NCBI RefSeq assembly: GCF_000515215.1
Contig: NZ_KI911557.1
Span: 2,723,741 to 2,787,740 of the forward strand
DNA length: 64,000 nucleotides
Source of the DNA: Methylomonas sp. 11b
Lineage (GTDB): Bacteria > Pseudomonadota > Gammaproteobacteria > Methylococcales > Methylomonadaceae
Direction of reading: 5' to 3'
The position numbers were made by a program, and so were the translations under genes. Numbering within the stretch: the stretch's first letter is position 1; every line of letters begins with the position of its first letter. Below are positions 1 to 64,000 of the stretch, piece after piece. Under the pieces are notes generated by a model. The model worked only from the letters and a program-made list of their open reading frames with translations. It was not told the origin of the DNA and searched no databases.

Positions 1-1
1 C

Positions 2-295
2 TGGGCCGACTATCAGCAAAAAGCCGGCAACGGCTGGGCCGATAGAGAGGATTTTGCCGACAGCTGCGATTTTGTAGCCTGGTATTGCGCGACCAGCAAC
101 CGCAAGCTGGGTATCCCCACCTCCGACGCGAACAAATTATATCTAACCTACCACGAAGGCTTAGGCGGCTATCAGCGCAGCAGTTATTTATCCAAGCAGT
201 GGCTGATGAACACCGCGCAAAAAGTCCACCAACGCGCCTTGCGTTACGACGCGCAACTGGCAAGCTGCCGACAGGAGCTGGAACAAAAAAACTGA
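2..295 (+). CDS. Lysozyme-like (SLT-type) protein, 3' part
   Basis: This is the C-terminal 97 codons of a gene that begins outside the window; the frame is open from the first bases and ends with TGA at 293-295. The translated end contains YHEGLGGY followed by a residue pattern QRSSYLSK, which I associate with a family of small envelope proteins with a lysozyme/transglycosylase-like fold that act on peptidoglycan. Three cysteines occur in the visible part. The N-terminal signal and any catalytic Glu upstream cannot be judged. It lies 36 bp before the FKBP gene on the same strand, so the two may be co-transcribed. Family assignment is by motif memory only. Confidence 0.6.
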   Translation, partial: WADYQQKAGNGWADREDFADSCDFVAWYCATSNRKLGIPTSDANKLYLTYHEGLGGYQRSSYLSKQWLMNTAQKVHQRALRYDAQLASCRQELEQKN

Positions 296-331
296 TAAAC
301 TAGCCGCCCCAATCATCTAACGGGAGTTTTC

Positions 332-817
332 ATGAAATCCACGAAACAACGTGTTATCGCCATTTTAATCGCATTTATTACAGGATTTGCTATGTTCTCA
401 CTGGCCAACGCCAATGCCCCAACCCCAGCCGAAAATAAAGCCGCCGGGGAAAAATTTCTGGCCGAAAACGCCAAAACCGCCGGCGTGGTAACCACCGCCA
501 GCGGTCTGCAATACCTGGTCTTCACCGAAGGCTCCGGCGCGCAACCCAAAGCCACCGACAACGTCACCGTCCATTACAAAGGCACCACCATAGATGGCAA
601 GGAATTCGACAGCTCCTACGGCCGCGGCGAGCCCGCCACTTTCCCTCTGAACCGCGTCATCCCCGGCTGGACCGAAGGCGTGCAATTGATGAAAGAAGGC
701 GCGAAATACCGCTTCTTTATTCCTTCTAACCTGGCTTATGGTGAGCGTGGTGCCGGGCGGGATATTGGGCCGAATGCGGCGTTGATTTTTGATGTTGAGT
801 TGATTAAGGTCAACTGA
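332..817 (+). CDS. FKBP-type peptidyl-prolyl cis-trans isomerase, periplasmic
   Basis: 161 residues. The first ~28 residues form a typical Sec signal peptide (basic MKSTKQR, hydrophobic core, ANANA end), so the enzyme should act in the periplasm on proline bonds of folding exported proteins. The FKBP domain fills the C-terminal ~105 residues, with the usual TVHYKGTTIDGKEFDSS core, FPLNRVIPGW and the AYGERGAG loop. The N-terminal dimerisation region of Mip/FkpA is short here, so it is closer to a minimal FKBP. A CGGGAG ribosome binding site stands 7 bases before the ATG. Confidence 0.93.
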   Translation: MKSTKQRVIAILIAFITGFAMFSLANANAPTPAENKAAGEKFLAENAKTAGVVTTASGLQYLVFTEGSGAQPKATDNVTVHYKGTTIDGKEFDSSYGRGEPATFPLNRVIPGWTEGVQLMKEGAKYRFFIPSNLAYGERGAGRDIGPNAALIFDVELIKVN

Positions 818-820
818 TTT

Positions 821-1146
821 TTGGTGTCGCTAACGCGACGGTTTGTTTAGAAGTCGGGTCTCGGACCGACAGCCGAGATACTTTCTTTTGCTCCGCCAAA
901 AGAAAGTATCCAAAGAAAAGGCGGCCCGGATGCCGCTTGCTCCCTGCGCTCCTCGCTTTTGCCGGGGGTTGCCGAAAGGGGCTTCCTGCCCCTTCGGCAA
1001 CGCGCCGCATCCCTGCGGCGCCCCTTCGGGCTATTCACTCGGCACCTCCCTGTGCCTCGCCCTTCGGGTGCTGCGCATGCAAATCGGCTATCCTGCCGAT
1101 TTGTCCCGCCAAAAGCTCCGGTGCTCGGCGCGGCATACAGGGCAAA
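821..1146 (+). repeat. Long inverted repeat, left copy
   Basis: This non-coding block starts just after the FKBP stop codon. Its reverse complement is repeated with scattered differences at 2073-2336. Shared segments in order are GTGTCGCTAACGCGACGG, a 14-bp hairpin with GATACTTT arms, GGGGTTGCCGAAAGGGGCTTCCTGCC, CGCCGCATCCCTGCGGCGCCCC and GTGCTCGGCGCGGCATAC. Open frames here on both strands are Arg/Pro/Cys-rich products of the repeat and are not credible genes. The two copies enclose the AT-rich gene at 1338-1919. Confidence 0.85.
877..910. repeat. 14-bp hairpin inside left repeat copy
   Basis: A perfect inverted repeat: arm GATACTTTCTTTTG at 877-890, loop CTCCGC at 891-896, complementary arm at 897-910. 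An equivalent hairpin with different arm bases but the same length and loop size is in the other copy at 2245-2278, so the structure is conserved while the sequence is not. Confidence 0.8.
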
Positions 1147-1337
1147 CCCATTCCATAATTCGAGATCAAACTAACGTACGTCGAGCTTCGTCCTTAAGCA
1201 TGCGGGAATATTGTTTTTGGCTCGAACAAAATCTGAATCCTTTTTCCAGCTAGACTTCCCCATGAATTGACATAACATGTATATCACCCAATTCAGGGAG
1301 ATATACAGAAACTATCTATTCACTTGTTAGGATTGCT

Positions 1338-1919
1338 ATGTATCTTGTCGATTCGAATGATTTAGTAATTTGTCCTAAATGTAAATCGCCAGTGTCTCTG
1401 GAGGCTTCTAATTGCCTTAATTGCGGCACACAATTTTCGCCTACTGGATTATTGCCCATTCTACTGCCAGCACGAAAACCAATAAGAAAATTGTTAATGA
1501 GTCGATTCGACTCAATATTCAAATTAGTTTTCATCACACTAATTATAACTCCTGTGTTAGCTTTTGTTGTTGATTGGGTTATTGATACGTTAATTTCTGA
1601 CTGCGTAAACTCAGACTTGAAGAACAGCTGTAGTAAACTTAAAGGACTTGGAAAGTCCGTCTACTTTAAAATTCTCTTCTTCAGTCCTCTTGTATTTGCT
1701 GCTGTCCCCGCTCTAACAGAGATTCGGCGTCATTTCTTTTTTAGTATCGGCGTTTTTTTTACAGTTATCATTGAATTCCTTTTAGTAGCAGTGAGCGAGT
1801 TACACGATATAACAAACGGCTCAGATGGCCCGGATGTATTTGGTATAGCCATTTATTTAGATTTTGTTTTTCTAATCTTTGTTGGGGCTTGTGTTACCAA
1901 GATCGGTAGGTCCGATTAG
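1338..1919 (+). CDS. Zinc-ribbon membrane protein of unknown function
   Basis: 193 residues. The N-terminus carries a zinc-ribbon made of two CxxC knuckles (Cys12/15 and Cys26/29). The remainder holds about four hydrophobic helices (roughly residues 50-75, 100-120, 128-150 and 160-185). This looks like the broad zinc-ribbon/membrane architecture of unassigned bacterial proteins; I do not recognise a precise family. AGGA stands 7 bases before the ATG. The gene is visibly richer in A and T than its neighbours and is enclosed by the inverted repeats at 821-1146 and 2073-2336, which suggests it arrived as a cassette. The TAG stop is followed by non-coding DNA. Confidence 0.72.
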   Translation: MYLVDSNDLVICPKCKSPVSLEASNCLNCGTQFSPTGLLPILLPARKPIRKLLMSRFDSIFKLVFITLIITPVLAFVVDWVIDTLISDCVNSDLKNSCSKLKGLGKSVYFKILFFSPLVFAAVPALTEIRRHFFFSIGVFFTVIIEFLLVAVSELHDITNGSDGPDVFGIAIYLDFVFLIFVGACVTKIGRSD

Positions 1920-2072
1920 CGTAATCGGACGCATGTTTGATTCCGCTGCGTCGCGGCTAATAAGCCAAACGATGGTTGGAAGCCCCCATCATTCCTCCGA
2001 ATCCGCTTCGATATTCGGAGCTACTCCCCTAAGGCTACATCTTTGCAAACTCAAACCCTGCAAATCGCGCGA

Positions 2073-2336
2073 GGGTTTTCTCCCGTATGCCGCGCCGAGC
2101 ACCGAAGCTTTTGACGGGAATAGCCCGTAGGGGCGCCGCAGGGATGCGGCGCGTTGACGAAGGGGCAGGAAGCCCCTTTCGGCAACCCCCGTCGAAAGCT
2201 TCGGAGCGCAGGAAATAAGCGGCGTCCGGGTGTCTTTTCTTTTGGATACTTTTCTTTGGACAAGCAAAGAAAAGTATCGCGGTTGTCGGTCCGCGAACCG
2301 ACATTCAAAAAAACCGTCGCGTTAGCGACACAAAAC
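2073..2336 (-). repeat. Long inverted repeat, right copy
   Basis: The reverse complement of this block matches 821-1146 across most of its length, including the GTGTCGCTAACGCGACGG end, the central GGGGTTGCCGAAAGGGGC and CATCCCTGCGGCGCC segments. It stops two bases before the stop codon of the CheD-like gene. The apparent frames in it are repeat-derived. Confidence 0.85.
2245..2278. repeat. 14-bp hairpin inside right repeat copy
   Basis: Perfect arms GATACTTTTCTTTG at 2245-2258 and the complement at 2265-2278 around a six-base loop GACAAG. It is the counterpart of the hairpin at 877-910; arm bases differ in a compensated way, which suggests that folding is what is retained. Confidence 0.8.
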
Positions 2337-2337
2337 T

Positions 2338-2913
2338 CTACGCCAACACCCTAGCAAACAGCCTGTGAGAATATTCCTGCTCCCGCTGCAAGATAGTTTC
2401 GTTTTTTATATCCTTGAGTTTTTTCACCAACACTTCCCCGGTTTCCGGAAAGAAATACACCTTGCGAGGATAGATACCGAGCATGTCGTCAGCGAGGACT
2501 GGAATGTTCCGGTCAGCCAGATAACTGCGTAAAAACTGAGCACTACGAGCGCCGACATTGTTGCGCTGCATACCGTTAAGTATATTGCCGCCGCCGAATA
2601 CCTTGGCTTCCAGCTCGCTCTCTTCTGCTCCCCTGTCGACCAGATGGTTGATGAAATTATCCATACCGGCACTAGCCATGTTCTCCATGCGTTGGTTGAG
2701 CGGCTGGTCTTCGTTGACGTTCACCACCATGAATTGATACATCCCGCCTATGCCCCGCCGCCAATCGCGAATACAGGCAATCACGCAGGACCCCAGCACG
2801 GTAACAATAAGCTCGCCGGAATCGGTAACACAATATTCGCCGGGAGTGATTTTGCAGGCACGGATGCGTTGGTGCGGGTCGTAGTAGGTTTCGGAGTATT
2901 TTTGCGGATGCAT
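2338..2913 (-). CDS. cheD: CheD-like chemoreceptor glutamine deamidase
   Basis: 191 residues from the preferred ATG at 2913, which gives the usual family start (YYDPHQRIRACKITPGEY); the frame also stays open to a TTG at 2997. CheD deamidates glutamines of methyl-accepting chemotaxis receptors. The catalytic Cys43 is present in VLGSCV. The catalytic histidine expected at position 60 (family motif GGM-x-H-F-M) is Gln: the codon is CAA in the stretch reading MYQFM. Later conserved elements (KVFGGGNIL, GGxN, NVGARS, DMLG) are all present, so the fold is intact. There is no chemotaxis operon alongside; the nearest receptor gene in the window is at 60645. Deamidase activity is therefore doubtful. 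Confidence 0.85.
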   Translation of the reverse strand: MHPQKYSETYYDPHQRIRACKITPGEYCVTDSGELIVTVLGSCVIACIRDWRRGIGGMYQFMVVNVNEDQPLNQRMENMASAGMDNFINHLVDRGAEESELEAKVFGGGNILNGMQRNNVGARSAQFLRSYLADRNIPVLADDMLGIYPRKVYFFPETGEVLVKKLKDIKNETILQREQEYSHRLFARVLA

Positions 2914-3337
2914 AGCCAGGGCCGTCTTCAGAGTTGTAGAACATTGATGCTTATCAAGCAATAAATCGGCCACTACGCGTTTTGCTATCCGCCTCAAATC
3001 TTTAGCATTTCAACGCGCGCGCTTGCCGAATCGATTGTAAAACGCTTCGACAACGAATGATTGGTTTAGCTATCTGCCTTGGTTGCGCAAAACGCAGGCG
3101 CCAAGGTGGTCGACACTCAGAACTACCCTCGAGCCGGAGTGGTGCGTAGCGCTCCCGATTGGCGCAAGACTGATTTTGCTATTACCCCACCCGAGTCGTT
3201 ACCGGCAAATTCTTCGGCGGACCGGGCGAACGATGTCGAATGGCGCCGTTGTTTGCAGTTTTGCTATAAAAATATCCGCCGCAGTAGCAACACATTTTAG
3301 TATCCTAGCCAGCCATTCCGTACCCAGCCCGTAGACC
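2914..3337. other. Intergenic, no gene recognised
   Basis: The space between the CheD-like gene and rlmKL. Overlapping short frames exist on both strands but none has a ribosome binding site or recognisable protein features. It must contain the divergent promoters of both genes; I could not place them with confidence. Confidence 0.5.
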
Positions 3338-5533
3338 ATGACCCAATACCAATTGTTCGCCACCACGCCCAAAGCAATGGAAGGTATTCTTGCCAACGAA
3401 ATCAAAGCCCTGGGCGGACTGAACGTCCGCGAAAAAATGGCCGGCGTTTCCTTCGATGGCGATCTGGCGCTGGCTTACCGGGTTTGTTTGTGGTCGCGTA
3501 CGGCTAACCGGGTGTTTCTGCCCTTGAGCAGTTTCGAGGTCAAGTCGCAGCAAGATTTGTACGATGGCGTCAAAAAAATCAACTGGTTCGAGCATATCAA
3601 GCCCGACGACAGCTTGGCGGTATCATTCAGCAGCAAGAACAACCCAGCCATCAATAACACCCATTTCGGTGCCTTGAAAGTCAAGGACGCCATCGTCGAT
3701 CAGATGCGCGCCAAGTTTAATAAACGGCCCAATATCGACACCGACCGGCCCAGTATTCGCGTGAATGTTTATCTACATAACGAAACTGCGCAACTCAGTC
3801 TGGACTTATCCGGCGAGAGTTTGCACAGACGCGGTTACCGTGACGTCAACATTGCCGCGCCGATCAAGGAAAACCTGGCAGCGGCGATCTTGCTGCGCGC
3901 CGGCTGGCCGACAATTGCCGAGCAAGGCGGTTCGCTGCTCGATCCGATGTGCGGCTCCGGCACCATGTTGTTAGAAGGCGCGATGATTGCCGCCGATTAT
4001 GCGCCGGGTTTACAACGCGATTATTTCGGCTTTCTGGGCTGGAAAAAACACGATGGCGCGCTTTGGCAAAGCCTGCTGGACGAAGCCAAGCAACGCCGGG
4101 ATGTTGGCTTGAGCAAAATGCCTGTTATAGTCGGTTTCGATCAGGACCGGCGCACCGTGGTAGCCGCCTTGCAGCACGTGGAAAATGCCGGCTTGGCAGG
4201 CAAGATTCATATCGAACGGCGCGACATCGGCGATGCAACAACGGCGGAAAGTTGGCCCAAAGGCTTGATCGCCTGCAACCCGCCCTACGGCGAACGGCTG
4301 GGCGACGAGGCGGAAACCTCCGAGTTGTATCGGCGCTTTGGAGAGGTGCTGAAACAGCGCTTTGTAGGCTGGCAGGTGGCGATGATCATCAGCAATCCGG
4401 AATTGGGTTTTCGCTTGGGCGTACGTTCGCAAAAGCCGATTACCTTGTTCAACGGCGCGCTGGAGTGCAAATTGCTGCGTTTTAATATCGAAGAACAGAC
4501 CTTCTTCGAACCCAAAGCCAAATCCCAGCAAGAACGCATCGAGCAAATCAGCCGGCGTACGGAGACTGAGCAACCCGACAATCAGGCGGAGATGTTCGCC
4601 AACCGCTTGCGTAAGAATCTGAAAAAAATCGGCAAATGGGCCAAACAAAATCAGGTCAGTTGCTACCGGCTGTACGATGCGGATTTGCCGGAATATGCGG
4701 TGGCGGTGGACGTTTATCAAAGCGAGAAAACTTGGGTCAATGTGCAGGAATACGAATCGCCGAAAACCATCGATCCGGCCAAGGCCAATCAACGCCTGGC
4801 TGGGGCGATGGTGGAAATCCCCAAAGTATTGGAAATACCCAAAGAGCAGGTGTTTTTAAAAATCCGCCGCAAGCAGAAAAGCACCGATCAATACGAGAAA
4901 CAAGGCGAATCCGGCCGCTTTCATGTGGTCGAGGAAGGCGGTTGCAAGTTTTGGGTGAATTTTGAAGATTATCTGGATACCGGTTTGTTTCTGGATCATC
5001 GGCCGATCCGTTTATTGATACAACAACAAGCCAAAGGCAAGCGCTTCCTGAATCTGTTTGCTTACACCGGCAGCGCCAGCGTGCATGCGGCGGTGGGCGG
5101 CGCGGCCTCCAGCGTCACGGTGGATATGTCCAACACCTATCTGGACTGGGCCAAGCGCAATTTTGATTTGAACGGCATTCAAGGCGATCACAAGCTGCTG
5201 CGCGCCAATTGTGTGGAATGGCTGGCGGAACAGGCCGGCGCCAAAGACAAACTGCAATTTGATCTGATCTTTCTCGATCCGCCGACCTTTTCCAATTCCA
5301 AGAAAATGGACGAAGCCTTTGATATTCAGAACGATCATCTGCATTTGCTGCGCAGTGCCGTTGCCCTGCTTGCGCCGGGCGGCGTGCTGTATTTTTCGAC
5401 TAATTTCCGCCGCTTCAAACTGGACAGGCAAGCCTTGGCGGATTTGCAGATAACAGACATCAGCGCGAAAACGATTCCGGAGGATTTCGCCCGCGATCAA
5501 AAAATTCATTATTGCTGGAGGATTACTCGATGA
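3338..5533 (+). CDS. rlmL: Bifunctional 23S rRNA guanine methyltransferase RlmKL
   Basis: 731 residues, the normal length of the fused enzyme that makes m2G2445 (RlmL half) and m7G2069 (RlmK half) in 23S rRNA. The N-terminal THUMP region (about 45-155) is followed by the RlmL Rossmann domain with LDPMCGSGT near residue 205 and the NPPYGERLG catalytic motif near 312. The C-terminal RlmK half has LNLFAYTGSASV near residue 570 and LDPPTFSNSK near 645. It ends four bases into the acylphosphatase gene (ATGA overlap), so the two are translationally coupled. Nothing unusual is seen. Confidence 0.97.
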   Translation: MTQYQLFATTPKAMEGILANEIKALGGLNVREKMAGVSFDGDLALAYRVCLWSRTANRVFLPLSSFEVKSQQDLYDGVKKINWFEHIKPDDSLAVSFSSKNNPAINNTHFGALKVKDAIVDQMRAKFNKRPNIDTDRPSIRVNVYLHNETAQLSLDLSGESLHRRGYRDVNIAAPIKENLAAAILLRAGWPTIAEQGGSLLDPMCGSGTMLLEGAMIAADYAPGLQRDYFGFLGWKKHDGALWQSLLDEAKQRRDVGLSKMPVIVGFDQDRRTVVAALQHVENAGLAGKIHIERRDIGDATTAESWPKGLIACNPPYGERLGDEAETSELYRRFGEVLKQRFVGWQVAMIISNPELGFRLGVRSQKPITLFNGALECKLLRFNIEEQTFFEPKAKSQQERIEQISRRTETEQPDNQAEMFANRLRKNLKKIGKWAKQNQVSCYRLYDADLPEYAVAVDVYQSEKTWVNVQEYESPKTIDPAKANQRLAGAMVEIPKVLEIPKEQVFLKIRRKQKSTDQYEKQGESGRFHVVEEGGCKFWVNFEDYLDTGLFLDHRPIRLLIQQQAKGKRFLNLFAYTGSASVHAAVGGAASSVTVDMSNTYLDWAKRNFDLNGIQGDHKLLRANCVEWLAEQAGAKDKLQFDLIFLDPPTFSNSKKMDEAFDIQNDHLHLLRSAVALLAPGGVLYFSTNFRRFKLDRQALADLQITDISAKTIPEDFARDQKIHYCWRITR

Positions 5534-5802
5534 GCGAGTGTTTGCATATCATCGTCAAGGGCCGAGTTCAAGGCGTGTATTTTCGTGCCTACACCCAAAA
5601 ACAGGCCGTGAAGTTGAATATAAAAGGTTTTGTCAGAAACCTGGCCGACGGCAGTGTCGAAATCGTCGCCAGCGGCCATGCGGAGGAACTACAAAAACTA
5701 GTGGCTTGGTGCCATAAAGGGCCGATATTGGCTAAGGTTTCAGAGGTAATTGCTAACACTTATGATGCAGGCGAGCATTTTGAGGTGTTTGAGGTTAGGT
5801 AG
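5530..5802 (+). CDS. acyP: Acylphosphatase
   Basis: 90 residues, the usual size. It hydrolyses acyl-phosphate bonds in the cytoplasm. The catalytic pair is visible: Arg19 in the phosphate cradle GRVQGVYFRAY and Asn37 in GFVRN. The ATG at 5530 overlaps the rlmKL stop as ATGA; an ATG at 5512 in the same frame would add six residues not typical of the family. Ends with TAG at 5800-5802. Confidence 0.95.
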   Translation: MSECLHIIVKGRVQGVYFRAYTQKQAVKLNIKGFVRNLADGSVEIVASGHAEELQKLVAWCHKGPILAKVSEVIANTYDAGEHFEVFEVR

Positions 5803-6004
5803 GTGCTCTAATGTCAGGCGACATTTTGATTCGCTCAACTTAATAGCTACGTCTCAATCTTTAACCTGGCAACCGGTTACCTGCTACTTATCTATGCAAA
5901 CAACTTCTAAGCACCTTCCCCCCCAAATCGGATTACAATAGCGAACATTTATTCCCAACAAAGGGCGCAGCTTAGACGCCCGCCAGCAATCGGCAGGAGC
6001 AGTT

Positions 6005-6931
6005 TTGGCAGACAGAATTATTCGTATCGCTACCCGGCAAAGCCCGCTGGCCTTGTGGCAGGCCGAGCATGTCGCGGCGCGGCTTGAGCAGGCGTTTCCG
6101 GGATTACAAACCGAGCTGGTAAAAATGGTCACCCGCGGCGACAAAATCCTCGACGCGCCATTGGCGAAAGTCGGCGGCAAGGGTTTGTTTGTCAAAGAAC
6201 TGGAACAAGGCATGCTGGAAGGCACGGCCGATATCGCGGTGCATTCCATGAAAGACGTGCCGGTGGAATTTCCGGAAGGCCTGCATCTAGCAGTCATCAT
6301 GGACCGCGAAGATCCGACCGACGCCTTTGTTTCCAACAATTATCGCAGTTTGGCCGAATTACCTGCCAATGCCCGGATCGGCACTTCCAGTCTCCGCCGC
6401 CAATGCCAAATCAAGGAAAAATTCCCAAATGCGGAAATTCTGAGCCTGCGCGGCAACGTCAACACTCGCTTGGCAAAATTGGATGCCGGCGAATACGATG
6501 CGATTATTTTGGCGTCCGCCGGATTGAAACGATTGGGGATGGGCAAGCGTATCACGGCCCAACTGGAACCGACGGAAAGCTTGCCGGCGATGGGCCAAGG
6601 TGCTATCGGCATCGAGTGCCGGATCGACGACGCCGAGATTCATGAGTATTTAAAGGTATTGCACGACGAAGACACCAGCATCCGAGTCGGCGCCGAGCGG
6701 GCGATGAATGCCCGACTCAACGGCGGTTGTCAGGTGCCGATTGCCGGTTTTGCGGAAATCAAAGGCCAGCGTTTGTTCATGCGTGGCCTAGTTGGCAGCC
6801 CGGACGGTTCCTTATTATATCGGGCCGAAGCGGAAAGCAGCCTCACCGACTTTGAAGCGTTGGGCAAGGCTGTGGCCGAGGATTTATTAGCGCAAGGCGC
6901 GGACCGGATATTGCGCGAGCTATACCAGTGA
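6005..6931 (+). CDS. hemC: Hydroxymethylbilane synthase (porphobilinogen deaminase)
   Basis: 308 residues starting at a TTG, which is where the family begins ([17 protein letters not shown]). It joins four porphobilinogens into hydroxymethylbilane in heme synthesis. Conserved elements seen: the substrate-binding [17 protein letters not shown], and Cys242 in NGGCQVP, the attachment point of the dipyrromethane cofactor at the same number as in Escherichia coli. First gene of hemC-hemD-hemX-hemY; its stop overlaps the hemD GTG start. Confidence 0.97.
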
Positions 6932-7710
6932 ATCAGGCTTTAAACGGCGCGCGGATCTTGGTGACGCGACCCGCGGCGCAGGCTGAAAATCTGTGCCATT
7001 TGATAGAACAACACGGCGGTGTGCCGATACGCTTTCCGACACTGGAAATCGTCGCAACCCAGCCCGACCCGGATTTGTTAAGCCAAGCCGCCGCCAGCGA
7101 TTGGCTGATTTTTACCAGCACCAATGCTGTGGATTTTGCTATCAAGGCGTTCGGTGGCAAAATGCCGGCCTTGCGTAAATTCAAAGTCGCGGCTGTCGGT
7201 GCCGCAACCGCCTGCGCATTGCAGCAAGCGGAATGGCCGGTGGATTGCGTGCCGGCCAGCGAATTTAACAGTGAGGGCTTGCTCGCCGAACCTGAATTAC
7301 AAACGGTAGCTGGCATGCGTTGCGTGATTGTGCGCGGTGTCGGTGGCCGGGAAAAACTGGCGGAAAGCTTGCGTAGCCGCGGCGCGGAAGCGAGTTATCT
7401 GGAAGTGTATAGCCGCCGCCAGCCAATGGCGAACAGCACGGATTTGCGGACAGACATATCCCAAGGGCGGCTGGACGCAGTAACGATCACCAGTGTCGAA
7501 GCTTTACAAAACTTGTTGGCGATGCTGGATGACGAGTCGATAGTATTGTTGAAATCGATACTTTTAATCGTCATGAGCGAGCGGATAGGCCAAGCGGCCG
7601 AAGATTTCGGATTTAACCAGATTGCAGTGAGCGCACAGCCCACGGATGCAGCGATTTTAGAGACCTTGACGACGTTATTGAACGGGGAAAACAGTGGCCG
7701 AAGTAATTGA
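6928..7710 (+). CDS. hemD: Uroporphyrinogen-III synthase
   Basis: 260 residues beginning at GTG (GTGA overlap with the hemC stop). It cyclises hydroxymethylbilane with inversion of ring D. The family is poorly conserved, but the start ([11 protein letters not shown]), the [11 protein letters not shown] segment, VAAVGAATA and the C-terminal [10 protein letters not shown] fit well. Position between hemC and hemX is the standard gammaproteobacterial order. It overlaps the next gene by 17 bp. Confidence 0.95.
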
Positions 7711-8860
7711 AGAACAACAAGAAAATCCAGCTCCGGTGGTGGTGGTTAAAAAGTCTCACGCCGGATTGTGGATAGGCATTACCTCTATCGTATTGGTGAT
7801 TGCTTTGGCTGGCGCAGGTTTTTTCTTTTTCCAGCAATTGCGTTTCAGTCAAGATACCGAAAACAATCAGGACAACCTGAAACTGCTTGAGCTAGATAAG
7901 GAACTCAACGGCCTGCGCGAACAGCTGAATGGCGTGCAAACCCAAATCGCCAACGTCAACGCCGAAATGACCGGCAAAGACAACCATTTCAATGAAACCT
8001 TGGCCGATTTCTCCAAGCTACATGATGAGCGCCTGAGCACGGCGCGCAAAGAGCTGGAAGCCTCGATAGTGGCCTTGCAACGGCAGCTGGGCAAAACCCG
8101 CGGCGACTGGTTGCTGGCCGATGCCGAATATCTGTTGACCGTTGCCAATCAGCGTTTGCATTTAGTCGGCGACGTCACCACCACCCGCGAAGCGTTGGAA
8201 GCTGCCGATCAAAGGCTTAGAGAAAGTGGCGACGCGGCGGTATTTAAAGTCCGCGAGCAAATTGCCAAGGAAATTGCCTTGTTAAACGGCGCCACCGTGC
8301 CGGATATCGTCGGCATCTACAGCGGCATTCAACATTTACAGGATGCCGTAGAAAGCTTATCGGTGTTTCTGCCGCATGCCGGCAAGCAACCGGAAAAGCC
8401 TGAACCCAACAGCGACCTGTCCGAACATGGTCATGAAATTTTAAGCACTGTAGCCAAACAACTGGAAGGCTACGTAGTGCTGCGTCACACCGAGCAACCG
8501 GTCAACGCTATCCTCACTCCGGAGGAAGCGCACTTTATCAAGCAGCAGTTGAAGGTCAGGCTGGAAATGATCGAAATCGCCCTGGTGCAACAAAACGACA
8601 CCTTGTTTTCCAGCAGCATCGCCGACGCCAAACAATGGCTGAAGAAAAATTTCGCGGAAAACCAACAAACCGATAAATTCGTGGCCGAACTCGACAAACT
8701 GGCCAATGTGCAAATCCGCAGCCAATACCCGGATGTTAGCGGTTCATTGAAACTGTTGAAAGACATCAGCAAATTGCGCATCGAGTCGGATAAAGCGGTG
8801 CTGAATAATCCGCCAGCGGAAACGGCCTCGCCGGCAACACCCACAGCCGGCCAGCAATAA
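7694..8860 (+). CDS. hemX: HemX-like membrane protein
   Basis: 388 residues from a GTG start inside hemD. One transmembrane helix (about residues 22-45) follows a short cytoplasmic tail; then a charged coiled-coil region (about 55-140) and a mainly helical domain. This is the HemX family, once called uroporphyrin-III C-methyltransferase, but no SAM-binding motif is present. It is found with hemCD and hemY and probably helps organise heme synthesis at the inner membrane. Ends in a Pro/Ala-rich tail. Confidence 0.92.
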   Translation: MAEVIEEQQENPAPVVVVKKSHAGLWIGITSIVLVIALAGAGFFFFQQLRFSQDTENNQDNLKLLELDKELNGLREQLNGVQTQIANVNAEMTGKDNHFNETLADFSKLHDERLSTARKELEASIVALQRQLGKTRGDWLLADAEYLLTVANQRLHLVGDVTTTREALEAADQRLRESGDAAVFKVREQIAKEIALLNGATVPDIVGIYSGIQHLQDAVESLSVFLPHAGKQPEKPEPNSDLSEHGHEILSTVAKQLEGYVVLRHTEQPVNAILTPEEAHFIKQQLKVRLEMIEIALVQQNDTLFSSSIADAKQWLKKNFAENQQTDKFVAELDKLANVQIRSQYPDVSGSLKLLKDISKLRIESDKAVLNNPPAETASPATPTAGQQ

Positions 8861-8872
8861 GCGAGTGGCATT

Positions 8873-10108
8873 ATGAAAAATCTCATGTATTTTCTAGGCT
8901 CCTTGCTTTGCGCCATTCTGGTGGCGTTTTTGCTGCATAGCTGGCTGGTCAAACAAAACGATCCCGGTTATGTGTTGATCGGTTTCGGCCACTGGTCGTT
9001 GGAAACCTCTTTGACCGTGTTTGCGGTAGCGCAAGTGATCGGCTTTTTCGTTCTCTACAATTTTTTCCGCTTGATGGGTGTGTTGATTCGCATGCCCAAC
9101 CAATTTGCCAAGCGCCGCCGCAATATTCGTTTCAATCGTTCACAGGAAGCCCTGGTGGCCGGCTTATTCGACGCGGCAGACGGTAATTGGGAGCGCGCGG
9201 AGAAAGTGCTGATCAAGCATGCCGCACATAGCGGTGCACCATTACTGCATTATTTGACTGCCGCCAGAGCGGCGCAATCGCGCGGCGCACTGGACAAGCG
9301 CGACGAATATTTGCAAAAAGCCAGCGAACAATCCTCGGACACCAATATGACCGTCGGCTTGACCCAAGCCGAATTGCATCTGTCTGAAAAACAATTCGAG
9401 CAAGCCTTGGAAACACTGGGCAAATTGCACTCGATCAATCCCGGCCATGCCCGGGTTTTGAAAATGATGCATCAGGCGTATCAACATTTGGGCGACTGGG
9501 AAGGCTTGAGCAAGATATTGCCCTCGCTACAACAGCATAAAGTGTTGATGGAAACCGAAGTTAAATTGCTGGAAACGGAAACCTTTAGCCGCTTGCTGAA
9601 ACAGACCATCGCCCAGGGCGACCGCCAAGCGATCCAAACCTGCTGGGAAGGCATCCCCGATCACATCAAAGCCCTGCCGGGTATCGCCAATATCTATTTT
9701 GCGGCGATGATTGCAGCGGGCGCCGGCAGTAGCGTCGAATCGGCCATGCTCAAGCAATTGGGCCGGCATTGGGACGACACCTTGTTGGTGTTGGTTTCGA
9801 ACATTGAAGCCGAAGATAAAGCCAAGCAATTGCAGTCGATCGAACAATGGCTGGCGGTTTACCCCAGCAATGCAGTGTTGTTAAGAGTGCTGGGCAAGCT
9901 GGCTCTGAAAGCCGAGCAAATGGAGAAAGCCGAACAATATTTGTTGAAAAGCCTGAATACCGAAGCGTCGGTGGCGACCTACCAATTACTAGGGGAATTA
10001 TTGTTTAGCAAAGGCGACAAGGATCAAGCCTGCGATTACTTCAAACGCGGCATGGAGTTGGCATCAGCCGAGCTAATCAGCGGTGTAGAATCCATTCGCG
10101 CAGTTTAA
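8873..10108 (+). CDS. hemY: HemY, TPR-containing heme biosynthesis membrane protein
   Basis: 411 residues. Two membrane helices near the N-terminus (about 5-22 and 41-65) are followed by tetratricopeptide-like helical repeats to the end. This is the gammaproteobacterial HemY family, unrelated to the Bacillus protoporphyrinogen oxidase of the same name. It closes the hemCDXY operon, 12 bp after hemX. The TAA stop at 10106-10108 lies inside the first bases of a dispersed repeat. Confidence 0.93.
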   Translation: MKNLMYFLGSLLCAILVAFLLHSWLVKQNDPGYVLIGFGHWSLETSLTVFAVAQVIGFFVLYNFFRLMGVLIRMPNQFAKRRRNIRFNRSQEALVAGLFDAADGNWERAEKVLIKHAAHSGAPLLHYLTAARAAQSRGALDKRDEYLQKASEQSSDTNMTVGLTQAELHLSEKQFEQALETLGKLHSINPGHARVLKMMHQAYQHLGDWEGLSKILPSLQQHKVLMETEVKLLETETFSRLLKQTIAQGDRQAIQTCWEGIPDHIKALPGIANIYFAAMIAAGAGSSVESAMLKQLGRHWDDTLLVLVSNIEAEDKAKQLQSIEQWLAVYPSNAVLLRVLGKLALKAEQMEKAEQYLLKSLNTEASVATYQLLGELLFSKGDKDQACDYFKRGMELASAELISGVESIRAV

Positions 10109-10161
10109 ATACCGTTCGCAACGAGTCTATCGAAGGGCACACCAGCCAGGGCTTAGACGAG
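10105..10161 (+). repeat. Dispersed repeat family A, copy 1
   Basis: Contains TTAAATACCGTTCGC (10105-10119) and GCACACCAGCCAGGGCTTAG (from 10137). The same two blocks occur in the same order at 26678-26741, and in reverse orientation with more changes at 43253-43340. It lies between the convergent hemY and HD-GYP genes. Confidence 0.8.
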
Positions 10162-10199
10162 CTCATCCTGAAGGAATACCAGCGATAAGCAAGGCCGAG

Positions 10200-11285
10200 T
10201 TAATAGTCCAAATCCCGAATAACCTCGGCATCGGCGTATTCGCTTTTGATAATCAAAATTTCCGGCAAATTCCTTTTTAACAGCGGCGCTAATTTAGGGT
10301 CGAAATGTTTGCCGGACTCGGACGCGATATAGGTCAAAGTATCCTCCACACTCCAGGCCGGCTTATACGGACGTTGCGACGTCAGTGCGTCGAACACATC
10401 GGCTAGCGCGCAAATCCTGCCCGCAATCGAAATATCCTCTTCTCTCAAGCCATTCGGATAACCGGTACCGTCCCACTTTTCATGGTGATGCTGGGCAATG
10501 GTGCGCGCGGCGCGCATCAATTCGGTCGGTGAGCCGGATAAAATATTTGCGCCCATTTGCACATGGGTCTGCATGATCCGCCATTCTTCGGGGTCCAGCT
10601 TGCCGGTTTTTAACAGAATCCGGTCTGGAATACCGATCTTGCCTATATCGTGCATCGGTGCCGCATTCAGAATAATTTCCGCATCCTGCTCAGTTAAACC
10701 ATAAGCCAAAGCCAACAACTGCGCATATTTACTCATACGAATAATATGGTTGCCGGTTTCGTTATCCCGATATTCGGCGGCCAGCCCCAATCTGCGTATG
10801 ACTTCCTGACGAGTACGATACAACTCGTCGGTTCTGGATTTAACCTGTTGTTCGAGCAGACGGTTTTGATCGCGAACCTGATTATGCATCAAGCGCACTT
10901 CCAGCAGATTGTGGATGCGGGTGACGGCTTCCAATTGATCGAAGGGCTTGGTCAAAAAATCCTTCGCGCCCAAACTTAACGCTCGCAAGCGGGTCTCCAT
11001 ATCCGGTTGCGCACTGAGCACCAACACGGGTAAATAGTCGTCCCTAAAGCGCTGTTGCAGCTGCTCCATGACCTCGAAGCCGCTTAAATACGGCATGCGG
11101 ATGTCCAATAAAAAGGCATCGAAACGAGTGGTATCGCACAGAGAAGTCACTTCGCGAGAATCGCAGGTCGATTGAATATTCCGATAACCCTGGCGCTGCA
11201 AAATTTTTTCCAACAATTTGACGTTAGCGGGTTCGTCGTCGACGATAAGAATGGCGGCTTGCAGAATATGCTGTTTTAAGTCCAC
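10200..11285 (-). CDS. Response regulator with HD-GYP output domain
   Basis: 361 residues starting at GTG. Residues 12-130 form a receiver domain with the phospho-acceptor Asp in FLLDIRMP and the Lys in FLTKPFD. A short coiled coil leads into an HD-GYP domain (about 165-340): HD pair in MHDIGKIGIPD, then HHHEKWDGTGYP. HD-GYP domains hydrolyse cyclic di-GMP, so it likely lowers this messenger on phosphorylation. No kinase is adjacent; the PP2C-type regulator upstream on the same strand is a likely functional neighbour. Confidence 0.94.
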   Translation of the reverse strand: MDLKQHILQAAILIVDDEPANVKLLEKILQRQGYRNIQSTCDSREVTSLCDTTRFDAFLLDIRMPYLSGFEVMEQLQQRFRDDYLPVLVLSAQPDMETRLRALSLGAKDFLTKPFDQLEAVTRIHNLLEVRLMHNQVRDQNRLLEQQVKSRTDELYRTRQEVIRRLGLAAEYRDNETGNHIIRMSKYAQLLALAYGLTEQDAEIILNAAPMHDIGKIGIPDRILLKTGKLDPEEWRIMQTHVQMGANILSGSPTELMRAARTIAQHHHEKWDGTGYPNGLREEDISIAGRICALADVFDALTSQRPYKPAWSVEDTLTYIASESGKHFDPKLAPLLKRNLPEILIIKSEYADAEVIRDLDY

Positions 11286-11492
11286 GTTGCTGTTTTCAAA
11301 GGATCATCAAGTTGGGAGCGAAAACCTAGCAGTCCGGCGCGTGCCGAGCCGTCCCTGCTGAGTGGGTTATTCGCGAAATTCTGAGTATAGACAAATTAGC
11401 TGAGTCTGCTTTTTACAACCTGACCCAAACATTCAATCTAACAGCCAAAAAGATTCCAAAAACAAAAACTAACTGGCCCAACATCGAAGTAT

Positions 11493-12629
11493 TCAACGAC
11501 AGCGAATTGCCATACAGGAAATATCGTCTTGTGCTTCCCGGTTCAGCATATGCGCTTCCAAGGCATATTGTATCGCCGTCACTTCAGCACCGGGCGGTGC
11601 AGTCCTGAGAATTTGCAGTACGCGCTCCTGGCCGAATAAACCGCCGTCAGGATCCTGGGCATCGGTCAAGCCGTCAGAGTACATAAATAACTCGCAAGCC
11701 TCCCGCCAATGCCAGATTTCGCATGTATCGTCGAATTGCCGGTTGTCGAGAATGCCGGCAGAGGGGTGTGTGGAACGAAAAGCGTGAGCCGGATTGCCTT
11801 CGCCATCCAGCGCAAAAACATCCGGTAAGCCGCCATTCCACAACTCCACCGACTTTTTTTCGCTGTCTATCATGCCCAATGCCAATGCCACGAAACGGCC
11901 CGGCGGCATCTGACTGTAAAGCAGGCGATTAATCTCGCGAACGATAATAGAGACGGCCAGACCTTTTTTGGTCATCGCCTGAAACGCTTGATTGACAATG
12001 ACCGTCGGCAGCGCCGCCGCCAAACCATGGCCGGTCGAATCGGCGAGCATAAAGTAAATTTGTTGGTCGCTGACGCGTCTGGCGCAAATCAAATCGCCGC
12101 TAAAACGCTTAGCCGGCAATAACCAAAACTGCAAATGATCGTCTTTCAGATCGCTCTGTTTAATTAACCTCTCAAAAATACTCTGCAAAAACTGCTGTTC
12201 CGCTTCATTTTCGTCGCGATAGGCTTTAAGTAACTGGGTATCGGCAATAATCAGGTTTTGCATATCGATCACGCGTTGCACCGAGCCTAACTTGGCGGCA
12301 AGAATGGCCCGACTGAACGGTTTTTGCAGATAATCGTCAGCACCGGCTTGCAGCCCATCCAGGACGTTTTGGTCATCGGCTAACGCGCTGAGCACAAAAA
12401 TCGGCACCCACTTGTCCTGGGTCAGCCCTCTAATCGCTTTGATAGCCTCCAGCCCGTCCATCACCGGCATCATAATATCCATCAGAATCAGGTCGGGATT
12501 AACGCTGGTCAGAGCTTGAACCGCCTGCTCCCCATTTTCGACCGAAATGACTTCATGCTGCATTCTGCTCAGTAATTTATCGAGCAATAACCTGTTTTCG
12601 TAGATATCGTCGACAACCAATATTTTCAT
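11493..12629 (-). CDS. Response regulator with SpoIIE/PP2C-type phosphatase output
   Basis: 378 residues from the ATG at 12629 (MKILVVDD, the normal receiver start); a TTG at 12656 in frame is less likely. Receiver domain at 1-120 with acceptor Asp in LILMDIMMP and Lys in YLQKPF. A linker helix leads to a SpoIIE/RsbU-type PPM phosphatase (about 170-375) with LADSTGHGLAAAL, LALGMID and SDGLTDAQ motifs. Such proteins dephosphorylate anti-sigma antagonist proteins in partner-switching circuits. No antagonist or anti-sigma gene is adjacent. It is 40 bp downstream of the ubiD start on the same strand order, so co-transcription is uncertain. Confidence 0.92.
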   Translation of the reverse strand: MKILVVDDIYENRLLLDKLLSRMQHEVISVENGEQAVQALTSVNPDLILMDIMMPVMDGLEAIKAIRGLTQDKWVPIFVLSALADDQNVLDGLQAGADDYLQKPFSRAILAAKLGSVQRVIDMQNLIIADTQLLKAYRDENEAEQQFLQSIFERLIKQSDLKDDHLQFWLLPAKRFSGDLICARRVSDQQIYFMLADSTGHGLAAALPTVIVNQAFQAMTKKGLAVSIIVREINRLLYSQMPPGRFVALALGMIDSEKKSVELWNGGLPDVFALDGEGNPAHAFRSTHPSAGILDNRQFDDTCEIWHWREACELFMYSDGLTDAQDPDGGLFGQERVLQILRTAPPGAEVTAIQYALEAHMLNREAQDDISCMAIRCR

Positions 12630-12669
12630 TAGGATTTGTACCGTTCTACAAGCCAACCGGCAGTCTACC

Positions 12670-14133
12670 CTAGTTAAATAAGGTATCCCACATCGTATCC
12701 ACTTTTTTGATCACGTCCTCACTCATTACAATCGGACGTCCCCACTCCCGGTTGGTTTCGCCTGGCCATTTGTTGGTAGCATCGAAACCGACCTTGGACC
12801 CCAAGCCAGACACCGGCGAAGCAAAGTCCAGATAATCTATAGGCGTGTTTTCCAAAATCGTCAAATCCCGAGCCGGGTCCATCCGAGTGGTAATCGCCCA
12901 AATCACGTCCTGCCAGTTTCGTACATCCACATCGTCGTCCACTACGATGACAAATTTGGTGTACATAAACTGGCGCAAATACGACCAGGTACCCAACATC
13001 ACCCGTTTGGCGTGGCCGGCGTATTGCTTCTTCATACTGATCACCGCCATCCGATAGGAACAGCCTTCCGGCGGCAGATAAAAATCGACGATTTCCGGAA
13101 ACTGTTTTTGCAGGATGGGCACGAAGACTTCGTTTAACGCCACACCCAAAATCGCCGGCTCATCTGGCGGGCGGCCGGTGTAAGTGCTGTGATAAATCGG
13201 CACCTGCCGCTGCGTAATACGTTCGATGGTAAATACCGGAAATTCGTCGACCTCGTTGTAGTAGCCGGTATGATCGCCATACGGCCCTTCCGGGGCGGTT
13301 TCGCCGGGATAGATAAAGCCTTCCAGGACAATTTCCGCGCTGGCCGGCACTTGCAAATCGTTGGACAGGCATTTAACCACTTCAGTTTTGCTGCCGCGCA
13401 GCAAGCCCGCAAACGCATACTCGGACAAAGAATCCGGCACTGGTGTGACCGATGCCAATATTGTTGCCGGGTCCGCACCCAGGGCCACCGCCACCGGAAA
13501 CGGCTTGCCTGGATGCGCTTGCTGCCATTCTTTAAAATCCAAGGCACCGCCGCGATGTGCCAGCCAGCGCATGATGACTTTGTTTTTGCCGATGACTTGC
13601 TGGCGGTAAATCCCCAGGTTCTGCCGGTCTTTATTCGGCCCTTTGGTAATCACCAGCGGCCAGGTAATCAACGGCGCGGCATCCTCCGGCCAACAGGTTT
13701 GAATCGGATAAACACTTAAATCGACTTCATCACCAACCCGAATCACTTCCTGGCAAGGCGCGGAACTGACTATTTTCGGGGCCATATTCAGCACTTGTTT
13801 GAACACGGGGAACTTTTCCAGCGCGTCTTTCATGCCTTTCGGCGGCTCCGGCTCTTTCAGATAGGCCAGTAACTCGCCGATACCGCGCAATTCGGAAACG
13901 TCTTTGGCCCCCATACCCATCGCCACCCGCTTAGGCGTACCGAACAGGTTACCAAGTACGGCAATGTTGGAACCTTTCGGGTTTTCGAACAGCAAAGCCG
14001 GCCCGCCCTGTTTCAATACCCGGTCGCAAATCACCGTCATTTCCAACACCGGATCGACTTCCTGTTTGATGCGCTTCAGTTCGCCCTGTTTTTCCAGCTG
14101 GGCGATAAAGTCTCGTAAATCTCTATATTTCAT
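12670..14133 (-). CDS. ubiD: 4-hydroxy-3-polyprenylbenzoate decarboxylase UbiD
   Basis: 487 residues, normal for UbiD, the prenylated-FMN decarboxylase of ubiquinone synthesis. Seen: [10 protein letters not shown] start, the [19 protein letters not shown] cofactor-binding stretch, [19 protein letters not shown] and the C-terminal [14 protein letters not shown]. The ATG at 14133 is preceded by AAGG. The UbiX flavin prenyltransferase is not in the window. It is 124 bp downstream of ybbP on the same strand. Confidence 0.97.
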
Positions 14134-14257
14134 GCATTATCCTTAGAAAGGGGCCGAACTTCGTGCCATGGAGGTGCAAAATTAAAGCGGCAATCATACG
14201 CTGAGATAAGCCGGGCGAGGAAGCCGAGGGCGGAAAGTAAAACCAAAGCGACGGAGA

Positions 14258-16738
14258 TTAACGCCGCAACACTTGCAAGGGCGGCTGATTGACCACCTGG
14301 CGAACACCCCAGTAACCTGCCAGCCCCACGGTTGTCGCGCCTATGGCTGGCAATGCGCCCCACAAATAGTAGCCGGGACGGTAGTCGATATGCATAACGC
14401 GGGTATACAGCGCATACAGAATCGCCTCGCTTGCCAATGCCGCCAAAACGCCAGCCAAGGTGCCGAGCAAGCCAAACTCAATCACATGCGTGGCGCGCAA
14501 AAAGCCGCGCCGAGCGCCCAGCGTGCGCATCAACGCACCTTCGTAGATCCGTTGATCCAGCGTGGCATAAACGGCGGCGAACAACACGGTAAAACCGGCC
14601 GCCAAGGCAAAATACAGCAGTAGATTGATAGCCTTGGTCAGCTGCGTCAGGATCATCTTGAACTGTTTCAGGATCTGGTCGACTTCCAATATCGTGATAG
14701 CCGGATATTTTTTCAGCAACGTATTCAGCAGAATCTTTTGATTGTCGGCCAGATAGAAACTGGTCATGTACATGGTCGGAAAATTGTCGAGCGTGCCGGG
14801 CGAAAAGATCATGTAAAAATTGGGCCGCATCGTATCCCACTGCACACTACGAAGTTGGGATACCTTGGCACTGAATTGCGCGCTCCCCACCGTAAAGGTC
14901 AATTCATCGCCCACCTTGATTTTTAGGCTTTCCGCCAGTTTTTGTTCCACCGATACCTGCCCCGGCTGATCGGCTTGCCAAGCACCGCCATCAATGGCTT
15001 TGTTATCGTCCGGTAATTGTACCGCCCAGGTTAGACTCAACTCGCGTTGGGTAGCGCCTTCGCCCTGCGTGTCTTTGCTGACCCGGCCTTGCACCGCTTC
15101 GTTATTGATCGTCACCAAGCGCCCGCGCACCACAGGATAAAACTGGCTGCTGGCTATTTGGGCTTGTTGCAATTCGTCATGAAACGACTGCTGGCGTTCC
15201 GGCAGGATATTCAAGGCAAAATGATTCGGCGCCTGTTCCGGTAATTGCTGTTGCCAGTTATCGATCAAGTCGCTGCGCACAGTGAAACTCAGGGCCATGG
15301 CGGTTAGTGTGATGCTGAAAGCCAATATTTGACTTATGCTGGCCTGGCTGTTCCTCAGCAATCCCTGCAAACCAAAACGCCAATTTAAGCCCATCTTCGG
15401 CAACAGCTTGCGCGCCAGCAATAACAAACTGTATATCGCCGCCCCTAAGCCCAATAATGCCAGCGTTCCCACACCCAATATGAGGGAAGTCATTTGCGGG
15501 TCTTCGGTATAGCGCCAAATCAAGCCACCGATAATCGCCAGCGCCAAACCGTAAATCAACCAACCGCTAGTAGGTAACGGTTCTAACTCGCGGCGCAATA
15601 CCCGCAAGGGCGAGACTTTTTGCAAGCGCAGCAACGGCGGTAAGGCAAAACCCAGCAATATTGCCAAGCCGGTAATCAAGCCAAAAAACACTGCCAACCA
15701 ACTGGGGCTGGCCAACTCTTGCGGCAACAAAGATTTTAGCAGTTCGAATAAACCGAACTGCGCCAACCAGCCAAGGCCACAGCCGACGCCACTGGTTAGC
15801 AGGCCCAGCACCAAAAACTGCAAACCGTACAGCCAGATAATTTCCGCTTGTTTACACCCTAGACAGCGCAGCAAGGCAGTGGCGTTGAAATGTCGCTCGG
15901 TATAACGGCGGGTGGCCATCGCAATCGCCACGCCGGCAATTAGGATCACCACGATACTGGACAGGCCCAGATAACGCTCGGCGCGCTGCAACGCCGATCC
16001 CAATTCCGGGCGGTCCTCATGTATATCCAGGATTTTTTGCGAGGAATTCAGCTGCGGTTTCAACCAAGTCTTGAAGGTAGCCAAGGCCTGCTCGTCGCCG
16101 CTGAACTGGAAGGCGTAACGCACATGACTGCCGGGTTGAATCACGCCGGTGGCAGCCAAGTCGCTTTGATTAATCATCACCCGCGGCGAAAAGCTGTAAA
16201 AATCGCCGCGCTTGTCCGGCTCGTAGCTCAAGACCCGGCCTATGGTCAGCGCTTTTTCGCCTACCGTCAGCGTGTCGCCAATTTTTAAATGCAATGCCGG
16301 CAGAATGCGTTTGTCCACCCAGGCGAAGCCCGGCTCCGGGCCCTGGCTGACGACGGTTTCATCCTGCGACTCGGCATCGCTGGTTTTCAATTTGCCGCGT
16401 AGCGGGTAGCCGCCGCTGACGGATTTTACCGAGGCCAACAACATTTCCTGGTTTTCCAATAAAACGCTGGCAAACTCGCTGGTCTGCGAACGAGATAAGC
16501 CCAATTCGCCGGCTTTGGCTAGCCAAATTTCGTCGATAAGCGCTGGTGCGGCTACCACCAGATCGCCGGCTAAAAACTCGGCGGCTTGTACCGTCATGGT
16601 CCGCTGCAAGCGGTCGGCGAATAGTGAAATGGCGGTGGAACTGCTCACGGCAATCAGTAACGCCAACAACAATAAGGTCAACTCTCCGGAACGGCTGTCG
16701 CGCCAAAGCAGCTTCAGCGCCAGATTGAAGCGTTTCAT
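14258..16738 (-). CDS. ybbP: ABC transporter permease, YbbP type (double FtsX domain)
   Basis: 826 residues from the ATG at 16738, which overlaps the ybbA stop as ATGA; an upstream start would add 13 residues that lie within ybbA. The protein has an N-terminal helix, a large periplasmic domain, and two FtsX-type blocks of membrane helices (about 255-450 and 700-820). This matches the YbbP permease, which with YbbA forms an exporter or mechanotransmission-type ABC complex next to tesA in many gammaproteobacteria. Substrate is not established from sequence. Confidence 0.93.
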   Translation of the reverse strand: MKRFNLALKLLWRDSRSGELTLLLLALLIAVSSSTAISLFADRLQRTMTVQAAEFLAGDLVVAAPALIDEIWLAKAGELGLSRSQTSEFASVLLENQEMLLASVKSVSGGYPLRGKLKTSDAESQDETVVSQGPEPGFAWVDKRILPALHLKIGDTLTVGEKALTIGRVLSYEPDKRGDFYSFSPRVMINQSDLAATGVIQPGSHVRYAFQFSGDEQALATFKTWLKPQLNSSQKILDIHEDRPELGSALQRAERYLGLSSIVVILIAGVAIAMATRRYTERHFNATALLRCLGCKQAEIIWLYGLQFLVLGLLTSGVGCGLGWLAQFGLFELLKSLLPQELASPSWLAVFFGLITGLAILLGFALPPLLRLQKVSPLRVLRRELEPLPTSGWLIYGLALAIIGGLIWRYTEDPQMTSLILGVGTLALLGLGAAIYSLLLLARKLLPKMGLNWRFGLQGLLRNSQASISQILAFSITLTAMALSFTVRSDLIDNWQQQLPEQAPNHFALNILPERQQSFHDELQQAQIASSQFYPVVRGRLVTINNEAVQGRVSKDTQGEGATQRELSLTWAVQLPDDNKAIDGGAWQADQPGQVSVEQKLAESLKIKVGDELTFTVGSAQFSAKVSQLRSVQWDTMRPNFYMIFSPGTLDNFPTMYMTSFYLADNQKILLNTLLKKYPAITILEVDQILKQFKMILTQLTKAINLLLYFALAAGFTVLFAAVYATLDQRIYEGALMRTLGARRGFLRATHVIEFGLLGTLAGVLAALASEAILYALYTRVMHIDYRPGYYLWGALPAIGATTVGLAGYWGVRQVVNQPPLQVLRR

Positions 16739-17427
16739 ACCATGCTCCCGGCATCCAGGCGGATGGTGCGTTGGCAACGCGCGGACAAAGACATGTCGTG
16801 AGTAACCAAAATCAAGGTGGTATCCTGCTCTTGATTTAGCTCGAACAGCAGATCGATGATGTGCGCACCGGTCTTGCTGTCCAGATTGCCGGTCGGTTCA
16901 TCGGCAAACAGGATGGCTGGTCCGGTGACAAAGGCGCGTGCCAATGCCACCCGCTGTTGTTCGCCGCCCGATAATTGTTTGGGTGTATGAGTCAAGCGCT
17001 GCGACAAGCCTACTCTGTCCAGCAAGGCTCGGGCGGCCGCATCCGCTTGAGCGTGACCGCAGAGTTCTAGCGGCAGCATCACGTTTTCCAGGGCCGTCAA
17101 ACCCGGCAGCAATTGAAACGACTGAAACACGAAGCCGACCAATTCGTTCCGCAACAAGGCACGGCCGTCTTCGTCCAGTTTGGTCAGATCGCGGCCACTG
17201 ACGACCACTCGACCGGTACTGGGCGTATCCAGGCCGGCCAGTAAACTGAGCAAGGTGGATTTGCCGGAACCTGACTCTCCGACGATGGCCAGGCTCTCGC
17301 CCGGATTGATGATTAAATTCACCGAGGACAAGATGTGTAAAATGCCCTCGGACGTTGGCACCGATTTACCGAGTTGTTCGGTAACGATGATCGGGGAACT
17401 GGTCTTATCAATATGAGTATTTAACAT
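16735..17427 (-). CDS. ybbA: ABC transporter ATP-binding protein YbbA
   Basis: 230 residues with Walker A GESGSGKST (50-58), signature LSGGEQQR, Walker B ILFADEPT and the H-loop ending LVTHDM. It belongs to the LolD/MacB-like ATPase group and pairs with the overlapping permease YbbP. Its ATG (complement of 17425-17427) shares two bases with the ATG of divergent tesA, so both starts fall in one CATG. Confidence 0.95.
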   Translation of the reverse strand: MLNTHIDKTSSPIIVTEQLGKSVPTSEGILHILSSVNLIINPGESLAIVGESGSGKSTLLSLLAGLDTPSTGRVVVSGRDLTKLDEDGRALLRNELVGFVFQSFQLLPGLTALENVMLPLELCGHAQADAAARALLDRVGLSQRLTHTPKQLSGGEQQRVALARAFVTGPAILFADEPTGNLDSKTGAHIIDLLFELNQEQDTTLILVTHDMSLSARCQRTIRLDAGSMV

Positions 17428-18025
17428 GTATAGCGTGGTCCTTGCCGTAATTCTGGGTTTACTACCGATAAGTGCAATGGCGAAATCGATAGTGGTATTG
17501 GGTGACAGTATTAGTGCCGGTTACGGCATCGAAGTTCAGCTTGGCTGGGTAGCTTTGTTGCAAAACAAGCTGACCGACCTGCATAGCGGTTATGTTATCA
17601 GTAACGAAAGCATCAGCGGCGATACTTCGGCAGGCGGCCTGGCGCGACTAGAGCAAATTTTATCCCGGCATAAACCGGATATTGTGTTGGTGGAGCTTGG
17701 GGCCAACGACGGTTTGCGCGGTTTATCGCCGGCGGAAATGAAAAATAATCTGACCGAAATCACCCGGCGCTCGCAAAACGTCGGCGCCAAAGTCATGCTG
17801 CTGGGGATGAAAATCCCGCCCAATTACGGCAAGCGTTATGTCGAGATGTTTTACGAGGTTTTTCCGCAGCTATCTGCGGAATTGAAGATTCCTTATGTGC
17901 CGTTTATCCTAGAAGAAGTGGCGTTAAACCCGGAGATGATGCAGGCTGACGGCCTACATCCAAATGAGCTGGCGCAACCGGTGATTGCAGAGAAAGTATG
18001 GGGATATTTACAAGCGTTGCTATGA
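17426..18025 (+). CDS. tesA: Periplasmic thioesterase/lysophospholipase TesA
   Basis: 199 residues. A signal peptide (MYSVVLAVILGLLPISAMA) precedes an SGNH hydrolase domain. The nucleophile is Ser28 in GDSISAGYGI; GAND supplies the oxyanion Asn block, and DGLHPNE near the end gives the Asp/His pair. TesA hydrolyses acyl-CoA and lysophospholipid esters. The ATG at 17426 overlaps the divergent ybbA start codon; it has no ribosome binding site outside ybbA. The stop at 18025 is 10 bp from the end of the convergent glycosyltransferase gene. Confidence 0.95.
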   Translation: MYSVVLAVILGLLPISAMAKSIVVLGDSISAGYGIEVQLGWVALLQNKLTDLHSGYVISNESISGDTSAGGLARLEQILSRHKPDIVLVELGANDGLRGLSPAEMKNNLTEITRRSQNVGAKVMLLGMKIPPNYGKRYVEMFYEVFPQLSAELKIPYVPFILEEVALNPEMMQADGLHPNELAQPVIAEKVWGYLQALL

Positions 18026-18035
18026 ACGCGAAGCG

Positions 18036-18986
18036 CTAATTTGCCGCCAACGCTTGTTTAAACGCCGGCAATTGCCGGTAACCGGCGATTTCGCCGGCCG
18101 TAAACATCCATTTCATTTTTTTTTGTAAGCGTTGCTGCTCGCGCGGCTCCAGCCAAAACTTCACGATTCTACTCAGATAATGCCGCAGCAAATACAGCGG
18201 GATACCGGCTATATTCTTCCCGGCAGGCACATCGGCATACGCCAGCACCTGGCAACGAGCCACGTCGAACATCCAGCGGCACACATAGGCTTTCGTCATC
18301 CGCTCCGGTATGTTGCAGTGATACAGCAACGCTTCCGGCACATACCAAAACTCGCCACCGCCCCGCCGAAAACGACCCATGTATTCGGTATCTTCCGTAA
18401 ACGGCACCGAAGTGCCCGGCCCCAGTTCCTCGCGAAACCAGCCGTTTTTGGCCACGGCCTCGGCTCTTAACGCGGTGTTTACGCCGCCCGGAATGACCTG
18501 TTCATCCAAAAATTGCTGAGACGTGCCAAAATCGCGGGTATTGGTAATGCCGCGCGGCAACGCGAATTCGCCTTCGGTATGCAGCCAGGCGGGGATGTCG
18601 CCCAGCCATTTGGGTAACACTTTGCCGGCAAATCCGTCGACTTCCGGATGCGCGGCGGCGGCATTGATATAGGCCTGTAACCAGCTTGCTTGCGGTTCGA
18701 CATCGTCGTCGGTGAACACCAGCAATTCGCCGTGCGCTTGCTTGATGGCGCGATTCAAAGCACGGGACTTACCGGGAATCGGCTCAGAGACGCAATGCAC
18801 CGGCAGTCGACCACGTTCCGCTTCGGCCGCGATCACCGCAACAGTATCGTCGCTGCTACCGTTATCAACCATCAGCAATTCCCAGCGGGTCTCGCTATTC
18901 AGCCGCATGGCGGCCAATGCGTCGAACAAGCGCGGCAATATCGACGCTCTGTTGCGGGTGCTGATAATCACGGAGGCGTTTAACAT
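18036..18986 (-). CDS. Family 2 glycosyltransferase
   Basis: 316 residues. N-terminal GT-A domain with the start SVIISTRNRA, nucleotide-binding MVDNGSSDDT, and the metal-binding VFTDDDVEP (DxD-type). Later ED in PFTEDTEYMGR would be the catalytic acidic pair. The C-terminal ~80 residues are basic and amphipathic, consistent with loose membrane contact. It probably transfers a sugar in cell-surface polysaccharide synthesis. A GNAT acyltransferase gene follows upstream on the same strand, 39 bp away. Confidence 0.9.
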   Translation of the reverse strand: MLNASVIISTRNRASILPRLFDALAAMRLNSETRWELLMVDNGSSDDTVAVIAAEAERGRLPVHCVSEPIPGKSRALNRAIKQAHGELLVFTDDDVEPQASWLQAYINAAAAHPEVDGFAGKVLPKWLGDIPAWLHTEGEFALPRGITNTRDFGTSQQFLDEQVIPGGVNTALRAEAVAKNGWFREELGPGTSVPFTEDTEYMGRFRRGGGEFWYVPEALLYHCNIPERMTKAYVCRWMFDVARCQVLAYADVPAGKNIAGIPLYLLRHYLSRIVKFWLEPREQQRLQKKMKWMFTAGEIAGYRQLPAFKQALAAN

Positions 18987-19025
18987 AGGGTACAGGCCGA
19001 GTTTAGAATGTTGGATTAAGCAATA

Positions 19026-20108
19026 TTACAGCGGATGATCAAAATAATCGCCATCGATCCCGCTGCGGTACCAATTTTGCAAAATATTGTCGGCTAGCGG
19101 CGGCTGGCGATAGATCAGATAGCGATTGCCGCGCGACGGCACCGCTTCATAACCGAGACTGCGAAACAGACTGGTCAATGACGGCGAGGCGACTTCCAGA
19201 CTGCCCCAGCTAATCCCGTTCTCTCGCCAATAGGCAAATAGGTAATACAACAGGGTCTTTAAGGCCGGCTCATCGTCCAAAGGAAAAAACACGTCGCGCA
19301 ATACTGCCATGCTGATAGCATCCCCAAAACCTTGCTGATGCCAGATAGCATAGGCACGCAACTTGCCTGTAGCATCGCGCAGCGCGAAAAGTCTTAAAGG
19401 ACAGGTAGGAAAATCGAATAAACGCCAGTTTAAATAACGGCTGCTGCGTTCCAGACATGATGTATAGCCCGCTTTGGCCCGCTCCCACAACTCGTCAAAC
19501 TCAGTCTCGCAATGCAAAACCTCAGCAAATTTAAAACCGCCGCTATGCAATTTGACATTGCGTAAGCGCAAGTTGATGTCAAATAGGCTGCCCAACAAAT
19601 TGCCCAAAAATTTGCCGGCGCGTTTCTCCCAAGAGCCACGATACCCAACGCGCAAACGGTAAAAATCATTATCGCTGCCGCCGATCTCGACAAAGCCGCA
19701 TTTTTTAAAGGCTTTCTGAGTAATCACGCCGGCAGTCACGGTACCGTTGAATCGCGCAGACTCAAGGCTGTGTTCGATCAGCTTGGTGGCCAAGCCCTTA
19801 CCACGAAACTGTTCATCGACGCAGGTATTGGATCCGAAAGCAATGGATACGGATTCGCCGTTCAACCACCAGGGTTGCACGAACATAGCGCGGAAACCGG
19901 CCAAGCGTCCATTGTGCCAAACCCCGACGCCGACGCACGGCAAGGCGTCCTGCCAAGGATTCTGCACGATACGGCGCTCGAACCATTGCTGGATATATTC
20001 GGGGTGTTGCTGAAACTCATCGAAATTGGCGACAGCAATCCGAATGCAATCCGGAATATCCGCCAGTTGGATAGGTCCATAAACAAAATGGTCGGCAACA
20101 GCGGACAT
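19026..20108 (-). CDS. GNAT-family N-acetyltransferase
   Basis: 360 residues from the ATG at 20108 (preceded by GAGA); a longer frame to 20150 is less likely. The acetyl-CoA binding segment is seen as QFRGKGLATKLIEHS with later AFKKCGFVEIGG. The C-terminal half resembles a second, degenerate GNAT fold as in large acyltransferases of polysaccharide loci. Substrate unknown. Co-directional with the glycosyltransferase, 39 bp apart, so both may modify one surface glycan. Confidence 0.82.
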   Translation of the reverse strand: MSAVADHFVYGPIQLADIPDCIRIAVANFDEFQQHPEYIQQWFERRIVQNPWQDALPCVGVGVWHNGRLAGFRAMFVQPWWLNGESVSIAFGSNTCVDEQFRGKGLATKLIEHSLESARFNGTVTAGVITQKAFKKCGFVEIGGSDNDFYRLRVGYRGSWEKRAGKFLGNLLGSLFDINLRLRNVKLHSGGFKFAEVLHCETEFDELWERAKAGYTSCLERSSRYLNWRLFDFPTCPLRLFALRDATGKLRAYAIWHQQGFGDAISMAVLRDVFFPLDDEPALKTLLYYLFAYWRENGISWGSLEVASPSLTSLFRSLGYEAVPSRGNRYLIYRQPPLADNILQNWYRSGIDGDYFDHPL

Positions 20109-20284
20109 AGGCTTTCTCGAAAAAGTGCGGAAAATTATTAGCGAGGCCAATACATGTTTAGCTGAGGCATCACCGAAAATCGAAAACTATTATCGACGTA
20201 AACTCGCTGTATTACCAAACTACAGCTTAGTTTTAAAAGGGTCGATTCGGCGAAGACGTTTGATGTGGCGAAGCGGAAAGTATT

Positions 20285-20324
20285 TAGGCTTGGGCACCCA
20301 ACCTACGTTGGGTGCCCAAGCCTA
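20285..20324. terminator. Strong 18-bp hairpin, probable terminator
   Basis: A perfect 18-bp stem (arms 20285-20302 and 20307-20324, core GGCTTGGGCACCCAAC) with a CTAC loop. It lies after the minus-strand gene ending at 20347 and before the GNAT gene start. No clear T-run follows on either strand, so it may act with Rho or as a transcript stabiliser. Confidence 0.55.
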
Positions 20325-20346
20325 TGACAGCATTAGCGGACTGTAT

Positions 20347-20811
20347 TCAAACCGATTTGGCATCAAGCAAATTGCTGCGTTTTTTCAAGCCCAGAATGCC
20401 CAGCATGCCGCTGAGAAAAAACCAGGCAGCCGTAGGCAAGGCAGCTTTCAATTCAGCTGTTTTGCTCTCATCCATCACTGGCTGGAATACAGTACCAAGC
20501 AACCCGAGCAAACCTGTTTGCGAAACAATGTCGCCAAGCCCTTCAATTTCTACCAAGGCTTGCTGAAATGTCGCTACTGCTCCAGTTTTGACCCGCGTAA
20601 ACAGCGTTAACGCATAGTCCTGCAACGGTTTATCCGCTGATGGATTCGATGGCTGCTCCTGATAAGCGCTTGGCAAATCCGGCAAAACGGTTTTGAAGGA
20701 TTCGAGCGGGTTTAGCGTGTTTGCGGTAGTAGCTGCTTGCGCCAGCTGAATCCCCCAAAACGATAGACCGATAAAAAATAATGCGGAAAGTAACGGCTTG
20801 TTTGTGTCCAT
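20347..20811 (-). CDS. Exported protein with PEP-CTERM-like sorting tail
   Basis: 154 residues. Signal peptide to about residue 26 (LAQAA), a helical body, then a tail made of LPTAAWFFLSGMLGILG followed by KKRS. This tail matches the variant PEP-CTERM signal (VPLPAAVWLFGSGLLG-type) cleaved by exosortases: a proline start, a membrane helix and a basic end. The body is not recognised. The core proline motif is less exact than in the proteins at 44101, 45358 and 53626. CTGGGG stands 9 bases before the ATG, and a strong hairpin lies downstream. Confidence 0.68.
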   Translation of the reverse strand: MDTNKPLLSALFFIGLSFWGIQLAQAATTANTLNPLESFKTVLPDLPSAYQEQPSNPSADKPLQDYALTLFTRVKTGAVATFQQALVEIEGLGDIVSQTGLLGLLGTVFQPVMDESKTAELKAALPTAAWFFLSGMLGILGLKKRSNLLDAKSV

Positions 20812-21247
20812 ATTAAAACCCCAGAATTAATCAATTAGTTAAGAGGTGAAGCCCTATTCACACAAACCGGACCGATTACGGAAGGCTGCGGCTCATGGTA
20901 TAGGCGTCCATGCATAGGAGAATAGCACTATGCGTGCCAATTGCAAGAGGCTGTTTTCTATCAATATTTCCCATTCACCCTTAAAACTTGTTGACACAGA
21001 AACCACAAAAAGCCGATTAAATGCCGCTAACACAACAACTTAGCGGCTGGAAATTTCGTCAAAGCCTAAGCAGCAAATATCGCCGAATTAGCCGGTTTTT
21101 TTGACCGAACCCAGTAGCCGGCAATACCGCCACCAGCCAAACTAAAGGTTAATCCCCAATCGGCAAGCGGCGGTTTTCCTGTTGAAAGATAGCCATAACT
21201 TGTTAGAGTAATAGGCGAGTTACTAAACTTAAGGACACGGGAGCATC
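20812..21247. other. Intergenic with possible gene remnant
   Basis: No complete gene is seen between the PEP-CTERM-like gene and pycA. On the minus strand a frame without a start codon runs from about 21238 to a TAG at 21066; its end reads KPPLADWGLTFSLAGGG then a short helix and RSKK, like a degenerate membrane sorting tail. A TTGACA at 20991 has only a weak -10 partner. A 7-bp hairpin spans 21023-21047. Confidence 0.35.
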
Positions 21248-22666
21248 ATGTTACGCAAAATACTGATCGCCAATCGCGGCGAAATTGCTGTCCGTATCAT
21301 TCGGGCCTGCGCGGAAATGGGTATTCGTTCAGCAGCTATTTATTCGGAAGCCGATCGCTTTGCCTTACACGTCAAGAAGGCTGACGAATCCCATTACATC
21401 GGCAGTGAGCCGCTGGCCGGCTACTTGAACATCTATGGTTTAGTGGATCTAGCATTACGCACCGGCTGCGATGCCATCCATCCCGGCTATGGTTTTTTAT
21501 CCGAAAATGCCCAATTTGCGCGTGCCTGCCAGGAACGCGGCTTGGTGTTTATCGGCCCTTCCGCGGAAGTGATTCAGCGCATGGGCGATAAAACCGAAGC
21601 CCGCAGCGCGATGATCGCCGCCGGCCTGCCGGTCACCCCCGGCTCTGATGGCAATCTGGACAGCGTCGAGCATGCCCTGCAGGTGGCAGAACAGATCGGT
21701 TACCCCATCATGCTGAAAGCTACGTCAGGTGGCGGTGGGCGCGGCATCCGGCGTTGCGATAATCCCAACGAGTTGCGGCAAAACTATCAGCGGGTGATTT
21801 CCGAAGCCACCAAGGCCTTCGGTAGCGCTGACGTGTTTTTGGAAAAATGCGTGGTTAACCCCATTCATATCGAGGTGCAGGTGCTGGCCGATCATTTTGG
21901 CAACACCATTCATCTCTACGAACGCGATTGTTCGATACAGCGCCGCAATCAAAAATTGATCGAAATCGCCCCGTCCCCGCAACTGGATGAAGCGCAACGC
22001 CAGTACCTGGGCGGTTTGGCGGTGATGGCAGCCAAAGCTGTGGGTTACACCAATGCCGGCACCGTGGAGTTTCTGCTGGATGCTAACGGTCGCTTCTATT
22101 TCATGGAAATGAACACCCGGGTGCAAGTTGAACACACCATCACCGAAACCATCACCGGTGTGGACATTGTCGAAGAACAAATTCGCGTAGCCGCCGGCTT
22201 GCCGCTGCGTTTCAAGCAGGAAGAAATCGTCAGACGCGGTTACGCTATTCAATTCCGCGTCAATGCCGAGGACCCGAAAAACAATTTCCTACCCAGCTTC
22301 GGCCACATCTCCCGTTACTACGCCCCCGGCGGACCCGGCGTCCGGACCGACACGGCGATTTACACCGGATACGAGGTACCGCCGTTTTATGACTCGATGC
22401 TGGCTAAAGTGATCGTCAGCGCGATGACCTGGGAAGACGCGATTAATCGCGGCGAGCGCGCCTTGAAAGACATGGGCTTGTTCGGGATCAAAACCACGAT
22501 CCCCTATTACTTGAAAATTCTCGGTCATCCGGATTTTCGCCGTGGCCGCTTTAACACCGGCTTTGTCGAAGCTAATCCAGACCTAGTCAACTATTCCAAC
22601 AAGCCGCGACCGGAAATTCTGGCTAGCGTGCTGGCGGCGGTTGTCGCCTCCCATACTGGCCTGTAA
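21248..22666 (+). CDS. pycA: Pyruvate carboxylase subunit A (biotin carboxylase)
   Basis: 472 residues; a stand-alone biotin carboxylase that charges biotin with bicarbonate and ATP. Seen: start LRKILIANRGEIAVRI, ATP-grasp loop KATSGGGGRGIR, catalytic FMEMNTRVQVEHTITE, and the C-terminal biotin-carboxylase domain. Biotin carboxylase of acetyl-CoA carboxylase (AccC) looks similar, but the next gene, 16 bp downstream, carries the carboxyltransferase and biotin domains of a two-subunit pyruvate carboxylase. The pair makes oxaloacetate from pyruvate. GGAGC precedes the ATG. Confidence 0.92.
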   Translation: MLRKILIANRGEIAVRIIRACAEMGIRSAAIYSEADRFALHVKKADESHYIGSEPLAGYLNIYGLVDLALRTGCDAIHPGYGFLSENAQFARACQERGLVFIGPSAEVIQRMGDKTEARSAMIAAGLPVTPGSDGNLDSVEHALQVAEQIGYPIMLKATSGGGGRGIRRCDNPNELRQNYQRVISEATKAFGSADVFLEKCVVNPIHIEVQVLADHFGNTIHLYERDCSIQRRNQKLIEIAPSPQLDEAQRQYLGGLAVMAAKAVGYTNAGTVEFLLDANGRFYFMEMNTRVQVEHTITETITGVDIVEEQIRVAAGLPLRFKQEEIVRRGYAIQFRVNAEDPKNNFLPSFGHISRYYAPGGPGVRTDTAIYTGYEVPPFYDSMLAKVIVSAMTWEDAINRGERALKDMGLFGIKTTIPYYLKILGHPDFRRGRFNTGFVEANPDLVNYSNKPRPEILASVLAAVVASHTGL

Positions 22667-22682
22667 ACCCAAGGAAACCCCA

Positions 22683-24506
22683 ATGAGCAAAGTTTACGTA
22701 ACCGACGTTATCCTCCGCGACGCCCACCAATCACTCATCGCCACTCGGATGCGCACCGAAGACATGCTGCCAGCCTGTGCAATGCTGGACGACATCGGCT
22801 ATTGGTCATTGGAATGCTGGGGCGGCGCGACCTTTGACGCCTGTCTGCGATTTTTAAAAGAAGATCCATGGGAACGGCTGAGCAAGTTGAAAGCCGCTCT
22901 ACCCAATACCCGCCTGCAAATGCTGTTGCGCGGCCAGAACTTGCTGGGCTATCGGCATTATTCCGACGATGTGGTGCGTAAATTCGTCGAGACTGCGGCC
23001 CGTAACGGCATGGACGTGTTTCGTATCTTTGATGCGCTGAATGACATCCGCAACCTGGAAACCGCCATCGAAGCCACCAAAGCAGCCGGCAAGCACGCCC
23101 AAGGCACGATCTGTTACACCACCAGCCCGGTGCACGACATTGCCAGTTTCATCAAGTTGGGCAAAGGTTTGGCGGACTTAGGCTGCGACTCGATTGCCAT
23201 CAAGGATATGGCCGGTCTATTGACCCCGTATATTGCCGGCGAACTGGTAAAAGCCCTGAAAGACGCAATCGACCTGCCTTTGCATCTGCATTGCCATGCC
23301 ACCGCCGGCTTGGCGGAAATGTGTCAGCTCAAGGCCATTGAGGCGGGCTGCGAACATGTCGATACCGCTCTATCTTCCTGGGCCGGCGGCACCAGCCATC
23401 CGCCTACCGAATCTTTGGTCACCGCCTTACGCGGCACCGACTACAACACTGGGCTGGATTTGGACAAACTGCAAGCGGTGAATCAATATTTTCTGGAAGT
23501 GCGGAAAAAATACCGCCGCTTCGAAAGCGAATTTACCGGTATCGACACCCGTGTGCATATCTTTCAGGTACCGGGCGGCATGATCTCCAATCTTGCCAAT
23601 CAGCTAAAGGAACGCAACGCCTTGGACCGCATGGCCGAGGTGTACAAAGAAATCCCCGAAGTGCGCAAAGACCTGGGCTATCCGCCTTTGGTGACACCTA
23701 CCTCGCAAATCGTCGGCACCCAAGCGGTATTGAACGTGTTGACCGGTAAACGCTACGAAACCATCAGCAACGAGGTGAAACGCTACCTGCACGGCGGTTA
23801 TGGCAAGGCCCCGGCTCCGGTGAATCCGCAACTGCAAGCCAAAGCAGTCGGTAAAGAAGAAGTGATCGAATGCCGTCCGGCGGATTTACTCAAACCTGAG
23901 TTCGAACACCTGCGTAACGAAATCGCTCATCTAGCAATGAATGACGAAGATGTGTTGAGCTTTGCCATGTTCCCGGAAATCGGTAAACAATTTCTGGAAC
24001 TACGCTCCACCGACAGCCTGGTCGCCGAACCCTTGGAATTGGACGAAACCCCGGCATCCGCGGAAGTTAAAAAGGCGCCAACCGAGTTCAATGTCGCGCT
24101 GCACGGCGAGTCCTATCACGTCAAAGTGACTGGCGCAGGCCCGAAAAACCAGAGCTTGCGGCATTTTTACTTCACAGTGGACGGCATGCCCGAAGAGATC
24201 GTCATCGAAACCCTGGACGAAATCGTCCTGGACGGCGGCGCGCAAGGCGCAGTGCAAAGCGCCATCGCCAGCAAACGCCGCCGGCCCAGCCAGCCGGGAG
24301 ATGTGGTGACCAGCATGCCGTGCAATATCATTGATGTCTTGGTCAAGGAAGGCCAGAAGGTCAATGCCGGGCAATCTTTGCTGGTCACCGAAGCAATGAA
24401 AATGGAAACCGAGATCACTGCACCGGTAGCCGGCATAGTCAAGGCAATTTATGTTGCAAAAGGTGACGCGGTTAACCCTAATGAAGTGTTGGTGGAAATT
24501 AATTAG
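22683..24506 (+). CDS. pycB: Pyruvate carboxylase subunit B (carboxyltransferase plus biotin carrier)
   Basis: 607 residues from the ATG at 22683 (AAGGAA upstream). Domain order: HMGL-like carboxyltransferase (about 5-270) with the VILRDAHQSLIATRMRT start and LHCHATAGLA metal motif, a PYC_OADA domain (about 300-465), and a biotinyl domain at the end with the carrier Lys near 573 in EAMKMET. The oxaloacetate decarboxylase alpha subunit has the same architecture, but no beta/gamma membrane subunits are present and the biotin carboxylase lies just upstream, which favours pyruvate carboxylase. Confidence 0.92.
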   Translation: MSKVYVTDVILRDAHQSLIATRMRTEDMLPACAMLDDIGYWSLECWGGATFDACLRFLKEDPWERLSKLKAALPNTRLQMLLRGQNLLGYRHYSDDVVRKFVETAARNGMDVFRIFDALNDIRNLETAIEATKAAGKHAQGTICYTTSPVHDIASFIKLGKGLADLGCDSIAIKDMAGLLTPYIAGELVKALKDAIDLPLHLHCHATAGLAEMCQLKAIEAGCEHVDTALSSWAGGTSHPPTESLVTALRGTDYNTGLDLDKLQAVNQYFLEVRKKYRRFESEFTGIDTRVHIFQVPGGMISNLANQLKERNALDRMAEVYKEIPEVRKDLGYPPLVTPTSQIVGTQAVLNVLTGKRYETISNEVKRYLHGGYGKAPAPVNPQLQAKAVGKEEVIECRPADLLKPEFEHLRNEIAHLAMNDEDVLSFAMFPEIGKQFLELRSTDSLVAEPLELDETPASAEVKKAPTEFNVALHGESYHVKVTGAGPKNQSLRHFYFTVDGMPEEIVIETLDEIVLDGGAQGAVQSAIASKRRRPSQPGDVVTSMPCNIIDVLVKEGQKVNAGQSLLVTEAMKMETEITAPVAGIVKAIYVAKGDAVNPNEVLVEIN

Positions 24507-24518
24507 GAGAAAAGACTA

Positions 24519-24651
24519 CAGGCGAAAGGTAAAATGGCGCGTTTGTCGTGAGGATGGCTTTTATATATTTGCGGCTGTTTGCTTTGGCAAATGAATTCGC
24601 CACTACAATTAAGTCGGCTGCCCGTCTTTTTAGATTTTCATCTTTCGCCTG
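24519..24651. repeat. Spaced inverted repeat around an intergenic segment
   Basis: CAGGCGAAAG at 24519-24528 is matched by its exact complement CTTTCGCCTG at 24642-24651. The pair brackets about 113 bases between pycB and the Sua5-type gene, with similar bases just inside each arm. It could be a small non-autonomous insertion or part of a leader. Confidence 0.4.
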
Positions 24652-24657
24652 ATTACC

Positions 24658-26092
<1,435 letters not shown>

Positions 26093-26311
26093 CACATCCG
26101 ACCCGGACAATGTGTTCAATTTACCACTCTGCTATCGTTGCAAATAGCTGCCTGCCGATTGCCTGGATCCGCTTGCAGTTATTGATGCGTTAAATACTCT
26201 AATAACAACCCTCTTAAATCTGTAATTACTTGGTGAGCCGGCTTTTTAATTGGTATGTACTAGCCGAAATCACGGCGGTAAGTGTCGGAACCTCTGAATT
26301 CGACAGCGGTG

Positions 26312-26578
26312 TTACTTAATTCGCACCGATTCTGCATGTTTATCCTCTGGCTCTTCGACTAGGTTTTCTAAATGCCGATGAAACATAAAACGTTGTAGCG
26401 TACCGGTATACGTAACACCCGAATGGTAATCGTAAAGCTCCACTTCAGCCTCGTCCTCGGTTTGTAATTGCGCTTTTAGCTTGGCGCTTTCATGATGTTC
26501 CGCGATAGCAGCGCTGGTTAACCCCATACTCAAAAATGCAAATATGACCAGTTTTATGGTGTTGTTAACTCTTTTCAT
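26312..26578 (-). CDS. Small exported protein, unknown
   Basis: 88 residues from the ATG at 26578, which has AGGAG 10 bases upstream; a longer frame to 26656 lacks a good site. A Sec signal peptide (MKRVNNTIKLVIFAFLSMG to AIA) is followed by an acidic mature part starting EHHESAK. No family is recognised. It stands alone, divergent from the HtrA gene. Confidence 0.6.
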   Translation of the reverse strand: MKRVNNTIKLVIFAFLSMGLTSAAIAEHHESAKLKAQLQTEDEAEVELYDYHSGVTYTGTLQRFMFHRHLENLVEEPEDKHAESVRIK

Positions 26579-26671
26579 AATGATCACTCCTGTCCAGTAG
26601 CAAACGATCCAGGCTTTTTCGAGACTTTGCGAATTGACTATAGTTCCTAAATCCACTGTTGATTATTCACC

Positions 26672-26741
26672 CGGCCCTTAAATACCGTTCGCCTTAATGT
26701 CCTTGCCTGTCGAATGGCACACCAGCCAGGGCTTAGACGAG
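26672..26741 (+). repeat. Dispersed repeat family A, copy 2
   Basis: Begins CCGGCCC then TTAAATACCGTTCGC (26678-26692) and ends GGCACACCAGCCAGGGCTTA and GACGAG (26716-26741). Same order and orientation as the copy at 10105-10161, with a slightly longer middle. Confidence 0.8.
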
Positions 26742-26944
26742 ATCAGCCAGAACTGAATAATAGTCATAGATAGGGCCGGGTGAATAAAAGCACGCGCACC
26801 GACTCGCTTGAAATTTGATAAACGCGCTCCCACTTTGCCGACGTAGTGGCTCAGTGGAATTGAATGTCCAGCAGTGCCGCCATTTAAAATAGCTTTGATC
26901 AGTTCGCACGATTCTGGGTAGGAACCAACAAACCGGAGGCCGAC

Positions 26945-28078
26945 ATGCAACATCCCAACCATCCCCATTCGCCCGATATATTCATTAAACGCGTATTCGC
27001 CGTCGGCGCAGTGGCGGCTGTGCTGATATTGCTTTGGCATTGGCAGTCGAGGGCACCGGCGACCGAATCCAACCCGGTCAGAACCGTCGCCGCGCGCGGC
27101 GACTTGGCGGCGGACGAAAAGAGCACCATCGAATTGTTCGAAAAATCCCGCGATTCTGTGGTTTACATCAGTACCGCCGCCTTGGTGCGCAATGTCTGGA
27201 CCCGCGACGTGTTCTCGGTGCCGAAGGGTACCGGCTCCGGGTTTATCTGGGATGAAGCCGGCCATGTGGTGACCAACTTTCATGTCATTGCCGGCGCCAA
27301 TGAAGCCACGGTAAAACTAGCCGACGGCCGCGATTACAAGGCCGCGCTGGTCGGTGCCAGCCAGGTGCATGATATTGCGGTGTTGAAAATCGGCGTCGGC
27401 TTCAAACGGCCGCCGCCGGTACCGGTCGGCACCAGCCGCGATCTGAAGGTCGGACAGAAAGTATTCGCGATTGGCAACCCATTTGGTTTGGACTGGACTT
27501 TAACCGGCGGCATCGTCTCCGCATTGGACCGCTCGCTGGGCGGCCAGGATGGGCCGGCAGTCGAGCACTTGATCCAAACTGACGCCGCCATTAATCCGGG
27601 CAACTCCGGTGGTCCGCTGTTGGATTCCGCCGGCCGCCTGATCGGCATCAATACCGCAATCTACAGTCCCAGCGGCGCGTCGGCCGGCATCGGTTTCGCG
27701 GTGCCGGTGGATACGGTGATGCGGGTGGTGCCGGAATTGATCAAGCAAGGCAAATATATCCGCCCGGCTTTAGGTATCGAAATAGATCAACAAATGAACG
27801 AACAGTTGGCCGCCTTGACTGGCAAGACCGGTGTCGCGGTGTTGCGGGTACAGCCCGGTTCTGCGGCTGAAAAAGCCGGCTTGCAGGGTGTGAAAATTTC
27901 GGCGAGCGGCGTGATCCCTGGCGACATCATCGTCGCGATCAACGGCAAGGAAGTCGATTCGCTATCCAAACTGTTCGCCCGCCTGGACGACCAGAAGGTT
28001 GGCGATGTCGTTAAAGTCCGGGTGTTCAACAACGGTCAGACAAGGGAAGTCGAAGTAACCTTGCAACCGGGGAATTGA
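26945..28078 (+). CDS. HtrA/DegS-like serine protease with one PDZ domain
   Basis: 377 residues. One N-terminal membrane anchor (about 15-33) puts the rest in the periplasm. The trypsin-like triad is His113 (VTNFHVIAGA), Asp143 (HDIAVLKI) and Ser221 (GNSGGPLL). A single PDZ domain covers about 265-365. The layout is that of DegS-type proteases, which sense misfolded outer-membrane proteins, although no rseA is nearby, so a general quality-control role is equally possible. GGAGG lies 6 bases before the ATG. Confidence 0.92.
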   Translation: MQHPNHPHSPDIFIKRVFAVGAVAAVLILLWHWQSRAPATESNPVRTVAARGDLAADEKSTIELFEKSRDSVVYISTAALVRNVWTRDVFSVPKGTGSGFIWDEAGHVVTNFHVIAGANEATVKLADGRDYKAALVGASQVHDIAVLKIGVGFKRPPPVPVGTSRDLKVGQKVFAIGNPFGLDWTLTGGIVSALDRSLGGQDGPAVEHLIQTDAAINPGNSGGPLLDSAGRLIGINTAIYSPSGASAGIGFAVPVDTVMRVVPELIKQGKYIRPALGIEIDQQMNEQLAALTGKTGVAVLRVQPGSAAEKAGLQGVKISASGVIPGDIIVAINGKEVDSLSKLFARLDDQKVGDVVKVRVFNNGQTREVEVTLQPGN

Positions 28079-28163
28079 TTTATTCCGCTGCGTGGCAGCC
28101 GATCTCGCCATTTCGGGATCGGCTGGTATGCTCGGAAACTACATTCCTCAAGCAGACCAAGCC

Positions 28164-28400
28164 ATGCCGACCGCCAAATCACCCAGGCTGAACCCAAACA
28201 AATTGCTGCTCAGCAAATGGACCGCCGTTGCCCCGCAAAACAAGGAAAAACACTTTATCGTCAGTAAATTGCTGCTGCCGGACGACCCTGACGCGCCGCT
28301 GGAAATGATCGAATTGGAGGCGGTGTTTAGCAAACGGGTGCAAATCATGCCGTGGCGGGATTTGCGCGACTCCAGCATTTGGCGCCAGGGCTGGCTTTGA
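28164..28400 (+). CDS. TIGR02450-type small protein
   Basis: 78 residues from the ATG at 28164; a longer frame begins at 28092. The sequence LLSKWTAVAPQNKEKHF followed by VELE-type and PWRDLRD-W-QGW elements matches a small conserved family of unknown function that I recall as TIGR02450 (DUF2389), found in many marine and freshwater proteobacteria next to photolyases. Its stop is 3 bases before the photolyase ATG. Its function is unknown; association with light-dependent repair is by context. Confidence 0.75.
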   Translation: MPTAKSPRLNPNKLLLSKWTAVAPQNKEKHFIVSKLLLPDDPDAPLEMIELEAVFSKRVQIMPWRDLRDSSIWRQGWL

Positions 28401-28403
28401 GCG

Positions 28404-29924
28404 ATGAGCTACAACCTAGTCTGGTTCAAGCGCGATCTGCGGGTGCACGACCATGCACCGCTAATGCACTCCAGCCGCAACGGGCCGGTAGTATGCTTGT
28501 TTATCATCGAACCGAGTCTGTGGGCGGCAGCCGATGCGGCTACGCAACACTATCTATTTTTACGGGAAAGCCTGCTTGATTTGGATATTGCCTTGCGCAA
28601 ATGCGGCGGCGGCTTGTGTATCGAGATAGGCGAAGCAGTGGACGTGTTGGACCGGCTTTGGCACGAAGCGCCCTTCAAGGCACTGTATTCGCACCAGGAA
28701 ACCGGCAACTGGCTGAGCTTTCAGCGCGACTTGGCCGTGCAACGCTGGTGCCGGTCGCACGGCTTAAAGTGGCATGAGTTTGCGCAATTCGGTGTGGTGC
28801 GGCGCTTGCAAAATCGCGACTTGTGGAAAGCGCATTGGGAAACGCTGATGGCGGAACCCTGCCTAGATCCTCCCTCTTGTGATTGGCTAGCAGCACCTCA
28901 ACTGCCGATCTTGCCCGAGCCGCAAGCTCTGGGATTAATCCAGCCCAACCCGCCGCTGCGCCAAATAGGCGGTCGCCGCCAAGGCATCGAAACCTTACGC
29001 GAATTTCTATTCGACCGTTGCGGTGCTTACCGAGGCGGCATCTCTTCGCCATTGTCGGGACCGACGGCCTGTTCGCGGCTATCGCCTTACCTGGCCTTTG
29101 GATGTTTGAGTTTGCGTGAAGTGGTGCAAGCCACCCGTCGCCAGCTCGATGTGTTACCTCGCAGCGATGTCCGTCGTGCCGGCTTGACCGCCTTCGTCAG
29201 CCGCTTGTATTGGCATTGCCATTTCATGCAAAAGCTGGAAAGCGAACCGGAACTGGAATTTACCAATCTGCATCGCGGCTATGACGGTTTGCGCGAAGCG
29301 GACTGGAACCCAGCGCATTTTCAGGCCTTAACCGCAGGCCAAACCGGTTGGCCGCTGGTCGATGCCTGCGTGGCGATGCTGGCTCAAACCGGCTGGCTGA
29401 ATTTCCGGATGCGCGCCATGCTAGTGTCGGTAGCCAGTTACCCACTTTGGTTGCACTGGCAACCGGTCGGCACGTGGCTGGCACAACAATTTCTGGATTA
29501 CGAACCGGGCATCCACTGGAGCCAGATGCAAATGCAAGCCGGCACCACCGGCATCAACACCACGCGGGTGTATAACCCAATCAAACAGGCCCGCGACCAT
29601 GATCCGCAAGGTCACTTTGTTCGACATTGGCTGCCGGCCTTACGCCGGGCGCCTAAAGAGTGGCTGTTCGAACCGTGGCGCATGCCTGTAAAACGGCAAC
29701 AACAATGCGGCGTAATCGTCGGTGCCGATATCCCCGAACCGCAGGTCGATCTTGAATGCGCCACCCGGCAGGCCAAAGCCCGTCTTTACCAAGTACGCGG
29801 CCGCGCCGAAGTCAAAGCCGCCAAGGCCGCTATCGTCGAAAAACACGGCTCACGCAAACAACCGAGCCGCCGTAAAACCAAAAATACTGTCGGCGACTGG
29901 GTACAAACCCAGTTGGAGTTTTAA
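28404..29924 (+). CDS. Deoxyribodipyrimidine photolyase/cryptochrome family protein
   Basis: 506 residues. The N-terminal photolyase alpha/beta domain begins [18 protein letters not shown]; the C-terminal FAD-binding helical domain has [54 protein letters not shown] and [16 protein letters not shown]. These are standard FAD-pocket and DNA-contact segments, so light-driven repair of pyrimidine dimers is likely. The C-terminal ~50 residues are very basic. The gene is second in a four-gene cluster; its TAA shares one base with the next ATG. Confidence 0.92.
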
Positions 29925-30073
29925 TGCATCAAAAAGCCCTGCTACCCGCCAAGACCTGCGTCGTCTGCGCCCGCCCCTTCGTGTGGCGTAAAAAATGGGC
30001 CAGGGATTGGGATGCGGTGAAATACTGCTCAGAGCGTTGCCGCCGGCAGCGGAGCACGCTGGCGACAGTATGA
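29924..30073 (+). CDS. DUF2256-type small zinc-finger protein
   Basis: 49 residues, too short for most gene callers. Two cysteine pairs are visible: Cys12/Cys15 in [10 protein letters not shown] and Cys35/Cys39 in KYCSERCRR, separated by [10 protein letters not shown]. This matches the DUF2256 family of small putative zinc-binding proteins, which commonly occur beside cryptochromes and photolyases. The ATG overlaps the upstream photolyase stop by one base, and its TGA overlaps the next ATG (ATGA), so all are translationally coupled. Confidence 0.8.
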
Positions 30074-31599
30074 CGACCTTGCGCCTGATTCTGGGCGATC
30101 AGCTAAACCCACTCCACAGCTGGTTTGCGCAAACCGATAGCAAGGTGGTGTACGCGCTGATGGAAATCCGCCAGGAAACCGATTACGTGCTGCACCACGC
30201 ACAAAAAATCATCGGTATTTTCGCGGCGATGCGCGATTTTGCTGAGAGTTTGAAGGCCCAAGGCCATCAGGTGCATTATTTAAAAATCGACGATAACGCG
30301 AACAGGCAGTCGCTGACTACCAATCTGGATGACTTGATCGGGCTTTACCAGGTGCGACATTTTGAGTACCAGCTACCCGACGAATGGCGACTAGATCAGC
30401 AATTGCAGACTTATTGTCAAACGCTGGCTATCCCTAGCCAAGCTTGCGACAGCGAACATTTTTACAGTCAACGGCACGAAGCGGCAGAGCTGTTCGGCGC
30501 CAAGTTGCATTGGCTGATGGAAATGTTTTACCGGCGCATGCGACTCAAACATGGCGTGTTACTGGAAGACCATCAACGCCCGATCGGTGGACAATGGAAT
30601 TTCGACCACGACAACCGTAAGACGTGGCCCGGCACGCCGGCGGTGCCTGTTGACACTCGGCCTCGTCATAACCATGCCAGGCTTTGGAGGGACATCGTTG
30701 CAGCTGGCGTGAACAGTTTTGGTGCCGCCGACGCCGATGATTTCCGCTGGCCGCTGAATCGCGCAGAAGCCTTGCCGCAACTGGATGCTTTCATCGCCAA
30801 CAGCCTGCCGCAGTTCGGCGACTTTCAGGACGCGATGAGCCGGCGGAACTGGCGGCTGTTTCATTCGCTGCTGTCGTTTGCGCTGAACACCAAAATGCTC
30901 AATCCGCGGGAAGTCGTGGAGCGGGCGGAAACGGCGTATCGCCAGGGTGCAGCGCCGCTGGCAGCCACCGAAGGCTTCATCCGCCAAATTCTGGGTTGGC
31001 GCGAGTATGTGCGCGGCGTGTATTGGGCAAAGATGCCGGAGTACGCCGAGCACAATTATTTCGGTCATGACCGACCTTTGCCCTCCTGGTTCTGGACCGG
31101 CGAAACCCGAATGAATTGTCTAGCAGCGGCCATCGGCCAATCCTTGCAGTACGCCTATGCCCACCACATCCAGCGCTTGATGGTGATCGGCAATTTCGCT
31201 CTGTTGGCAGGCTTGGCGCCCGAGGCGGTGCATCGCTGGTATCTGGGGGTGCATATCGACGCCTTCGAATGGGTGGAATTGCCTAACACGCTGGGCATGA
31301 GTCAGTTCGCCGACGGCGGTGTGTTGGCGACTAAACCTTATGTGTCCAGCGCCGCGTACATCGACCGGATGAGCGATTACTGCAAGGGCTGCCACTACGA
31401 CAAAAAAGCCCGTACCGGCGATCGCGCCTGCCCGTTCAATGCTCTGTATTGGCATTTCTTCATTCGTCATCGCGCTAAGCTAAACCACAATCCGCGCCTG
31501 GGTATGGTGTATCGAAATCTGGATCGGTTTGCAGTTGCTGAGCATGATGCGATAGCCCGGTGTGCGGAAACGGTTTTAGCGGATTTGGAGAGGCTTTGA
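30070..31599 (+). CDS. FeS-type cryptochrome/photolyase-related protein (CryB/PhrB group)
   Basis: 509 residues from the ATG at 30070, which fits the family start [17 protein letters not shown]; an upstream frame start at 29995 lies within the DUF2256 gene. The group binds FAD, a lumazine-type antenna and a 4Fe-4S cluster. Candidate cluster cysteines are one in [10 protein letters not shown] and three in YCKGCHYD...[12 protein letters not shown]. Members repair (6-4) photoproducts or act as light sensors. It ends the photolyase cluster; the first member of the family of small proteins starts at 28164. Confidence 0.92.
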
Positions 31600-31739
31600 A
31601 AACATCGACAGAAAAATCTCCGTCTCCCTCCGGGAGAGGGCTGGGATGAGGGGAACAAAAACCATCAATGTTCGTCCGAATTCGCTGCGTTGATCAAACC
31701 TGCTGCATACTGCGTTAATAAACTTACCGAATACGATTT

Positions 31740-32321
31740 ATGAATTTAACAATTAAACAGGCCAATCCTCAGGGAAAGGGAGCTGTTGCTGTATTGGACA
31801 GTTTGCAGCAAGCCAAAAAGCAGCTGATCGCACCCGCCAAAAACATTCAGCAAATTACTAACGATTTATTTACCTCGTTGTTTGTTTTAAATAGCCAAAT
31901 TCGTTTTAAACCGACCACGGGACAAGCGTATTGGCTGTATTTTAAGGATGGCCAATACCGCCTATCGTTGATTGCGCCGGAACAATGGGCGCCAAGCCAA
32001 TCCGGCCGTTTCATAGGCACCTGCGAATTACAGTCGGATTTAACCTGGACCTTGGCGTTATCCAACGCTTGCGCCAACGATGACGCTTTTATCCAAGAGA
32101 TAGCAAATCGCAGTCTGCAACTTGAACAGAAAATGCAACAGGCCGAAAAAATCGACGACGTAATGCCGGTATATCTGGAAACCCTGCCGTATTACTCCCG
32201 AGTGCTTGCGGCGGCGCTGGCTTTTTCGCTGAAGCAATCCATGCAAAAATCGGGTATTTTGGGTTTGAGTTTTCGGCAAGCGGAGACGTTACTGATAAAC
32301 CGTAGCGATCAATCAGTGTAG
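31740..32321 (+). CDS. Conserved protein, DUF2452-like
   Basis: 193 residues, apparently cytoplasmic. The segment FKPTTGQAYWLYFKDGQY plus LSLIAPEQW and a following L-x-A/S-D-x-T-W motif resembles the DUF2452 family, whose function is unknown. The rest is helical and Gln-rich. No ribosome binding site is obvious near the ATG. It lies 140 bp after the photolyase cluster, after a GC-rich hairpin sequence (CTCCCTCCGGGAG, about 31621-31634). Confidence 0.6.
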   Translation: MNLTIKQANPQGKGAVAVLDSLQQAKKQLIAPAKNIQQITNDLFTSLFVLNSQIRFKPTTGQAYWLYFKDGQYRLSLIAPEQWAPSQSGRFIGTCELQSDLTWTLALSNACANDDAFIQEIANRSLQLEQKMQQAEKIDDVMPVYLETLPYYSRVLAAALAFSLKQSMQKSGILGLSFRQAETLLINRSDQSV

Positions 32322-32463
32322 CGAGCAGTTCTACCAAAATACTCTGCGTGAACAGAATGAAAGCCTACGTGCTAGCGTCGGCGGCGGGCTTCGGCCAACA
32401 CTTGCATATGCCCAACCCTTCCCAATCAGGGCGAAAATATAGATCGCCACTGTCGCCAATAAT

Positions 32464-33264
32464 TCAGGACGGACTCCTCCGCTCGTTGTCGGTAATCATA
32501 GTCGGCGCGCAGAATCGCGGCCGCGTGACGTCGCGCATCAGCAGCATATCCCGGAGTCGGTTCGAAGCGCCGGGGTAAAAACCGGTCTGCTCGGCAAAAT
32601 CCGCCGGATTGCGAAACGTGCCGAACAGGATGTCGAATAACGGCAGGTCGGAATAATTGCCGGCGTGCAGCCCATGCTGATGGTGCACGGAATGGCTTTC
32701 CGGCCGTTGCAACAGGTAGCCCAACCAGCACGGCGTTTTGACGTTGGTGTGCTGAAACACGCTGCAAAACGTCGTCGCATATAGCACCCAGGTTGCGGCT
32801 TGCGGCGTAATGCCGATCAGCAAGGTCAACGTCAAACTGGACAACACCGTCCAGCCCAGCATGTCGAGCGGACTGAACCAGAACGCGCCGTAACTGTCCA
32901 GCCGCTCGGCGCTGTGATGCCATTGATGAAAACTACGCCACAAGCCGTTCGACGCATGCATGCCCCGATGCCACAGGTAAACGCCAAACTCGTACAGCAA
33001 TAGTCCGGCCAACGCACCGTAAACATCGCCGAGGCCGGTCAGATCGAACCTCTGATGCGGCAACAGGTATTCATTCCACAGCAGCGGCAGATAAGACGAT
33101 AATAACCAGTAGCAGACGAACGCGGCGATACCGCGCCAGCGCCAACCTGGCACGGTCGGTAACGGCCGCGCCGGCAGCAAGGCTTCCCAGGCCATCAACA
33201 GCGCGTACAGCGCAAACAGGGTTAGCGAAATCGGGTCCAGCAATAATTCGATAGGGGTAGGCAT
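32464..33264 (-). CDS. Sterol desaturase/fatty acid hydroxylase family membrane enzyme
   Basis: 266 residues from the ATG at 33264; the frame is open further upstream but that part overlaps the divergent gene. It is a multi-pass di-iron membrane hydroxylase: the His boxes are HRGMH, HQWHH and HSVHH, with another HxxxN-type near VFQHTN. Substrates in the family include sterols, hopanoid-like lipids, carotenoids and fatty acids; which applies is not clear. Its start shares a CATG with the regulator gene on the other strand, and it is probably controlled by or ancestral partner of that regulator. Confidence 0.87.
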   Translation of the reverse strand: MPTPIELLLDPISLTLFALYALLMAWEALLPARPLPTVPGWRWRGIAAFVCYWLLSSYLPLLWNEYLLPHQRFDLTGLGDVYGALAGLLLYEFGVYLWHRGMHASNGLWRSFHQWHHSAERLDSYGAFWFSPLDMLGWTVLSSLTLTLLIGITPQAATWVLYATTFCSVFQHTNVKTPCWLGYLLQRPESHSVHHQHGLHAGNYSDLPLFDILFGTFRNPADFAEQTGFYPGASNRLRDMLLMRDVTRPRFCAPTMITDNERRSPS

Positions 33265-34390
33265 GGCGACACACTCGATTGATTCCAATACAGGCGATAC
33301 CTTAGCCCAAGCCGATGCACCGGGCCATCGCCAAATCGGCGCGAAAACCGACGAATCGGCCATTGCGCCCATACCGGTGGCAATTCTGGTTTTTCCGGCC
33401 GCCAGTGCATCGGTGATTTTCGGTTTGTACGATTTATTACTGTCGGTAGGTCGGGACTGGCCGTTAATCGTCAGCGGTCAAGCCGGCCCGCAAGCCATCC
33501 GGCCGCTGCTGGTGGCTGCCGACTCAGGCCCGCTAACTGTCTGCAATGGCATTCCAGTGTCGATCGATCACGCGCTGGCCGATTGCCCGCCGGTGGCAGT
33601 GGTGTGCGTGCCGGAAGTCAATATTCCGCCCAGCGAGCCGATGGCCGGCTTGTTCGACCGGGAAATTGCCTGGCTGACACAGCGCTATCAAGCCGGCGCT
33701 ACCTTAGCCGCTTCCTGCTCCGGGGCAATGCTGCTGGCGGAAGCCGGTTTGCTGGACGGCCACGATGCCACCACCCACTGGGCCTATTGCGCGACATTGC
33801 GGCAACGCTTTCCCAAGGTCAACGTGCACGGCCAGCGTTCGCTGGTGTGTTCCGGCGACGGTCAGCGCCTGATCATGGCCGGCGGCGGTACTTCCTGGTT
33901 GGATCTGACCTTGTTTCTGATAGCCCGGCTGGTGTCGGTGGAAGCAGCGATGCAGGTCGCCAGACTGAATCTGATCGACTGGCACCAAATCGGCCAACAG
34001 CCTTATGCCCGGTTGGCGCAGACTCGCTAGGTCGAGGATGCGCTTATCGCGCGTTGTCAGGTTTGGATTGCAGAACACTACCGTAGCCCTGCGCCGGTTA
34101 CGGCGATGGCCCGGCTCAGCGGCCTCGGCGAGCGCAGCCTGAATCGTCGCTTCAAAGCCGCGACCGGCTTGTCGCCGTTGGAATATGTACATACGCTACG
34201 TCTGGAAGAAGCCAAGCAGATGCTGGAAGCCGGCGACCAGCCGGTCGAAACCATCGCCCGCGATGTCGGCTACGAAGATGCCGGTTTCTTCAACAGGCTG
34301 TTTCAACGCCAGGTCAAACTGACGCCGGCCCAGTACCGCAAGCGCTTTCGCGGTTTGCGGCTGTCGTTGGACGGGCCGGCTCGAGGGTAA
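33263..34390 (+). pseudogene. GlxA-type AraC-family regulator interrupted by in-frame TAG
   Basis: A single frame runs from the ATG at 33263 to TGA-less end TAA at 34388-34390, broken only by TAG at 34028-34030 (codon 256). Before it lies the DJ-1/PfpI-like sensory domain (VFPAASASVIFGLYDLL, ASCSGAMLLAEAGLLDG). After it, still in frame, come the linker VEDALIARCQVWIAEHY and the two-helix AraC DNA-binding domain (LSGLGERSLNRRFKAATG, IARDVGYEDAGFFNRLF). Related proteins have no stop here; CAG to TAG is the simplest change. An ATG at 34106 could still make the HTH part alone. The intact paralogue is at 34413-35429. Confidence 0.85.
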
Positions 34391-34412
34391 ATCCAAGCCG
34401 GCCCGGCACTAA

Positions 34413-35429
34413 TTATTCGGCGTCCTGTACGAAACGGGGCAAACTGAATTTTTTGCGGTAATCCCGGGGCGCCACACCGGCGATGCGTTTGAACAAACGG
34501 CGGAACGAAGCCGAGTCTTCGTAGCCGACCAGCCAGCTAATCTGTTCGACCGTGGCGTCGGTTCTTTCCAGGCGGCATTTGGCATCTTCAATGCGCAGCT
34601 GCTGCACGTATTCGATCGGCGAATAACCGGTGGCCTGGCTGAAACGGCGTTTGAAACTGCGTTCCGGAATCCCGGCCCGCTTTACCAGTGCCGCGACCGG
34701 CGCGGCGACCGCAAAATACCGCGCCAGCCAACTTTGCGCGTCTTTCACCACGGCGTCTTGATGGTCGGCGGGTTGTTCGAACACCAAGTACGGCGTTTGA
34801 CCGTCGCGATGCCATTCCAGTGCGAAAAACTTACAGAAAGCTTGCGCGGTGGCGGGGCCGGCGAAGCGCGCGACCAGGTAAAGCACCAGATCGTGCCAGG
34901 ACGCGGAGGCGCCGGACATGACGAACTGCTCGCGGTCTCCGGCAATCACCAACATTTTCTCCAGGCGTAGCGACACTTGCGGGAAGTTTTGCCGAAAGGT
35001 CGGTGCAAAAGCCCAATGCACCGTCGCCGGCTTGCCGTCCAGCAAGCCGGTTTCCGCCATCAATAACACGCCCGAGCAGGCCGAACACAAGATCGCACCC
35101 CGCGCATGCATCGCCCGCAGCCATGCCACGGCTTCGGGATAACGCCCGCTGTTCCAGATGGCTTCCGGGACCGCAACCGACGGAATTATCACCACGTCGC
35201 TGGCGCGAAGCTCCTCGAACGTGCGGTGCGGCTGAAGCGTCAAGCCACTGGCGGTGCGAAAGGCCTCGCGGGAAGGGCCGACGATATCGACTTGAAACGG
35301 CGAGGTTTCGGGAACTACATCGTCATAGCCGCTCAACATCGAAAAGGCGTTCAAGACATCATAAATCCCGCTGAGTGTCGAAAACATAGCATCGGGGATC
35401 GCAACGATACTGACGTGAATCTTGGCCAT
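34413..35429 (-). CDS. GlxA-family AraC-type transcriptional regulator
   Basis: 338 residues from the ATG at 35429 (GAGG upstream); the longer frame to 35699 overlaps the divergent methyltransferase gene. An N-terminal DJ-1/PfpI-like domain (about 1-190, with CSACSGVLLMAETGLLDG) precedes an AraC HTH domain (about 235-330, SFKRRFSQATGYSPIEYVQQ and VGYEDSASFRRLF). It is convergent with its broken paralogue, 22 bp apart. It is divergent from the methyltransferase gene 130 bp away, which is its most likely target. Confidence 0.9.
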   Translation of the reverse strand: MAKIHVSIVAIPDAMFSTLSGIYDVLNAFSMLSGYDDVVPETSPFQVDIVGPSREAFRTASGLTLQPHRTFEELRASDVVIIPSVAVPEAIWNSGRYPEAVAWLRAMHARGAILCSACSGVLLMAETGLLDGKPATVHWAFAPTFRQNFPQVSLRLEKMLVIAGDREQFVMSGASASWHDLVLYLVARFAGPATAQAFCKFFALEWHRDGQTPYLVFEQPADHQDAVVKDAQSWLARYFAVAAPVAALVKRAGIPERSFKRRFSQATGYSPIEYVQQLRIEDAKCRLERTDATVEQISWLVGYEDSASFRRLFKRIAGVAPRDYRKKFSLPRFVQDAE

Positions 35430-35559
35430 GGTTAAAACCTCGTGCCGGGAGCATACCCTGGCATAAATGAACCGAACTTGGTCATTTTGACACTCGCCCG
35501 GTGAAGTTAGAAGCCGCAAACTATGGTCACCACTTTTTACCCGATTAATAGGAGGACAG

Positions 35560-36633
35560 ATGGCCGCTTCTGCGCAGCAACCCGATCCGGAACAATTACA
35601 ACACTTTCTTGACCGCGCGGTCGGCGATCTGGCCGCCTCGTACGGCGGCGTGATGGTCAGCCTCGGCCACCGGCTGGGGCTGTACCAGGCCATGGCCAAC
35701 GCGGGACCGTTGAGTCCGCAACAACTTGCCCGAAACGCCGGTTGTGCCGAGCGCTACGTCCGCGAATGGCTCAACAGCCAAGCCGCCGCCGGCTATGTCC
35801 TGTATCATCCGGCCAGCCAAAGCTACGAACTGACGCCGGAACAAGCCTTGGTTTTGGCGGATGAGGACAGCCCGTTTTTCATGGCGCCGGCCTGGAACGT
35901 CGCCGCGTCGATGTGGTTGGATGAGGAGAAAACCCTGCATGCATTTAAGACCGGCAGCGGCGTCGGCTGGGGCGACCACCACGACAGGCTGTATTGCGGC
36001 GTTTCGGCGTTTTACCGCAATTATTACCAGGCGCACTTGGTATCGCAGTGGCTGCCTGCCTTGGCCGGTATCGAAGAACGCCTGCACACCGGCGCCAATG
36101 TGGCCGACATTGGCTGCGGCCACGGCCATTCCACCTTGCAAATGGCTACTGCATTTCCGAAATCCCGATTTTACGGTTTCGATAGCCATGCCGGTTCGAT
36201 CCAAGCTGCGCAACGGCATGCCGCGCGCCAGGGACGGGCTGAACAGGTGCGTTTCGAAGTCGCGCATGCTCAGGCATACCCGCAGACCGGCTTCGATCTG
36301 ATCTGCTTTTTCGATTGCTTGCACGACATGGGCGATCCGCTGGGCGCGGCCAAATATGCCGCCGAAGCCCTAGCTCCGGGCGGCACGGTGATGCTGGTGG
36401 AACCTTACGCCAACGACCGTGTCGAGGACAACCTGAATACCGTCGGCCGCCTGTTTTACGCCGCCTCCACGACGATTTGCTGCGCCCACTCGTTGTCAGA
36501 AGACGTAGGTCTGGCTCTGGGCGCACAAGCCGGCGAAGCGCGCTGGGCCGGCATCTTCCGCGAGGCCGGTTTCAACAGTCTGCGCAGGGCAGCGGAAACG
36601 CCGTTCAACCTGATTTTGGAGGCCAAAGTGTAG
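35560..36633 (+). CDS. SAM-dependent methyltransferase with N-terminal winged helix
   Basis: 357 residues. An N-terminal winged-helix dimerisation domain (about 20-105, GLYQAMANAGPLSPQQLA and ERYVREWL) precedes a Rossmann methyltransferase with motif I ADIGCGHGHSTLQMA near residue 185. This is the layout of O-methyltransferase-like small-molecule enzymes. Its substrate is unknown. AGGAGG at 35550-35555 is an excellent ribosome binding site. It diverges from the GlxA-type regulator, which probably controls it. Confidence 0.86.
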   Translation: MAASAQQPDPEQLQHFLDRAVGDLAASYGGVMVSLGHRLGLYQAMANAGPLSPQQLARNAGCAERYVREWLNSQAAAGYVLYHPASQSYELTPEQALVLADEDSPFFMAPAWNVAASMWLDEEKTLHAFKTGSGVGWGDHHDRLYCGVSAFYRNYYQAHLVSQWLPALAGIEERLHTGANVADIGCGHGHSTLQMATAFPKSRFYGFDSHAGSIQAAQRHAARQGRAEQVRFEVAHAQAYPQTGFDLICFFDCLHDMGDPLGAAKYAAEALAPGGTVMLVEPYANDRVEDNLNTVGRLFYAASTTICCAHSLSEDVGLALGAQAGEARWAGIFREAGFNSLRRAAETPFNLILEAKV

Positions 36634-36684
36634 CAAGTTGCCCGATGAGATGAGTCAGTCCTATCGACAGCGAACCGATCATGG

Positions 36685-37482
36685 TCAACCTCGCCCAGCC
36701 ACGCAACGGCGTAATCGGTCGCGTGCCGCCAGTCCGTGTTGCCATTCGAGATGAATTACGGATTTACCTTCAATGGCAATATCGAAGGATTGCCGGTCCG
36801 TCATATTATCCAATAGCGCTTGTATGGTCGGCACCGCCAGCGCAATAGCGCCGACCTTGCCGTTTGGCGAGGAATAGTTAAAGGCGGTTACCGTTTGCGG
36901 CTGGCCGTCCGCTTGATCCAGCGTCACTTTGATGGTGCCGACCGCTTGGGGGCTGGGAATATCCGGTCCCCAAAAAGTCATCAGCGCGCCTTTGTAGTCG
37001 CCATCCGGGCCCGACAGTACCAGCGCGCCCTTCAGGTTGGTATACAGCGCGCTGCAACCTTCGCCAGGACGCGGCGGCTGACCGTTTTGCTGATATTGCC
37101 ACATGCCATTGCCCATGGCTTTAAGTTCCGGATCTTTGTTGAGTGCGGTATGTAAGCGGTCATAGCCCAGGGACATTGTTTCCAGCACCGAACTCATCGC
37201 CCCGATACGCGTTTGCAGCGGATCGGGGCGCGGTGCCGGTGCTTCGGCATCTTCGGCGGATTCGTAGACGTTGTTAATGTTCTCTTCGCAGACCGGCATC
37301 GCGGCGACGCCATGCGAACCGCCCGTGATGCCCAGCTGCACTTCGCCAGGCCCCGGCCCGTTGGGACAGATATAAGACGCCTGTGCGCCAGTTGCCAACC
37401 CGGCCATCAGCACCCAAACCAAAGGCCAACCGGTAATTATCTTTCGGGCAGCCAACTTGCGAACCAGATTTATTAGGGTCAT
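36685..37482 (-). CDS. Exported protein of unknown function
   Basis: 265 residues from the ATG at 37482 (GGAG 7 bases upstream). The frame is open to 37860, but the upstream part reads through a dispersed repeat and the MerR-type gene, so it is not coding. The N-terminus has a basic stretch and a hydrophobic helix ending GAQASY, a signal peptide. The mature part has Cys residues near YICPNGPGPG, AMPVCEEN and GEGCSALY. No family is recognised. It is convergent with the methyltransferase gene. Confidence 0.6.
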   Translation of the reverse strand: MTLINLVRKLAARKIITGWPLVWVLMAGLATGAQASYICPNGPGPGEVQLGITGGSHGVAAMPVCEENINNVYESAEDAEAPAPRPDPLQTRIGAMSSVLETMSLGYDRLHTALNKDPELKAMGNGMWQYQQNGQPPRPGEGCSALYTNLKGALVLSGPDGDYKGALMTFWGPDIPSPQAVGTIKVTLDQADGQPQTVTAFNYSSPNGKVGAIALAVPTIQALLDNMTDRQSFDIAIEGKSVIHLEWQHGLAARDRLRRCVAGRG

Positions 37483-37504
37483 GCATACTCCGTAAATTAA
37501 GAGA

Positions 37505-37574
37505 AATATCGTCTCTCCCGCGCCGGCGGGAGTCCAGTTACCACGGTGGATTTCCGCTTTCGCGGAAATGACGG
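37505..37574 (-). repeat. Dispersed repeat family B, copy 1
   Basis: Holds GCGGGAGTCCAGTTACCACG and GTGGATTTCCGCTTTCGCGGAAATGACGG in order, matching 63866-63950 with a few changes. Two small hairpins are visible: CTCCCG/CGGGAG and TTTCCGC/GCGGAAA. The type is a common proteobacterial intergenic palindromic unit. It lies between the MerR-type and unknown exported-protein genes. Confidence 0.75.
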
Positions 37575-37597
37575 CTACAGAGAGTTTCAAGGCCGGA

Positions 37598-38653
37598 TTA
37601 ATAGGCCTCACCGCTCCCCGGCAATCGGGCTTGACCCAGTTCGGCCATCGCCTGAAACACGTAAGCCAGCAGCGGCTGGTCGATAAACGTACCGAAGAAC
37701 AGATAAGGCTCTGCCTGATTGGCGGCTCGAATTTTGGCATGAGTTTCCGGGTTATCGCCGGCGTAGGCGCGGAACAAATCCAGCCAGGTCCGCGCCAGTT
37801 GCTGCATGCGTGGATCGTTCGGCGGCGTGCCATCTTCCAGATGTTGGCGTATGGAGGCAATCAGCGGCGGCCAGTCGTCGGCGTGCTTGCCGTAGTTCTC
37901 ACGCATGAAGTCAAATTCATCCGGTGCGAGGTATTTTTCGTAGATCGTCAATTTGGTCTCGATGAACGCGCGCTGGATGTAAGTGACGAGTTCCGGCGTC
38001 ACGCCGGTTTTAGCTTGTACCGACGGTTCGCCATACATCATCGCATTGAGTTTGACCAGCAACCGAGGGTCGCCTTGGGTGTCGCGCACCAGCATGCCTA
38101 TCCATTGCCTTGCCAACGCTTGGGCCTCGGCACTCTCCGGCACGAGCCCAGCCCGCATAGCTTCGTGCACCGCTTGAACCAGTGCCGCCCATTCGCCGGC
38201 GGTGGAGTTCTCGTCTATATCAAGCAGCGGCAAGCGCTTTAAGTCGTTGGCGGAAAAATATTTATCGTACATGGTCATCATCTCCAGTGTGGTTAGCCAA
38301 TCGGCAAGCTCCGGTTCTTCTCCGCGCGTCAATTGCAGTTGCAGACCGGACAAGCGGTCGCGCAAGGCTTTGCTTTGCGCGATCTGCTGGTCCAAGGCTT
38401 CAATCTGCCGTTCGACGATAGTCGCGAGATTCAGTCCGGAGTTTGCCAAAATGTCTCCGATAGCGGCCAGCGACAAACCAAACCGCCGTAAGGCTTGAAT
38501 TTGATGCAATCTGGAAATGTCGGCCCGGTTATACAACCGGTAGCCGCTATCGGAACGCGCGGAAGGCTTAAGCAAACCGATGCTGTCGTAGTGATGCAGG
38601 GTACGGACCGTCAGTCCGCAACGTTTGGCGAGATCGCCCACTTTAAGCAACAT
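37598..38653 (-). CDS. MerR-family regulator with TipAS-type ligand domains
   Basis: 351 residues. The N-terminal MerR HTH (1-70) has VGDLAKRCGLTVRTLHHYDSIG. A coiled coil leads into two TipAS-like helical domains (about 130-235 and 245-345; recognised from the EKYLAPDEFDFMREN and MYDKYFSANDL pattern), which bind small hydrophobic or thiopeptide-like ligands in relatives. It therefore likely senses a toxic small molecule. AAGGAG stands 7 bases before the ATG, and a 19-bp-spacer promoter lies at 38683-38713. No transporter gene is adjacent. Confidence 0.9.
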   Translation of the reverse strand: MLLKVGDLAKRCGLTVRTLHHYDSIGLLKPSARSDSGYRLYNRADISRLHQIQALRRFGLSLAAIGDILANSGLNLATIVERQIEALDQQIAQSKALRDRLSGLQLQLTRGEEPELADWLTTLEMMTMYDKYFSANDLKRLPLLDIDENSTAGEWAALVQAVHEAMRAGLVPESAEAQALARQWIGMLVRDTQGDPRLLVKLNAMMYGEPSVQAKTGVTPELVTYIQRAFIETKLTIYEKYLAPDEFDFMRENYGKHADDWPPLIASIRQHLEDGTPPNDPRMQQLARTWLDLFRAYAGDNPETHAKIRAANQAEPYLFFGTFIDQPLLAYVFQAMAELGQARLPGSGEAY

Positions 38654-38682
38654 GGATTAGCTCCTTCCTTATGCGTGCCGCT

Positions 38683-38713
38683 AGCATAGAGCGTGACGTT
38701 GCGTCAGGGTCAA
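38683..38713 (-). promoter_or_regulatory. MerR-type promoter with 19-bp spacer and dyad
   Basis: On the minus strand: -35 TTGACC (38708-38713), a 19-base spacer holding the dyad TGACGCAACGTCA, and -10 TATGCT (38683-38688). Over-long 19-bp spacers with a centred dyad are the hallmark of promoters remodelled by MerR regulators. It is 30 bp upstream of the MerR gene, so the gene is probably autoregulated. Confidence 0.75.
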
Positions 38714-38787
38714 GGGCCATGGTTAAGATAAATCGATTGCCGATTGGCGTTGGGTTAGCCAGGTTTTGATGGCCCGGGCCCTGAGCC

Positions 38788-39192
38788 TCAAGCCATCACA
38801 TCCAGTTTCGGCGGCAAGGCCATGCCGTCGATACGTTTAACGTTGTTCAACACTTTTTCCAGAAAAGTGGTGTCTTCGTGACGGCTTTTCTGGAAGTCGA
38901 TCATCCCCTCGATCTGGCCCAAATAATCTACCTTCAGGTCGCCGGCATCCGGTGCGGCGAATGGGTTGCTGGTGGAGATTGGAATATAAGGCACTACGTC
39001 CAGCAAACCGTCCACGCCGGATTTGATCAACGCGTTGATTTCATTGAGCGAGACCTGGCGCATATTAACGGTCCGCGACGCTTGGCTTTGCTCGGCTACC
39101 TCGACAACTTTACCGATGGACTGAGGCGGCAAAGTTTTTCCGCTGACTGCTTGGTTAGCGGCAAGGTTGGTTCCTATAGTCGAAATATTCAT
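38788..39192 (-). CDS. Conserved small protein, unknown
   Basis: 134 residues, no signal peptide or membrane helix. The sequence has a Gln/Ser-rich N-terminus and an acidic, helical C-terminus (FQKSRHEDTTFLEKVLNNV). No family is recognised. AGGAG lies 9 bases before the ATG, which supports it as a real gene. Alone between the MerR-type promoter and the hybrid kinase. Confidence 0.6.
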   Translation of the reverse strand: MNISTIGTNLAANQAVSGKTLPPQSIGKVVEVAEQSQASRTVNMRQVSLNEINALIKSGVDGLLDVVPYIPISTSNPFAAPDAGDLKVDYLGQIEGMIDFQKSRHEDTTFLEKVLNNVKRIDGMALPPKLDVMA

Positions 39193-39283
39193 CGCAAACT
39201 CCTGATTTAAGGGTGAGTATCCATCGCACCCAGCAAAATAGGCGCCATTTGTTGCGGCTTGGGATAATCGAAGCGGCGTCTTT

Positions 39284-41101
39284 TTACGAGTAGCCGTTGT
39301 CGGCCACCGGCAAGAGCCTACTCAGCAAGGTGTATAAGGCCTCCGGGTCCAACGGCTTGTGCAAGACCAGATAGCCCTCCTGCTCGGCTTGGGCCAAAGC
39401 CGGCGAATCGAATTCGCCGCTGATCATGGCCCCGGCGGCGTCAGGGCAGCGTTCCAGCAAGGCTTGCAACAACTCGAAACCGCTTTCGCCGGAGCGCAGG
39501 CGCTGGTCGCAAAAAACGGCGTGGGGCACGAAACCGCCATCAAGCAAGCCAAGCGCTTCGTTGGCGGATGCCGCGCAAGCCGTTTCCACGCCCCAGGCGC
39601 TCAACAAAGCTTGCCAGGCGTTGCGCACTTGCGGTTCGTCGTCGATCACCAGGCAGCGGCCGCTAAGCGTTGCGGCTTGCTCGGCAGGTGCGACGTGTTG
39701 GTCTGCCGCCATAGCCCACCGCTCGTGACTGGGAGCGGCGGCCGGCAACCGCAACCAGAAGCGCGAACCGCGGCCTTCCCGAGAACGCAGGCCCTGGCTG
39801 GCGCCCATCAAATCGGCGCAACGCGCCACCACCGCCAAGCCCAAGCCGTGACCGGCGTTGTCGATGCGCCAGGCATGCTCGGGACGAAAGAACGGCGAGT
39901 AAATCCGCTGTTGGTCGTCTTCGGCGATGCCGACGCCGGTATCCCACACCTCGAACTGCCAGCAAGCGTTACGCCGCCGCGCCGCCATCAGCACCCCGCC
40001 TTGCTGGGTATAGCGCAAGGCATTTTGCATCAGGTTGATCATGGACTGGCGCAGCAACATAGCATCGGCGATGACGAGCGCCCGACCGCCGCTCAAGCGC
40101 ACTCTGAGATCGATTTGCCGTGAGCGGGCTTCTTCCCGAAACAGCGTGGCGACATCGCTCATCAGCGGGTCCAGCGCCACAGTTTGCAGATTGACCGGCT
40201 GGGCGCCCAACTCAATTCTCGACAAGTCCAGCAGCGAATTGAACATCTGCGTAATCGATTGCACGCTTTGTTGCAGATCTTGCAAAGCGGGCTGCAAAGT
40301 CGGTTCCTGATTGCGGCGGGAAATCGATTCGATCAAAAAGCCCATGGCATGCACCGGCTGGCGCAGATCATGACTAGCGGTGGTCAGAAATTGGATTTTG
40401 GCATGCAACGCGGCTTCGGCTTCATCCTTGGCGCGCCGATAATTCTCGGCCAACTTGGCGCTATCTTCTTCCAGTTTTATTTGTTGCAGGAAAAAACCAT
40501 GGGCAATGGAGGAGTGCCGGTGTATCGACAAGACGTAACTGAAGCACAAGGGCATAATTAAATGCCAGTGCTCGGGAAACGCCCAAGGCGTCAACAATGT
40601 ACAGCCGCCCCAAGCGGCACCGAAAAACCGCTGAAACGCACTGAATACGGGTGATTGGTGGGTGGCGTTGGCGGCCATGATTGCCGCCAAACTCATGTAA
40701 AGCAGCAACGTATATTCGAATGGGACCCGACCGGCGACGATAAGCACCAGCGCCGCCAAGCCCAGCCCATGCGCTAAGGCCATGCGCAGAATGACGGGCA
40801 GCCAATGGGCGACTGCCGCAAGCGGATCGAGACGGGCCCTATCAAGCAGGTATTGCCGCTGTTGCAGGCGCACGGCAAGCACGACGATAAAATACGACAC
40901 CGTCCAAACCAGCAATCCCAAGACGTTTTGATCGAGTTGATGCTTCCAGTACACGAAGGGCAAGCCTACAAACGGGATAATGGTGATGCCGTACACCAGC
41001 CGGTTATGCGTCATGTCCAGTAGTCGGGCTTGGCCGGCCGGGCTGATGTCGGCAAAGCGCAATAGCTTGTCGGCAGTAGATTCAGGCTGGGCGGTTTGCA
41101 T
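39284..41101 (-). CDS. Hybrid sensor histidine kinase with receiver domain
   Basis: 605 residues. About six membrane helices in the first ~200 residues form the sensor, without a recognisable extracytoplasmic domain. A HisKA domain follows with the phosphorylated His in SHDLRQPVHAMG, then the ATPase domain (NLMQNALRY, DTGVGI, GHGLGLAV). A C-terminal receiver (about 480-600) has the acceptor Asp in VFCDQRLRSGESG. Its ATG overlaps the preceding regulator stop (TGATG), so it is coupled to the LuxR-type regulator, the probable phospho-relay partner. Confidence 0.93.
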   Translation of the reverse strand: MQTAQPESTADKLLRFADISPAGQARLLDMTHNRLVYGITIIPFVGLPFVYWKHQLDQNVLGLLVWTVSYFIVVLAVRLQQRQYLLDRARLDPLAAVAHWLPVILRMALAHGLGLAALVLIVAGRVPFEYTLLLYMSLAAIMAANATHQSPVFSAFQRFFGAAWGGCTLLTPWAFPEHWHLIMPLCFSYVLSIHRHSSIAHGFFLQQIKLEEDSAKLAENYRRAKDEAEAALHAKIQFLTTASHDLRQPVHAMGFLIESISRRNQEPTLQPALQDLQQSVQSITQMFNSLLDLSRIELGAQPVNLQTVALDPLMSDVATLFREEARSRQIDLRVRLSGGRALVIADAMLLRQSMINLMQNALRYTQQGGVLMAARRRNACWQFEVWDTGVGIAEDDQQRIYSPFFRPEHAWRIDNAGHGLGLAVVARCADLMGASQGLRSREGRGSRFWLRLPAAAPSHERWAMAADQHVAPAEQAATLSGRCLVIDDEPQVRNAWQALLSAWGVETACAASANEALGLLDGGFVPHAVFCDQRLRSGESGFELLQALLERCPDAAGAMISGEFDSPALAQAEQEGYLVLHKPLDPEALYTLLSRLLPVADNGYS

Positions 41102-41751
41102 CAGGAACCTTCCAGCTTTTTGCCGCGCAACATAGTGATCACCTCAATCCGATTTCGCGCACCCAAGCGCTCCAAAATGCCGGTGACGTGTTCCTTGACG
41201 GTTTGCTCGGATAAGGACAAATTCAGCGCGATGCGCTTGTTCGGCAAACCCTTGAGCATCATCGCCAGCACTTGGCCCTGGCGGGCGGTCAAGCCGAGTT
41301 CGCGCGCGGTGACAGGCAATTCTTTATTTTGCAACTCGCGCCCGGCGAACTTTACACCGCCGTAAAACCAACTGTCACCCCGCAACAGCGCGGCAATGGC
41401 CCGACCGAAAACCTCCGGCGACTCCTGTTTATGCAAAAAGCCGTCTGCCCCCGCCAGCCTTACTTTGTCCAGCACCGCCGCGTCGTCGTCGGCGCTGATG
41501 GCTAGTAGGCGTGTGGCCGGGCTGCGCTGTTTTAATTCTGCCAGCAAGCCCAGAGACGCGCCGTCTGGCAACCAGAAATCCACCACGGCCAAAGTCGGCG
41601 GGTTGACAGGATTAAGAGCAGCCCAAAATTCGGCGACGGCAGACACCGGTCGCGCCGCGCTAAATCCGCAATGGGAAAGCAAAAACTCCGCAATGCCGCT
41701 GGCCGACAAAGGATGATCGTCTATCACCAGTGCGCTCAACCCGTTTTTCAC
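41101..41751 (-). CDS. NarL/LuxR-type response regulator
   Basis: 216 residues. Receiver domain with acidic pocket VIDDHPL, acceptor Asp in LAVVDFWLPDG, and Lys in GFLHKQE; then a LuxR HTH (about 150-210) with LTARQGQVLAMMLKGLPNKRIA and SEQTVKEHVTGIL. First gene of the pair with the hybrid kinase; the two share one base. Target genes are unknown. Confidence 0.93.
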   Translation of the reverse strand: MKNGLSALVIDDHPLSASGIAEFLLSHCGFSAARPVSAVAEFWAALNPVNPPTLAVVDFWLPDGASLGLLAELKQRSPATRLLAISADDDAAVLDKVRLAGADGFLHKQESPEVFGRAIAALLRGDSWFYGGVKFAGRELQNKELPVTARELGLTARQGQVLAMMLKGLPNKRIALNLSLSEQTVKEHVTGILERLGARNRIEVITMLRGKKLEGS

Positions 41752-42081
41752 GCAAATCCCCTCATTAACATTGATAGACGACGTCTGGCGTCGTTTCCGG
41801 TTTCCGGTTTAGAGCCTAAACACACGCGAATAGCAAATGCAAAAACGCCATCTTGTCTTGACCCAGCCCCTACATATTGTCGCTTAGGCGGGAGCCCGAT
41901 TTTCACACTGGGTTAAGGCGAAGTCGTCCCCGATTGCTGCATGTATTTCAAAAATCAGAGTCGAACTATTCCAAGTAACCCCTTTAGAGTCAACACCTAA
42001 GACCAGCCAAGCACCAGAGGTCATTAACCCGGCCCGATGTATCACTGGTATTCCGTTCGGGCTGAGATTCTATGGTTTTCG
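41752..42081. other. Intergenic with diverged repeat family B copy
   Basis: Between the response regulator and the IS110 transposase. At 41872-41917 the bases ATTGTCGC and GGCGGGAGCCCGATTTTCAC resemble the start of the repeat at 63866, so this is a truncated or diverged copy. The remaining bases hold no gene I can support and include the transposase-side end of the insertion element. Confidence 0.5.
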
Positions 42082-43035
42082 TCAAGCTGCATTGTTGAGG
42101 CAACCAATTTTCTGAGCGTCAAATCGGGCATCGGCTTGTTGCCAAAGCGAGAATGCGATGCGTAATAATTTTCTGGCGATAATCACCAGCGCCTGAGTTG
42201 CCGAGAACTCTCTGGCTCTTAACTCTTGGTAATAGGGTTTCCACACAGCCGTTTTGGCGGCTGCCTGGGCGCAGTTGTATAACAGCCGTCTCAGTTCACC
42301 CGGTCCCCGTTTGGATACGCGTCGGCGGCCCCGCTTTTGGCCTGAGTCACAGGCTCGGGGATCCAGCCCGACAAAGGCTACTACGGCATCGCTGCGGCTT
42401 AACGGGACCCGATCAAACAAGACAGCCAGCTGTGTTGAGGTTTGCCGGCCAATACCCGGTATGCTCTCAAGACGTCGGGCCTCGGCTTTCAGTGCAGGCT
42501 GCAAAGTTAATAAGTCATCCAGTTGCTGATCGATATGCTTGAGCAATCCGTCCAAGGCGGCCACGGTATCAATGAGTGGCGCTTCAAGTTCCTTCACGCT
42601 TCGCAAGGCTTTTTGCAGGGCTTGACGATGCTTGACGACCGTCGCACGGCGCCGTTGCAGTAAAGCCACTTGGTGCTGCATCGCCGAAGCAGGTTGATAG
42701 GGACGTAAATGACCCCGTTCAGCGGTGATAAATCGCCGGATCAGTTGGGCGTCCACTCGATCCGTCTTGCCCCGTCTGCCCAAACCCAGGGCATAATGGC
42801 GCATATGCCGTGGGTTCAGCACATAGACGACCATGCCCATCAATACCGCTTGCTCTGCCATGAGTTGATGATAATCGCTGGTGGCTTCCAGGCCAATATA
42901 ACTCCCGGTCGGTAACGTCTTCAGCCAGGCATCGATGGCCTCTGCCGTATTGGCAAGCGTCAACAAACCCTGCTCTGAATCTATCACCAGTTCATCTTTT
43001 GCTACATCGATACCGATCAACATTTCGCTTGTCAT
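42082..43035 (-). CDS. IS110-family transposase
   Basis: 317 residues from the ATG at 43035, preceded by GGAAGG; the frame is open to 43131 but the extra part is not conserved. The RuvC-like DEDD domain is seen as GIDVAKDEL, GLEATSDYHQ and GKTDRVDAQLIRRF. The C-terminal transposase-20 domain contains ESIPGIGRQTSTQLA, AFVGLDPRACDSG and RRRVSKRGPGELRRLLY. The Ser recombinase-like nucleophile region of IS110 lies in this last part. It appears full-length and possibly active. Confidence 0.95.
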   Translation of the reverse strand: MTSEMLIGIDVAKDELVIDSEQGLLTLANTAEAIDAWLKTLPTGSYIGLEATSDYHQLMAEQAVLMGMVVYVLNPRHMRHYALGLGRRGKTDRVDAQLIRRFITAERGHLRPYQPASAMQHQVALLQRRRATVVKHRQALQKALRSVKELEAPLIDTVAALDGLLKHIDQQLDDLLTLQPALKAEARRLESIPGIGRQTSTQLAVLFDRVPLSRSDAVVAFVGLDPRACDSGQKRGRRRVSKRGPGELRRLLYNCAQAAAKTAVWKPYYQELRAREFSATQALVIIARKLLRIAFSLWQQADARFDAQKIGCLNNAA

Positions 43036-43230
43036 ACATCCTTCCCCTGTTGAAAAATAAGAGAGTCGGGGTGGTGCGTCTGCCGAGTAAGCTTGTGCAC
43101 AAATCGGCGGTCTAACCGCTAGATTCTTCATCGACTCTGGAAGACGCGATGGGATGATTTCTCAGTGAGGTCTGTCTTAGCAGATGCTTGTCGATGTCCC
43201 TCCATCCCGACAACCAAAGTCTCCCCGATT
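43036..43230 (-). ncRNA. Candidate IS110 bridge-RNA region
   Basis: In the IS110 group the non-coding end upstream of the transposase encodes a structured bridge RNA that pairs with target and donor DNA. Here about 190 bases precede the gene on the same strand. Visible local structure includes GCGGT/ACCGC around TAG (near 43108-43120) and several GC-rich arms. No exact boundaries or binding loops could be derived by eye. Confidence 0.35.
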
Positions 43231-43252
43231 CTCTTAACCTTTACCATACAAG

Positions 43253-43340
43253 CTCGTCGAAGCCCAGGCTGGTGCTCCCTTCGATAAACTCAGTACTCTC
43301 AAGGTCATAAAGGCGAACGGTGTTTAATGGCCGGGTTAAT
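43253..43340 (-). repeat. Dispersed repeat family A, copy 3 (diverged, reversed)
   Basis: Reading the plus strand: CTCGTCGAAGCCCAGGCTGGTG, CCCTTCGATA, GGCGAACGGTGTTTAATGGCCGGG. The reverse complement matches the copies at 10105 and 26672 in the same block order. A short minus-strand frame at 43241-43441 is largely made of this repeat. Confidence 0.7.
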
Positions 43341-43562
43341 AAATCAACAATTACAGGCGCTGCAATCGCTGCTTTTGAAGCGGGCGCGAGTAGCAGGATA
43401 AACATCAAAAAGTATTGGATAGCGGTATCTCTTAGATGCATTTTTGTACGCCTACGGTTTAGAGCTGCGCGATGAATTGTTAACTATTTGAAAACATTGT
43501 TTCTTGCCCTAACCGCCTTTGACCAATTAGAGCAGTCTACTTAGGCCGCGCGGGGCTTTAAG

Positions 43563-43955
43563 TCAGCATTTGCCCGCCGCCTGCAGCAAAGCGTTGCAAC
43601 TTGCCTTGTTGGTTTTACCTACGTCGCTTGACCCTTTGGTGAAATCGGTGCACATGGCGTCCGCCCCACTTGCCATGCCCCAAGTTGCGACTTTCCCGAA
43701 ACCGGATGGCTCTAAAATCTCACATTTAAAGGTCGCTCCGTCGTCGGTTTTAACGGTGTACTGCATGCCGTTATAACCAGCGGGAGCTTCGGTTGCCTGC
43801 GAATTGGTGATTTTGAAGTTGCCAATTTCACGACCAATGGCCATTGATATTTTGCTTTCGGCTTTGTTGCTTCCCTGGGCGGAAGGGTTACTTGCCGTTG
43901 TTGCACAGCCGGAAAGGATCAAGAAGAAAGTTACCGTTACAAGTTTTTGCAGCAT
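43563..43955 (-). CDS. Small lipoprotein, unknown
   Basis: 130 residues from the ATG at 43955 (GGAGA upstream; the frame extends to 44063 without a good site). A lipobox LSGC puts the lipidated Cys at 17. The mature part is Gly/Thr/Lys-rich with further Cys residues near TFKCEI, DAMCTDF, ASCNAL and the final KC. No family is recognised. It probably sits in the outer or inner membrane facing the periplasm. Confidence 0.65.
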   Translation of the reverse strand: MLQKLVTVTFFLILSGCATTASNPSAQGSNKAESKISMAIGREIGNFKITNSQATEAPAGYNGMQYTVKTDDGATFKCEILEPSGFGKVATWGMASGADAMCTDFTKGSSDVGKTNKASCNALLQAAGKC

Positions 43956-44100
43956 TTTGATTCTCCAGCGCTCCGAGTGATAGAAACGCTGGGCATAGGA
44001 GCGAAAAATATGCCTAACGCAGGTAACCAAAGGCGCTCTAGTGCCGTTCGGCGACCAATACAACGCAGCTAAACGCTATCTCTAAAACCTCCATGTGATT

Positions 44101-45159
44101 TCAGAGTCGAGCACGCAGACGACGCGGAACGAGACCCAGCAACGCGGAACCAAACAACCAGATGGCGCCTGGTATCGGCACGGACGCAATCGGATTTAAT
44201 AGAAAGGCTCGTTGCACGCCATTCGCGGCAATTCCCACCCCAACGATTTGTCCACTATTGTTGACATCGTAAGCTGTCATCAGCGTCCAGCCGATGTTGG
44301 CTGCAATCAGCGTGTTCAAGTCTGTCATGACGCCATTGAGCGTAACGAAAGCACGTTTCGATCCACCAAAATTATCGCCGAAATATCCCACGGCTTGTCC
44401 GGCGTTATTGATACCCAATGCCTCGCTGCTATAGCCGGACAAACCTATATCCATCATCTGGTCGTCAACAGTTGTAATGAACGCGTGCTTCTCATCGTTG
44501 GTGACAAGGGATGTGCCGGCCACCTGGCCGAGGTCGTTGATGGCATAACCTCTGCTGACACCCCAGGCAAGCGCGCCCAGATCCACCATTTGGCCATTAC
44601 GGGTAATAAAAGCGTGACCACCATTAGGTGTTTGACTCTCGCCAGTGACCTGACCGCTATTGTTGATTGCATTACCCGCACTCCAGTGACCACCATTCAA
44701 AGTTCCCAGATCAGTCAAGCTGCCGTTGCCGGCAATAGTGGCTCGTTGGTTGCCCTCGGCATTCCATGCACTGCCGACTATTTGCCCGGCATCATTGATT
44801 CCGTAGGCCACACTGGAATAAGGACTGCCGCTGAAACCACCGATTATTTGGGTGACACCATTACTGTGCACAATCCCGCGCCCGCCAGAATTGCCCACCA
44901 CCACACCGCTTGAATTGATCCCGGTAGGACTTGAATATCTGGGTACGGACAGCCAACTCACACTATTGTTTTTGTAAACAAAGCTTTCACCATCCCCCGT
45001 AAAACCCAGAACATGCCCGGCATCGCTGATAGAGACCGCCCCCGAACTGACTAACGGGCTATCCGGCATGAGATCCACCAACGTATACAAAACACCGGCG
45101 TGTGCCGGTAATACCGGCAGCATTAAGCCCAGGGCAAGACATCTCAGACTGCGTTTCAT
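44101..45159 (-). CDS. PEP-CTERM protein with HAF-type repeats
   Basis: 352 residues. Signal peptide (ending LPAHAG), then about eight repeats of a motif like GINNAGQIVGSA / AINNSGQVTGES, each roughly 40 residues, matching the HAF extracellular repeat. The C-terminus VPIPGAIWLFGSALLGL then RRLRARL is a PEP-CTERM sorting tail. Such proteins are exported, cleaved by an exosortase and placed at the surface or in the biofilm matrix. The exosortase is not in the window. Divergent from another PEP-CTERM gene at 45358. Confidence 0.88.
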   Translation of the reverse strand: MKRSLRCLALGLMLPVLPAHAGVLYTLVDLMPDSPLVSSGAVSISDAGHVLGFTGDGESFVYKNNSVSWLSVPRYSSPTGINSSGVVVGNSGGRGIVHSNGVTQIIGGFSGSPYSSVAYGINDAGQIVGSAWNAEGNQRATIAGNGSLTDLGTLNGGHWSAGNAINNSGQVTGESQTPNGGHAFITRNGQMVDLGALAWGVSRGYAINDLGQVAGTSLVTNDEKHAFITTVDDQMMDIGLSGYSSEALGINNAGQAVGYFGDNFGGSKRAFVTLNGVMTDLNTLIAANIGWTLMTAYDVNNSGQIVGVGIAANGVQRAFLLNPIASVPIPGAIWLFGSALLGLVPRRLRARL

Positions 45160-45357
45160 TGTAAATTCCTCTTTAAATTATCGAGCTAATAGTTGAATTA
45201 GAAATACATGTTAACAAAACTCTCTAACGTTCCAACACCCTACTCCGGTAGGGTTCCCTGGCTACACGCGCCTTCCGATAATGCCGCCCAAACTCGGCTC
45301 CGCTAGGCAGGTTTCCGAGTATTTACATCCGTTCGAGAACTACTTTTTGGGGGGAAA
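45160..45357. promoter_or_regulatory. Divergent promoter region between two PEP-CTERM genes
   Basis: 198 bases shared by both divergent genes. A compact hairpin CCCTAC-TCCG-GTAGGG lies at 45238-45253. GGGGGG lies 5 to 10 bases before the ATG at 45358. I looked for a sigma-54 type promoter and did not find one. Confidence 0.4.
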
Positions 45358-46104
45358 ATGATGAAACAGAAAGCTATATACGCCGCGCTATCCGGGCTCT
45401 GCATATTGGCGGCAGGTAGTGCCCAAGCCCAGTTGTTCGACCGCGGCGGCGGCCTGATTTACGACAGCGAGCTCAACGTCACCTGGCTGGCAGACGCCAA
45501 CTACGCCAATACTAGCGGCTCCTATAATCCAGGCAAAATGAGCTGGCAAAACGCCGTGGCCTGGGTGGAAGGCCTAAGCTATGCGGACAGCGTGCGCGGC
45601 ACCACCTACAGCGATTGGCGTCTGCCGACCTTTCACGACCTGGGCGCCCAGGGCTGCGACTATGGTTACAGTGGCACAGACTGTGGTTACAACGTCGATT
45701 TAGCCAGCTCGGAACTGGCGCATCTGTTCTACGGCGATTTCGCGAATAAGGGATACGCCGATTCGCGCGGCTTGCCCCAACCCGGCCACGGCCTCGTCGA
45801 CGACCCGTCCACGCCCAATGACGAAAGCCTGTTCAGCAACCTGCAATCCTTCAGCTATTGGCTGGGCAGCAGCTATTACAATGATGCCAACAAAGCCTGG
45901 TATTTGAACACCGCCACCGGCATGCAAAACTACATCAGCAAGGGCAACCAATTTTATGTTCTGGCAGTCCGCAGCGGCGACGTAACCGCGGTGCCGCTGC
46001 CCGGCACGGCCTTGTTCTTCGGCAGCCTCTTGGCGGGATTTTCGATCAACGCTTCCCGCCGCAAAATCGCTGAGGATTTCCCTAAAAACAACTTCCCGAA
46101 ATGA
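45358..46104 (+). CDS. PEP-CTERM protein with DUF1566-like domain
   Basis: 248 residues; two ATGs stand in tandem at 45358 and 45361. Signal peptide to about residue 24 (AQAQ), then a DUF1566-type domain recognised from YDSELNVTWLADANYA, the SWQNAVAWVEGL helix and YSDWRLPTFHDL. It ends with the sorting tail VPLPGTALFFGSLLAGF and a basic end, extended by a further 15 residues after the Arg/Lys cluster, which is longer than usual. Probable exosortase substrate at the cell surface. Confidence 0.87.
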   Translation: MMKQKAIYAALSGLCILAAGSAQAQLFDRGGGLIYDSELNVTWLADANYANTSGSYNPGKMSWQNAVAWVEGLSYADSVRGTTYSDWRLPTFHDLGAQGCDYGYSGTDCGYNVDLASSELAHLFYGDFANKGYADSRGLPQPGHGLVDDPSTPNDESLFSNLQSFSYWLGSSYYNDANKAWYLNTATGMQNYISKGNQFYVLAVRSGDVTAVPLPGTALFFGSLLAGFSINASRRKIAEDFPKNNFPK

Positions 46105-46111
46105 CTTTTCC

Positions 46112-46192
46112 CGCCAAACCGTTCGTGCTGGGCTTGCATGGATGCAGGAGCGATAGCCGAGAACCCAATCGATGCATGAACGGTTTGGGGCG
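46112..46192. repeat. Spaced inverted repeat between two genes
   Basis: CGCCAAACCGTTCGTGC at 46112-46128 faces GCATGAACGGTTTGGGGCG at 46174-46192, nearly complementary. It may form a long stem on the transcript of the PEP-CTERM gene or be the ends of a small inserted repeat. Confidence 0.5.
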
Positions 46193-46254
46193 AATGGTCT
46201 CGGAAGCAATCTGTAGTAAAAAGGGCGAATCAGCCAAAACCCGTTACTGAACCG

Positions 46255-47088
46255 ATGAAATTTAAATCACCACTAATGGCCGTTTTGTTGCTCTCGCTGA
46301 GCGGCTGCGCCGCCACCATCCCCGACATCACAACGGCAGAAGTCACCGGCCGGCAGGTGGAATTTGCGCTTAGCAAGCACCAGACTGTACCGGTCATCTT
46401 CGAAAACGGACTAGGCGGGACTTTCGAATATTGGACAGAAATTTATCCCACGATAGCGCGCGATGCCACGGCCTTGGTTTATAACCGCGCCGGCTACGGG
46501 AATAGCGCAGCGGCGACAACGACGAGGGACGGCCGGCATATTATTGAAGAGTTGCGCGGTTTGCTTGCCAGCCAGGGTCTAACGCCGCCTTATGTGCTGG
46601 TGGGGCATTCGCTGGGCGGTTTGTATATGCAATGGTATGCCCGGCATCACCCACAGGACGTGGCGGCCTTGATTCTGGTTGATTCGACTCACCCTGCTCA
46701 ACTCAAAGGCGCCGGGGCAATCGAAAACTGGCCGCTCTGGGTGCGTTTGCTGTTCGATATGCTGACATCGGCAACTGCCGAACAAGAGCTGGCGGCGCTG
46801 GATCTAACCGGTGACGAAGTATTGGCCGCCCCGCCCTATAGCGGCGGACCGATCATAGTGCTGAGCGCTGCGCAACCTCTGGAGGACACCTCGGAGTTGG
46901 CGCTCGATGCCAATCAAAAACGCAAGGATATTGCGCAGCTATATCCAGGGGCAATTCAACGCTGGGTAGATAGCGGCCACGTCATTCCGCTGGAGAAGCC
47001 GGAGTCTATTATTTCCGCGATCCGCGAAGTCTTGTTGACCACGCAGCCGAATTCCACTAAGCCCAATGCTGTAACCAACAAGCCCTAA
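46255..47088 (+). CDS. Alpha/beta hydrolase lipoprotein
   Basis: 277 residues. A lipobox LSGC with Cys18 indicates a lipoprotein. The alpha/beta hydrolase fold shows NGLGGTFEYW, the nucleophile Ser in VGHSLGG, DSTHPAQ and a late His in SGHVIPLEKP. It is likely an esterase or lipase working in the periplasm or at the surface. The ATG at 46255 lies after CTGAACCG without a strong binding site. Neighbours do not hint at a substrate. Confidence 0.82.
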   Translation: MKFKSPLMAVLLLSLSGCAATIPDITTAEVTGRQVEFALSKHQTVPVIFENGLGGTFEYWTEIYPTIARDATALVYNRAGYGNSAAATTTRDGRHIIEELRGLLASQGLTPPYVLVGHSLGGLYMQWYARHHPQDVAALILVDSTHPAQLKGAGAIENWPLWVRLLFDMLTSATAEQELAALDLTGDEVLAAPPYSGGPIIVLSAAQPLEDTSELALDANQKRKDIAQLYPGAIQRWVDSGHVIPLEKPESIISAIREVLLTTQPNSTKPNAVTNKP

Positions 47089-47208
47089 GCGGGATCTGCC
47101 AATTAGTAACTCAACCTAGGTTCTCATTTTTGAATCAATTTGCGCGCCCGCGCAGGGTGCGACCGGCAAGGATAACGATACAAATAATTACTTGGAGGGG
47201 TTAAGGCG

Positions 47209-47243
47209 CCTGAAGGTTGCGGAAATATGCTGCAACCTTCAGG
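47209..47243. terminator. Hairpin between convergent genes
   Basis: A 12-bp perfect stem, CCTGAAGGTTGC (47209-47220) and GCAACCTTCAGG (47232-47243), with an 11-base loop, lies between the hydrolase and pgi genes, which converge. No T-run follows, so termination efficiency is uncertain. Confidence 0.5.
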
Positions 47244-47314
47244 TTTAGATAACGGCTTTGCCCAACACAGACTGGTTGCTCGCCTCCTAAATTAGCCTAC
47301 CCGCTTGGGTAAGC

Positions 47315-48952
47315 TTATTTACGCAGGCGCTTATAAGCATTGATCAATCCGTTGGTGGAGCTGTCGTGGTCGGTGACAACGTCTTCGTTTTTCAGCTGCG
47401 GCAGAATCGCCCGCGCTAACACTTTCCCCAATTCCACGCCCATTTGATCGAAGGAATTGATATTCCAGATTACGCCTTGCACGAAGATTTTGTGTTCGTA
47501 AAACGCGATCAGGGTGCCCAAGGTTCTGGGAGTAAGTTTTTTGAATAAAAACGAGTTGGACGGTTTGTTGCCTTCGAAAATTTTCGAGGCAATCAAAGCG
47601 TCGTCCAGATTAGGCTCGTGACTCAAATCTTTTCTAACCTCGGCTTCGGTTTTACCGCGCATCAAGGCTTCGGCTTGCGCCAGAAAGTTGGAGATCAGGA
47701 TATCGTGATGATCCGGTAAATTGTATTGGCTTTGCGCAGCCGCCAAGAAATCGCCTGGAATCAGTTTGGTACCCTGATGAATCAACTGAAAAAAAGCGTG
47801 CTGGCCGTTGGTACCGGGCTGGCCCCAGATAATCGGGCCGGTGTTGTAGTCGACCTTGTCACCGCTGATCGTGGCGCTTTTGCCGTTGCTTTCCATATCG
47901 CCCTGCTGGAAATAATCGGCGAAGTATTTCAAGGACTGGGCGTAAGGCAGAATCGCGTAAGTTTCCGCTTCGAAGAAGTTGTTGTACCAGATACCTAGTA
48001 AGCCCATGATCACAGGAATGTTCTTTTCGAACGGCGCGCTACGGAAATGTTCGTCGGCAATATGCGCGCCCATCAGCAACTCTTCGAAATTGTCCATACC
48101 TATGTAAAGGGCAATCGACATGCCGATCACGGACCACAAGGAATAGCGGCCACCGACCCAATCCCAGAACTCGAACATATTGTCCGGGTCGATGCCAAAT
48201 TCTTTCACCTTGGTGACATTGGTCGAGATGGCCACGAAATGTTTGGAGATATGCGCGGGATCGACAGCCGCCTGCAAGAACCAGTTGCGCGCCGAACGGG
48301 CGTTGGTCATGGTTTCTTGCGTGGTAAAGGTTTTTGAGGAAATCAAAAACAAAGTGGTTTCCGGGTTGAGCGGTTTCAGCGTTTCGACGATGTCGGTTTG
48401 ATCGACGTTGGAAACGAAATGGGCTTTCAAGCCGTCTTTACCGTAGGGCGCCAGCGCGGTATCGACCATTTTCGGTCCCAGGTCGGAACCGCCGATACCG
48501 ATATTGACGATGTCGGTAATGGTTTTGCCGGTGTAGCCGGTCCAGGCGCCTGAACGGACTTGTTCCGTAAATACCCGCATTTTTGCCAAAACTTTATTGA
48601 TTTCCGGCATGACGTCTTCGCCGCGAAAAAATACCGGCTTATTACTGCGGTTGCGTAAGGCTGTATGCAAGACAGCACGTTTTTCCGTGGTATTAATAAT
48701 GGAACCGGAAAACATAGCTTCGGTCTTGGCGGAAAGCTCCGCGCGGCTTGCCAATTCAATCAACAAAGGCAACGTTTCTTCGGTAATTAGATTTTTAGAG
48801 AAATCGAACAGCAAATCGTCAAATGTCACGGAAAACTTGTCGAAGCGTTGCGGATCTTTATCGAACGCATCCTTCATGCAAAATTTGCCGGCAATCTCGC
48901 GGTGATGTTGCTTAACGGCATTCCATTCGGCAGAGTTTATTAATTTGGACAT
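47315..48952 (-). CDS. pgi: Glucose-6-phosphate isomerase
   Basis: 545 residues, the normal bacterial length. It interconverts glucose-6-phosphate and fructose-6-phosphate. Seen: [13 protein letters not shown], the signature [15 protein letters not shown], and the C-terminal [14 protein letters not shown] with the catalytic His. In a methanotroph it would link the ribulose-monophosphate cycle to sugar synthesis and storage. It is a single gene with an AT-rich upstream region (48953-49263). Confidence 0.97.
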
Positions 48953-49263
48953 ATTGTTGTTATTTAATTAACCGGATAGGGGATATTTCAGTAGACCTGA
49001 ACAGGCAGAGACAATTTAAAGGAATGATTCATAACCCCATTATAAGGATTGTCTTTGATCGCTGACAAAAAAAATTACAGCTTGAATCGATCATCTCAAC
49101 TACGGCACGATAGCCTTTCTTTGGCTAGGGCGATGTGCTAGAGTTAGGCGCTGTTTTGATCGAAATCAGGCAGTTACGTTCGCCAATGATTTAAACACGT
49201 TCATGTATAACCACATGAAAAATAATAAAAACTACAGCATTTATTAACACGGGAAGGGTATTT
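48953..49263. promoter_or_regulatory. Divergent promoter region of pgi and the copper locus
   Basis: No gene is present. Near the plus-strand gene a perfect 7-bp palindrome TTCATGT-ATAACC-ACATGAA spans 49200-49219, about 45 bases before the ATG at 49264, where an operator overlapping the promoter would be expected. GGGAAGGG lies 5 bases before that ATG. Confidence 0.4.
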
Positions 49264-49857
49264 ATGAGAAGCTCTCGCATATTAAGAAACGGTTTACTGG
49301 GCTTGTTGGGCCTGATTTTTTCATCAGCAGTATTGGCGCACGGCGGTGCGGCGGGTACCGATACTGACCAATGTAAGTTCGAACTGGAAAAAGACCACTG
49401 GATCCATTACACCGCTTACCAGCCTAATGCCTACCCGGCGGAAGAGTTCTGCGGCAATATTCCCGATGTCAATACATTGACTCAATTGGTCTTCGACTAT
49501 CAAGACCAACGCTATCGCGGCATGGCTATCGAATTTGAAGTGACCAAAGAGCCGGAAGGTAAACGGGTTTTCTTCCAAGCAGCCGAAAAACACAAATCCG
49601 GCACCGTCATATTGAACCTGCCATCAGGCGTACAAGAAGCCGGCAAACATCTGATCCACATCACGCTACTGCAAGATAACGGCGAAAGATTGGATGCCCA
49701 CATGAGCTTTAAAGCCGGCGCAGGTCAACCGACCAGCAAAGGCAGCTATGCCTTGTATGCATTGGTGTTGTTCGCTGGCTTGTACATTTTTTATCTGTCT
49801 AACGCCGGCTTCAAACGTAAAGTCGACGAGATGATCGGTAAAGCGAAAGAAATCTAA
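49264..49857 (+). CDS. Periplasmic, C-terminally anchored protein of the copper locus
   Basis: 197 residues. A signal peptide ends SSAVLA, so the mature protein probably begins His-Gly-Gly (His26). Two cysteines (37 and 63) could form a disulfide. A beta-rich domain with several His (DHWIHY, KHLIHITL) is followed by one membrane helix (about 160-180) and a basic tail KRKVDEMIGKAKEI. An N-terminal His right after cleavage is also found in copper proteins such as PmoB, CopC and lytic polysaccharide monooxygenases, where it binds copper. I do not recognise the family; a copper role rests on this feature and on the cupredoxin gene next door. Confidence 0.75.
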   Translation: MRSSRILRNGLLGLLGLIFSSAVLAHGGAAGTDTDQCKFELEKDHWIHYTAYQPNAYPAEEFCGNIPDVNTLTQLVFDYQDQRYRGMAIEFEVTKEPEGKRVFFQAAEKHKSGTVILNLPSGVQEAGKHLIHITLLQDNGERLDAHMSFKAGAGQPTSKGSYALYALVLFAGLYIFYLSNAGFKRKVDEMIGKAKEI

Positions 49858-49875
49858 GAAATACGCCGCAAGACC

Positions 49876-49909
49876 CGTTATTCCGCCTATGCTGCGAGGC
49901 GGAATAACG
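49876..49909. repeat. 13-bp hairpin between the two copper-locus genes
   Basis: CGTTATTCCGCCT (49876-49888) and AGGCGGAATAACG (49897-49909) flank an 8-base loop. It sits 19 bases after the first gene and 82 before the second. With no T-run it may stabilise the upstream transcript or reduce read-through. Confidence 0.55.
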
Positions 49910-49990
49910 TACTTTCCGGCAGCCTTGTCAATCAGAACTATCGCGGCATAATCGACGCTATACATAACGCCCCTTCGAGGTAATGCAATA

Positions 49991-50887
49991 ATGGTCAAAT
50001 TCGTATCACTTGCCACACTGGTCTGTGCCTTGTCTGTTACTACTGTGTCCGCAAAAGAAATGCAGGATCACAATCAGATGATGAACCACGGCGACGGTCA
50101 TTTGATGGATATGGATGGCGGCATGGTCATGGGCCAAAACACCGACACCTTGCCCGGCGGCTGCGATAAAATTGCCGCGACCAAGGAAATTACCGTGCAT
50201 GCCGGACACAAGTATTCAGAGAAATTCCCAGGCACCATGTTTGCGTTCGATCAGCAGGAATTTCAATTCGAACCTTGCACCAAACTCACCGTACATTTCA
50301 TCAACGAAGATGAAATCCGCCATCAATGGATGATGCACGGCTTACCGAAATATTTGTACCCTAAAGGTATGTTCCATTTGGAAGTCAGCGGTCCGGGCAA
50401 AGTATCCGGCACGCTAATCCTGCCACCGGGAGACAAAACCTACTTAGTGCATTGCGACATAGCACAGCACATGGAAAAAGGCATGAAAGCCCAACTAAAA
50501 GTCGGCAAAGGCAGCGAAGACTTACCCAGCATCCCTGGCGTAACCGCAGCGATTTTCCCCGACGATTACAGCGGCAGACCTTACGATCCTAAACTCGATG
50601 CGCCGGCTCCCAGCTCAGCTGTGGTGGCGCCCGTAGTGGCAGCGGCACCCGCTCCGGCTCCCGTAGCTGACGACTCGATTGTGTCCGGCACTACCGTGAT
50701 TGGTTTGGCTATCGGCTTTATCGCCGCGCCTTGGCTGGCAAAACGCTTTAAAGGCATGAGCGCAGGCGAAATTATCGCTACCGTGCTGGAACAAGTCGCG
50801 CATGGCGTTGGCTATGTCATGCAATTGATCGGCAAGCTGATCAAAATGGTATCCGGCAAAAACGTCATCGCCTTACCGGATAAATAA
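49991..50887 (+). CDS. Cupredoxin-domain protein with His/Met-rich N-terminus and membrane anchor
   Basis: 298 residues. After the signal peptide comes a short His/Met/Asp-rich stretch (about residues 23-48; MQDHNQMMNHGDGH type) suited to copper. The cupredoxin domain (about 60-175) shows type-1 ligands: His in EIRHQW, then Cys-x4-His-x4-Met in HCDIAQHMEKGM, as in plastocyanin-like proteins. An Ala/Pro linker leads to a C-terminal segment with a hydrophobic stretch (about 230-252). It is likely a membrane-held periplasmic electron carrier or copper carrier. GAGG stands about 9 bases before the ATG, and a strong terminator follows. Confidence 0.88.
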   Translation: MVKFVSLATLVCALSVTTVSAKEMQDHNQMMNHGDGHLMDMDGGMVMGQNTDTLPGGCDKIAATKEITVHAGHKYSEKFPGTMFAFDQQEFQFEPCTKLTVHFINEDEIRHQWMMHGLPKYLYPKGMFHLEVSGPGKVSGTLILPPGDKTYLVHCDIAQHMEKGMKAQLKVGKGSEDLPSIPGVTAAIFPDDYSGRPYDPKLDAPAPSSAVVAPVVAAAPAPAPVADDSIVSGTTVIGLAIGFIAAPWLAKRFKGMSAGEIIATVLEQVAHGVGYVMQLIGKLIKMVSGKNVIALPDK

Positions 50888-50896
50888 ATACTAAGC

Positions 50897-50933
50897 AAAA
50901 AGCCCCTGAAACAACTGTTTCAGGGGCTTTTTT
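50897..50933 (+). terminator. Rho-independent terminator
   Basis: GC-rich perfect stem AAGCCCCTGAAAC / GTTTCAGGGGCTT with an AACT loop, flanked by A-run and TTTTTT. It ends the copper-locus transcript 9 bases after the cupredoxin stop, and ends 13 bases before the next start codon at 50947. Confidence 0.92.
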
Positions 50934-50946
50934 ATGGGCTAAACAA

Positions 50947-51369
50947 ATGCAGTTAGAATCGCTCGGCCCTCTGGGATTATTTATCAGCGCCTTCATTTCG
51001 TCGACTGTTGCACCGGGTGGTTCGGAAGCGATACTGGCCTATCTGGTTAACAGTCAACAACATTCGGTCAGTCAGTTGGTGGCTATCGCCAGCATCGGCA
51101 ACACACTGGGCGCAATGACGACTTGGTGGCTGGGACTATGGGCCGCGAAAAAATATCCCGCCGAGGCTTTAGCCAAACAACATCAAAAATCATTAAACAC
51201 CGTGCGCCGCTGGGGCAGTTGGGCCTTGCTATTTTCCTGGCTACCGTTAGTTGGCGATGGCCTGTGTTTTGCCGGCGGCTGGCTGCGCCTTTCCATACTG
51301 TCCTCGCTGTTGGCGATTTTTTTAGGTAAAGTGTTGCGCTATGTCGCCGTTGCCTACGCCTTTGTCTGA
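50947..51369 (+). CDS. YqaA/DedA-like small membrane protein
   Basis: 140 residues with about four hydrophobic segments. The sequence VAPGGSEAILAYLV, GNTLGAMTTWWLG and LFSWLPLVGDGLCFAGGWLR matches the YqaA family (VTT/SNARE-associated domain) of inner-membrane proteins. The charged GDGLCFAGG region is typical. Function in this family is lipid scrambling or membrane homeostasis at best guess. It follows a terminator immediately, has no visible ribosome binding site, and is 3 bases before the next membrane gene. Confidence 0.85.
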   Translation: MQLESLGPLGLFISAFISSTVAPGGSEAILAYLVNSQQHSVSQLVAIASIGNTLGAMTTWWLGLWAAKKYPAEALAKQHQKSLNTVRRWGSWALLFSWLPLVGDGLCFAGGWLRLSILSSLLAIFLGKVLRYVAVAYAFV

Positions 51370-51372
51370 GCT

Positions 51373-52134
51373 ATGAGTTTCTTTTCCTTACCGCACTTCC
51401 CCGCCGCCAATACCGTTGCCGAGCACCGCAAACGCGATTATCAGATTGCCGGGTTTACCTTTGTCACCACCACCATCTGTTTGACGATGGATGGCTTCGC
51501 GCCGCAATTCATGCAATACGTGCTGGCGTTTTTCGGTTGGGTGTTTTTGATCGCCTGGCTGCGCGGTGAATGTAAGTATGTACGCACTCAAGTGGCGGTG
51601 GCTGTCACCTTTGCGGTGATTGGGGAATATTTCGCTTCCGTATACATGAAAGGCTATATCTACCGCTTCGGCAATGTCCCGGCCTACGTGCCTGCCGGGC
51701 ATGGCCTAGTCTATCTAACCGCCGTGGCGCTGGGCCGTTCCGGCTTGTTTCAGCAACACGCCCGGCGCATCGCGGTTTTCGTTGTTACTGTCTGCGGCAC
51801 CTGGGTGGCTTGGGGCCTCAGTGGCATTGGGCGGCTAGACATTATCGGCGCAGTATTGTTTGTAGTGTTCCTGGGTTACTTGTTCAAAGGCCGCTCGCCT
51901 ATGGTTTACTTGGGCGCGTTCTTTATCACCTCCTGGCTGGAAATCGTCGGCACCAGCGCCGGCACCTGGGCCTGGGCCGAGATTGACCCCGCGTCGCACC
52001 TGCCGCAAGGCAACCCGCCCAGCGGTGTTGCCGCCTGGTATTGTTTGGTTGATGCGGTGGCTATTGCTGGCGCCGGCCCGGTATTGCAGGCCTTCACCAA
52101 AACCGCACTGGTGTTGCAGCGGCAACGGGCCTGA
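51373..52134 (+). CDS. Multi-pass membrane protein, unknown
   Basis: 253 residues with about seven membrane helices and conserved-looking loops (GYIYRFGNVPAYVPAGHG and a Trp-rich segment WLEIVGTSAGTWAWAE, then GNPPSG). It resembles unassigned families of multi-helix membrane proteins near lipid- or carotenoid-modifying enzymes, but I cannot name one. It is 3 bases after the YqaA-like gene and probably co-transcribed. Confidence 0.7.
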   Translation: MSFFSLPHFPAANTVAEHRKRDYQIAGFTFVTTTICLTMDGFAPQFMQYVLAFFGWVFLIAWLRGECKYVRTQVAVAVTFAVIGEYFASVYMKGYIYRFGNVPAYVPAGHGLVYLTAVALGRSGLFQQHARRIAVFVVTVCGTWVAWGLSGIGRLDIIGAVLFVVFLGYLFKGRSPMVYLGAFFITSWLEIVGTSAGTWAWAEIDPASHLPQGNPPSGVAAWYCLVDAVAIAGAGPVLQAFTKTALVLQRQRA

Positions 52135-52176
52135 CAAGCGCCAAACCAGCTAGCCCCTATTCCTTCTTTTTACCAA

Positions 52177-52201
52177 TTACTACATCACAAGCATGTAGTA
52201 A
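52177..52201. promoter_or_regulatory. Candidate BrnA operator
   Basis: Inverted repeat TTACTACA / TGTAGTAA (arms 52177-52184 and 52194-52201, 9-base spacer), about 44 bases before the toxin ATG at 52245. Toxin-antitoxin operons of this type are repressed by the antitoxin or the complex binding such a palindrome. Confidence 0.6.
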
Positions 52202-52244
52202 CAAAATAGTTGCCCGATTGCGCTTATGACCGTTACAGTAAGCC

Positions 52245-52523
52245 ATGCTCGTCGAATTCGATCACGCTAAAAGCGATAAAAACCTGCGGGAACGTGGCTT
52301 AAGCTTTGAACGAGCCGACGAATTCGACTTTGAAACCGCTGTCTATTTGATCGATGACCGGCACGACTATGGCGAAATTCGCTGGATCGCAATTGGTTAT
52401 CTCGACGATAGACTCCATATTCTGTGCTTTGTATATATTCCCGATGGCATCCGGGTGATCAGTTTTCGCAAAGCTAACTCGAGAGAGGCTCGCAAACATG
52501 GCAAATCCCTTACCCTTGACTGA
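52245..52523 (+). CDS. brnT: BrnT-family toxin
   Basis: 92 residues. BrnT is a RelE-like ribonuclease that stops translation. Family marks seen: VEFDHAKSDKNLRERGLSFERA, the DDRHDYGEIRWIAIG stretch, and RVISFRKANSREARKH near the end with basic catalytic residues. It overlaps the antitoxin gene by 26 bp, and an inverted repeat lies upstream. Confidence 0.94.
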   Translation: MLVEFDHAKSDKNLRERGLSFERADEFDFETAVYLIDDRHDYGEIRWIAIGYLDDRLHILCFVYIPDGIRVISFRKANSREARKHGKSLTLD

Positions 52524-52770
52524 TGCGGATGGTGAAGTCCGTGAATTGACGTCCGACGATTTTAAAAACGCATCAAAGTTTTCCGAATTGCCAGAGTCGT
52601 TACAGAATGTGTTGCGCGGCAGAGGCAAACAACAGGCACCAACCAAGGTTTCCACGACTGTTCGTTTTGACGCCGATGTCATCGCTGCTTTCCGCGCGAC
52701 AGGGAGCGGCTGGCAAACTCGGATGAACGACGCTTTGAAAGAATGGCTCAAGGAACATTCGCCGGTTTGA
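52498..52770 (+). CDS. brnA: BrnA-family antitoxin
   Basis: 90 residues. The C-terminal ribbon-helix-helix region reads KVSTTVRFDADVIAAFRATGSGWQTRMND, typical of BrnA, which binds both BrnT and the operator. Its position after the toxin gene, with overlap, is the normal order for brnTA. Confidence 0.94.
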   Translation: MANPLPLTDADGEVRELTSDDFKNASKFSELPESLQNVLRGRGKQQAPTKVSTTVRFDADVIAAFRATGSGWQTRMNDALKEWLKEHSPV

Positions 52771-52870
52771 TATCAAATGGCTGATTAGCAAAATTTGCCC
52801 GGCATTTGCAATCGCACGAATTTGAAACATCCCATTCCTCCGATTACGCTATCGCCAATCGGAGCTACCA

Positions 52871-52905
52871 GTTCTGGGTTTCACTTTATTTGACCCAGCC
52901 TAGCC
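52871..52905. repeat. Small inverted repeat overlapping the MOSC gene end
   Basis: CTGGGT (52874-52879) faces ACCCAG (52893-52898) across 13 bases around the MOSC stop codon. It is related to the larger repeat at 53471-53545, giving the MOSC gene a similar sequence on both sides. Confidence 0.5.
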
Positions 52906-53438
52906 TTCGGTTCCACATTTTGAATCGCATTCAAGCGTACCCGGTCACCTACTCGAATCAAGCCGCCGGCCAAAATCCGCGCCGTCATCCCGCCGTGACC
53001 GCGTAGCGCGTTATAGCTTCCCAAGCCCAATTCCGCAGCCATTTTCGAGCACGGATCGCAAGGCCCGGTGACTTGAATAATCACCTCATCGCCCACCGCC
53101 CATTCCAATATCGCATCCGGGAACGGTGAGCGCATGCCGATAAGATTAAGCCCCGAAACCACGAGATTGCGCCGCAGTTGAATCGGCTCTAATTCCACGA
53201 GGCCACACCAATTGGCGACAACAGGTAAGTGTTCGGCCTGAAACAAAGTCAGTTCGCGTTTTGACGATTGCCTGCCGGAACGCGCAGCGGTTGCCCGCCG
53301 GTCGCCCAGCAATCCTCGCCCAAGCTCTGCGCGGGCTTCATCAACCACAACCGCAGGCTCGCCACGTGCCGGACGGATGATAATTGCTTCGATCCGGCCT
53401 TCTGAAGCGAATTGTTGGGTGAGATCGTGGAGAGTCAT
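52881..53438 (-). CDS. MOSC-domain protein
   Basis: 185 residues covering one MOSC domain, the sulfur-carrier fold of molybdenum cofactor sulfurases and YiiM/YuaD-type proteins. The likely catalytic Cys is in VTGPCDPCSKM; GRGLLGDRRA and MRSPFPDAILEW fit the family. It is isolated from any molybdenum gene and flanked by repeats. Such proteins often mediate detoxification of N-hydroxylated bases. Confidence 0.88.
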   Translation of the reverse strand: MTLHDLTQQFASEGRIEAIIIRPARGEPAVVVDEARAELGRGLLGDRRATAARSGRQSSKRELTLFQAEHLPVVANWCGLVELEPIQLRRNLVVSGLNLIGMRSPFPDAILEWAVGDEVIIQVTGPCDPCSKMAAELGLGSYNALRGHGGMTARILAGGLIRVGDRVRLNAIQNVEPKARLGQIK

Positions 53439-53470
53439 GATTGGGTGGGGATTTGGTGCGTTTAGCTCTG

Positions 53471-53545
53471 TAGGCTGGGTTGAGCGATAGCGATACCCAG
53501 CAAAACGCCTTCGGTGCTGGGTTTCACGCTGTTCAACCCAGTGGT
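53471..53545. repeat. Intergenic inverted repeat (CCCAGC type)
   Basis: TAGGCTGGGTTGA at 53471-53482 faces TCAACCCAG at 53533-53541, with a related pair CCCAGC / GCTGGG inside. Such repeats are common in gammaproteobacterial intergenic regions and likely form a long hairpin. Confidence 0.6.
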
Positions 53546-53625
53546 CCTAAAAGGGTGTGCCGACGTTAGGAAGCGCATCTGTCGCGACAGGTGCGCTTCA
53601 CTTTGTTCAGGACATCCTTGGGGCC

Positions 53626-54357
53626 CTATGCTGAACGGCGACTGCGAGCCACAATGCCCGCTAAGGCAGACCCGAACAGCCAAACAGCGCCAGGTACGGG
53701 CACAGAACTTGGCACCACATCGTAGCTTACCGAACCGATACCGGTCCACCATGGGTTACTCCATTCGATCAAGTAACCACTGGTTGATGTCAAGTTGCTG
53801 AAGCTGAATAGATTCGATAAATTGTTTACCCCAATCAATCCGGAGAATTCATACACCGGAACTGCCACGCCCAACTCGTAGACTTTAACGGTTTCAGCTC
53901 TGCCTGCTCCACTGCTATCCCAAGACCCTAATCGGAAATTGTTCAAAGTTACACTGCTGCCTCCGACCGAAGCAAGCTCGACCTGGGCTTTGTCACCACC
54001 ACTACTTGAACCTGTCCAAGCAGCAAATGGAAGATCATCTTAACCGGTAGTCCAGGTTTGCAGGGTACTGGTATGGACCCCGCCAGTGTTGTAATAGCGA
54101 TAGGAAACGTCTATTCCGGCCTGGTCTCCATACGATTGGCTGATATAGCCGGCTTGACCGACTGCTAACAAGGGACCCAATCCGAAAACATTGCTGCTAG
54201 CAATTTGTTTGGTGGTGTAATTGAAGTCCAAGACAGAGGCTTGGCTGGACGATGAAGTTAGAATGCAAACGGCGCCCAATAAAGCAGCCACTGAGCGGTT
54301 ATGAGCTCGGCGAGACAATTTGTTAGCTGAATTGATCGTTTGTTTATTGTTTTGCAT
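53626..54357 (-). pseudogene. PEP-CTERM protein interrupted by in-frame TAA
   Basis: The frame from the ATG at 54357 (AGGAGA upstream) to TAG at 53626 is continuous except for TAA at 54040-54042, codon 106. Before it: a signal peptide (AALLGAVCILTSSSSQA) and a domain with TTKQIASSNVFGLGP. After it, still in frame: FAAWTGSSSGGDKAQVELAS, SWDSSGAGRAETVKVYELG and the sorting tail VPVPGAVWLFGSALAG with basic end. Whole product would be 243 residues. The second half is well formed, so the break looks recent, or the stop may be read through. Confidence 0.85.
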
Positions 54358-54891
54358 GGATATCTCCTGTAAAAAAATTCGACATGATTGACGACTGCCC
54401 AAGCCACGAACTTGTGGGTGTGCAGGAAATCCCTGATGGAATAACACGTGCCGCTATTGAGTCTCGCACCTTAGATCGTTGACCGAAATTTCTTTAGCAT
54501 TTACTGGGCCAATAATAAAAAAGCAGCTAACCAGTTAGTTTTATTTAACGATAGTGCGCCAGAGTCATGGGCAACTCACAGTCAAAAAACACGAAAAGTC
54601 AATCAGATATAAAAGCACGCCTTTCTTGCAATAGCCTAATCCGAGCTAACCGTTCTTTATCTAAATCGCCTAACAAGCCAACTTTGCCGCTATCCTCGCT
54701 AAAATCCGATTTAAATGTAAATTTTTTCGACAAGATACATTTCCCAAGCAGTGCCGGAGTAATTTACTCTAGCGCTCGCATCGAGTGCTTTCGATGAAGA
54801 GCGGCTACATTGCCGGTTAAATTCCAGTCCGCAGCCAATTTACGGTTAAAATAAGGTTTTAGAATTCAACCCAAGCTCATCCAACAAAAAC
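54358..54891. other. Intergenic, no gene recognised
   Basis: About 530 AT-rich bases between the broken PEP-CTERM gene and valS. One short frame at 54567-54797 has low-complexity Ser/Lys-rich content and no binding site; I do not accept it. No attenuator or leader structure for valS was recognised. Confidence 0.5.
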
Positions 54892-57699
54892 ATGGAAAAA
54901 ACCTATTCCCCGCACGCAATCGAACAACGCTGGTATCAACTTTGGGAAGAGAGTGGCTACTTCGCGGCCAAGCAAGATGGCGACTCCTATTGCATCATGA
55001 TTCCGCCGCCGAATGTCACCGGCAGTTTGCATATGGGGCATGCGTTTCAGGACACCATCATGGATGCGTTGACGCGGTATCACCGCATGAAAGGCTACAA
55101 CACACTGTGGCAGCCGGGCACCGACCATGCCGGTATCGCCACGCAAATGGTGGTGGAACGCATCATCAACGCCGACGGCAAAACCCGCCACGACTTGGGC
55201 CGCGAGGCGTTTATCGAGAAAGTCTGGGAATGGAAGGAAGAGTCCGGCGGCACGATTACCCGGCAATTGCGGCGCATGGGTTCGTCGCTGGATTGGGAAA
55301 AAGAGCGATTCACCATGGACGATGGCATGTCGGACGCGGTGCAGGAAGTGTTCATCAAATTGTACGAAGAAGGCCTGATCTATCGCGGTAAGCGCCTGGT
55401 GAACTGGGATCCGGTGCTGCACACCGCCGTTTCCGACCTGGAAGTGTTATCGGAAGAAGAAAACGGTTCTATGTGGTACATGCGTTACCCGCTGACCAAC
55501 GGCACCGGCCATTTATTGGTGGCAACCACCCGCCCGGAAACCATGCTGGGTGACGCGGCAGTGGCGATACATCCCGATGACGAGCGCTATAAACATCTGC
55601 TCGGCGAATTCGTCGAACTGCCGCTGACTGGTCGGCGCATTCCCATCATTGCCGACGAATACGTCGATCCGGAATTCGGTACCGGCGTCGTCAAAATCAC
55701 CCCGGCTCACGACTTTAATGACTACGAAGTCTGGACTCGCCATAAACAAATGTCAGTGATTGCCGATCAACCGCATGGCGGCTTAATCAATATTTTTACC
55801 GTCGATGCGGCGATACGCGGCAACGACGACGGCTTTTCTATTATTCCTGAGGCCTATATCGGCCTGGACAGATTCGAAGCCCGCAAAAAAATCATCGCCG
55901 ATCTGGATGCCCAAGGCCTACTGGAAAAAATCGCTGACCATAAATTAATGGTGCCGCGCGGCGACCGCACCGGCGCGGTGATCGAGCCGTTATTGACCAA
56001 TCAGTGGTACGTGAAAATCGCCCCACTGGCCAAACCGGCCATCGAAGCGGTGGAAACCGGCGCAATCAAATTCGTACCCGACAACTGGAAAAACACCTAT
56101 TTCGAATGGATGCGCAACATCCAGGATTGGTGTATCTCCCGGCAAATCTGGTGGGGCCACCGCATCCCGGCCTGGTACGACGACCAGGGCAATACCTATG
56201 TCGGCCATTCGGAAGCGGAAATTCGGGAAAGACATGGCTTGGCCTCCGATTACACATTGAAGCAAGACGAAGATGTACTGGATACCTGGTTCTCGTCGGC
56301 GTTATGGCCGTTTTCGACTCTGGGTTGGCCGGCACAAACCCCGGAATTGGCGAAGCATTATCCCACCAGTGTAATGGTGACAGGTTTTGACATCATTTTC
56401 TTCTGGGTAGCGCGGATGATCATGATGGGCCTGAAGTTCCAAGGCGAAGTGCCGTTCAAGGAAGTGTACATCCACGGCCTGGTGCGCGACGCCGAAGGTC
56501 AGAAAATGTCCAAATCCAAGGGCAATGTGCTGGACCCGATCGACATCATCGACGGCATAGCTTTGGAAGACTTGGTTGCCAAACGCGTGTCCGGCATGAT
56601 GCAGCCGCATCTGGCCAAAAAAATCGAGCAAGCCACCCGTAAGCAATTCCCGGATGGCATTCAATCGTTCGGCACCGACGCGCTGCGCTTCACCTTTGCT
56701 TCTTTGGCTTCCACCGGCCGCGATATTCGCTTTGATTTGCAGCGTACCGAAGGCTACCGCAACTTCTGCAATAAACTCTGGAACGCGGCGCGTTACGTAC
56801 TGATGAACACCGAGGATCACGATAACGGCATCGACTGCGCGGAATGCACTTACAGCCAAGCCGACTTGTGGATTCTGTCGCGCTTGAATCGCACCATCGC
56901 GACGACGACCGATGCGATCAACAGCTATCGCTTCGATCTGGCCGCGCAAGCCATCTACGAATTCACCTGGAACGAATACTGCGATTGGTATCTGGAGTTG
57001 GCGAAAATCTCGCTGCAAAGCGACGATGAAACCTTGCAACGCGGCACTCGCCAAACTTTGTTGCGCGTGCTGGAAACCGTTTTACGGTTGGCGCATCCGA
57101 TCATGCCGTTCATTACTGAGGAAATTTGGCAGCGGGTCGCACCGCTGGCCGGGGTTACTGCCGCCACCATCATGTTGCAGCCGTATCCGGAAAGCGACAG
57201 TGCGGCGGTCAACACAGACGCGGAAACCAAAATCCAATGGGCCATGGGCTTCATCCTCGGCATCCGCCGGATACGCGGCGAGATGAACATCGCACCAGGC
57301 AAACCGCTGAACGTGTTGTTGCAAAACGGTAGCCCCGCCGATCAAGCCTATTTAAAAGACAGTGAAAGCTACCTGTTAAAACTGGGCCGATTGGAGAGCA
57401 TTACCTGGCTGGCAACGGACGACAACGCGCCTGAATCGGCAATCGCCTTGGTCGGCGACATGAAAATATTGATTCCGATGGCGGGTCTGATTGATAAAGA
57501 CGCCGAACTGGCTAGACTGGACAAGGAAATCCAGCGTATCGAGAAAGAACTGCCGCGTATCGAAGGCAAGCTCGGCAATGCTGCGTTTGTCGACAAAGCG
57601 CCGCCGGAAGTCATCGACAAAGAGCGCGAGAAACTAGCGGGCTTACAATCATCCTTAAAAAGCCTGAACGAGCAATTCGCCAAAATCAAAGCTTTGTAA
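54892..57699 (+). CDS. valS: Valyl-tRNA synthetase
   Basis: 935 residues, usual for a bacterial enzyme. It charges tRNA-Val. Seen: the HIGH motif as HMGH in [10 protein letters not shown], an editing domain with [14 protein letters not shown], the KMSKSKGN signature (in [14 protein letters not shown]), and the C-terminal coiled coil ([15 protein letters not shown]). It runs 4 bases into the following signalling gene and probably drives its transcription. Confidence 0.98.
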
Positions 57700-57703
57700 A
57701 CAT

Positions 57704-59146
57704 ATGACCCCCACCGGCACCGCGCAAAAGCCACCGCAAACTCTGGACGAATGGACAGAGCTGCTCCGCGTGCAGGAAATGCCGATCTTCTCCAACACCG
57801 CGCATAACATCTACGCGGCGTTGGACGACAGGCACAAGGGGGCCATCGAGCTGGCGACGGTAATTCTGCAAGACCCCAATCTCACCGCCAAACTGCTTAA
57901 GGTCGGTAGCAGTCCCTATTACAATCCATCCAAGCAAAAGATGAGCACCGTATCGCGGGCCATTGTCGTGCTGGGTGCAGAAGTAATACGGGAACTGACG
58001 CTGGCCTGTTCGTTTTTCGAAGCGATGCTGTCGTCCACCAACAAGGACAGAGCCAACCGGGAGATTGCGCTGGCTCTGCATGCTGCGGTGCAAGCCAAAG
58101 ACTTGGCGCTAAGCATGGGCGACACTTCGCCAGAAGAAGTGTTTATTGCTGCCCTACTGCACAATATCGGCCATATTGCCTTCTGGTGCTCCGGCAATCC
58201 GCAATCCAAAAAAGTCCACGAACTGATAGAAAAGAGCGGGCTGAACAATCGCGAAGCCGAGAAAAAAATACTGGGCTTTACCTTGCAGGACTTGGGCAAA
58301 AAACTGAGCAAATCCTGGTGCCTGAGCGGCTTGATAGAAGAGGCCATCGCCAAACCGGATTCCGCGGAGAGACGGGTGCAAATGGTGCAACTGGGTCATC
58401 AGATCTGCGCGGCGCTTAAATCGGGCAAAGACTCGGAAGCCATGCAGGCTTGTCTGGCAAAAGTTGCTGAATTTTCCGGCCTGTCGCCGGCAACCCTAAA
58501 AGCCAAGATCGACAAAAACACTTTGGAAGCGGTGCACATTGCCCGGCAATTCGGCGCTAACGACGCCTCCAAATTCATCAGCACCGAAGCTATCATCGCC
58601 AAATTCGAAGACGCTGAAGAGGAAAAGGCCGATAAGAAGCAGCTGCAATTTCAAATTTTGCAGGACATCAGCAGCCACATCAGCGGACAAATCGATCTAA
58701 ACGGCCTGTTTGAGATGGTGCTGGAAGGCATACATCGCGGTGTGGAAATGGACAGAACCCTATTCATGCTGCTCAGTCCGGATAAACAGACGCTAAACGA
58801 AAAATTTTCCCTGGGCTGGCACAAAATCGCGCTCGACCAAAAAATCCGCATATACAATTCCGAACCCTCGGCAAACTTACTGTTTCACGCCCTACAACAG
58901 CAAGAAGGCGTCTGGCTGTTTCCCCAGCAACATCATGAGCTTTACACCCCGCAGATCCGCCAGCATATCGGCGAATACGAGTGCTTCGTTTTCCCGGTTT
59001 ATGCGGAAAAAAAGACCGTAGGCCTTATTTATTGCGACCACTCTATTCATGGACTACCCTTAACTCGCGAGGACTTCATCGCAGCCAAGCACTTTGCCAA
59101 ACAAGCGCATATCGGCTTAACCCTATACTGCATGAAAAACCACTAA
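57704..59146 (+). CDS. HDOD-GAF signalling protein
   Basis: 480 residues. An HDOD domain (about 25-220) contains the degenerate HD-type core IAALLHNIGHIAFW; a GAF domain (about 300-465) covers the C-terminal part and could bind a small ligand. HDOD proteins act as adaptors in c-di-GMP and phospho-relay signalling. It starts 4 bases after valS and ends 3 bases before the next gene, so it heads a signalling block with the double-receiver protein. Domain assignment is by pattern. Confidence 0.85.
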   Translation: MTPTGTAQKPPQTLDEWTELLRVQEMPIFSNTAHNIYAALDDRHKGAIELATVILQDPNLTAKLLKVGSSPYYNPSKQKMSTVSRAIVVLGAEVIRELTLACSFFEAMLSSTNKDRANREIALALHAAVQAKDLALSMGDTSPEEVFIAALLHNIGHIAFWCSGNPQSKKVHELIEKSGLNNREAEKKILGFTLQDLGKKLSKSWCLSGLIEEAIAKPDSAERRVQMVQLGHQICAALKSGKDSEAMQACLAKVAEFSGLSPATLKAKIDKNTLEAVHIARQFGANDASKFISTEAIIAKFEDAEEEKADKKQLQFQILQDISSHISGQIDLNGLFEMVLEGIHRGVEMDRTLFMLLSPDKQTLNEKFSLGWHKIALDQKIRIYNSEPSANLLFHALQQQEGVWLFPQQHHELYTPQIRQHIGEYECFVFPVYAEKKTVGLIYCDHSIHGLPLTREDFIAAKHFAKQAHIGLTLYCMKNH

Positions 59147-59149
59147 TCC

Positions 59150-59944
59150 ATGACAGACCATCAGCTTGCCAATTTACAGGTTTTTCTCGTCGAACCGTCC
59201 CATACTCAGCAGCAGATCATCTCCCACTTTTTACTCGACTGCGATATAAACGATATTACCTGTGTGCAAAGCGGCGCCGAGCTATTCGAACGCTTACAGC
59301 ACTCCCGCCCCGATCTGATTATCAGCTCCATGTACCTGCCGGACATGACCGGCGTGGAATTGGTGCACGCACTGCGCAACGACGATGCCTCGTATGAAAT
59401 GGCCTTTTTGCTCATTTCCAGCGAGACGAATATCAAATACCTTGAACCGATCCGCCAGGCCGGCGCGATTGCCATATTACCCAAGCCGTTTACCCGTCAG
59501 GCCTTGGAAACCGCCCTGCATTCCACGCTGGAATATGTTCGCCCGGAAAAACTTAACCTGACGCACCTGGATGTCGAAGACCTGCGAGTACTGCTGGTGG
59601 ACGACAGCGAATTCTCGTTGAAATATCTCACCAGGGTTTTCGAAAACATCGGCATCTACCAGATCGTTACGGCTCATGACGGCAAACAGGGTTTACAGAT
59701 ATTCAATCAGCAGTATTTTGATCTGGTCGTTACCGACTACAACATGCCGGAGATGGACGGCTTGCAGTTGATAGACCATATCCGCAATCATCCCGAGCGC
59801 GGCTCGGTGCCCATTCTCATGGTCACCAGCGAGCAAAACCAAAATCGCCTGGCGGCGATAGAGAAATCCGAAGTATCAGCCATACTTGACAAGCCCTTCG
59901 AAGCCACTTCAATCAAACGCCTCCTGATTAATTTGCTCAATTGA
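59150..59944 (+). CDS. Response regulator with two receiver domains, first one degenerate
   Basis: 264 residues with two receiver domains and no output domain. In the second (about 143-262) the acidic pair VLLVDDS, acceptor Asp196 in VVTDYNMP and Lys in ILDKPF are normal. In the first (about 10-125) the acidic pocket is VEPS and the acceptor position is Ser60 (ISSMYLP), so it cannot be phosphorylated normally, although LPKPF keeps the Lys. It may act as a scaffold that modulates the active domain. Follows the HDOD gene by 3 bases. Confidence 0.9.
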   Translation: MTDHQLANLQVFLVEPSHTQQQIISHFLLDCDINDITCVQSGAELFERLQHSRPDLIISSMYLPDMTGVELVHALRNDDASYEMAFLLISSETNIKYLEPIRQAGAIAILPKPFTRQALETALHSTLEYVRPEKLNLTHLDVEDLRVLLVDDSEFSLKYLTRVFENIGIYQIVTAHDGKQGLQIFNQQYFDLVVTDYNMPEMDGLQLIDHIRNHPERGSVPILMVTSEQNQNRLAAIEKSEVSAILDKPFEATSIKRLLINLLN

Positions 59945-60101
59945 GCTAATCTTGTGTGGCGAGCGAATACCACACAACATGCGCGGCTATCGCAACCCCG
60001 GATCGAAGCAATGTCCGATGCGTTCATGATCAAGCTCATCCGGTTTTCGCGCAAAATATGCTTGGACTGACCACCAATAGCCCCAAATTAAGGTACGGAA
60101 T

Positions 60102-60641
60102 ATGAAGCCGACTATCACGCCTAACAATAACGAAAAAAAACTCGCGGATGACGATTTTATCGTTTCCAAGACCGACACCTCGGGGCGGATCACTTACGCT
60201 AATCGCATTTTTATGGAAATCGCCGGCTATCCGGAACACCAATTGCTGGGCATACAACACAACATCATCAGACACCCGGATATGCCGCGCGGCGTGTTTA
60301 GATTCATGTGGAATACCTTAAAAGCCGGTGACGAGTTTTTCGGGTTTGCCAAAAATCTATGCCGGGATGGCGGATATTATTGGGTATTTGCCAACATTAC
60401 TCCGGACTATGACAAAGACGGTAAATTGCAGGGTTACTATTCGGTGCGCCGTAACCCGCCCCGTAACGCACTTGGGGTCATCATACCGATTTATCAGGAA
60501 ATGTTGGCCATCGAGAAACGCCATTCAGTTAAAGATGCCCCGGATAAATCGCTGGAATACCTATTCGACGTGGTTCAGCAAGCCGGCGTTAAAAATTACA
60601 ATAGCCTGGTGTTAAGCCTGTATAAACCCAACGGAGTGTAA
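60102..60641 (+). CDS. Stand-alone PAS protein of Aer type
   Basis: 179 residues, one PAS domain (about 20-130) that resembles the FAD-binding PAS of the aerotaxis receptor Aer: ISKTDTSGRITYANR-type start, NIIRHPDMPRGVFRFMW and NGG-YYWVFANITP. The Trp of E. coli Aer in this region is Phe here (EFFGF). The C-terminus has a short helical tail and no signalling domain. The next gene, 3 bases downstream, is a membrane receptor without a sensor, so the two likely form one split aerotaxis/redox receptor. Confidence 0.88.
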   Translation: MKPTITPNNNEKKLADDDFIVSKTDTSGRITYANRIFMEIAGYPEHQLLGIQHNIIRHPDMPRGVFRFMWNTLKAGDEFFGFAKNLCRDGGYYWVFANITPDYDKDGKLQGYYSVRRNPPRNALGVIIPIYQEMLAIEKRHSVKDAPDKSLEYLFDVVQQAGVKNYNSLVLSLYKPNGV

Positions 60642-60644
60642 GCC

Positions 60645-62114
60645 ATGAATTCAAACGCCAATATTCCGTTTTTAAGAACCAAGCTGAATTATGCGGTGGC
60701 AACCATTATATTTTTCACTGTTGCCGCTTTCATCGACACGCTTATCACGCATGGATTTTCCTGGCTCATGCTTGGCTTGCTACTGCCGTTACCGGTGGTG
60801 GCCTTCGATGCCTGGCACGCCGGCAAACAATGCCTGCTGGTCTTAGAGCGGATCGAAGAAGTGTTAAGACACACTAATCAAGGCCAACTCTATCATCGCG
60901 TCACCAAAACGCGCGGCATGGGCGAAGTCGGCAAGATAGCCTGGGAGCTGAATGAGACCCTGGACATCATGGAGTCTTACTTCAAAGAAATGAACTCTTG
61001 TTTTAAACACGCCGCAGAAGGCAATTATGATCGTTATGCGCTGGTTGACGGCTTTCCAGGCATACTGAAAAAGTCGGCGAAGAATATGAACGACGCCATC
61101 AAATTAATGGATGAAAACGACAAACTGACGATCAAACGGCGTTTATCGGCAGGCCTGCATGCGCTCAACACCAACAATCTGCTCAACAATCTGAAAGGTA
61201 ATCAAAGCGACTTGCTCAATATCACCGAGCAAATGCAGAAGGTAGAGAATATTGCTGTGGAAACAGGCGAGAACGCCAACGCCAGCCTATCCGCCGTAGA
61301 AACCATCAGTAATTCCCTGTCGGACATCAACTCCAATGTACATTCGGTATCGGATGTAATCGGCGCGCTAATTAACGACAGTAAAAAAATTACCGAATCC
61401 TTATCGATGATTACCGGGATTGCCGATCAAACCAACCTGCTGGCCTTAAACGCCTCGATAGAAGCGGCACGCGCCGGCGAGCACGGCCGAGGCTTCGCGG
61501 TGGTCGCCGACGAAGTCAAAAATCTCTCCGAACACACCAAGAACGCCGCACTTGAGGTGTCCAGAACCCTCAAGTCGTTCAATAAGCGGGTTGAACAAAT
61601 GCAAACCGAAGCGGAAAGCTCCTCCGCGCTTTCGCAAGAGATACTGGCGCAAGTCAATTCCTTCCGCCAACAATTTTCCAATTTATCCCGGTCCGCAAAG
61701 ATCTCGGTCGATTACATTTCTTATGCCAAAGACAAATCTTTCGGCGTCCTGGCTAAACTCGATCATGTGGTCTACAAACAAAACGGCTATGTGGCCGTCG
61801 AAACAGCCAACGAATGCCCTCATCACCAAGCCATCATGGTAGACAACCATAATTGCCGCTTAGGAAAATGGTATTACGAGGGACTGGGTTATGAAAAATT
61901 CCGCTCGACCAGCGCTTACGCTAAATTGAATCAACCGCATGCCGATGTGCATAGGACTACACAAAAGGCTTATGAAGTTTCTCGCGACAGATGGGTGGAT
62001 GATCCAGGCATGCTCGATGAAATCATTCGGCAAATGCAACTGGCCGAGGCCGCCAGCGCCGAGGTGATGCAATATATCGATGCGATGGTGGAAGAAAGAC
62101 ACAAAAACGTATAG
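60645..62114 (+). CDS. Methyl-accepting chemotaxis protein with CZB domain
   Basis: 489 residues. Two close membrane helices (about 14-32 and 37-55) leave almost no periplasmic loop, as in Aer. The signalling region has the tip [37 protein letters not shown]. The C-terminal CZB zinc-binding domain (about 385-470) shows [18 protein letters not shown] and a late His pair (HADVH), as in CZB proteins. The PAS sensor is in the gene just upstream. Nearby CheD-like gene (2338) and receiver proteins do not form a standard che operon. Confidence 0.93.
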
Positions 62115-62349
62115 CACTTAGCTGAACGAAATCGTCGCGCAAGTAGCTTCGGCGCCAAGCGCAGGCTGGAGCTTAGGGGCTAGAATGGATTCTCTGTGGT
62201 CTAACGGCTCCTAACTTCGCAAAAATGACGAATCTTGGGAATTTAATGGCCGGGTCAATAACAATTGGTAACCTCTAATCCCCGTCCGGGAAAGAGTCGC
62301 TGGGCTCCTTGCTGAATAGTTACACATTCTGCAACGGGCTTGAACCAAA

Positions 62350-62865
62350 CTAACTTCCCAAATATTCCACCGTCACTTCCGCCAATCCGCGCATGCCGAT
62401 CTGTTCCGCCGCGCCCTGGGACAGATCGATAAGTCGATTAGCTTTGAAAGGCCCCCTGTCGTTAATCACCACATCCACGTAACGGCCGTTACGCAGATTG
62501 GTCACCCGAACTTTAGAGGGAATCGGCAGCGTTTTATGCGCCGCCGTCATACCCCGCGGATCGAAGCGGTCGCCGTTGGCAGTAAAATTACCGGATTCTG
62601 CGCCATACCAGGAAGCCAAGCCCTGCGCCTTGTAACCCAACGCGCTTTGCATGGGTGAATAAGTTTTACCTTTAACTTTGTAAGATTTAGTGTAAGTGGT
62701 CTTGGTAGTACCGGGCAGCATCGCTTGATCATCATTGCGTTGCAGCGTTGGAATACCGGAACAAGCACTAAGCAGACTAAGAAACATCAGCGGCATAACC
62801 GCGCGCCATCGCCGCACGTTGAGGCTAAATCGGCTTGAAAAAACCGATACCGTATCTAAAAACAT
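62350..62865 (-). CDS. rlpA: RlpA septal lytic transglycosylase-type lipoprotein
   Basis: 171 residues from the ATG at 62865 (GGAGA 8 bases upstream); a start at 62796 is possible. A lipobox LSAC ends the signal. The double-psi beta-barrel domain is clear: QGLASWYGAESGNFTANGDRFDPRGMTAAHKTLP, then VVINDRGPF, with the catalytic Asp. RlpA trims denuded glycan strands of peptidoglycan at the septum. The C-terminal SPOR domain found in many RlpA is absent. Confidence 0.94.
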   Translation of the reverse strand: MFLDTVSVFSSRFSLNVRRWRAVMPLMFLSLLSACSGIPTLQRNDDQAMLPGTTKTTYTKSYKVKGKTYSPMQSALGYKAQGLASWYGAESGNFTANGDRFDPRGMTAAHKTLPIPSKVRVTNLRNGRYVDVVINDRGPFKANRLIDLSQGAAEQIGMRGLAEVTVEYLGS

Positions 62866-62968
62866 AACTGTTTCTCCGCGAGGAAGACTGCTTAAACAAG
62901 CAGCCTTCAATGGATTGACTTGAAAAATTCAGAAGAGATTGCCGAGCAGGTTTGTCTTGACGGATTGC

Positions 62969-63364
62969 TCAGTTAACTACTCGATGGCCGCGTTGGCGTA
63001 AGCAGTTGTTGTAGGCGTTTTTATAGCGGTCTTCGGATTGAATACCTTGTTTGGATGCCCCGCCGATACCGCCGGCAGCCGCACCGATAGCCGCACCTTT
63101 TCCAGGGCTGCCGAGCACAGCACCCAAAGCGGCGCCACCGGCCGCGCCAATCAGACCGCCAACGCCGGCGCCTATTGCGGTTTCCTTCGCGGTGCCCCCG
63201 GACGCTTGCGACGCCAATTGCTGGCACTCATGCATATCCTGATTCAAGCGATAAGAGTTCTGGTTATTGTAAGTGTCGACGGTTGGCGTCCAACCGGTTT
63301 GCGAAGCGCAAGCCGATAACAACAGACAAGCAGCAGTGACTGAACAGACTGTGAGCTTCTTCAT
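62969..63364 (-). CDS. Glycine-zipper lipoprotein
   Basis: 131 residues. A lipobox LLSAC with Cys19 makes it a lipoprotein. A Gly-rich glycine-zipper segment (about 65-105; GVGGLIGAAGGAALGAVLG) suggests oligomerisation in the membrane. The end has two Cys/Arg-rich turns. Its ATG shares one base with the preceding gene stop (TAATG). Function unknown. Confidence 0.8.
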   Translation of the reverse strand: MKKLTVCSVTAACLLLSACASQTGWTPTVDTYNNQNSYRLNQDMHECQQLASQASGGTAKETAIGAGVGGLIGAAGGAALGAVLGSPGKGAAIGAAAGGIGGASKQGIQSEDRYKNAYNNCLRQRGHRVVN

Positions 63365-63750
63365 TATCTATTCATCCCATTGCCAATCCACGAACCGGCC
63401 GCAGCACCGATACCGGCCGCCAATGGGTCGCCCCGACCCATTTCATAACCCATAGCACTGCCCACCAAACCGCCAACCAAGCCCTGCGGAGAACGCTGGT
63501 CGTAACCACCATATCTGACGGGCGGGGGTGGCGGTGGCGCGTAATAGCGCTGTTGCATGGGCACGTATTCTACTACTCGCTCGGGCACGTACACGCGCTC
63601 CACCGGGTAAGCCGGATAATACTCGCGGCCGTAGCCGTGCCCATGATGATGATGGTGCCGATGATGGCGATGCTCGCCCCAATCGTCGTCGGCCAAAGCC
63701 ATTGACGAAAACAACAAACCGATCAACATGATATTTGTCATTCTGAACAT
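63364..63750 (-). CDS. Exported His-rich glycine-zipper protein
   Basis: 128 residues. Signal peptide to about residue 20 (SSMALA), then a histidine run (GEHRHHRHHHHHGHG), a Tyr/Pro-rich segment with PPPPPP, and a C-terminal glycine zipper (LVGGLVGSAMGYEMG, AAGIGAAAGSWIG). The His run could bind metal ions. It is first of a two-gene unit with the glycine-zipper lipoprotein. Confidence 0.78.
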   Translation of the reverse strand: MFRMTNIMLIGLLFSSMALADDDWGEHRHHRHHHHHGHGYGREYYPAYPVERVYVPERVVEYVPMQQRYYAPPPPPPVRYGGYDQRSPQGLVGGLVGSAMGYEMGRGDPLAAGIGAAAGSWIGNGMNR

Positions 63751-63865
63751 ATACGACTCCTTGTTGGGAAATTATTCAGTTGCGGCAAATTCTAGGGAGG
63801 CTGGCTTAAAACAGAATTAAGGGCAGATTATGATCGGATTAAGAATATCGCCGCGCCGACTATTA

Positions 63866-63950
63866 AACCGGCCCGCAAATATTGTCGCTCCCTCGTAGGC
63901 GGGAGCCCAGTTGTCACGGTGGATTCCCGCTTCCGCGGGAAAGACGGTAC
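63866..63950. repeat. Dispersed repeat family B, copy 2
   Basis: ACCGGCCCGCAAATATTGTCGCT, then GGCGGGAGCCCAGTTGTCACGGTGG and TTCCCGCTTCCGCGGGAAAGACGG. The second half matches 37526-37574 and the first half resembles 41872-41917. It is 115 bases beyond the His-rich gene start. Confidence 0.75.
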
Positions 63951-64000
63951 CAGGAAATTTTAGGGCTTGGTTAACAGTCAGCTAAGCAAGGAAATCAGTA

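Follow-up and report, generated by a model that had tools for sequence, protein, structure and literature searches.

A PmoD/AmoD-family protein with a predicted N-terminal histidine and its cupredoxin and multicopper oxidase companions in Methylomonas sp. 11b and other genomes

The supply of copper and electrons to pMMO and AMO is an open question, and among copper-homeostasis proteins PmoD was found to show the closest correlation with these enzymes (Fisher et al., PMC6189053; this paper as well as PMC6688271, PMC8764830, PMC12510462 and PMC12537917 are drawn upon in excerpt). In the genome of Methylomonas sp. 11b (5.4 Mb, a single contig) two neighbouring genes touch on this question. Within a stretch of 64,000 nucleotides, in the following called the window, a first-pass annotation made from the letters alone had marked them as a membrane-anchored copper pair, the first protein of which was predicted to start with histidine after cleavage, as PmoB, CopC and LPMO proteins do. 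It was our interest to find out to which family this protein belongs, with which genes it is associated, and whether its histidine may serve as a copper ligand. Both genes are intact open reading frames on the + strand, found in the ORF list where the annotation had placed them, and comprise the following features:

49264..49857, + strand: gene 1, PmoD/AmoD-family protein of 197 aa (ORF; PDB 6CPD by sequence and fold; model), with a signal peptide, a periplasmic beta-sandwich and a C-terminal membrane helix as predicted
49264..49338, + strand: predicted signal peptide of gene 1, residues 1-25, ending VLA (conservation step between A25 and H26)
49339..49374, + strand: mature N-terminal tail of gene 1, HGGAAGTDTDQC, His26 being mature His1 and Cys37 mature Cys12
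49396..49452, + strand: core of gene 1 from His45 and His48 (mature 20, 23) to Cys63 (mature 38), without Met (alignments)
49738..49800, + strand: residues 159-179 of gene 1, a predicted membrane helix (134-154 in the model of the mature protein)
49876..49909, + strand: intergenic RNA hairpin of 13 pairs, -21.7 kcal/mol, z -3.7, with no T run after it
49991..50887, + strand: gene 2, membrane-anchored cupredoxin of 298 aa (ORF; Pfam Cu-oxidase_2; cupredoxin fold)
50057..50140, + strand: N-terminal arm of mature gene 2, rich in His and Met, behind a cut predicted by eye after VSA (sequence, alignment A4)
50321..50485, + strand: span of the probable type-1 copper ligands of gene 2, His89, Cys133, His138 and Met143 (mature; invariant 36/36)
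50687..50863, + strand: C-terminal membrane helix of gene 2 and the next helix (model helices 211-230, 236-269)
50897..50932, no strand assigned: bidirectional hairpin terminator beyond gene 2, -25.6 kcal/mol, z -6.8

For gene 1, Pfam and NCBIfam yielded no family over the cut-off, and the first-pass annotation had not recognised one. The family is nevertheless known: sequence and fold matches to PDB 6CPD, the PmoD of Methylocystis sp. Rockwell (Fisher et al. 2018, PMC6189053), assign gene 1 to PmoD/AmoD and ruled out an unknown family. Common to both proteins are the fold, the signal peptide, two invariant cysteines, the C-terminal membrane helix and a host with a copper membrane monooxygenase. 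In gene 1 the signal peptide and the single C-terminal helix are predictions, Cys37 and Cys63 are invariant in 78 orthologues as well as in the 66-row alignment A3, and two PF04744 (pmoB-family) genes are present in its own genome. The 6CPD gene lies in a pmo operon, and its product has the CuA ligands of Cx7MxH and, by eye, begins EGGAG when mature. The window protein, by contrast, shows Cx10H without Met, the start HGGAAG, and a cupredoxin and a multicopper oxidase (MCO) as companions. The full CuA motif of PmoD is Cx7MxHxnC, and only proteins bearing it formed CuA (PMC6189053); with C37-x10-H48 and no Met between C37 and C63, gene 1 lies outside this CuA-forming subclass. AmoD and AmoE (orf5, orf4) of ammonia oxidisers belong to the PmoD family like gene 1. 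In a profile search of 398 genomes across the phylum (E 1e-4), PmoD was detected in three, namely the own genome and two others (G487 and G402), and gene 1 was present in 35/35 genomes searched of the genus of the window; plasmids yielded just three Methylomonas records, each with less than 60% identity to gene 1. Methylomonas sp. DH-1 was chosen as a host because of its pmo operon without pmoD (PMC8764830); judging from its relatives, hosts of this kind are probably not free of PmoD.

Gene 2 reached Pfam Cu-oxidase_2 just at the cut-off (20.4 bits), and the nearest fold matches listed for it were nitrosocyanin, auracyanin and other cupredoxins. Its His/Met-rich N-terminus was found as annotated, the mature arm holding HNQMMNHGDGHLMDMDGGMVMGQN. 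H89, C133, H138 and M143 (mature numbering), invariant in 36/36 sequences of alignment A4, make up a His, Cys, His, Met set on a predicted cupredoxin fold and are probably the type-1 copper ligands. The annotated spacing Cys-x4-His-x4-Met is correct; its description as plastocyanin-like is loose, since plastocyanin has Cys-x2-His-x4-Met. The C-terminal membrane anchors ascribed to both proteins correspond to the model end helices 134-154 in gene 1 and 211-230 in gene 2 (mature), both fit to serve as membrane anchors; in gene 2 a further helix, 236-269, follows that looks amphipathic by eye. The annotation of two membrane-anchored copper-type proteins is supported.

Co-occurrence of the two genes, which the first-pass annotation had named as a check, was found in 78/80 named loci, with gene 2 after gene 1 on the same strand; of the two others, L115 is a paralogue locus and L132 runs into the end of its contig. 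As a glucose-6-phosphate isomerase gene (by eye) is shared by 72/80 loci and a VTT-like gene by 57/80, this co-occurrence may in part reflect general synteny. The gap between gene 1 and gene 2 exceeds 1.7 kb in 14/78 loci, and an MCO gene of about 580 aa was present in 7/7 of those gaps that were opened; clustering recovered the MCO in 15/80 named loci. What had been taken for a pair is to be corrected to part of a trio with an MCO, two copper-type proteins being right as such. The MCO of the own genome (C1:2796359-2798098) is encoded about 22 kb past gene 2, at a site that the window does not cover. Families f4 to f8 contributed 11 fetched loci in which the three genes are immediate neighbours with a shared strand, in varied surroundings; PmoD adjoins the MCO, as far as the stretch reaches, in an f3 locus, and the f2 locus L086 presents PmoD and cupredoxin with no MCO between them. 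A remnant of the MCO end was detected in the short gap of L113 (Methylobacter luteus; L113:6592-6981, E 1.4e-4) and weak MCO traces in the gaps of L124, L134 and L135 (E 0.013 to 0.85); neither the gap in the window nor the other ten of the 14 gaps compared gave any. Best-scoring solved relative of the trio MCO is the two-domain MCO PDB 3g5w (E 6.7e-23), which we take to be from Nitrosomonas europaea and from which the trio MCO differs in its length of about 580 aa and its hydrophobic C-terminal end (by eye).

Parts of this arrangement are in print. PmoD beside an MCO is described for the gammaproteobacterial methanotroph Methylococcus capsulatus, with the PmoD homologue MCA2130, and for one Methylacidiphilum PmoD gene (PMC6688271), and MCO genes were reported near one PmoD motif class (Fisher et al., PMC6189053). 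The MCA2130 locus is probably the same trio, from which the window's genome differs in that the MCO is about 22 kb away and just PmoD and cupredoxin are still together. In the portions of the open-licence literature covered, no earlier report was found of the cupredoxin as third member or of the trio directly after pmoB; names of the trio genes had no match in the main text of a M. capsulatus expression paper (PMC4831470), nor had accessory-protein words in PMC9445010. G402 differs from the trio genomes, as tblastn recovered neither MCO nor cupredoxin of the trio kind in three of its stretches.

A link to the membrane monooxygenase was observed in families f7 and f8, nine genomes of which display the order pmoA-pmoB-PmoD-MCO-cupredoxin-VTT on one strand, with pmoC found in front in seven. 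Exceptions within f7, which is at least in part Cycloclasticus, are G006, G047 and G053, where the trio is apart from pmoB in the fetched stretches, G039, where PmoD follows pmoB with no MCO beside it, and G062, where the stretch ends in the MCO at the contig end. The search for pmoB covered 29 of 301 genomes, chosen as f7, f8 or for missing genes. In f7 it was present in 13/18 genomes, and MCO and cupredoxin occurred in exactly the same 13, PmoD in these and in G071; two of the five genomes without pmoB are 99% complete. Were the genomes independent of one another, which is not the case, such a 13/5 match would arise by chance once in 8568 cases. An isolate clade of Cycloclasticus without these monooxygenase genes is reported, next to other genomes that possess them (PMC12510462). 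Single genomes depart from the pattern: G204 holds MCO and cupredoxin and neither pmoB nor PmoD, and G079 and G191 hold PmoD with no pmoB, MCO or cupredoxin. Where pmoB or a piece of it was present, PmoD was missing in G009, PmoD and cupredoxin in G276, the cupredoxin in G083, the MCO in G243 and all three in G293; some of these eight assemblies are incomplete.

The predicted N-terminal histidine of gene 1 has to be considered on its own. By eye, the signal peptide ends SSAVLA in front of the mature tail, as the first-pass annotation had proposed, the cut being a prediction. Across the 78 orthologues from the 80 named loci, residues 7-24 of the signal region are mostly variable (F19 and S20 kept in 77), and A25 to F39 are all invariant except A30 (75/78); DTDQCKF and HYTAYQP were scan patterns with DTDQC as anchor, and just the segment AHGGAAGT is free of that selection. 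His26, the conservation of which in homologues had likewise been named as a check, was kept in 78/78 orthologues. By a crude signal-peptide rule, His occupies position +1 in 4/326 other exported ORFs (1.2%) against 65/123 PmoD-family ORFs, the latter count being low because in many of the remaining ones the rule places the cut too early. Among 121 distinct PmoD-family ORFs, all from Methylococcales, mature His was read by eye in 116, beside three Asp, one Gln and one unclear; the script pattern gave 109/121, and seven of its 'other' rows read SHGG, AHGG or AHRS. In the alphaproteobacterium-like G487, four of eight PmoD genes have His and the others Glu, Gln, Ile or Ala, and the Glu-type gene, a neighbour of pmoB, matches the 6CPD sequence throughout the stretch compared; L207 is identical to the 6CPD protein, again over the stretch compared. 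G402, an ammonia oxidiser by its operons, has His in 4/5 loci, including both PmoD-family genes of its complete amo operon (AmoD/AmoE, L212; by eye). A His start is therefore a feature of much of the family and not of the pair alone. Exceptions are the three Asp sequences and the alphaproteobacterial pmo-operon PmoD (6CPD), which starts with Glu; as a complete trio in f6 (L181) has an Asp-type protein for its PmoD, the trio can do without His1.

All constructs of Fisher et al. carried a vector-derived Ser-Met at the N-terminus (PMC6189053), by which an N-terminal His site would be blocked. The 6CPD chain starts five residues before the first Cys. Titles and abstract openings among the open-licence papers listed contained no mention of a mature N-terminal His in PmoD, and in the excerpted text of PMC12537917, a hunt for N-terminal-His metalloproteins, 'pmod' has 0 occurrences.

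The nearly unchanging start of gene 1 suggests a candidate copper site. Equating this site with the histidine brace known from PmoB, CopC and LPMO, proteins with which (and with PCuAC) gene 1 shares the predicted mature N-terminal His, was not supported in that form, as no second His was seen pairing with His1. Mature residues 1-9 have a pLDDT <50 and the model leaves His1 unplaced; the best second-His candidate, core His at mature 23, is absent in 57/183 family sequences called His1. The two do not covary (126/57 vs 5/6, Fisher p 0.18), which speaks against a simple brace. This set comprised 201 distinct sequences from the fetched loci and P0241-P0300 (P0001-P0240 left out), biased to relatives of the A3 profile; seven rows lacking the motif were set aside, and for some rows the script had assigned the wrong first mature residue. 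On rereading by eye, four rows called non-His read HG (L180, P0288, P0294 and, doubtfully, P0291), raising His to 187/194. No sequence relation to the N-terminal region of PmoB was found, and a homology suggested by the shared HG start was dropped at an hhalign probability of 0.5%; pMMO chains were absent among the Foldseek and VIA matches listed for gene 1, an absence which excludes nothing.

Conservation in the absence of predicted order fits a docking tail just as it fits a metal-binding one. That the HGG tail is a docking or protease-handling element instead of a metal site is an alternative of some weight, though we doubt it: such tails can be unordered yet invariant, the core His is not conserved together with the tail, and some paralogues carry Asp, Glu, Gln, Ile or Ala in place of His. 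Against it stand the rarity of His at +1 among other exported ORFs under the crude rule and the fact that CopC and PmoB are known to bind copper through such a His. Moreover, a free N-terminal His alone can chelate metal (PMC12537917).

Taken together, we consider it fairly probable that a PmoD/AmoD copper protein, a type-1 cupredoxin and a membrane-anchored MCO form a trio dedicated to copper membrane monooxygenases, that is, pMMO and its hydrocarbon relatives. This explanation draws on the family assignment, the fold as predicted, the order of the genes, their joint occurrence with pmoB in one family, and conservation; copper binding at His1, the direction of transfer and contact with pMMO are what we infer from them. 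In the most likely mechanism, the MCO and the cupredoxin, the latter by its arm rich in His and Met, would gather Cu(I) in the periplasm and determine its redox state; PmoD would take up copper at an N-terminal cluster of the free amine and imidazole of His1, Cys12, His20/23 and Cys38, and hand it to a nascent or copper-depleted monooxygenase in the same membrane. Four points favour supply or maintenance of copper: in f7 the genes go with the monooxygenase, the cupredoxin arm is rich in His and Met, the MCO could oxidise Cu(I), and PmoDs are known to bind copper in vitro. The strong hairpin in the 133 bp gap between genes 1 and 2 counts against this explanation in so far as it makes a shared transcript uncertain. 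It is absent from the list of the terminator scan, in which the terminator at 50897..50932 appears on the - strand.

The main rival to copper supply is electron delivery, with cupredoxin and PmoD as a membrane-tethered wire to pMMO and the MCO as a safety valve or oxygen-dependent side branch. Type-1 sites are established electron carriers, the fold neighbours of gene 2 agree with such a role, and the position of the trio directly after pmoB in nine genomes suits it equally. Reducing equivalents are also listed as a possible PmoD role by Fisher et al. (PMC6189053). Yet gene 1 has no Met in the CuA position and departs from the motif of the proteins that formed CuA there, and an MCO as part of the unit would drain electrons towards oxygen; we consider electron delivery unlikely. 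Somewhat less likely still is a general set for periplasmic copper tolerance, a detoxification set like CueO/CopC and not specific to pMMO. MCO and His/Met-rich cupredoxin do resemble copper-resistance sets, similarity to CopA-type and CueO oxidases was seen in NCBIfam far under the cut-off, MCA2130 is lower without copper (PMC6688271), and G204 combines MCO and cupredoxin with no pmoB match; but the 18/18 agreement with pmoB in f7 and the place directly after pmoB in nine genomes speak against it, as does the finding that 395/398 genomes across the phylum had no PmoD match, though copper tolerance is needed widely. That gene 1 is a catalytic histidine-brace oxygenase of the LPMO type, to which its N-terminal His after a signal peptide and weak Foldseek rows to GbpA and CopC would point, is very improbable.

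Going beyond the dedicated trio, a joint reading is advanced tentatively, as one which may well fail: the N-terminal His would be an overlooked ancestral copper ligand of PmoD/AmoD, masked in the constructs of Fisher et al., and PmoD, MCO and cupredoxin would constitute a complex for copper insertion and redox tuning of methane and alkane monooxygenases in Methylococcales, ancestrally encoded with pmoCAB and later scattered. With a predicted mature His in most PmoD-family sequences examined and Ser-Met on the constructs, the copper question becomes testable, and MCO and cupredoxin, travelling with PmoD and directly after pmoB in nine genomes, are named as two concrete partners. The observation of the first-pass annotation was sound and its interpretation held in part, with the brace equation not supported in the form proposed and family and gene set corrected; it leads from a known protein family to a less known, directly testable gene set of copper monooxygenases.

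Several minor observations were made. A second type of PmoD, reading HRGA... at its mature start (by eye) and followed by a protein of 294-298 aa, occurs at L003:7752-8339 and L187:12624-13229; this unit lies downstream of a pxm-like operon in G173, and for the own genome inspection of the ORFs in the 17 kb fetched showed no pmo gene. On two Methylomonas-type contigs, some 6 kb downstream of gene 1, the opposite strand carries the end of a pmoB gene (L104:12410-12589, L107:7032-7202). Next after the pair, the VTT-like membrane gene (50947-51369) scores 30.1 bits, below the Pfam cut-off of 33.9; the gene, counted above in 57/80 named loci, is also found 3' of the cupredoxin in the nine loci with the trio after pmoB. 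It is followed by a predicted membrane protein of 253 aa (51373-52134; no Pfam family over the cut-off), present in 56/80 named loci. Elsewhere in the window, an ORF at 42082-43131 is transposase-like, of the IS110 kind by eye, and three ORFs (44101-45159, 45358-46104 and 53626-53946) end in a V-P-x-P-G hydrophobic Arg-rich tail resembling a PEP-CTERM sorting signal.
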